From: Planctomycetota bacterium
Lineage (GTDB): Bacteria > Planctomycetota > UBA1135 > GCA-002686595
NCBI GenBank assembly: GCA_022447405.1
Contig: JAKVCE010000002.1
Location: forward strand, 1 to 32,324
Direction of reading: 5' to 3'
DNA: 32,324 bases
The notes beneath the pieces are model-generated. The model searched no databases. It was not told the DNA's origin and worked only from the letters and a program-made list of their open reading frames with translations. A program made the position numbers and the translations under genes. Below, in pieces: positions 1 to 32,324 of this stretch; within the stretch, counting starts at the first letter, position 1; each line of letters begins with the position of its first letter.

Positions 1-733
1 CGTTGACGACGGATGAGTAGCCAAACTGATAGCAGAGGGTCTCTGTCTGGCCCTCGGCGCTCGTCGAGCTTCCGAGGTTGCTGTAAGGGAAGGAGCCCTG
101 ACCAGCGATCGGGGTCGCCGTGGCGCACTCGTCGTTGGTGATCGGGGTGTTGATCGTGACGCCGATCGAGCCCGTGCCGCCGGTCGCGCCGGGGAAGCTG
201 CCGATCTGCAGGAGGTAGGTGCTCGCGTTGCTGCAGGCGAAGCTCACCTGAGACTCCAGGGAGCATGAGTCGTCGTTGCAGTCGAGGACAGAGCCGACCG
301 CGGGGCAGCCGCCGCCGTTGTCAGGGTAGGCCGCGATCTTGGTGTCGAGGGTCGTGAAGCCGCAGGTGTTGACGATGGCGGTGCCGGTCGCGTCTGCGGT
401 CCAGGAGAACCAGACATCGTTGTCCACGGCGGAGGAGCCGAACTGGTAGCAGAGGTACTCGTTCTGCCCTTCGGCGCCGGTCGTCGCGATGGAGTTGTCG
501 TACGGGAAGGTCCCCTGCCCGGTGATGGGCATGGGCGCGCTGCAGTCGTCGCTGCCGCCGACAGACGCGGCGAACGCCCCAGGGATGCTCGCGCTGCGAG
601 CTCCGAGGGTGGACTTCGAGGCGACCTTAGGGCCGTCCTTCATGGGGTTTGACTTCTGGATGCCCTGAGCAAAGGTGGTGCCGCTCATAGCGATGAGGGC
701 GAGGCTCATACCGAGTGCGAAGGTGTTCTTCAT
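1..733 (-). CDS. Secreted protein with tandem ~139-aa modules, C-terminus truncated by window edge
   Basis: Open minus-strand frame from ATG at 733 to the left edge, absent from the ORF track because its stop lies outside. Reads MKNTFALGMSLALIAMSGTTFAQG... (signal peptide), then DDCSAPMPITGQGTFPYDN...EGQNEYLCYQFG and a second copy DECATATPIAGQGSFPYSN...EGQTETLCYQFG. Confidence 0.85.
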   Translation of the reverse strand, partial: MKNTFALGMSLALIAMSGTTFAQGIQKSNPMKDGPKVASKSTLGARSASIPGAFAASVGGSDDCSAPMPITGQGTFPYDNSIATTGAEGQNEYLCYQFGSSAVDNDVWFSWTADATGTAIVNTCGFTTLDTKIAAYPDNGGGCPAVGSVLDCNDDSCSLESQVSFACSNASTYLLQIGSFPGATGGTGSIGVTINTPITNDECATATPIAGQGSFPYSNLGSSTSAEGQTETLCYQFGYSSVVN

Positions 734-1119
734 GGGACGTCGGAGCTTTGTGTGGTTGGAGTGAGAGGGCCCTGACGGCATCTATTTGCGAATCTGTTCG
801 TCGGGCCTATTTGCAGTGGTTTTACCCACGATATGAAGGTTAGCCCGGGACAGCGTAATTTGGGGGGGAAGCGCCCAAAGATCGGACAGGCAGATAAGGG
901 CTCAGGAGATCGACCGTAAGCAATTGTCTTTAATTCACTTACAGAGCTTTAACCGACGCAGAGTCGCAGGTGCGGGTGCTCTTGATGTGCTTTGAAGGTG
1001 AGCCCACGCCGATTGTGCTCATGTGGTAACGGCGGCGTGGGCCTACACTATGAAGGGTCCAGGGTCTCAACAGAGCCTCTGTGTCCCAGCTCACTCAGAA
1101 AACTCTCCGGACGAACACT

Positions 1120-1968
1120 ATGTGGCACAAGACACTCGGCGGCGGCGCCCTCGCGCTCGCCATCTTCCTCCTGGGCGCGCCCGCTGGCGCAGCCCCTCAA
1201 TGATGCGGTGGAGGCGGTGCCTCCTTCGGTGGCGGCGCGGGCTTCTCTGGCCCGAGTCTCCCCGGCAGCGGCACCAACTCCGGAACGTCCAGTTGGACGC
1301 GAGGAAAGACGAGCAACTCACGCCTGCAAGCTGATTGGCAGACGCCGACGGTCAAAGCAGAGAAGAGCCTGGAGCTCCAAGCCGCGCTGAAAGAGCTGCG
1401 CGGTGACGACCCCCGCCCCTTGCTCATTCTCCGTGACTGCGAAGGCTGCAAGAACAAGGAGGGCGACCTCCTGCAGCGCACCCTCGTCGAGGAGCGCACC
1501 TTGCTCGCCACTGGCTGGTTCAACTGCGTGCGCTTCGGCCACGAGGTGATGGAGCCCAGCCACCCCTTCCACGTCATCTTCGACCACGAGCGTCACCCGC
1601 ACATCGCGATGTCGTCCTGGGATATGAAGACCTTCGTCCAGGTCCACCGCTCCAGCCCGAAGGAGCTCTGGAAGGCGATGAAGCGCGTCCTCGGTAAGGA
1701 CTACAAGAAGAGCGCTGAGTCGGCGATGAAGAACATCACCAAGCTCCTCAGCGAGTACGACGCCCTCGACGATCGCGAGAACGCGCTCCAAGAGCAGCTC
1801 AACACCAAGCGTGAGCGCGGCAAGGACGCGCGCGCCAAGGTCCTCGAGAAGGAGCTCGCTGAGCTCGCAGAGGAGCGTGAAGAGCTGATCGCAGACGAGA
1901 TGAAGCTGCGTGACCTCGGCTTCAAGAAGATCAAGGAGCGCGAGAAGCTCTTGGGCGAGAACGCCTGA
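1120..1968 (+). CDS. Secreted thioredoxin-fold-like protein with in-frame TGA (candidate selenoprotein, or disrupted gene)
   Basis: ATG at 1120 gives MWHKTLGGGALALAIFLLGAPAGAAPQ, then TGA at 1201-1203, then the same frame stays open: CGGGGASFGGGAGFSGPSLPGSG...RPLLILRDCEGCKNKEGD...GENA to stop at 1968. The track shows only 1420-1968. Confidence 0.6.
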
Positions 1969-1990
1969 GCCTCCGAGCTCTGACCGAAAC

Positions 1991-2020
1991 AAGGGGCGCG
2001 CCCGTTTGGGCGCGCCCCTT
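1991..2020 (+). terminator. Putative intrinsic terminator hairpin
   Basis: Perfect 13-bp inverted repeat aaggggcgcgccc-gttt-gggcgcgcccctt 23 nt after the stop at 1968, followed by tctctttgg; the U-tract is weak. Confidence 0.6.
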
Positions 2021-2059
2021 CTCTTTGGTCTCTGTGCCTCCTGGGCTTACCCTCAACCC

Positions 2060-3190
2060 ATGCGCCACCTAGCCTGCCTCGCGCTCAGCGCGCTCCTTGT
2101 CAGCTGCTCCTCCTTGGGGAGCTCGGCCACAGGCCTCTCTGGGTCGCTCGTCATCGCGGGCGGCGGGATGTCTTCGCGCTCACTGGAGGTGAGGGAGGCC
2201 TTCCTGGCGCGGAGGCTGAGCGGCGAGGTCGGCGTGATCGGCGCGGCGAGCTCAGGCCCTGAGGCGAGCGCAGCGCGGGGCGTGCGCGCGATGAACGAGG
2301 CGGCGGGCGCTGAGGTCGCCGTCGCGCTCCCCTTCAACGCGGGCGAGCCCGAGCTCGCGGATGACCCCGCGCTCGCCGCGAAGATCGATGGCTGCGGCGC
2401 GCTCTGGTTCACCGGCGGGAGCCAGTCACGGATCGTCGAGGCGATGCGCCCTGGCGGGAGAGAGACCTTGGCCTGGCGCGCTTGTGTGAGACTCCTCGAG
2501 CGCGGCGGCGTCATCGGCGGCTCCAGCGCGGGCGCAGCCATGATGTGCGACCCCATGATTCGCAGAGGGCGCAGCGCGAACGCCATGCGAGCGGGCGTCG
2601 GCCCGGAAGGCGTCGACCTCGGAGCAGGGATGGGCTTCTTCCCATGGGGGATCGTCGATCAACACTTCTTGGAGCGCGGTCGCTTCGGTCGCTTGGTCGT
2701 CGCGCTTGGGGAGACGGGCATCCGCCTCGGATGGGGGATCTCTGAAGACAGCGCGATCGTCGTCGACCGCACGACCGGGTGGGCTGAAGTGATCGGTTCG
2801 AGCGGCTTGGCGCTCTTTGACATGCGTGAGCTCCAAGTGAGCGAGGGCCGCTGGGAAGGAGTGGGCCTCTCGCTCTTGAGCTCTGGTGATCGCGTGAACG
2901 CGCTGACTGGGGAGGTCGTAGCGACCTCGGGCTCTACAGCGCGCGCTCCTTTGGGAGAGCCAGAGAGGGCGCTCGTTATGGAAGGGCTCTTCAACGCCGA
3001 GGCTCTGAAGCAGGCTGTGCATCAGCTGTTCGACACGCACCGTGAGAGGGCGCTCCTGCGAGATGGCGCGGAGGGCGCGCTCTTGCGTCGAGGCGCGAAC
3101 GCGCGGGCGTGGGTTCGACAGGGAGCCTCAGGTGCCGAGCAGATGAGCGCAGCTGGGCTGCGGCTCGATCTCTATCGCATCACCGAATGA
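2060..3190 (+). CDS. Cyanophycinase / peptidase S51-like lipoprotein
   Basis: Start at ATG 2060 (MRHLACLALSALLVSCSS; lipobox-like LVSC). Motifs SLVIAGGGMSSR, WFTGGSQSRIVEAM, GGVIGGSSAGAAMM (nucleophile Ser), IVDQHFLERGRFGRL are typical of cyanophycinase-like S51 proteins. The track start at 1910 would run through the upstream gene and hairpin. Confidence 0.8.
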   Translation: MRHLACLALSALLVSCSSLGSSATGLSGSLVIAGGGMSSRSLEVREAFLARRLSGEVGVIGAASSGPEASAARGVRAMNEAAGAEVAVALPFNAGEPELADDPALAAKIDGCGALWFTGGSQSRIVEAMRPGGRETLAWRACVRLLERGGVIGGSSAGAAMMCDPMIRRGRSANAMRAGVGPEGVDLGAGMGFFPWGIVDQHFLERGRFGRLVVALGETGIRLGWGISEDSAIVVDRTTGWAEVIGSSGLALFDMRELQVSEGRWEGVGLSLLSSGDRVNALTGEVVATSGSTARAPLGEPERALVMEGLFNAEALKQAVHQLFDTHRERALLRDGAEGALLRRGANARAWVRQGASGAEQMSAAGLRLDLYRITE

Positions 3191-3200
3191 GGCCTGCCGC

Positions 3201-4376
3201 TCAGTCGGCCAAGCGCTCATGCTCCGACTCGGCGAAGCGATCCGTCATGCCTGCGATGTAGTCGCAGGCTGCGCGGGCGGTGCCGACCTCTTCTGCCCAG
3301 GCCTGGAACCACGGCCGCATCTCGGAGGGCGCTCTGGTGTAGACCTCGAAGAGGTGGCCGAGGACCTCGCGCGCGTAGGCTGAGAACTCGGTGAGCTCGG
3401 GGTGTCGGTAGAAGTGCTCGTAGAGGAAGGCGTGCAGCTCCGCGACTTGCTCGCGCAGCTCTTGGGAGTGCCTGATGAGCAGACCGTCCGCCTCACGTGC
3501 TTCGTCCGCTGTGGTGATGCCAGCGTCCTGGATCGCCGCAGCGCTGGCGATCGTGAGGTCTTGGATGCAGGCGCCGATGACCTCGTTGGCGATGCGCTCT
3601 ACGCGCAGGTTCTTATCGTCGGTTGAGGCGAGGAAGCCGGGGTGATCCCGCTCGACGCGCTCTGCGGCCGTACGCCAGAGGGCGCAGCCTGCGTGCAGGG
3701 TCTCTTCTGTGAACATGTCGGCGGTGAGCCCATCGACGAGGTCGTGCTTGTGGTACGCGGTGGAGTCGGCGAGGTCGGCGACCTGCGCCTCGAGGAGCGG
3801 GTGGCGACGCCGGGGCTGGAACTCCTCGGGCCAGACCTCGGCGCTCTCGTGCTTCAAGAGCGACTCGCGGATCTCGCGGGTGAGGTTGAGGCCCGCGTAC
3901 TCAGGGCTGCGGCGCTCCAAGAGGTCGACGACGCGCAGCACCTGGTTGTTGTGGCGGAAGCCACCGTGCTCGGTCATGAGCTCTTGCAGCGCGGTCTCGC
4001 CGCGGTGCCCGAAGGGCGGGTGACCGATGTCGTGGGCGAGGGCGACGGCTTCGCAGAGGGCCTCGTTGAGCCTGAGGGTGGAGCCCACAGAGCGCGCGAC
4101 CTGACACACCTCGAGGCTGTGGGAGAGGCGGGTGCGCTGGTGGTCGCCGCGGCGGTTCACGAAGACCTGCGTCTTGTACATGAGGCGACGGAACGCGGTG
4201 CAGTGGGTGAGCCGGTCGCGGTCGCGCTCGAAGCAGGTGCGGAAGTTGGAGTGATCCTCCGGGTGGGCGCGGCCGAGGGAGTCCGCGCTCTTCATCGCCC
4301 AGGGGGCGAGCTCGCGGGCCTCGCGCTCTTCGCGGGCGGCGCGGTCTAGGAGTCCGGGGGTCTCGCTCATCAGCAC
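3201..4376 (-). CDS. dgt: Deoxyguanosinetriphosphate triphosphohydrolase-like HD-domain protein
   Basis: RRLMYKTQVFVNRRGDHQRTRLSHSLEVCQVARSVG...AVALAHDIGHPPFGHRGE: characteristic dGTPase HD motifs. Confidence 0.9.
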   Translation of the reverse strand: MLMSETPGLLDRAAREEREARELAPWAMKSADSLGRAHPEDHSNFRTCFERDRDRLTHCTAFRRLMYKTQVFVNRRGDHQRTRLSHSLEVCQVARSVGSTLRLNEALCEAVALAHDIGHPPFGHRGETALQELMTEHGGFRHNNQVLRVVDLLERRSPEYAGLNLTREIRESLLKHESAEVWPEEFQPRRRHPLLEAQVADLADSTAYHKHDLVDGLTADMFTEETLHAGCALWRTAAERVERDHPGFLASTDDKNLRVERIANEVIGACIQDLTIASAAAIQDAGITTADEAREADGLLIRHSQELREQVAELHAFLYEHFYRHPELTEFSAYAREVLGHLFEVYTRAPSEMRPWFQAWAEEVGTARAACDYIAGMTDRFAESEHERLAD

Positions 4377-4412
4377 CAGAGAGCCTAGCCGCTCAGGCCG
4401 CGCTCGTGTGGT

Positions 4413-5411
4413 TCAAGGTCTCCCCTCTGAGAGCCACAGACCGATCCAGAGGTACTGGGGCAGCCAGTGTGAGCAGGCGTCGAAGTCGCCCGCCCAGAGA
4501 TCTTCGCGCGCGAGGAAGTGCCCCAGGTGTTCCTGGTAGCGTCCCCGCGCCTCCGCGCTCCCACTCCCCGCGTCGAAGGCGTCGGGCCAGGTGCGGCTGA
4601 TCACGACTCCGAGCGGATGAACGGTGGGGACGGTGACGGTCTCGGGGAGCTCCGGGAGCGGGCCGGGGTCATAGGGAGTGGCCTCCCCTCTGGCGCTCCG
4701 CACCGTGAGCGCGTGGATGGCGGGGAGCCACAGGAAGTCATAGCCGTGTGCGCTTGAGAGGTCAGCGAGGGCGTCGCGGTGGGGGGCGAGCTTCGTCTCA
4801 TGCAGGGCGCGGAGGCGCTCCTTCGCATCCTCTGATGCGGGCTCCGACCACGTGACGAGCAGGAGCGCCATCAACCAGGACCTGTAGTCGCCTGTGAACC
4901 CGCGCTCGCCGCGCTCGGGGAAGGGGCTCTCCTCAAGTCGACTGATGAGGTGTGACCCGAGCTCATCGCGCCAGGCGCCAGTCGCCTCCGGCGCGCCCGG
5001 ATGCTTCTCAAGCTCAGAGAGGAGCAAGAGGAGCCAGGCCTCGTCGTAGGGCGCTGTCCTTTGGTGATTGGATGCCCGCGACAAGAGGAGCTGCACCTCG
5101 TTCGCGAGCCCCTCTCCCGCGAGGCGCGCGTAGAGCCAGGCGCTGAGCGCTTCGTCCTCGGCTGTGCGTGCGTGGAGGAGGAGGCACCAGTGGGCGATCA
5201 CGCAGGAGTGCCAGTCATAAGAGCCAGTGAAGAGGCCCTCGCGCTCCGTCTCTTCGCCCCAGGGGTAGAGGCTGTGGTTCGGCTCGCGCGTCTCGATCCC
5301 ATCTCGCATGAGCTCGACGAGGCGAGGCCGGAGCGCCGCCAAGTCGGGCTCTTGGCTGGGTGTCGGTCCGGTGGTCATGACGAGGAAGAGCGGGAGGGTG
5401 AAGAGTTCCAT
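4413..5411 (-). CDS. DUF2891-like protein with N-terminal signal peptide
   Basis: Start MELFTLPLFLVMTTG at 5411; EPNHSLYPWGEETEREGLFTGSYDWHSCVIAHWCLLL resembles the DUF2891 Y/C-YDWHS signature. Confidence 0.7.
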   Translation of the reverse strand: MELFTLPLFLVMTTGPTPSQEPDLAALRPRLVELMRDGIETREPNHSLYPWGEETEREGLFTGSYDWHSCVIAHWCLLLHARTAEDEALSAWLYARLAGEGLANEVQLLLSRASNHQRTAPYDEAWLLLLLSELEKHPGAPEATGAWRDELGSHLISRLEESPFPERGERGFTGDYRSWLMALLLVTWSEPASEDAKERLRALHETKLAPHRDALADLSSAHGYDFLWLPAIHALTVRSARGEATPYDPGPLPELPETVTVPTVHPLGVVISRTWPDAFDAGSGSAEARGRYQEHLGHFLAREDLWAGDFDACSHWLPQYLWIGLWLSEGRP

Positions 5412-5555
5412 CGGTGGGCGCTCAAGGCTGAGCACACAGTATGTGATCGAGGCTCCTTGAGTGACGGTATCGTGCCCGTATCCGCGGGCGAGAGTTGGCT
5501 GAAGTGAAGGCGCTCTCTGGGCGCGCTGGTTAGGATCTCTCTCAAGAGCCTCGGC

Positions 5556-7712
5556 ATGACGACGACTCAGGAGAGCAAGGCGGTCCGCTATCACGACATG
5601 GACGCGCTGCGCGCGACAGCGATGATCCTCGGGATCGCGCTGCACGGCGCGCTCTCCTTCGTGCCCTTCCCCTGGAGCGTCCAGGACAGCGAGCAGCACG
5701 AGGCCTTCGGCACCTTCTTCTGGGCGATCCACGGCTTCCGGATGCCGGTGTTCTTCGTGATGAGCGGCTTCTTCACCGCGATGCTCTGGCGCAGGCGCGG
5801 CCTCGGCTCGATCCTGAAGCAGCGCTTCCTGCGCGTCTTCCTCCCCTGCATGGTGGGGATCTGGACGATCTGTCCGCTGCAGGACTGGGCTGGTGGCTTC
5901 GTCTACACCGAGACGCCCCCAGAGTGGCCCTTCGAGGTGGAGGAGGAGACCCGTGTCCCCACCGAGGTTCAGGAGGTAGAGCGCGCAGAGAGCCTCCCGC
6001 TCGCGGCCAAGCTCGGCCAGCGCGCTGTGGTCGAAGAGCTCCTCGCTCGCGGGGACGACGTAGACACTCGGGATGACTGGGGCGCGACGGCGCTGCACTG
6101 GGCGGCGGTGACGAGCGAGGAGGAGATCGTCCGGACGCTCATCGAGGAGGGCGCGGACGTCAACGCGAAGACGGGGGACGGATCGCGTCCGCTGCACTGG
6201 GCGGCCTTCCTGGGTGAGCCTGTCATCGTGGAGCTCCTCTTGGAGGCAGGCGCAGACCCGAGCGTTCGGAATCAAAAGCGCGAGTCCCCGCTCGACACGA
6301 TCCGCGCGCCGTGGTCGGGAGAGATGGCGGGGGTCGTCAAGTGGGTCGCGGGCTTCATGGAGGTCGAGGTCGACGTCGACCGCGTCAGAGAGGATCGCCC
6401 GGAGATCGTCGCGCTCCTCGAGGCCACCGGCTTAAAGCTCGACCTCCCGAGCGCCGCTAAGCGCGGTGACCTAGACGCTGTGCGAGCGCTCCTTGAGGAG
6501 GGCGCCGACACCGAGGAGCGGATGGGGGACAAGAGCTCCGCGCTGCACTGGTCTGCTGTCCACGGTCACTACGAGGTCGTGGAGGCCTTACTCGAGGCTG
6601 GCGCGGATCCGAACGTCAGGTCCGAAGACGGAGGGACCCCGCTCCACTGGGTCGCCTTCCTGGGAGAGTCTGAGATGGTCGAGCTGCTCCTCGAAGAGGG
6701 GGCAGACCCGAACATCGCGAACTACAGCGGCCTGACCCCGCTCGACACGATCAGGCCCTCTTGGGATGAGCTCGAGGGGGTGACCCTGTTCTTCGCAGGG
6801 ATCATGGAGCTCGACCTGGACCTCGATGAGCTCAAGGAGGACCGGCCCGCGGTCGTCGCCGCGCTCAGTGCTGGCGGCGCAGAGGGCGGCGGCGGTGACG
6901 GCGACTTCGACCGCTGGATCTGGGGTCTGTTCACCGGAAACGTCTTCCACCACCTGTGGTTCCTCTGGTTCCTGTGCTTCTTCGTGGTGGCCTTCGCGGG
7001 CTACGCCTTCTTCGCGAGCGTCGTCGGCTTGAAGCGACTCCCGCGGGTGCTCATCAACTCGCCGCTGCGCTACCTCTGGCTCCTGCCCCTGACGCTCATC
7101 CCGCAGCTCATGATGCGCGACGGCCAGGTCGGCGGCTTCGGCCCGGACACGTCGACGGGCTGGCTCCCGTTCCCTCACCTGCTCCTCTACTACTGGGTCT
7201 TCTTCTTCTTCGGCGTCCTCTACCACGACACCAAGGAGGAGGACGACAAGGTCGGGAGCTGGTGGTGGCTGACCTTGCCGCTGGCCCTCTTCGTCGTCTT
7301 CCCGATCGGAACAGGCTTCTCATTCGGTGACTCGGGCTCGCTTGAGGAGGGCTTCTTCAGGGAGTCACAGCACCTCATCGCCTGCTCTTTCGAGGTGCTC
7401 TTCGTCTGGCTGATGATCTTCGGCTCGATGGGCTTCTTCCGGAGGTTCTTCAGCAGCGGGAGTCGTGTCATGCGCTACGTCTCCGACTCCTCCTACTGGC
7501 TCTACCTCGCCCACCTGCCGCTGATCCTGCTCGGGCAGTGGTTCGTGCGCGACTGGCCCATCTCACCCTTCATCAAGTTCCCGCTCATGTGCGGGGTCGT
7601 GACGGGGCTGCTCCTCCTGAGCTATCAGCTCTTCGTTCGCTACACGCCCATAGGGACCTTCCTGAACGGCAAGCGCGAGCGAACGGCTCAGGCGTCCGTC
7701 GCGGCGGACTGA
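5556..7712 (+). CDS. Acyltransferase-3-family integral membrane protein with two inserted ankyrin-repeat blocks
   Basis: N-term YHDMDALRATAMILGIALHGALSF...FRMPVFFVMSGFFTAMLWRRRG and C-term multi-TM ...YVSDSSYWLYLAHLPLILL are acyltransferase-3 / OpgC-like. Residues ~147-440 carry ankyrin motifs (GATALHWAAVTSEEEIVRTLIEEGADVNAKTGDG; TPLHWVAFLGESEMVELLLEEGADPNIANYSG). Confidence 0.9.
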   Translation: MTTTQESKAVRYHDMDALRATAMILGIALHGALSFVPFPWSVQDSEQHEAFGTFFWAIHGFRMPVFFVMSGFFTAMLWRRRGLGSILKQRFLRVFLPCMVGIWTICPLQDWAGGFVYTETPPEWPFEVEEETRVPTEVQEVERAESLPLAAKLGQRAVVEELLARGDDVDTRDDWGATALHWAAVTSEEEIVRTLIEEGADVNAKTGDGSRPLHWAAFLGEPVIVELLLEAGADPSVRNQKRESPLDTIRAPWSGEMAGVVKWVAGFMEVEVDVDRVREDRPEIVALLEATGLKLDLPSAAKRGDLDAVRALLEEGADTEERMGDKSSALHWSAVHGHYEVVEALLEAGADPNVRSEDGGTPLHWVAFLGESEMVELLLEEGADPNIANYSGLTPLDTIRPSWDELEGVTLFFAGIMELDLDLDELKEDRPAVVAALSAGGAEGGGGDGDFDRWIWGLFTGNVFHHLWFLWFLCFFVVAFAGYAFFASVVGLKRLPRVLINSPLRYLWLLPLTLIPQLMMRDGQVGGFGPDTSTGWLPFPHLLLYYWVFFFFGVLYHDTKEEDDKVGSWWWLTLPLALFVVFPIGTGFSFGDSGSLEEGFFRESQHLIACSFEVLFVWLMIFGSMGFFRRFFSSGSRVMRYVSDSSYWLYLAHLPLILLGQWFVRDWPISPFIKFPLMCGVVTGLLLLSYQLFVRYTPIGTFLNGKRERTAQASVAAD

Positions 7713-8899
7713 CTGACCGAGCGGTAAGCGTCTCGGAAGGTCTCGCCATCCGCTGCGCGCTCGAGCGCTTCCTTGGTCGCCTGCAAGGCAGGGTCGCTCA
7801 CGGCCTCTTCGAGCGCGGCCTCGTCGAAGGCGAGCGCATCGAGGAAGCGGGCGAGGAGCGGGAGGAGCTCGGTCGCTGTGTCATGGGCGCGGAAGAGCGG
7901 CGGCTTCACGAGCTGGAAGTCGCGGTGGTAGCCGCTCGGCAGGTCCTTGAGCGTCTCCATGAGGGCGGCGCGGTCTGCGATCATCCCGCGCGCCCTGCCG
8001 CGCATGAGCTCGATGAGGTCTGGGTTGCGCTTCTGCGGCATCAGCGAGCTCCCGGTCGTGAAGGCGACGGGCAGCTTCAAGAAGCCGAACTCGCTCGTGG
8101 AGAAGAGCCAGAGATCAGCGCAGAGCTTGCCGAGGTCCAAGGCGACGGCCTCGAGCGCCGTGAGGTAGGCGAGCTCGGCGCGGCCGCGGCTGTGCTGGGT
8201 GAGGGTGACGGGCTCCTCCGGCGCGTCGAAGCCGAGGCGCTCGGCGACGAAGGCGCGCTCCAAGGGGAGCGGGATGCCATAGCCCGAGCCTGAGCCCAGG
8301 GGACACTTGGAGATGCGCGCTTCGCATGCTGTGAGCTCGGCCGCGTCTGCGGCGAGGGCGGCGGCGTGAGCGCCGGCCCAGTCGGCGACCGTGGAGGGCA
8401 TCGCGCGCTGGAGGTGGGTGTAGCCGGGGAGCGGCAGCGCGCCCGCGCGCTCGGCGAGCTCGTTGAACGCAGCGGCGAGCCCGTCGAGGTGAGCGCGGGT
8501 CTCCTTCACGGCGTCCCGGAGCCAGAGGCGCATGTCGACGGCGACCTGGTCGTTACGCGAGCGGCCGGTGTGGAGGCGCTTGCCGTCCTCGCCGATGGCC
8601 TCCGTCAAGCGACGCTCCACGGCGGAGTGGACGTCCTCGTCCTCCGGACCGACGGTCCATTCGCCAGCGGTCCAAGAGGCCAGGAGGCCTTCGAGCCCGG
8701 CGCTGATGTTCGCGTGCGCGTCCTCGTCGATGACCCCGGCCTTCAAGAGCCCCGCCGCGTGCGCGAGGGAGCCCGTGATGTCGTGGCCGACCAGGCGTTG
8801 GTCCATGCGCCAGTCCTCACCGATGGTGAAGGCGAGCATGCCCTCGTCGATCGGCTCGCCGCGGTCCCAGACGGGGGGGTGGAAGCTGCGCTCTGTCAT
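7688..8899 (-). CDS. argH: Argininosuccinate lyase
   Basis: MTERSFHPPVWDRGEPIDEGMLAFTIGEDWRMDQRLVGHDITGSLAHAAGL...TGRSRNDQVAVDMRLWLRD...GSSLMPQKRNPDLIELMRGRA. Start at 8899, overlapping the upstream gene by ATGA. Confidence 0.95.
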   Translation of the reverse strand: MTERSFHPPVWDRGEPIDEGMLAFTIGEDWRMDQRLVGHDITGSLAHAAGLLKAGVIDEDAHANISAGLEGLLASWTAGEWTVGPEDEDVHSAVERRLTEAIGEDGKRLHTGRSRNDQVAVDMRLWLRDAVKETRAHLDGLAAAFNELAERAGALPLPGYTHLQRAMPSTVADWAGAHAAALAADAAELTACEARISKCPLGSGSGYGIPLPLERAFVAERLGFDAPEEPVTLTQHSRGRAELAYLTALEAVALDLGKLCADLWLFSTSEFGFLKLPVAFTTGSSLMPQKRNPDLIELMRGRARGMIADRAALMETLKDLPSGYHRDFQLVKPPLFRAHDTATELLPLLARFLDALAFDEAALEEAVSDPALQATKEALERAADGETFRDAYRSVSQSAATDA

Positions 8900-9987
8900 G
8901 AGGTGGCTCCTTCGAGCTGGAGCGACTCCAGGGAGGCTCCGATGACCCGGGTGTAGAAGGCGCAGCCGGCCTCGACCTCGCTGCGCAGGCAGAACTCGTC
9001 GGGGACGTGCGAGCGCGCGGTCTCGCCGGGTCCGCACTTCACGGCGGGGACTCCGGCGAGGAGCGCCATGTCACTCATGGTGGCGGAGCCCGTCGCCGCC
9101 TCTGCGCCTGCGGCCTTCATGCAGGCCTGCACGAAGGGGTGCTCGTCTCCTGTCTCGACCGGGCGCAGGCGCTCGGAGCGGATGGTGATCTTTGCTTGGG
9201 GGAGGCGCTCCTCCAAGAGCGCGACGCACTCGCTGGCTGTGTGCGGCGGTGCGAGGCGGCAGTCGAAGACAGCCTGGGCAGCGTCCGGCACGCGGTTGTG
9301 GCGGTCGCCCGCGTTGAGCTGGGTGCAGGTGACGGTGCTCGCGCCGAGGAGCGGGTGCTCCTCCTCGAGGGTCACGCACTGGGGGAAGCCGGCGAGGTCA
9401 TTCGTCGCGAGGAGCAAGGCGTTTGTGTGCTCGACCCGCCCCGCGTGGGCGGCGTGACAAGAGCTCCCTTCCCAGTCGGCCAAGAGGACGGCGAGGCCGG
9501 CCTGTGCGCGGACGACGCTGAGGCCTGTGGGCTCGCCGGTGATCGCGCCGTCGGGGAGGCCTGTGTGGGCGAGGATGTCTTCCATCCCGCGGTTCGTCGT
9601 CTCTTCACACGCTGTGATCGCGAGCTGCAGCGTGCCTGACGCGCCGCCCTGCTTCGCGAAGGCGAGCGCGCCCCCGATCATCCCGACCACCGCCGCGCCC
9701 GCGTCGTTGGCGCCGAGGCCGACGAGCTTCCCGTCCTGCCAGATCCCGGCGTAGGGGTCGGCGGTCCAGGAGGGGCCAGCGGGCACCGTGTCCATGTGGG
9801 AGTTGAGGAGCAGGGTGGGGCCAGGGCCGCGCTCGATCGTGACTAAGAGCGAGTCACCGACGCGCTCGACGTCGAGGCCGCGCTCCTGGAAGAAGCTCCA
9901 GAGGTGGTCGCGGACGCGCGCCTCGGAGCCCGAGGGGCTGGGGATGCGGACGAGCTCCGCGAGGAGCGCGCAGGGGTCGTAGCTCAC
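8896..9987 (-). CDS. argE: M20-family deacylase (ArgE/LysK/DapE-like), probable N-acylcitrulline/ornithine deacylase
   Basis: LVRIPSPSGSEARVRDHL...LLLNSHMDTVPAGPSWTADPYAGIWQDGKLVGLGANDAGAAVV...ACEETTNRGM: M20 metallopeptidase motifs in an arg operon. Confidence 0.85.
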   Translation of the reverse strand: MSYDPCALLAELVRIPSPSGSEARVRDHLWSFFQERGLDVERVGDSLLVTIERGPGPTLLLNSHMDTVPAGPSWTADPYAGIWQDGKLVGLGANDAGAAVVGMIGGALAFAKQGGASGTLQLAITACEETTNRGMEDILAHTGLPDGAITGEPTGLSVVRAQAGLAVLLADWEGSSCHAAHAGRVEHTNALLLATNDLAGFPQCVTLEEEHPLLGASTVTCTQLNAGDRHNRVPDAAQAVFDCRLAPPHTASECVALLEERLPQAKITIRSERLRPVETGDEHPFVQACMKAAGAEAATGSATMSDMALLAGVPAVKCGPGETARSHVPDEFCLRSEVEAGCAFYTRVIGASLESLQLEGATS

Positions 9988-10847
9988 GCCGTCACCTCCT
10001 CGGCTTCGCTGAGGATCAGGGTCCCCGCGCCTTGGTTTGTGTAGAGCTCGACGAGGAGGGAGTCCTCGTCCATCCCGCTCACGACGTGGACGCGCTCCAC
10101 GCCGCCAGCCATGGCGGCCTCGATGGCCGAGGTCTTGACGTGCATGCCGCCAGCGACGGTGCCGCCCTCGCGCTGCTCGAGGAGCTCGGCGAGGGAGAGG
10201 ACGCTGATCGCGGAGTGCGGGTCGGCGGGATCAGCGAGGACGCCAGCCGCTGAGGTCAGGAGCACGAGCTTCGCCGCGCCGAGCCCGACCGCGAGCTCGG
10301 AAGCCAAGAGGTCGGCGTTCACGTTCAGGTGTCCGCCTGCGCCGTCTGTTACCGGCGGCGCGACGAGGGGGATCACGCCCTCATCGAGCGCAGCCTTCAC
10401 GGCGCCCGAGTCGACGCTCTGGATGTCACCGACGAGCCCGAAGTCGACCTCGCCCTCGGAGGTCTGCATGGGCGGGCGCTTCGTCGCGACCGCCGCGCTC
10501 ATGGATGAGCTCGCGACAGATCCGCGCGCGCTGAGCGCGTCCGAGAGCGCCTGCGAGAGCTCCTGCGTGCTCTTCGTGAGCGCCTCGAGCGCCGCAGGAG
10601 TGGTCACGCGCCTGCCGTCAATGAAGACCGGCTCTTCGCCGAGCGCGCGCTGGCACTCGTTGGCTTGCGGCCCCGCGCCGTGGACGACGACGAGCCGCGC
10701 GCCCAGCGCGTGGACGCAGGCGAGCTGCTCTGCGATGCGGCGCACATGGCGCGGCTTCGCGAGGCAGGCGCCGCCCACCTTGACGACGAAGGTCTTGCCG
10801 CGGTGCTCGCGCACATGCGCGGAGGCGCGGATGAGGTCGAGGCTCAT
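9984..10847 (-). CDS. argB: N-acetyl(succinyl)glutamate kinase
   Basis: TFVVKVGGACLAK...LVVVHGAGPQANE...VDFGLVGDIQSVD...LNVNADLLASELAVGLGAAKLVLLTSAAGVL...GGMHVKTSAIEAAMAGGVERVHVV: amino-acid kinase family, ArgB-type. Confidence 0.9.
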   Translation of the reverse strand: MSLDLIRASAHVREHRGKTFVVKVGGACLAKPRHVRRIAEQLACVHALGARLVVVHGAGPQANECQRALGEEPVFIDGRRVTTPAALEALTKSTQELSQALSDALSARGSVASSSMSAAVATKRPPMQTSEGEVDFGLVGDIQSVDSGAVKAALDEGVIPLVAPPVTDGAGGHLNVNADLLASELAVGLGAAKLVLLTSAAGVLADPADPHSAISVLSLAELLEQREGGTVAGGMHVKTSAIEAAMAGGVERVHVVSGMDEDSLLVELYTNQGAGTLILSEAEEVTA

Positions 10848-11875
10848 GCGCCCACCTCCGCGGGGAGCTGGAGCGGGCTCTCACAGCCCGCAGGCCCGCT
10901 CAACATGTGCTCGAGGAGCGCGGTCTGGGCGTGCAAGCGGTTCTCAGCCTGTCGCTGCACGAGGCTCGCGGGTCCGTCGAGCACGGCGTCCGAGACGACG
11001 ACGTTGCGGCGCACGGGGAGGCAGTGCATGAAGCGCGCGCCGGCGCTGAGCGAGTCCGGCGTCACCTGCCAGTCTCGCAGCTCGAGCTTCTTGAAGCTCT
11101 CGCCAGCGGTGTCACCCCAGGACTCGAGGCTGCACCAGGACTTGGCGTAGACGATGTCCGCGTCCTTCGTGGCGCCAGGGTCGTTCGTGATCTCGAAGCT
11201 GCCGCCGCTCGCGTCAGCGAGCAGCTTGGCTTGGGCGATGACCTCCTCGTGGAGCTCCCAACCTTTGGGACAAGCGAGGACGACGTCCATCCCGCGCTGC
11301 GCTGCCATGCACACGGTGGAGTTGGCGACGGCGTGGGGGAGGGAGCGCGGGTGCCAGGTCCAGGTGAGGACGAGCTTGGCGCGCGTCGAGACCTTGAGCT
11401 GATCGAGGGTCGCGCGGTCGGCCAGGGCTTGGAGCGGGTGCCAGAGCGCGCTCTCCATGCTGACGACCGGCACGCTCGAGTGCTGGGCGAAGCCTTGGAA
11501 GACGTCATCGGCGAGGTCGGAGGCGAGGTCCTCGAAGCGCGCGAAGGAGCGCACGCACAGGGCGTCGACATAGCTCGAGAGGACCGGCGCCGCCTCGCGC
11601 ACGTGCTCGGCCGCGTCTGAGTCCATGACGACGCCGTCGCCTGTCTCGAGCTTCCACATGCTCGAGCCAGTGAGTTGCACGAGGTCGAGGCCGAGGAGCC
11701 CGGCGGCGCGCTGCATGGAGGCTTGGGTACGGAGCGAGGGCGCGAGGAAGAGGAGCCCGAGGGCGAGGCCCTCATAGCGCGCGGGCGTCGCGCCGCGGCG
11801 GAGCTCCGTCGCGCGGTTGGAGAGCGCCTCGACGAGGTTGGCGTCGAGCTCGGACAGCTTGTAGAGACCGTTCAT
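10844..11875 (-). CDS. argF': N-acetyl- or N-succinylornithine carbamoyltransferase (ArgF' type)
   Basis: MNGLYKLSELDANLVEAL...FLAPSLRTQASMQRAAGLLGLDL...VLTWTWHPRSLPHAVANS...MHCLPVRRNVVVSDAVLD...AENRLHAQTALL. WTWHPRxLPxAV and HCLPxRRN are AOTCase/SOTCase-like rather than ordinary OTCase. Confidence 0.85.
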   Translation of the reverse strand: MNGLYKLSELDANLVEALSNRATELRRGATPARYEGLALGLLFLAPSLRTQASMQRAAGLLGLDLVQLTGSSMWKLETGDGVVMDSDAAEHVREAAPVLSSYVDALCVRSFARFEDLASDLADDVFQGFAQHSSVPVVSMESALWHPLQALADRATLDQLKVSTRAKLVLTWTWHPRSLPHAVANSTVCMAAQRGMDVVLACPKGWELHEEVIAQAKLLADASGGSFEITNDPGATKDADIVYAKSWCSLESWGDTAGESFKKLELRDWQVTPDSLSAGARFMHCLPVRRNVVVSDAVLDGPASLVQRQAENRLHAQTALLEHMLSGPAGCESPLQLPAEVGA

Positions 11876-12999
11876 GCGGAGACCTCCAGGTTGGCGAGCG
11901 CTCCCTTGAGGCGCTCGGCGTGGGCGGGGGTGACGGTGAGAGAGGGGGAGAGGCGGACGATCTTCGGGTCCCAACAGGTCCCGACGAGGACGCCTTGCGC
12001 GAGGAGCGCGTCGCGCACCTCCTTCGCTGTGACGCCGTCAGTGAGCTCGAGCCCGAGGAGGAGCCCCGCGCCGCGCACGGCCTTCACCGGGCCGACCCCT
12101 GCGCACTCTTGGAAGGCCGCGCTCGCGGCGCGGACGCCCTCCAAGAAGCCGGGCTCGCTGAGGCGCTTGGCGGTCTCGGTGGCAGCGACCATCGCGAGCG
12201 GACCGCCCCCGAAGGTGGAGCCGAAGAGGTTCGTGGGCGCGCGCTCTGCGGCGGCCTCTTGCGCGAGGGTGAGTCCGAGGGGGAAGCCGGAGGCCGCGCC
12301 CTTGGCCGTGGTGATGACGTCTGGGAGGACGCCGAAGTGCTGCGCTGCGAAGGGGACGCCGAGGCGTCCGTTCGCGGTCTGCACCTCATCAAAGAGGAGC
12401 ATCGCGCCGGTCTCGTCGCACTTGGCACGCAGCGCCTCGAGGAAGCCTGCGGGCGGCTCGACCACGCCGGCGAGGGACTGGATCGGCTCGAGGATGCAGG
12501 CCGCGGTCGACTCATCGATCCCGTCCAGTGATCCCCACGGGCTGCGGGTCACCTCGAAGGGTGCGCTGGGGAAGCCCGGGGTGCGCGGGTCCGTGACAGC
12601 TGCGGCTGCTGCGGTGCGACCGTGGAAGGCGCCCTCGAAGCAGACGACGCCTTCGCGCCCGGTCGCAGCGAGGGCGAGCTTGAGCGCGTTCTCGTTGGCT
12701 TCGGCGCCGCTGTTCGAGCAGAAGATCTGCCAATCACCTGTCGGGAGGAGCGGCGCGAGCGCGGCGTTGAAGGCGTCGCGTGACTCGGTGTCGAGGAGGT
12801 TCGTGGTGAAGGAGAGCGCTCCCCACTGTCGGCTGAGCGCCTCACCGAGGGCCTCGTCACCAGCGCCGAGGGTGTTCACGCAGTGCCCGCCGTAGAGGTC
12901 GAGCACGCGCGCGCCGTCCGCGAGCAAGAGCTCGCAGCCCTCCGCTCCGACGACATCGAGCGCGATGCGCGCGTAGGCCGGCAGCTCTTTGAGGCTCAT
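11872..12999 (-). CDS. argD: Acetyl(succinyl)ornithine aminotransferase
   Basis: ADGARVLDLYGGHCVNTLG...FCNSGAEANENALKLA-type motif (IFCSNSGAEANENALKLALAAT), GAMLLFDEVQTANGRLG, TTAKGAASGFPLG: class III aminotransferase. Start ATG 12999 (or GTG 13005). Confidence 0.92.
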   Translation of the reverse strand: MSLKELPAYARIALDVVGAEGCELLLADGARVLDLYGGHCVNTLGAGDEALGEALSRQWGALSFTTNLLDTESRDAFNAALAPLLPTGDWQIFCSNSGAEANENALKLALAATGREGVVCFEGAFHGRTAAAAAVTDPRTPGFPSAPFEVTRSPWGSLDGIDESTAACILEPIQSLAGVVEPPAGFLEALRAKCDETGAMLLFDEVQTANGRLGVPFAAQHFGVLPDVITTAKGAASGFPLGLTLAQEAAAERAPTNLFGSTFGGGPLAMVAATETAKRLSEPGFLEGVRAASAAFQECAGVGPVKAVRGAGLLLGLELTDGVTAKEVRDALLAQGVLVGTCWDPKIVRLSPSLTVTPAHAERLKGALANLEVSA

Positions 13000-14051
13000 C
13001 AGCACACCCCCAGGCCCGCGGTGGGCAGTCCGGTCGTCTCGGGGAGGCCGTGCATCAGGTTCAGGGCTTGGACGGCCTGACCTGAGCCGCCCTTCAGGAC
13101 GTTGTCGATGCAGCAGGTCACGTGCAGCCAGCCGTCGCGCTCGACGAGGCTCAAGGCGGCGCGGTTGGAGCCGACGATGGCGCGCAGCTCAGGCGCTGTC
13201 TCTGCGTCGAAGGAGGCGAAGGCGCAGTCGTCGTATGCGCTGGAGTACGCGGCGGACGCGTCGGCCTGCGTGACGCCCTCTCTGAGTGGCATGCTCGCCG
13301 TGAGGTGGATGCCGCGCGCGAAGGGGCCAGAGTGGGGCATGAGCTGCACGCTCGCCTCGGGGCAGGCCTGCAAGAGCTCCGCCTCGTGGCGATGGCCGGT
13401 GCGCGCGTAGGCTTTGAAGTTGCCGTGGCGATGAGGGTGATGCGTCGTGGCCTTGGCGGTCGCGCCGCTCCCCGAGGAGCCCGTCACGGCGTTGCAGAGC
13501 CACGCGGAGTCCGTGGAGACCAGGCCGCCCTCGAAGGCCGGGACGCAGGCGAGCTGCATCGCGGTGGCGAAGCAGCCGGGCGCTGCGACGCGCTTTGAGG
13601 TGGCGACCGCTTCGCGGTCGTGCTCGACGAGACCGTAGGTCCAGTCATCGAGCGTCGACGGTGCGGGGTGCTCCTTGCCGTAGACCGATGCGTAGGTGTC
13701 TGCGTCCGCGAGGCGGAAGTCTGCGGAGAGGTCCACGACCATGAGCTCGCTGGCGGCGTTGCCGAGCGCGGCCTCGAGCTCGAGCCAGGCCGTCGCTGAC
13801 TCGCCGTGGGGCAGCCCGAGGACGAGGGCGCAGGGTCCGTCTTGGAGCGCTGAGGTGATCGCCTCGCCTGCGTCCTCCTTCCTGAGGAGTGGTGCCGCGT
13901 GGGTGAGGTTCGGGTGGAGGTCACAGACGGTGCCTTCCCCGCTGCGCGTGATGGCGCCTGCGAGTTCGAACTCAGGGTGAGCCTCGACGAGGCGCATGAG
14001 CTCACCAGCGAGGAGGCCGCTGGCTCCGTAGACGAAGAGGGGCGTGCTCAT
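12999..14051 (-). CDS. argC: N-acetyl-gamma-glutamyl-phosphate reductase
   Basis: FVYGASGLLAGELMRLVEAHPEFEL...VVDLSADFRL...VAAPGCFATAMQLA...TGSSGSGA...HRHEAEL...GPFARGIHLTA. Confidence 0.93.
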   Translation of the reverse strand: MSTPLFVYGASGLLAGELMRLVEAHPEFELAGAITRSGEGTVCDLHPNLTHAAPLLRKEDAGEAITSALQDGPCALVLGLPHGESATAWLELEAALGNAASELMVVDLSADFRLADADTYASVYGKEHPAPSTLDDWTYGLVEHDREAVATSKRVAAPGCFATAMQLACVPAFEGGLVSTDSAWLCNAVTGSSGSGATAKATTHHPHRHGNFKAYARTGHRHEAELLQACPEASVQLMPHSGPFARGIHLTASMPLREGVTQADASAAYSSAYDDCAFASFDAETAPELRAIVGSNRAALSLVERDGWLHVTCCIDNVLKGGSGQAVQALNLMHGLPETTGLPTAGLGVC

Positions 14052-15118
14052 GTGAGGACTCCTTCCACCTTGGCGATGGGTGAGACCGCAGGCGTGACAG
14101 CCGCTGCGAGAGAGGCCGCGTCTAGGAGGGCGTTGTGGGCGGGGATCCCGAGGTCCTCTGTGCAGTAGCGGCGCCCGACCGGGGTGTCGGTGACCGGCCC
14201 GCTGATGACGGTGGGAGAGAGCGCGAAGCGCTCACTCAAGATCTTCGCTGCGCCCCAGGCTCCGACCGGGTCCGAGGCGCACAAGACGATGGCGGAGAGC
14301 GCGGCCCTCAGCCCGCGGTCTGCGAGCAGGGTGTGGACGCCATAGGTGCCCAAGAGCCCGTCGCCCATCTCGAGGACGATCACGTCAGGCTCGCTCTCGA
14401 CGAGCGTCGCGAGGAGGGAGTGCGCGGCCGCCACAGCGTTCTGCTCGTCCGTCGTGACGACGCCGAAGTCGGTGAAGATCATCGCAGGTGAGGCGCCGCA
14501 GTCCGCCATGGCGAGGACGTCGCGGCGCAGGGAGACGCCGGTGAGCTTGCCCGCGGCGACCTTCAGCCCGCTGTGGACCAGGCTCGTGATGAGCACGCTC
14601 GCTGCTGTGGTCTTGCCTGAGTCCATCGAGGTGCCGAGCAGGCAGACGACGGGCGGCAGCTCCGCGGGGAGCGGGGCGGCGGGGAGGGCGGCCTTCGTCA
14701 CATCGGCGGGCTCGCCGCGGCGGCGGTCTGCGTCGGAGTAGTGGACGATGGACCCGAGGACCTCGAGCTCGAAGGGCTCGCCGACGCCGGGCACGGTCTC
14801 GGCGCCTGCGCCGATCACGCCGCCCTTGTTGAGGAGCTGGAGGTGATCGCCGACCTGCACCGTCTCGGGGACTTGGCCAGAGAAGCCGTGCAGCGCGTCG
14901 CGGTGTCCGAGCGCGCCGGCGATCACGTCGCCGGGGTGCAGGCGCACGAAGCGCCCGTGGACATCCTCGAGGGTGTCGTACGAGGACTTGGCGTTCAGGA
15001 CGCGCGCGGCGATGACAGTGCCCGCCTGCGCAGGGATCTCTTTTGAGAGGACCGCGTTGCGCGCGAGCTCCGTGTGCTTGGTGACGGAGGCGATCTTGTC
15101 GAGGACGCAGCGTCTCAT
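14048..15118 (-). CDS. P-loop NTPase (DUF1611/MobB/BioD-like C-terminal half) with unassigned N-terminal domain, embedded in arg operon
   Basis: Walker A VVCLLGTSMDSGKTTAASVLITSLVHSGLKVAAGKLTG, Walker B-like DVIVLEMGDGLLGTYG; N-terminal ~130 aa (GTVIAARVLNAKSSYDTLEDVHGRFVRLHPGDVIAGALGHRDALHGFSGQVP) not recognised. ATGA overlaps with argG and argC. Confidence 0.75.
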   Translation of the reverse strand: MRRCVLDKIASVTKHTELARNAVLSKEIPAQAGTVIAARVLNAKSSYDTLEDVHGRFVRLHPGDVIAGALGHRDALHGFSGQVPETVQVGDHLQLLNKGGVIGAGAETVPGVGEPFELEVLGSIVHYSDADRRRGEPADVTKAALPAAPLPAELPPVVCLLGTSMDSGKTTAASVLITSLVHSGLKVAAGKLTGVSLRRDVLAMADCGASPAMIFTDFGVVTTDEQNAVAAAHSLLATLVESEPDVIVLEMGDGLLGTYGVHTLLADRGLRAALSAIVLCASDPVGAWGAAKILSERFALSPTVISGPVTDTPVGRRYCTEDLGIPAHNALLDAASLAAAVTPAVSPIAKVEGVLT

Positions 15119-16311
15119 GCGTGCACCTCTTCCTTTTGGCCAGCGAGGCGGTGCAGCCTGCCGGGCTCAGCGAGGATGCGCGCGAGGCCGACGGCGCCGC
15201 GCGGGTCTGCGCCCGTCGCCGCGCGCTCGCCGTACTTCGCGTCGCTCGCTGCCATCATGGAGTGCGGAGACTCGAGGCCGGTGACCGTGACGTTCCTGTC
15301 CGCGATGGAGATGTGGACTGTCCCGGTGACCTGCGTCTGGGTTGAGGCGAAGAGCGCTTCGAAGTCGCGCAGGCTGGGGTCATGGAAGAGCCCTTGGTGG
15401 AGCTTGCGGCCGTACACATCAGCGAGGTGGTCCTTCCAGAAGCGCTGCTCCTCGGTCAGGACGAGCTTCTCGAGCTCGCGGTGGGCGCTGAGCAGGATCT
15501 CTGCGGCGGGCGCCTCATAGGCGATGCGGCCCTTGATGCCGAGCACGGTGTCCCCGAGGTGATAGCCGCGGCCGACGCCGAGCGCTCCGCCGGTCTGGTT
15601 GAGGGTCTCGACGAGGGTGACCGGGTCCATGGGGGCGCCGTTGATGGAGACAGGGACGCCGCCCTCGAACTGGATGTCGAGCTTCGCATGACCTGCGCCG
15701 CCCTTGGTCCAGCACCAGCCCTCCTCAGGCAGGGGCTCTTCGCTCGAGAGGAGCACGCCGCCGCCGATCGTGAGGCCCCACAGGCCCGCGTTCACCGAGT
15801 ACTCGCCGCCGGCGGGAGGCAGCTCGTGACCGTGCTCCTGGAGCCAGGCGCGCTGATCGTCGCGGCTCGGCATCTCGTCGCGCACCGGCGCGAGGATCTC
15901 AAGACCCGGCGCACAGATGGCGAGCGCTGCCTCGAAGCGGACCTGGTCGTTGCCGGCGGCGGTGCAGCCGTGGGCGAGGGCGTCGAAGCCCTCCTCTAGA
16001 GCGAGCGCCGCGAGGAGTTCGGCTTGGAGGCTGCGCTCGGCGGCGACTGAGAGGGGGTAGGTGCCGCCGCGGCGGACGTTGCCCGCGATGAGCCAGCGCA
16101 GGACGTCCTCGAAGAGCTGTAGACGCGCATCGATGAAGCGATGCTCGCTCGCGCCGAGGGCGAGCGCGCGGGCGGCGATGGCGGTCCGCTCTTCGGCGTC
16201 CATGCCGCCGCAGTCGACGGTGGCACAGACGACATCGTGCCCGTCACTTGAGAGACGGGCTGTTAGGTAAGAGGTGTCGAGACCTCCGGAGTAGGCGAGG
16301 AGGGTGCGCAT
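15115..16311 (-). CDS. argG: Argininosuccinate synthase
   Basis: MRTLLAYSGGLDTSYLTARL...LAHGCTAAGNDQVRFEAAL...EYSVNAGLWG: ArgG nucleotide-binding and substrate motifs. Confidence 0.95.
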   Translation of the reverse strand: MRTLLAYSGGLDTSYLTARLSSDGHDVVCATVDCGGMDAEERTAIAARALALGASEHRFIDARLQLFEDVLRWLIAGNVRRGGTYPLSVAAERSLQAELLAALALEEGFDALAHGCTAAGNDQVRFEAALAICAPGLEILAPVRDEMPSRDDQRAWLQEHGHELPPAGGEYSVNAGLWGLTIGGGVLLSSEEPLPEEGWCWTKGGAGHAKLDIQFEGGVPVSINGAPMDPVTLVETLNQTGGALGVGRGYHLGDTVLGIKGRIAYEAPAAEILLSAHRELEKLVLTEEQRFWKDHLADVYGRKLHQGLFHDPSLRDFEALFASTQTQVTGTVHISIADRNVTVTGLESPHSMMAASDAKYGERAATGADPRGAVGLARILAEPGRLHRLAGQKEEVHA

Positions 16312-16368
16312 GCTGTTGGGGTGTGTGTGGTGGGGGCGGTGTTGGGGAGAGACGGGATCGCGGCGGGA

Positions 16369-16797
16369 TCAGAGCAGGTCATGGACCAGCTTGATCACCG
16401 CCTCGCCTCGTCGCTGGCTCTCGACAGCGACGAAGATGGTGTCGTCACCTGCGACGGTTCCGACCAGGCCGTCGAACTCTTCTTCCTCTAAGGCGCGCGC
16501 GATGGAGCTCGCAGCGCCCGGCTCTGAAGACAAGACGACGAGGTTAGGGCCAGCGGCCTCTGCGCCGCGGAGGAGGGGTTGGAGCGCCTCGAGACGCGTG
16601 ACCCGGTCTGTCTCAAGGACGACATAGCGTCCCCCTCGCTTGACGGCCCCGAGGGCGCGCAGGTCTCGCGATAGCACCGGCTGCGTGCTCTCTACGCCGG
16701 CAGCCTTCAGGAGCGACAGGAGCTCTTGCTGGCTCGCGACAGCGTTCTCTGTGAGCAGCGCGCGGACCTGCTCGCGGCGTTCTTTTACTGCGACCAT
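16369..16797 (-). CDS. argR: Arginine repressor
   Basis: MVAVKERREQVRALLTENAVASQQELLSLLKAAGVESTQPVLSRDLRALGAVKRGGRYV...LVGTVAGDDTIFVAV: ArgR wHTH and C-terminal GTxAGDDTI motif. Confidence 0.92.
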   Translation of the reverse strand: MVAVKERREQVRALLTENAVASQQELLSLLKAAGVESTQPVLSRDLRALGAVKRGGRYVVLETDRVTRLEALQPLLRGAEAAGPNLVVLSSEPGAASSIARALEEEEFDGLVGTVAGDDTIFVAVESQRRGEAVIKLVHDLL

Positions 16798-16809
16798 AGC
16801 CCGCCAGTG

Positions 16810-16848
16810 TATGCATATTTATTCAACTAGCAAGAATAAATATTCGAC
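16810..16848. promoter_or_regulatory. Two tandem ARG-box-like palindromes upstream of argR
   Basis: TGCATATTTATTCA (16812-16825) and AGAATAAATATTCG (16833-16846) match the core of the E. coli-type ARG box TGAATAAATATTCA; centres 21 bp apart, i.e. two 18-bp boxes with 3-bp spacing. Sited 15-50 bp upstream of the argR start. Confidence 0.8.
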
Positions 16849-16947
16849 ACCAGCCGGACGCTTCCCGGCCCAAAGAGTTGCGAAGTCGCAATTCTGCCGT
16901 ACATTGAACCTCCACAGTTCGCCGCTAAACCCCTTCCATCGCGCGCC

Positions 16948-19644
16948 TTGCCGACTCTAGATCGAGATCACCGCCTGCTCCTCTGGTTCGAAGAAGTGGG
17001 GAGATTGGATACTGAGCTTGTGGGGGGGAAAGGTGCCTCTCTCGGCGAACTTTACCGTGAGCTAACACCGAAGGGCGTCCCCGTCCCGAACGGCTTCACA
17101 ACGACCGCGCGCTCCTATCAAGAGTTCCTCGACGCGCCGATCCCGGCCGACTCATGGGACGAGGTCGGAGAGGCCGAGGGCCTCCCGCGGTTGCGCCGAG
17201 AGGCGACCCGTTCCAAGACCTTGCGTGCAGCACTGCACACCTGCTTCCAAGGTGCGGTGACGAGCGACCACCTTGAGATGCACTCGCGAACCAGCTTGGC
17301 GCGTGAGCTCGTCGTGTGTGCCAAGGTCCCTGAGAGTGTCGAGCACGAGATCCTCGGAGCCTACGAGCGCCTCTGCGGTCAGTACGGTGCGGAGGTGGAC
17401 GTAGCCGTCCGCTCCTCAGCCACCGTGGAGGATTCAGAGGAGGCCTCCTTCGCTGGGCAGTGTGAGTCCTACCTCAACGTACACGGAGGCGACTCCGTCG
17501 TAGAGCACTGGAAGCATTGCGTCGCCAGCCTGTTCACCGAGCGCGCGGTCTCCTACCAGCTCTCCAAGGACTTGGACCCCCTCGCTAGCAGCCTCGCCGT
17601 CGTCGTGATGAAGATGGTCCGCTCTGACCTCGCCTCCTCAGGCGTGATGTTCACCTTGGACCCAGACTCCGGGCACGAGGGCGTCATCCACATCTCCAGC
17701 ACCTTTGGGCTCGGAGAGCTCGTCGTGCAGGGCAGCGTCTCGCCAGACACCTTCACGGTCTGGAAAGAGGGGCTGCGGCGCGGGAAGGCCGCGGTCGTGC
17801 ACCGCCACCTCGGCGCGAAGGACATCCAGATGGTCTACGGGGGCCAAGGCGGGACCTCTACCGAGAGCGTGGACGTCTCCTCAGCCCGTCGCCGCTCCTG
17901 GTCTTTGGACCACGAGGAGATCCTCTCGCTCGCGAAGATGTCGCTCGTCATCGAGGAGCATTACGGCTTGCCGATGGACATCGAGTGGGCGAAGGACGGG
18001 CGCAGCGAAGAGCTCTACATCGTCCAAGCCAGGCCTGAGACCGTCCACGCGCGGAGCCAGGTCAACATCCTCACCCGCTACTTCATGGACCCTGTCCTCG
18101 TGGACTGGCTCAAGCGGAACGACCGCGTCGTGGCGAAGGGCCAGGCCGTCGGCAATCGCATCGGCACGGGCCCCGTGCGACTCTACCGCTCGTACGAGGA
18201 GGTCATCTTGCGCAAGCGAGAGCTGCGGAACCGCTTGGCAGCTGGTGAGCAGCTCGATGACATCCCCTCAAGCGAGCGGGTCTTCGACACGGGCGACGTC
18301 CTCGTCACAGAGATGACGACGCCGGACTGGGAGCCCTTGATGAAGGAGGCCTCGCTCATCGTCACGGAGAAGGGCGGGCGCACCTCACACGCCGCGATCA
18401 TCGCCCGTGAGTTCGGCATCCCCGCGATCGTGGGATGCGAAGACGCCATGCGCTCCCTGCAAGACGTGGAGCAGGTGACGGGCAGCTGCGCAGAGGGTGA
18501 CGAGGGCCTGATCTTTGACGGCGAGCACGCCTTCGAGGTCGAGACGGTCGAGATCAACCTCGACCAAGAGCTGGACACCAAGATCAAGCTGAACGTCGGC
18601 TTCCCTGGGAAGGCCTTGCAAGACTCGCGACTCCCTGTGGACGGCGTGGGCCTCGCGCGCATCGAGTTCATCCTCACCTCTGAGGTCGGAGTGCACCCCC
18701 TCGCGCTGCTCTACTACCACGAGCTGCACGACTTCCTCGAGCACGGTCGCCTCGCCGCAGAGCTCGAGCCCTTCAGGGAGGCCATCGAGAGAGAGCCCAA
18801 GAGCGAGCTGCGGCCCCTCCTGGGCGCGATCGATCGGCGCACCTCGGGATACGCCGACAAGCGGCAGTTCTTCGTCGACCGGGTCATGGAGGGGGTCGGG
18901 CTCATCTGCGCCGCCTTCCACCCGAGACCTGTCCTCGTGCGCCTCTCTGACCTCAAGTCCAACGAGTACCGAGACCTCCTGGGCGGCCGCATCTTCGAGC
19001 CCGTCGAAGAGAACCCGATGATCGCTTGGCGTGGTGCCGCTCGGTATGTCTCAAACCTCTTCTTGCCCGCCTTCGAGATGGAGTGCGACGCCCTCCGGCT
19101 GGTGCGAAAGCGCCTGGGGCTCGACAACCTGCAGTTGATGGTCCCCTTCTGCCGTACACCTGAAGAGGGGAGCGCCGTGCGCGAGCTCTTGGACGACCGC
19201 GGCCTCGGCGAGCACGCTGGCGTCCCGCTCTTCCTCATGATCGAGCTGCCGTCCAACGTCATCGAGGCTGGTCGATTCATCGACGAGATGGGCCTCGACG
19301 GCGGCTCCATAGGCTCCAACGACCTGGTCCAGACCGTCTACGCCGTCTCTCGCGATGACCTCGAGAACTATGAGCACCCGGTCGACGCGCGCTCCTCTGC
19401 TGTGAAGGCCATGATTCGGAGCGCGGTGGAGAGCTTCAGGCAGCGCGGGCTCGAGATCGGGATCTGCGGGCAGGCGCCCTCGGATCACCCTGATGAGGTG
19501 CCGCCCTTCCTGGTGGAGTGCGGCATCAGCTCCATGTCCGTCACCCCGGACACGGCCGTGCAGGTTCGCCTGGCGGTGGCGAAGGCAGAGGCTGACGCCA
19601 AGGCGTCTGGGGACGCCTCCGGAGATGGCCTCGGCGTCGCGTGA
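16948..19644 (+). CDS. ppsA: Phosphoenolpyruvate synthase
   Basis: LVGGKGASLGELYREL...VAVRSSATVEDSEEASFAGQ...KGGRTSHAAIIAREFGIPAIVGC...GLARIEFILTSEVGVHPLALLYYHEL...GSNDLVQTVYAVSRD...GICGQAPSDHPD. TTG start. Confidence 0.95.
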   Translation: MPTLDRDHRLLLWFEEVGRLDTELVGGKGASLGELYRELTPKGVPVPNGFTTTARSYQEFLDAPIPADSWDEVGEAEGLPRLRREATRSKTLRAALHTCFQGAVTSDHLEMHSRTSLARELVVCAKVPESVEHEILGAYERLCGQYGAEVDVAVRSSATVEDSEEASFAGQCESYLNVHGGDSVVEHWKHCVASLFTERAVSYQLSKDLDPLASSLAVVVMKMVRSDLASSGVMFTLDPDSGHEGVIHISSTFGLGELVVQGSVSPDTFTVWKEGLRRGKAAVVHRHLGAKDIQMVYGGQGGTSTESVDVSSARRRSWSLDHEEILSLAKMSLVIEEHYGLPMDIEWAKDGRSEELYIVQARPETVHARSQVNILTRYFMDPVLVDWLKRNDRVVAKGQAVGNRIGTGPVRLYRSYEEVILRKRELRNRLAAGEQLDDIPSSERVFDTGDVLVTEMTTPDWEPLMKEASLIVTEKGGRTSHAAIIAREFGIPAIVGCEDAMRSLQDVEQVTGSCAEGDEGLIFDGEHAFEVETVEINLDQELDTKIKLNVGFPGKALQDSRLPVDGVGLARIEFILTSEVGVHPLALLYYHELHDFLEHGRLAAELEPFREAIEREPKSELRPLLGAIDRRTSGYADKRQFFVDRVMEGVGLICAAFHPRPVLVRLSDLKSNEYRDLLGGRIFEPVEENPMIAWRGAARYVSNLFLPAFEMECDALRLVRKRLGLDNLQLMVPFCRTPEEGSAVRELLDDRGLGEHAGVPLFLMIELPSNVIEAGRFIDEMGLDGGSIGSNDLVQTVYAVSRDDLENYEHPVDARSSAVKAMIRSAVESFRQRGLEIGICGQAPSDHPDEVPPFLVECGISSMSVTPDTAVQVRLAVAKAEADAKASGDASGDGLGVA

Positions 19645-20404
19645 GGAGGGGGCGTTGGACGGGGATGGGCTAGGCGAGCCTTGGTACGTCGAGGCCTTCC
19701 GCGATGACTACCTGACGGTCTACCCGCACCGAGACCTCGAGAGCGCTCGGGAGGAGGTGGCGTGGGCCCACAGGATGGGGATTGAAGGCCGCGTCCTCGA
19801 CCTCTGCTGCGGCTTCGGGAGGCACTCCCTCGCGCTCCGCGAGCTCGGCGTCGACGTCATCGGGGTCGACCTCTCACCAGAGCTCTTGAGGGCGTCGCAC
19901 GAGCTGGGCGGAGAGCGCTCGATCTCGGAGCGCCTCGTGCGTGGGGACGTTCGTGGGCTCCCCTTCGGTGACGAGAGCTTCGACAACCTCGTCAACCTCT
20001 TCAGCTCCTTTGGCTACTTCGGCGAGGAGGGCGACCGCGGGGTCCTCTCGGAGGTCGTCCGGGTGGCGCAGACGGGGGCGCTGTGTCTCTTCGACCTGAT
20101 GCTGCCCTCCACGATCAGGGCCGGCCTCGTGCCTGAGTCGAGGCGAGAGACAGACGCTGGCTTGCTCATCGAGCGCAGGTCCTTGGAGCAGGAGGGGCGC
20201 CGGGTGGTCAAGCGGGTGAGGCTCGAGGCGCCCGGGGCTCCTGCGCGGGAGTGGCGCGAGGACGTCCGACTCTACGAGCCAAAAGAGCTCGACGAGCTCT
20301 TCGAGGAGTCAGGCCTCGAGGTGACGGGTCGCTACGGTGGGCTCAACGGAGAGGTCTTTGATGAGGCGGCCAGCCGACAAGTCGTGCTGGCGAGGCGGCG
20401 CTGA
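19625..20404 (+). CDS. Class I SAM-dependent methyltransferase
   Basis: RVLDLCCGFGRHSLALRELGVDVIGVDLSPELL...GDVRGLPFGDESFDNLVNLFSSFGYF. ATG at 19625 overlaps the ppsA end by 20 bp. Confidence 0.88.
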   Translation: MASASREEGALDGDGLGEPWYVEAFRDDYLTVYPHRDLESAREEVAWAHRMGIEGRVLDLCCGFGRHSLALRELGVDVIGVDLSPELLRASHELGGERSISERLVRGDVRGLPFGDESFDNLVNLFSSFGYFGEEGDRGVLSEVVRVAQTGALCLFDLMLPSTIRAGLVPESRRETDAGLLIERRSLEQEGRRVVKRVRLEAPGAPAREWREDVRLYEPKELDELFEESGLEVTGRYGGLNGEVFDEAASRQVVLARRR

Positions 20405-20683
20405 GCCAGCCCTCCCACGTCCCTGATTGGGGCGAGGCAGCGTCGCGCGAAGCGGGGAATGGCGAGGGACGCAGGTCGCTTGCAGGCAAGACCTTGCGGC
20501 TGAGCGCCGTCTAGGGAGAGCGCCGCTCTGGGGGTCGAGAGCGCTGTTTCAGATCCCAGGAGCGCAGGTTTTGCTCGGAAGGGGGAGACCCGCTGTGGTC
20601 GGGGCGCGTCTCCAAAGAGCGCAGCTCAGATCAGAATCGATTCCGCACACGAGAGCGCGATCCCCATCGCAGTCCCTGCGCGC

Positions 20684-21307
20684 ATGACCATGTGCCCCTT
20701 CGATCCAAAACAAGACCAGCGCTTTGAGGCGCTGCGGCCCGACCCCAACGAGGGTGCGAGAGAGCTCCTCCCGCGCCTCGTCGAGGGAGACCCGCTCGAG
20801 CTCCTCCCTCGCTGCGCTGCGCACCTCGCTAAAGAGGCGCTGCTCTTGGACCTCTCCAAGCTCCACGCGCGCAGCCTCGCGCTGGTGGCGCGTCGCTTCG
20901 AAGAGGTGAGCGCTGAGGAGAGCGACGAGTGGCTCAACGCCTGCGTCGAAGAGGCAGCGGGACAGCTGATCCACGAGGAGCAGTTCGAAGAGCGCCTGGG
21001 CTTCCCGCCACCGCGCGCTGAGGATCCGCGCTCCTCCTTCCTGGTGGGCGCGCTCGGGATCGAGCCAGCGCTCACGCGCGGCGTGAGCGTCAGCTTCCAT
21101 CACAAGTCGCGAGAGGAGCGGCGCAGGTTCTGGAGAGCCGTCGTCGCGGGGGAGCCCATCAACGGGATCGCGGAGGACGAGGGAGAGACCCGCGAGGGCG
21201 TGCTGGAGAGCTTGCGAGGGGTGATCCGCTCCATGTCCCTCTCCGGATCACCGGAGGAGCGGCGCGCAGACGAATCAGGCGACGAGAGAGAGCGAGGAAC
21301 ACCATGA
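20684..21307 (+). CDS. Hypothetical protein, possibly divergent sigma-factor-like
   Basis: N-terminal LLPRLVEGDPLELLPRC...; C-terminal EERRRFWRAVVAGEPINGIAEDEGETREGVLESLRGVIRSM resembles a region-4-like HTH. Overlaps the next gene by ATGA. Confidence 0.65.
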   Translation: MTMCPFDPKQDQRFEALRPDPNEGARELLPRLVEGDPLELLPRCAAHLAKEALLLDLSKLHARSLALVARRFEEVSAEESDEWLNACVEEAAGQLIHEEQFEERLGFPPPRAEDPRSSFLVGALGIEPALTRGVSVSFHHKSREERRRFWRAVVAGEPINGIAEDEGETREGVLESLRGVIRSMSLSGSPEERRADESGDERERGTP

Positions 21308-22233
21308 ACAGCCCCTGGGAAAGAGACCTGGACCCGAAGCTCGAAGAGCTGCTCATCGAGCTCTCAGCTCACCCGCACTCCACGCTGCTGAAGGTCCCTG
21401 TCGGTGCGACGGGTCTCAGCGGCCAAGCTGTGAGCGTTCGCTCGGCGGACCTCTCGGCTGCAGAGCGAGAGCTCCTCAGTGTGTTTCGCTTTGAGCTCCG
21501 CGACCTCCTCTTGGAGGCCTGCCGGCGGGAGCTCTATTCGATGAGAGGGCTGCAGGTCAGCCGCTGGCGGACGCTAGACGCCCGCCTCCACGTACCCACC
21601 GAAGACGCCTGGAGGGGGAGCGCGCGGCGCGCCCTCGATGACATCCCCGACGAGGTCGAGGCCAGAGACGCCCTCACGCTCCTCTCCGGCTGCGTCGCCC
21701 ACCCGAACTCTCCGCTGCCGACGGTCTCCGAGCTCGCTGGCGCGGCGCAGCGCGTCATGCTCGATGACCGCGCTCCGATCTACGTGGCGCTCGAGCTCAT
21801 CAACGAGGAGAGCCCGCGCGCAGCGATGAGCCTCCTCTATGGGGTCCTTGAGGACCGGCCTAAGGCGAGCTTGCGCTCCTACTGCTGGCAGAACTTGGGG
21901 GTCTGCCACCACCGGCTCGGTGAGCTCCAAGAGGCGCTGCGCTGCCATGAGCGCGCGATGGAGGGGAGCGAGCTCCGCCCAGCGCCGCTCTTGAGCGCCT
22001 TCGCGCTCGCGCTGGCGGTGGAAGAGGCCGAGCGCGCCGCTGGCTACTCCCGCGCGCTCGAGGAGCAGATGGGCATCGAACACCCGGGGCTCGAGGAAGA
22101 GCTCGGGCTCTTGAGAGCCGTGACCGCAGCGGAAGACGCGGCGGCGCGCGGCAGTCGGAAAGAAACCTATGAGGTCATCGAGGACCAGCTCGGCCCCGTC
22201 GGCCGGAGAATTGGAAATGCACTCTTTAGTTAG
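21304..22233 (+). CDS. TPR-like protein of unknown function
   Basis: ORF coupled by ATGA overlap. YVALELINEESPRAAMSLLYGVLEDRPKASLRSYCWQNLGVCHHRLGELQEALRCHERAMEGS resembles tetratricopeptide repeats. Confidence 0.75.
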   Translation: MNSPWERDLDPKLEELLIELSAHPHSTLLKVPVGATGLSGQAVSVRSADLSAAERELLSVFRFELRDLLLEACRRELYSMRGLQVSRWRTLDARLHVPTEDAWRGSARRALDDIPDEVEARDALTLLSGCVAHPNSPLPTVSELAGAAQRVMLDDRAPIYVALELINEESPRAAMSLLYGVLEDRPKASLRSYCWQNLGVCHHRLGELQEALRCHERAMEGSELRPAPLLSAFALALAVEEAERAAGYSRALEEQMGIEHPGLEEELGLLRAVTAAEDAAARGSRKETYEVIEDQLGPVGRRIGNALFS

Positions 22234-22426
22234 ACAACAGGGATCCATCTTGAAGATGAGCGTCGCCCTCGTGGCGATCCTCTCGCTCTTGGCCACTCCG
22301 CCGGGGCTCGCCTTCCTCAGGGGGATAGGCGGGGTCCCGCCAGCGCCTGCCGCGCGAGACCAAGAGGCGAACCGACGCAGCGGGGACCTCCCGCCCATCA
22401 GCACTGTCAGGGGGGGAGAGTCTTGA
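22217..22426 (+). CDS. Small single-TM or secreted protein
   Basis: MHSLVRQQGSILKMSVALVAILSLLATPPGLAFLRGIGG...; overlaps the 3' end of the TPR gene by 17 bp, same strand, one hydrophobic segment. Confidence 0.5.
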   Translation: MHSLVRQQGSILKMSVALVAILSLLATPPGLAFLRGIGGVPPAPAARDQEANRRSGDLPPISTVRGGES

Positions 22427-22502
22427 GCGCAGCTCGCGACTCTTCCGAGGCGCGGAGACGGCGTCCACACAAGCTCCAGCGCAGGGAGACGAGGAGGTCT
22501 AC

Positions 22503-25500
22503 ATGAAGTCTGGCTCACCCATCATCTCAGCGGTCGTCTTTGGGCTCGCGTTGTTCTTGGTCCTCATCTTCGGAGCGGGCTCCACGCCTCCAGAAGGGGC
22601 TGAGCCCGTCGTGGCAGCGGCCCCGCTTGAGGCGTCGACAGCCCTGAGCCACCGTCCGCTCCCAGAGGCTCCGCCCACAGCTCGGCCGGGCTACCGGGGG
22701 CTGATGCTCGAGGCCCCGAAGCTCCTGACCGCGTCCTCCCGCGCGAGCGCCAGCGCCGCCCTCTCTGGCCTCATCGTCAACGAAGAGGGCTCGTCCCTCG
22801 CTGGCGCAGAGCTCATCTGGGCTCCCTTAGAGGCTGACTCTCCGAGGCTGAGGGCGACCACCCAGGAGGGAGGGCGCTTCCGCTTCGACTCCGCTCCTCA
22901 AGCGCTCATCGATCAGCGGTCAGCCGTCTGGATCCTGCATCCCTCTCACTACGCAGAGGTGGTCCTCCTCGAACCTGGGACCGAGCCGAGCGTCGCCTTC
23001 GGCGGGACATGTCGCCTCGAGGCTGCCCCCGGCTTCCGAGCCTCCGTCGTCGACCAGACCGGCGCGCCCGTCCCGCAGGCGGAGGTCACGCAGGAGTTCT
23101 CGCTCAGCCTCGCGCGGCCGCTGAGCGGTGAGAGAGCGGCCTCGGCCGCCCTCCATATGGAGCCGCAGCGCTTCAGCCATGAGTCCGCCACAGACTCCTC
23201 AGGGGAGGCGCACCTCGTGCCGGTGCGGAGTGACTCAGAGCTCAAGGCAGAGGCGAGCGACCTGCGCTCAGCTCCGAAGAGGTGCAGGAGCGAGGGGGCG
23301 GTGAGGCTCAAGCTGTGCGCGACCATTGAGGCGCTCGGGAACGTTCGAGGAGGCTTCGGGCCTGACACGCGCGTGCGCTGTGACGCTCTCAGCTTCGGCG
23401 AGGTCACTCCCCTCGGAGAGTTCCCCGTGGACGCTTCGGGGGCGTGGGGGCCCGTCGAGCTGCCCTTGATGGAGGTCGAGGAGTACGTGTTCAGCCTGCG
23501 AGGAGACGTCGCGGCGGGAGAGGTCCGGACACCTAGGGCGGAGGTGACGAGCCGTCTCCTCATCAACTTCGAGGCTGTCAGCGGACACCCCGTCCCTCTG
23601 CTCGTCCTCGGACCGCAGGAGGAGCCCCTCGAGGGCGCGCGCACGACGGTCCACTGGAAGCAGGAGGGGAGCTGGCAGTCTGTCGGGGCCGCCGCGGACG
23701 AGCGCGGGATCGCGCGCGCGCGCGGCGTCCCGGGGGGCAGCGTCTACGCGCGGGCTCATCACGACGGCCACGTCTCGCGCATGATCGGCCCCTTCGAGGT
23801 CAGCTATGGGATGGACCCCGTGGAGGTCCGCCTCGAGCTCGCCGGACAGATCTCAGGCCGCTGCGTCCGTGACGGAGAGCCGGTGACGAGCTTTCAGCTC
23901 TTGTACTGGGCAGGCGATCCGAGTCAGGTCGCGCGCGAGGAGGTCTCGGGCAGCCCGGACGGGCGCTTCCTGATCGAGGAGGCGCCGCTGGGTGAGGTGA
24001 CCATTCTCGGCTTGGACGAGCTGGTGGCGAACGGCCCGCCTCAGTCTGTCGTCGTGCGCTCCGGTGAGGTCAGCGACATAACAATAGAGCTCCCCGCTCC
24101 GCGCGGGGCCTTCGGTGAGGTCGTCGACGCGGTGACGGGAGGCCCCATCACCTCGGCCAGGGTGCAAGTGATGAGCGCCTATGACGGGCTGGGCCTCGCG
24201 GAGTTCGGAGCCGAGGCGCAGAGCGACGTGTCTGGGAAGTTCATGGTCGAGGGCCTCTCGGAGAGCGTCGGCGCGATCCGCGTCCGGGCGGAGGAGTACA
24301 TCGAGGACTTCGTCGTCACCCGAGGTGACGGCACAGCTCAAGGCGAGACAGACCTAGGGGTCATCGCCCTGCAGCCCTCCCGAGAGCTCGTTGTCCAGCT
24401 CGATGGGCCCGAGGGGACCGTATACGGAGGGTTCAGGGTCGGGCTCGTGGGCTCTTCACACCTCGGAGTGAAGGACTCGAGCCACCTCGGCGTCGTCCGC
24501 TTCGAGGACGTGCCGAACGGCGTCATCGAGCTCAACATCTACCACCCGGACCAGACGATCACGGCCTTCGCGACCTCCCTGGGACCTCATGACGACGGGC
24601 GCGTCCTCGTCCCTGTCTCGGGCGGTCAGCGGCTCCATGTTCAAGTGCTCCCCCAGCCGGGCGGCGAGCTCCCCCTCGATCTCTTCGTCGGCGCAGGGGG
24701 CCGCGGAGCGGGGGGCAGCGAGGTCGTGCGCTGGCTGCGGGATGAGGGCATGGGGAGCTTCGTCTTGGAGAGCGCGCAGCCAGGTCCGACGGTCATCCGC
24801 GCGGTCGCGCGGAGCGGCGACGTCTACGCGATGCGTCGCTTTGACTTGCCCGAAGGGAGGGACGCCGAGGTGCAGTTGGAGCTGGGCGAGGGAGAGGACT
24901 TCGTCGTGCGCGTCATCGACGCTGAAGACCGCCCCGTCTCGAACGCTGTGGTCAGCGTCTATCTGCCGCGCACAGACCCTTGCTTCTTCGTCAGGAACCT
25001 CGTCACCGGGGCAGACGGAGAGGCGCGCGTGCGAGGCTTCGGCTTCTCGCACGCCCAAGTCACGGTCTCCCATGAGACCGAAGGCTCAGGCGATGTCGGC
25101 TATGTCGAGCTCGCCGCGCTGGGAGGTGAGCCCCTGGTCGTACGGCTCGACGCCGTGGCCCGCTTGCGCGTCCTCGTCCACGACGAGGGGGAGCCTGTGG
25201 TCGCTGCGACCGCGTCCCTCTCGGCCACGGAGTCGCTCTTGAACGGCGCGAGCTTCGGCGAGCGCACGACCGGACAGGACGGGAACGTGGTGTGGGAGTC
25301 GCTCATGCCTGGCACGTATGAGCTCTTCGTGCACGGGGTCGGTCTCTGGCCGACGCGCGCGCAGCTGGAGGCGAGCGATGACGGCGTTCGACGCGTCCTC
25401 GAGGTGAGGCGGACCGGTCAGCTCTCCTTCCTTGTCTTCAACGGGCGGGGGCAGACCATGGAAGGGGCGCTGCTTGAGCTGAGCTCTGCGGAGCTGGGCG

Positions 25501-25700
25501 CGTCACTCTCTGGCTGGATCTCCGAGGGGCGCCTCGACGGAGCCTCGGTCCTCACGGACCAGAGCGGGCGCCTCACGCTCCCGCCGCTGCCGCACGGGAG
25601 CTGGGTCTGGAGCGTGACCGCCCCTGATGGGCAGAGCGCCGCAGGCGTCGTCGAGCTCCCCGCTGGTGAGCTCATCGAGGTGATCGGTCTCGTCCAATAG
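22503..25700 (+). CDS. Large membrane-anchored/secreted protein with repeated carboxypeptidase-regulatory-like (Ig-like) domains
   Basis: N-terminal TM SAVVFGLALFLVLIFGAG; repeated patterns such as LSGLIVNEEGSSLAGAELIW...TTQEGGRFRFDSAP, FRASVVDQTGAPVPQAEV, FVVRVIDAEDRPVSNAVVSVYLP...GADGEARV. Confidence 0.8.
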   Translation: MKSGSPIISAVVFGLALFLVLIFGAGSTPPEGAEPVVAAAPLEASTALSHRPLPEAPPTARPGYRGLMLEAPKLLTASSRASASAALSGLIVNEEGSSLAGAELIWAPLEADSPRLRATTQEGGRFRFDSAPQALIDQRSAVWILHPSHYAEVVLLEPGTEPSVAFGGTCRLEAAPGFRASVVDQTGAPVPQAEVTQEFSLSLARPLSGERAASAALHMEPQRFSHESATDSSGEAHLVPVRSDSELKAEASDLRSAPKRCRSEGAVRLKLCATIEALGNVRGGFGPDTRVRCDALSFGEVTPLGEFPVDASGAWGPVELPLMEVEEYVFSLRGDVAAGEVRTPRAEVTSRLLINFEAVSGHPVPLLVLGPQEEPLEGARTTVHWKQEGSWQSVGAAADERGIARARGVPGGSVYARAHHDGHVSRMIGPFEVSYGMDPVEVRLELAGQISGRCVRDGEPVTSFQLLYWAGDPSQVAREEVSGSPDGRFLIEEAPLGEVTILGLDELVANGPPQSVVVRSGEVSDITIELPAPRGAFGEVVDAVTGGPITSARVQVMSAYDGLGLAEFGAEAQSDVSGKFMVEGLSESVGAIRVRAEEYIEDFVVTRGDGTAQGETDLGVIALQPSRELVVQLDGPEGTVYGGFRVGLVGSSHLGVKDSSHLGVVRFEDVPNGVIELNIYHPDQTITAFATSLGPHDDGRVLVPVSGGQRLHVQVLPQPGGELPLDLFVGAGGRGAGGSEVVRWLRDEGMGSFVLESAQPGPTVIRAVARSGDVYAMRRFDLPEGRDAEVQLELGEGEDFVVRVIDAEDRPVSNAVVSVYLPRTDPCFFVRNLVTGADGEARVRGFGFSHAQVTVSHETEGSGDVGYVELAALGGEPLVVRLDAVARLRVLVHDEGEPVVAATASLSATESLLNGASFGERTTGQDGNVVWESLMPGTYELFVHGVGLWPTRAQLEASDDGVRRVLEVRRTGQLSFLVFNGRGQTMEGALLELSSAELGASLSGWISEGRLDGASVLTDQSGRLTLPPLPHGSWVWSVTAPDGQSAAGVVELPAGELIEVIGLVQ

Positions 25701-25733
25701 GCGCGGCCTCGGGACGAGAGGGCACAGAGCCCC

Positions 25734-25739
25734 TATAAT
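25734..25739 (+). promoter_or_regulatory. Candidate -10 hexamer TATAAT
   Basis: Exact TATAAT in GC-rich DNA, 60 bp upstream of the 25800 start; no clear -35 seen. Confidence 0.5.
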
Positions 25740-25752
25740 CCTCGCCCCGCTC

Positions 25753-25772
25753 GTCAGGCGAGCTCGCCTGAC
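25753..25772. repeat. Perfect 20-bp palindrome GTCAGGCGAGCTCGCCTGAC (operator or hairpin candidate)
   Basis: gtcaggcgag/ctcgcctgac is exactly self-complementary, between the TATAAT and the acyl-CoA dehydrogenase start. Confidence 0.75.
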
Positions 25773-25799
25773 TGGCTCGGACCCACCCAGAGGATCCCC

Positions 25800-27062
25800 A
25801 TGCCCCACGACATCGTCTTCAGCGAACAGGCCAACGAGCTCGCCGACATCGCGCGTGAGATCGCCGACAAGCACGTCCGGCCCCTTGCGGCAAAGTACGA
25901 CAAGGCTCAGGAGTACAACCACGAGGCCGCGAAGGCCGTGGCAGAGGCGGGGCTCTTCAAGACCTTTGTCCCGAAGGAGTACGGCGGCCACGGCGCCGGC
26001 GTCCTCGCCCTCGCGCGCGTCACGGAGGAGCTCGCCCGCGCCGACTCAGGCTTTGGCGTCGCCTTCGCTGTGAACGCCCTCGGGTCCTTCCCGATCATCC
26101 TCGGCGGGACCGAGGAGCAGAAGCAGGAGTGGCTCCCCCAGATCGCTCGCGGTGAGAAGTTCGTCGCCTTCTGCCTCTCAGAGAAGTTCGCGGGCTCAGA
26201 CGCCCAAGGCCTCTCCGTCACGGCCGTGGAGGACGGCGACGAGTACGTCATCTGTGGCGAGAAGAAGTGGACTACGAACGGCGGCGTCGCTGACTTCTAC
26301 AGTGTCTTCTGTGTCACGGACCCCACCTCTAAGTCGCGGCGTATCAGCGCGATCGTTGTGGAGAAGGGGACCCCTGGCTTCGAGGTCAAGAAGGTCGAGG
26401 ACAAGATGGGGATCCGCTGCGTCCCCGTGGTCGAGACTCACTTCGACAACGTCCGCGTCCCTAAGGCGAACCTGATCGGCGGGCGGCCTGGCATGGGCTT
26501 CAAGCACGCGATGATGACCCTCGACTACGCCCGCCCGGGCGTCGCCGCCCAGGCGATGGGCGCGGCGCAGGGCGCGCTGGATCTGGCGAACGTCTACGCC
26601 AACCGCCGCAAGCAGTTCGGCGCGCCGATCTCGAGCCACCAGATGGTGCAGCAGATGCTCGCTGACATGGCGATCGAGACGACCGCGGCGCGCTGGCTGG
26701 TCTACTCTGCCGCGGCCCAGATTGATGGCCAGGGGCCGGGCCCCGAGGCCAGCAAGGTCGCCGCGATGGCGAAGTGCTACGCCTCCGACGTGGCCGTCAA
26801 GGTCGCGACCGACGCGGTCCAGGTCTTCGGCGGCTACGGCTTCATGGAGGACTACCCGATCGCGAAGTTCTTCAGGGACGCCAAGATCCTTCAGATCTAT
26901 GAGGGGACGAACCAGGTGCAGCGCTTGGTGATCGCGCGCCACCTCATCCGTGAGGCCGCGGACCTCGCGCACCTCGGGGAATATATCCCTGAAGAGAGTC
27001 AGTTGACCTATGGCCCTGCAGAGGAGGCAGAGGTCGTAGCCAACCACAACACTCCGACCTGA
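25800..27062 (+). CDS. Acyl-CoA dehydrogenase
   Basis: FSEQANELADIAREIADKHVRPLAAKYD...CLSEKFAGSDAQGLSVTA...WTTNGGVADFY...FGAPISSHQMVQQMLADM...QVFGGYGFMEDYPIAKFFRDAKILQIYEGTNQVQRLVIARHL. Confidence 0.95.
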   Translation: MPHDIVFSEQANELADIAREIADKHVRPLAAKYDKAQEYNHEAAKAVAEAGLFKTFVPKEYGGHGAGVLALARVTEELARADSGFGVAFAVNALGSFPIILGGTEEQKQEWLPQIARGEKFVAFCLSEKFAGSDAQGLSVTAVEDGDEYVICGEKKWTTNGGVADFYSVFCVTDPTSKSRRISAIVVEKGTPGFEVKKVEDKMGIRCVPVVETHFDNVRVPKANLIGGRPGMGFKHAMMTLDYARPGVAAQAMGAAQGALDLANVYANRRKQFGAPISSHQMVQQMLADMAIETTAARWLVYSAAAQIDGQGPGPEASKVAAMAKCYASDVAVKVATDAVQVFGGYGFMEDYPIAKFFRDAKILQIYEGTNQVQRLVIARHLIREAADLAHLGEYIPEESQLTYGPAEEAEVVANHNTPT

Positions 27063-27193
27063 GCAGGGCGGAGGGGCGCTGGCGAGCTTTTTTCGCCAAG
27101 TCGCGTTCGGTTGGGGGGTGAATTCCGGCCATGGAGTCAGGGCAGAGGTCTGCTTTCGCAGCGCTGCCGAATGACTCCAAACCGAGACCACGA

Positions 27194-28321
27194 ATGACCA
27201 AGAAGCTGCTCCTCAACGAGCTGGACGCGCGCCTCACAGAGGCCGCAAAGACGCCCGCTACCTATGACCGCGCGATGGGGGAGTACGCACTGCAAAGTGA
27301 TCGTGAGGGCCTCGCGCTCGAACAGGTCGACCCGAGCCGTTGGAGGAGCGCTGCGGACAGGGTCACGCTCTCTCGCGCGAGCTCACTAGAGCAGCTCTTC
27401 AGGGCTGACGTGGCCGCGATCTCTCCGCTTGAACGGGAGGAGGAGACGGCCCTCGCTCGCCGGATCGAGTTCGCCAAGGTGCGCTTGGAGAGCGCGCTTG
27501 GGCGGGCGGGGATCGACTTCGAGGAGCTCAAACCAGACGGCGTAGATGTAGAGGCAGCGGAGCTGCCGCGTGAGGTCTTGGCCCGCTGGAGAGAGTGGCA
27601 CGCGCTGCGCAAGGAGATGGTCGAGCGCAACCTCTTCTTGGTCTTGTTGAACCTGGAGCGCTACGCCCACACCCGCGCGAGCAGGATGGATCTCATTCAA
27701 GAGGGCGCGAGCGCGCTCTTCCGCGCCGCTGACGGCTTTGACTGGCGCAGGGGCCTGCTGTTCAGGACGTACGCGGTCCACTGGCTCCATCAAGCCTTCA
27801 GGAGTCACCTCTACAACTTCGGCCACACCGTGCGCTTGCCGGTCTACTTGCAGAAGGCGATGAAGCACGTCAACGACGCGTCCAATCGCCTCGGCACGGA
27901 TGATCCAGGGAGGATCGCGAGTGAGACCGGCCTCGGGGAGCACCTGGTCTCGAACGCGCAGAGCGCGCGCCGCAGCGTCGTGTCTGTCGACACAGGCTTC
28001 GCAGACGCGGATGGTGAGGGCAAGTTCGCTGACGTCCTCACGGACGATGAGGAGCAGGGCTCGAGAGATCTCTACCGTCCGGACATGGAAGATGTCTCCT
28101 TGGACGAGGGTCTGCGCATGGCGCTCGGTCGACTGGAAGATCGAGAGCGGCATGTGATCGAGAAGCGCTTCGGCCTCTTCGGCGGGCGAGAGCACACGCT
28201 GAGCGAGCTCTCTCGCTCTCTCAGGGTGAGCCTCGAGCGCGTCCGCCAAATCCAGATCAGGGCGCTCCAGAAGATGAACGCGCCTGCGATCAGGCGCGCG
28301 GTAGACCCCTTCCTGCTCTAG
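27194..28321 (+). CDS. Divergent sigma-70-family RNA polymerase sigma factor
   Basis: Region 2-like VERNLFLVLLNLERYAHTRASRMDLIQEGASALFRAADGFDWRRGLLFRTYAVHWLHQAFRSHL and region 4 LEDRERHVIEKRFGLFGGREHTLSELSRSLRVSLERVRQIQIRALQKM. Start MTKKLLLNEL at 27194 (27131 possible). Confidence 0.88.
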   Translation: MTKKLLLNELDARLTEAAKTPATYDRAMGEYALQSDREGLALEQVDPSRWRSAADRVTLSRASSLEQLFRADVAAISPLEREEETALARRIEFAKVRLESALGRAGIDFEELKPDGVDVEAAELPREVLARWREWHALRKEMVERNLFLVLLNLERYAHTRASRMDLIQEGASALFRAADGFDWRRGLLFRTYAVHWLHQAFRSHLYNFGHTVRLPVYLQKAMKHVNDASNRLGTDDPGRIASETGLGEHLVSNAQSARRSVVSVDTGFADADGEGKFADVLTDDEEQGSRDLYRPDMEDVSLDEGLRMALGRLEDRERHVIEKRFGLFGGREHTLSELSRSLRVSLERVRQIQIRALQKMNAPAIRRAVDPFLL

Positions 28322-28383
28322 CGGCCGCTCAGACGGAGAGGTGTGCGAAACCACAGGGATCCTGGTGGTTACACTGGGTCTGT

Positions 28384-29538
28384 ATGGGCGCCCCCAAGAG
28401 TCCGGCCTCGAGCGCTGTCCGATGGAGCTTTGGCATAGCCACGCTCCTGGCTGTGGGGGGCGTGGCGACGGCTCAGAGCGGCGCGGGAGACGGACAAGAC
28501 GGCCGCACCCAGGCGCGGCCGGTCTTCGCCCTCGATCACCACATGCTGCGGACGGTCTGCCTCGACCTCCTGGGCAGGCCCCCGCTCCCCGAAGAGCGCG
28601 CCGAGTGGCTCGACAAGGACCTCAGAGACTTCCTCAAACAGACCACCAGCGGGCTCGAGTTTTGGGAGCACTGGCTCGAGGAGCAGCTCTACTTCTTCCT
28701 CCTGATCGACAACTTCAGGCCGGAGAACGAGGGCGTGAAGGCGGTCCCCGAGAAGCTCTTCGAGGGTCGGCTCAATCCGCGCGAGGCGGTGCACCGGATC
28801 GTGCTCTCCCCGAGCTTCGAGCTGAGGAACCCCGGCGCCGACACCTTCGTGACGGTCGTGATGGAGCAGCTCGCTGGCATGCGCGTGCAGAAGCGCATCC
28901 GTGACCTTGAGATCGGCAAGGCGCTCTATGACGGCAAGCCGGGGACCTTCCTGAAGCACCACGGCGACAGCCAAGCGGACGTCGTGAAGATCTGTGTCGA
29001 GAGCAAGGACTTCGCCCGCGAGTTCATCTCGCGAGAGTACGAGCGCATGTTGCACCGGGCTGGTCCCAAGAAGCCGCTCTCGTCCTGGTCACGCTCCTTC
29101 CACAAGGACCCCGCCGAATACAGGGACCTCGTCAGGACCTGGATGACCTCGGAGGAGTACATGAGGCGGCTAGAAGAGCAGCACCCGCTCTCGAACCGCG
29201 CCTTCGTCAACGCGCTCCACGTCGACCTCCTCGGGAGGATGCCGACGCGGGCCGAGGCTGAGCCCATGAGAGAGGCCCTCGATGGGCTCGGAGACTCCGC
29301 GCCCTTGCGGTCTATCCTCGCGCGCCTCCTCTTGGACTCGGGGCGCGTCAGGGTCCCCTCCAAGGGAGAGCTCAGCAGCCGCCGCGACTGGGCCGCCTCG
29401 CTCTTTCCCCGCTTCTTCGGACGAGAGGCCTCCGTGACCGAGCTTGATGCCATCTGTGAGGCCCTAGACGAGCCCTCCTGCCAGCCCTCGACGATCCTCT
29501 ACGCTCTCCTCTCACATCCCGAGTACCATCGGTTCTAG
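28384..29538 (+). CDS. Secreted DUF1549-like protein with internal duplication
   Basis: Signal-like N-terminus SFGIATLLAVGGVATAQ; MLRTVCLDLLGRPPLPEERAEW and FVNALHVDLLGRMPTRAEAEPM are DUF1549-like motifs. Confidence 0.7.
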   Translation: MGAPKSPASSAVRWSFGIATLLAVGGVATAQSGAGDGQDGRTQARPVFALDHHMLRTVCLDLLGRPPLPEERAEWLDKDLRDFLKQTTSGLEFWEHWLEEQLYFFLLIDNFRPENEGVKAVPEKLFEGRLNPREAVHRIVLSPSFELRNPGADTFVTVVMEQLAGMRVQKRIRDLEIGKALYDGKPGTFLKHHGDSQADVVKICVESKDFAREFISREYERMLHRAGPKKPLSSWSRSFHKDPAEYRDLVRTWMTSEEYMRRLEEQHPLSNRAFVNALHVDLLGRMPTRAEAEPMREALDGLGDSAPLRSILARLLLDSGRVRVPSKGELSSRRDWAASLFPRFFGREASVTELDAICEALDEPSCQPSTILYALLSHPEYHRF

Positions 29539-29570
29539 CCCACAGCGAAGCCCTATAGACAGGTGACCTC

Positions 29571-30755
29571 ATGACCCTCCGAAGCAATCGACGCGATGTC
29601 CTCAAGCTCGGCGCCGCCGCAGGCGCCCTCACGGGTCTCGGCGGCTGGGGCTTGGCCCAGGACGGCCGCGGGCGCACGCAGTCAACCCCTGCGATGGAGG
29701 GGGACGAAGCGCCGACCGTCAAGCGCGTGATCTTCATCGCCATGGCTGGAGGCGTCCGCACGCGCGAGACCTTCGGGACCCCGGCGAACGTCCCCAACCT
29801 GCAGATGATGGCGGACGATGGCGTCCTCTACCCGCGCATGCGCACCTCGAACCTCGGGCACTTCGGCGCGACGATGTCCATCTTCACCGGGATCAGCGAG
29901 GCCCGCGGGATCCGAGACAACGCGCGGGGCACAGACCCCACGATGTTCGAGTACCTCCGCAAGGACCTCGGCCTGCGGCAGAGCGACGTCTGGGTCACGA
30001 CCTCTGGCGGGCCTCAGCAGACCAACTACTCCTACTCGGTCCACCCGGACTACGGCCCGAAGTACGGGGCGAACACGCTCGACGGCGACGGGATCTTCAA
30101 CAAGGAGTTCAAAGAGCTCCTCGACACCTACGGTCGACCGAAGGCCATGGAGGAGTCTGAGCAGGACCTGCTCGACAAGGTGCGGAGGGGCATCGGTCGC
30201 ACAGAGGACAAGGCTGAGAACGCCGCGGCGACAGAGAACGCGGCGAAGGTCGAGCGCTACATCCTCGAGGAGCTGACGCGCGGCACGAGCACGCTGCGCG
30301 GCGCGAACTCTGGCGACGCCAAGGCGCTGAGGGTGGCGCGCAACCTGGTGAGCCTCTTCAAGCCGAAGATGACCGGCGTCGTCCTCCAGAACGCCGACAT
30401 CGCGCACGGCTCCTTCAACGGCTACTCCGAGGTCATCCGTCGCAACGACGAGGCGATCGGTGAGATCTGGACGGCGGTGAAGGAGGACCCGGAGCTCGCA
30501 GACTCCACCGCGATCTTCGTCCTGCCTGAGTTCGGGCGGAACAAGGACCTCAACTCACGCCGCGGCCTCGACCACGGCGACGGCTCGGACGACCTGCGCT
30601 ACGTCTCAGGCGTCGCGTGGGGCCCCGGGTTCGGGAAGGGCCGGGTCGTCAAGGACGACGTGCGCACCATCGACGCGATGTACAGCGCCTGTGACGCGCT
30701 CGGCGCGAGCCCCGAGCTGGCTAAGGGTCAGAAGCTGAAGCGCCTCCTCGCTTAG
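29571..30755 (+). CDS. DUF1501-like Tat-exported protein
   Basis: Twin-arginine N-terminus SNRRDVLKLGAAAGALTGLGGWGLAQ; GNxGHFGATMSIFTGISEARG, ADIAHGSFNGYSEVIRRNDEAIGEIWTAVKED, FVLPEFGRNKDLN are DUF1501 / alkaline-phosphatase-fold-like. Confidence 0.8.
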   Translation: MTLRSNRRDVLKLGAAAGALTGLGGWGLAQDGRGRTQSTPAMEGDEAPTVKRVIFIAMAGGVRTRETFGTPANVPNLQMMADDGVLYPRMRTSNLGHFGATMSIFTGISEARGIRDNARGTDPTMFEYLRKDLGLRQSDVWVTTSGGPQQTNYSYSVHPDYGPKYGANTLDGDGIFNKEFKELLDTYGRPKAMEESEQDLLDKVRRGIGRTEDKAENAAATENAAKVERYILEELTRGTSTLRGANSGDAKALRVARNLVSLFKPKMTGVVLQNADIAHGSFNGYSEVIRRNDEAIGEIWTAVKEDPELADSTAIFVLPEFGRNKDLNSRRGLDHGDGSDDLRYVSGVAWGPGFGKGRVVKDDVRTIDAMYSACDALGASPELAKGQKLKRLLA

Positions 30756-30760
30756 GAGCT

Positions 30761-32324
30761 GTGGTTCGGAACGGAAAGTCCGCCGTCGCGCTCACCGCGT
30801 GGCTCGCGCTCTCGCTCCTCTCTGGAGAGGCGAGGGCGCAGGAGACCGAGGTGCTCACGACCTCGAGTTGCGTGCTCTGCCACGAGGGGATCGAAGAGAT
30901 GCACCCTGGGCTGGACCTCTCCTGCGTTGACTGTCACGGGGGCGACAACACCAAGCGGAACAAGTTTGAGGCGCACGTGCAGCCCTCGCGGCAGCGGCCA
31001 GATGACGAGCGCGTCGCGGCCTTAGATGAGGACCTGCGCTGGCGCCGCTTCGTGAACCCGATGGACCTGCGCATCGTGGACAAGACCTGCGGGACCTGTC
31101 ACCCAGACGAGCTCAAGAAGCTCGAGTCCAGCCTCCACGCGACGACCGCCGGTCACCTCTCCGACGGTCACTACGAGATGGGCCTCACGAAGAAGAAGGG
31201 GTCGCGCTTCTCAATCTTCAGCGTCTCTGGGATGGGGATCGATGAGGGGGAGGTCGACAGCTTGGTGCAGATCCCTGGCTTCCGCTCTGATCGCGATGAA
31301 GGCGAGCTCGGGACGCACTTCGCAGACCTCGCCCGCAAGGAGTGCATGCAGTGTCACCTCTACTCCGAGGGGCGCGCTGTGCGCGGGCGCGTCGGCTTTG
31401 ACGGCGACTACCGCGGAGAGGGCTGCGCCGCTTGCCACGTGCCTTACGCGACGGACGGCCTCTCAGACAGCGCGGACCGCAAGGCCGTGCGCACCGAGCC
31501 CGGCCATCCCTGGCGCCATCAAATGACCCGCGCGCCGAAGACAGAGACCTGCGTCACCTGTCACTACGGCGACGCCTCCATCGGCCTCAACTTCAGAGGC
31601 CTCAGCCAGCTCCCGCCTGGCGCGCCGGGCGGGCCAGACATCCCCGGCACGACTGACACCCTCCTCAACCGGACCTTCTACATCAACGACGAGGAGATGA
31701 CGCCGCCGGACGTCCACCACCAGCGCGGCATGCACTGCATCGACTGCCACACGGTGAACGACGTGATGGGGGACGGCGAGCTGCACGGGCAGATGGAGCA
31801 CGCGGTGGAGATCTCCTGCGAGGGCTGCCACGGGACGATCGATCGGGTGGCCTCGCTGAGGACGGAGCGCGGGGTCAAGCTCTCAAACGTGAAGCGCGAG
31901 GGCGATGAGGTCTGGCTGACGAGCAAGGTGACGGGCGAGCGGCACCCGGTGACACAGGTGAAGCACATCGTCGACCCAACTCACGACAAGTACAACCCAG
32001 AGGCGGCGCGGGCGATGACCGGCGACCACGCCAAGCTCGAGTGCTACGCGTGTCACTCTGGCTGGAACCCGAACTTCCTCGGCTTCCACTTCGACCGCAA
32101 CGAGTCCTTCACCCAGCTCGACCTCCTGAGCGGCAGGCAGACGCCCGGCCGCGTCACGACGCAGGAGAAGGTCTTCTCGACCTGGAAGAGCTTCTACGCC
32201 GGCTGGAACGAGGCTGGGAGGATCGCGCCCTACATGACGGGCTTCTCCACGATGGGCTCGGTCTCGAACAAGGACGGCGAGCGCTTCATCGACCAGGAGA
32301 TGCCGGTCACCGCCGCTGGGCTCT
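30761..32324 (+). CDS. Multiheme cytochrome c, at least 9 CXXCH in window, C-terminus truncated
   Basis: GTG at 30761, 6 nt after the previous stop with AGGAG just upstream; signal VVRNGKSAVALTAWLALSLLSGEARAQ. In-frame CVLCH, CVDCH, CGTCH, CMQCH, CAACH, CVTCH, CIDCH, CEGCH, CYACH. Open to the right edge, so missing from the ORF track. Confidence 0.9.
   Translation, partial: MVRNGKSAVALTAWLALSLLSGEARAQETEVLTTSSCVLCHEGIEEMHPGLDLSCVDCHGGDNTKRNKFEAHVQPSRQRPDDERVAALDEDLRWRRFVNPMDLRIVDKTCGTCHPDELKKLESSLHATTAGHLSDGHYEMGLTKKKGSRFSIFSVSGMGIDEGEVDSLVQIPGFRSDRDEGELGTHFADLARKECMQCHLYSEGRAVRGRVGFDGDYRGEGCAACHVPYATDGLSDSADRKAVRTEPGHPWRHQMTRAPKTETCVTCHYGDASIGLNFRGLSQLPPGAPGGPDIPGTTDTLLNRTFYINDEEMTPPDVHHQRGMHCIDCHTVNDVMGDGELHGQMEHAVEISCEGCHGTIDRVASLRTERGVKLSNVKREGDEVWLTSKVTGERHPVTQVKHIVDPTHDKYNPEAARAMTGDHAKLECYACHSGWNPNFLGFHFDRNESFTQLDLLSGRQTPGRVTTQEKVFSTWKSFYAGWNEAGRIAPYMTGFSTMGSVSNKDGERFIDQEMPVTAAGL

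Follow-up and report, generated by a model that had tools for sequence, protein, structure and literature searches.

A candidate exported selenoprotein with an N-terminal Sec-Cys pair, and its relatives with tandem UGA codons in Planctomycetota

The window, by which we mean the whole 32,324 nt stretch of DNA analyzed here, comes from a draft Planctomycetota genome that is 71% complete and consists of 578 contigs. Near its start is a gene that opens with ATG at 1120, is interrupted by an in-frame TGA at 1201-1203 and then stays open until a TGA at 1966-1968 (Table 1). An earlier note, made from the sequence alone, had described an ATG, one TGA directly after a signal peptide and an open frame to 1968, and re-reading of the sequence found this description to be exact. 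The same note remarked that without readthrough the body would start weakly. The sole start listed for the body frame in the ORF list is indeed TTG 1420, which falls within the folded domain.

Table 1. Features of the candidate selenoprotein gene, with positions in the window.
Feature	Position	Strand	Basis or remark
Whole putative selenoprotein gene	1120..1968	+	Translation; 282 residues if codon 28 (TGA) is taken as Sec
Signal peptide, codons 1-27, MWHKTLGGGALALAIFLLGAPAGAAPQ	1120..1200	+	Sequence; likely cleavage near AGA|APQ
In-frame TGA, read as Sec28	1201..1203	+	92 distinct family genes have TGA here; SelA/SelB/SelD/tRNA-Sec in genome
Cys29 (TGC), second dyad residue	1204..1206	+	Most relatives have TGA there
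Gly-rich linker	1207..1323	+	AlphaFold pLDDT 45-61 up to residue 60; probably disordered
Candidate SECIS hairpin GGAGGC-GGU-GCCUCC	1210..1224	+	Loop 12 nt after TGA; congener retains the 15-nt stem via a G-U pair
Thioredoxin-like domain, residues 69-194	1324..1701	+	AlphaFold pLDDT mostly >90; weak Foldseek matches
C107-E-G-C110, thioredoxin-type CxxC (DCEGC)	1438..1449	+	Invariant in alignment A2; absent from distant relatives
Cys136 of W-F-x-C motif	1525..1527	+	Invariant in alignments A1 and A2
C-terminal helical hairpin, residues 199-264	1714..1911	+	AlphaFold pLDDT 94-98
Terminator-like inverted repeat and T-rich tail, 3′ of gene	1993..2027	+	Sequence, judged by eye

Adjoining the gene is a region encoding a lipoprotein-like protein (2060-3190) whose match to peptidase family S51 stays below threshold (19.7 bits against a cut-off of 23.9). 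Judged by eye from the ORF list, 5556-7712 has the look of an acyltransferase-type membrane protein with an ankyrin-like repeat block in mid-protein, an unusual arrangement. From the translations only, a run of genes on the minus strand (7688-16797) resembles an arginine biosynthesis cluster and ends in an ArgR-like regulator. The window closes on an exported protein with many CxxCH-like motifs (30761-32323), probably a multihaem cytochrome, which extends past the window end.

The gene of a congener is 75% identical and preserves the ATG, the TGA and the frame. The two signal peptides share 25 of 27 residues (dN 0.044, dS 0.239), the bodies have a dN of 0.20 and a dS of 0.62, and the gene flanks are alignable at only ~41%. 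Judging by these dN/dS values, purifying selection acts both before and after the TGA. One genome of the same genus (92% complete) is without the gene, which indicates that it is dispensable.

The earlier note had read the UGA as selenocysteine (Sec) and had pointed to Sec genes as a check. All of them are present in the genome from which the window derives: selB (293 bits), selD (336 bits, with one in-frame TGA of its own), tRNA-Sec (74 bits) and selA (280 bits, a partial match). The selD gene (L178, contig C59) shares its contig with tRNA-Sec, and a hairpin with a GGUCC loop was seen by eye ~32 nt downstream of its TGA. Of the 61 related genomes in the order, every one scored above the cut-off for tRNA-Sec and 58 did so for selB. 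As Sec use is universal in the order, comparing presence or absence of the gene with that of the Sec genes is uninformative here.

A homologue was found in 45 of these 61 genomes, nearly always with an in-frame TGA at this place after the signal peptide. Reading the DNA of these homologues together with 79 named loci gave 92 distinct genes in which the signal peptide is immediately followed by a dyad with TGA, so the upstream frame is a feature of the relatives as well, and Cys and Sec interchange at the codon in question. The dyad is UU in 59 of the 92, all with tandem TGATGA, and UC, as in the window gene, in 25. The others are UG (3), UR (2), CU (2) and UP (1), and in six genes a single Sec has neither Sec nor Cys beside it. 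The UC and CU members place Cys at either dyad position, and two homologues (L052 and L042) have a Cys near the dyad position and are without Sec. A tree built from 89 bodies requires 13 or more changes of dyad state, which means that Sec and Cys have repeatedly replaced one another. Two complete chromosomes, Pla86 and Poly30 (the latter Saltatorellus ferox), both encode a UU dyad (L081 and L125, respectively).

L153, which lies on a short contig (C405) of a genome from another family (G170), is very closely related to the window gene; the contig is likely a contaminant. Three sequences labelled Kuenenia, Singulisphaera and Roseibacillus (L097, L129 and L140) branch among those of the order in the tree and are probably from mislabelled drafts.

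Bacterial SECIS elements have been modelled as hairpins that carry a G within the first two positions of the loop, lie 16-37 nt after the UGA and have a folding energy of -7.5 kcal/mol or lower (PMC13188914). A hairpin fitting this model follows the TGA in 80 of the 92 genes, compared with 36 ± 4 (maximum 47) when synonymous codons were shuffled within each gene in 60 rounds, and its spacing is 18-25 nt in 73 of the 92 compared with 17 ± 3.4 in the shuffles; as these counts and those of base pairs take relatives as independent, their significance is somewhat overstated. The same scan in control windows in the body gave 9-24. In 44 genes the loop region includes AGTT, which occurs in 2% of background windows. 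It mostly lies 24 bases past the first T of the TGA, and is exactly there in 31 UU genes. The commonest class of hairpin, the AGTT class (n = 30), has a covariation score of 0.386 versus 0.161 ± 0.029 in shuffles, a value reached in 0 of 500, and its covariation also exceeds that of slid partners. The Pro-Ser-Trp or Ala-Ser-Ser found in the linker at the AGTT spot look like by-products of this RNA motif.

The hairpin of the window gene is atypically close to the TGA relative to the family, and this is the weak point of the case for this gene. The best candidate, GGAGGC-GGU-GCCUCC, is spaced 12 nt from the TGA, outside the 16-37 nt of the model (PMC13188914), and ranks at 0.13 among shuffles. 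An alternative fold has a UUCGGU loop 21 nt after the TGA. Shuffled versions of the stretch fold as well or almost as well (z from 0.65 to -1.77), and a search of Rfam with 1100-1400 of the window returned chance matches only. Because its own hairpin does not fit the SECIS model cleanly, we base the reading of this UGA as Sec on conservation and not on the hairpin.

We weighed three other accounts of the TGA. If it were a true stop, the product would be a short signal-peptide leader, with the body made separately or by low-level readthrough without Sec. The weak SECIS candidate of the window gene is what this account would expect, but the alternation of TGA with Cys among relatives and the nearly fixed spacing of hairpins after the TGA in the family are not, and a start at TTG 1420 would remove the first part of the domain; we regard a true stop as very unlikely. 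A lone TGA in one draft genome could come from a sequencing error, or from true nonsense mutation of a gene in decay. However, the homologous TGA recurs in many genomes, which makes sequencing error untenable, and its presence in 92 distinct genes, complete chromosomes included, along with selection on both sides of the codon, leaves next to no room for a nonsense mutation either. Reassignment of TGA to an ordinary amino acid in the source organism would also produce an open frame, yet the window gene itself terminates with TGA and the Sec machinery is complete, so the chance of this is negligible.

Given the Sec genes, the conservation of the TGA with Cys interchange, and hairpins beyond what the codon-shuffle controls produce, the original reading of the UGA is well supported, and the UGA at 1201-1203 is very probably decoded as Sec. 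From this evidence we infer that selenium is actually inserted into the protein. The placement of a Sec-Cys pair near the mature N-terminus, also proposed in the earlier note, holds for the window gene, and in most relatives the corresponding pair would be Sec-Sec.

The AlphaFold model, computed with 52 sequences (mean pLDDT 83), starts with a signal helix and a linker of low confidence, followed by a thioredoxin-like domain and then a long hairpin of helices. A strand at residues 101-105 is followed by C107-C110, placed as in thioredoxins. Foldseek ranks the DsbD C-terminal domain, the UAS domain and AGR2/3 highest (E about 0.1, probability 0.8-0.9) and returned no match with E <0.001. The thioredoxin-like body suggested from the sequence is thus borne out by the predicted strand and CxxC, and by these matches at the E-values given. 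A PDB sequence search with the family profile found coiled coils only, and one with a wider superfamily profile found weak matches to disulphide isomerase and TXNDC12 (E 0.01-0.04). DsbD, UAS and AGR2/AGR3 structures in the PDB share the fold of the body at 12-15% identity but, to our knowledge, are without an N-terminal Sec arm or a C-terminal helical hairpin.

Searches of Pfam and NCBIfam gave no match of the family over a curated cut-off. Standard gene calling stops at TGA, which would explain this. The thioredoxin-like selenoprotein family NF041383 (VPGUxxT) bears some likeness, as its VPGU resembles the APGUU/VPGUU of many relatives here. Membership was rejected: the genome yields a single match, at a different locus (32.8 bits, cut-off 275), and NF041383 was not among the matches listed for 34 family members. 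A lipoprotein is not supported either: a lipobox has a small residue ahead of the modified Cys, and the residue before the dyad is Gln in the window gene and most members, and Gly in the other large class.

Beyond the order, the family profile matched in 28 of 151 Planctomycetota genomes and the wider-set profile in 63 of 151, although weak matches of the latter may be other thioredoxin-like proteins. Searches of viral contigs for relatives of the window gene found none. The distant members have a signal peptide, Sec (UC, UG, UGU, UU or CU), a body and a C-terminal helical region, often with a motif of the CCAGUUUGG type after the TGA. In the wider family, tRNA-Sec was above the cut-off in 22 of 23 genomes tested. 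No CxxC is present in the bodies of the distant members. In alignment A3 only two columns are invariant, and one of these is the first dyad position. Because these homologues keep the Sec without the CxxC, the N-terminal Sec is the more widely conserved of the two and forms the core of the family, whereas the CxxC belongs to certain lineages. Four body homologues (L160, L164, L166 and L168) are without Sec or a Cys pair at the N-terminus, and three of them sit in genomes with a strong tRNA-Sec match.

Mammalian thioredoxin reductase, a flavoenzyme that is not exported, has a C-terminal Gly-Cys-Sec-Gly arm. Here, too, vicinal chalcogens are carried on a flexible arm flanked by Gly, but at the opposite end of the protein, and the likeness is one of analogy only. 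Selenoprotein L has the motif UxxU. Its two Sec are expected to form a diselenide, as in a UU dyad, but they are spaced and inside the fold rather than adjacent at an exported N-terminus. A work on Selenoprotein L as a diselenide redox motif is listed among the references of PMC2874816. Vicinal Sec and Cys are known in KCU-star, SaoC, HgcA and MbdU (CU) and in a CopZ-family form (GxUC) (PMC13188914); the Sec is beside Cys as it is here, but the protein families are different. Among the 119 prokaryotic selenoprotein families inventoried in 2026 there is no Sec-Sec motif and no family of the same make-up, and a text search of that paper found no mention of Planctomycetes (PMC13188914). The open-licence literature, with subscription papers, preprints and supplements outside the scope of the search, gave no description of the family of the window gene or of tandem UGA in bacterial genes.

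In combination, these results point to an exported selenoprotein with an N-terminal dyad on a flexible arm and a thioredoxin-like body, belonging to a Planctomycetota-wide family, a reading based on sequence comparison and structural modelling to which we give a probability of roughly 0.8. SelB and Sec-tRNA(Sec) would decode the UGA at 1201-1203, helped by an RNA hairpin a short way 3′ of it. Once the signal peptide is cleaved off, the Sec-Cys pair would sit within a few residues of the new N-terminus, and the flexible Gly-rich arm would connect it to the thioredoxin-like domain with its CxxC and C-terminal helical hairpin. On this swinging arm the dyad, as a selenenylsulfide or diselenide, may exchange electrons with the CxxC of the body or with other exported thiols. 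The most likely function would be extracytoplasmic thiol/diselenide redox chemistry with the dyad on the flexible arm; taken by itself, the case for a redox role of the dyad is evenly balanced.

Instead, the dyad might act outside the cytoplasm as a trap for oxidants or for metals and metalloids such as Hg, Cu or As, and the protein would then not be a thiol-disulfide enzyme. The conservation of the N-terminal Sec in distant members whose body is without the CxxC fits such a trap, and families with vicinal Cys-Sec include the mercury-related or metal-binding HgcA, SaoL and MbdU (PMC13188914). Against this, the CxxC and C136 are nearly invariant within the order of the window (alignment A2), as a thioredoxin-type redox chain predicts, and no recurring metal gene was seen in the 5 kb flanks, nor any other consistent neighbour or conserved operon. 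We consider a trap possible but rather doubtful, and redox exchange by an exported selenoprotein remains our preferred reading.

For the family as a whole, we think it likely that a phylum-wide group of exported proteins uses two adjacent UGA codons and one downstream hairpin to place Sec-Sec at the mature N-terminus, a natural case of tandem Sec insertion in bacteria that would create a new diselenide or selenenylsulfide arm. If this is true, a large group of exported selenoproteins has been overlooked across Planctomycetota. The group would provide many natural cases of UGA-UGA decoding and would allow one to ask in what way one SECIS acts for two codons in a row. The chemistry of adjacent Sec-Sec would also become testable in a natural protein.
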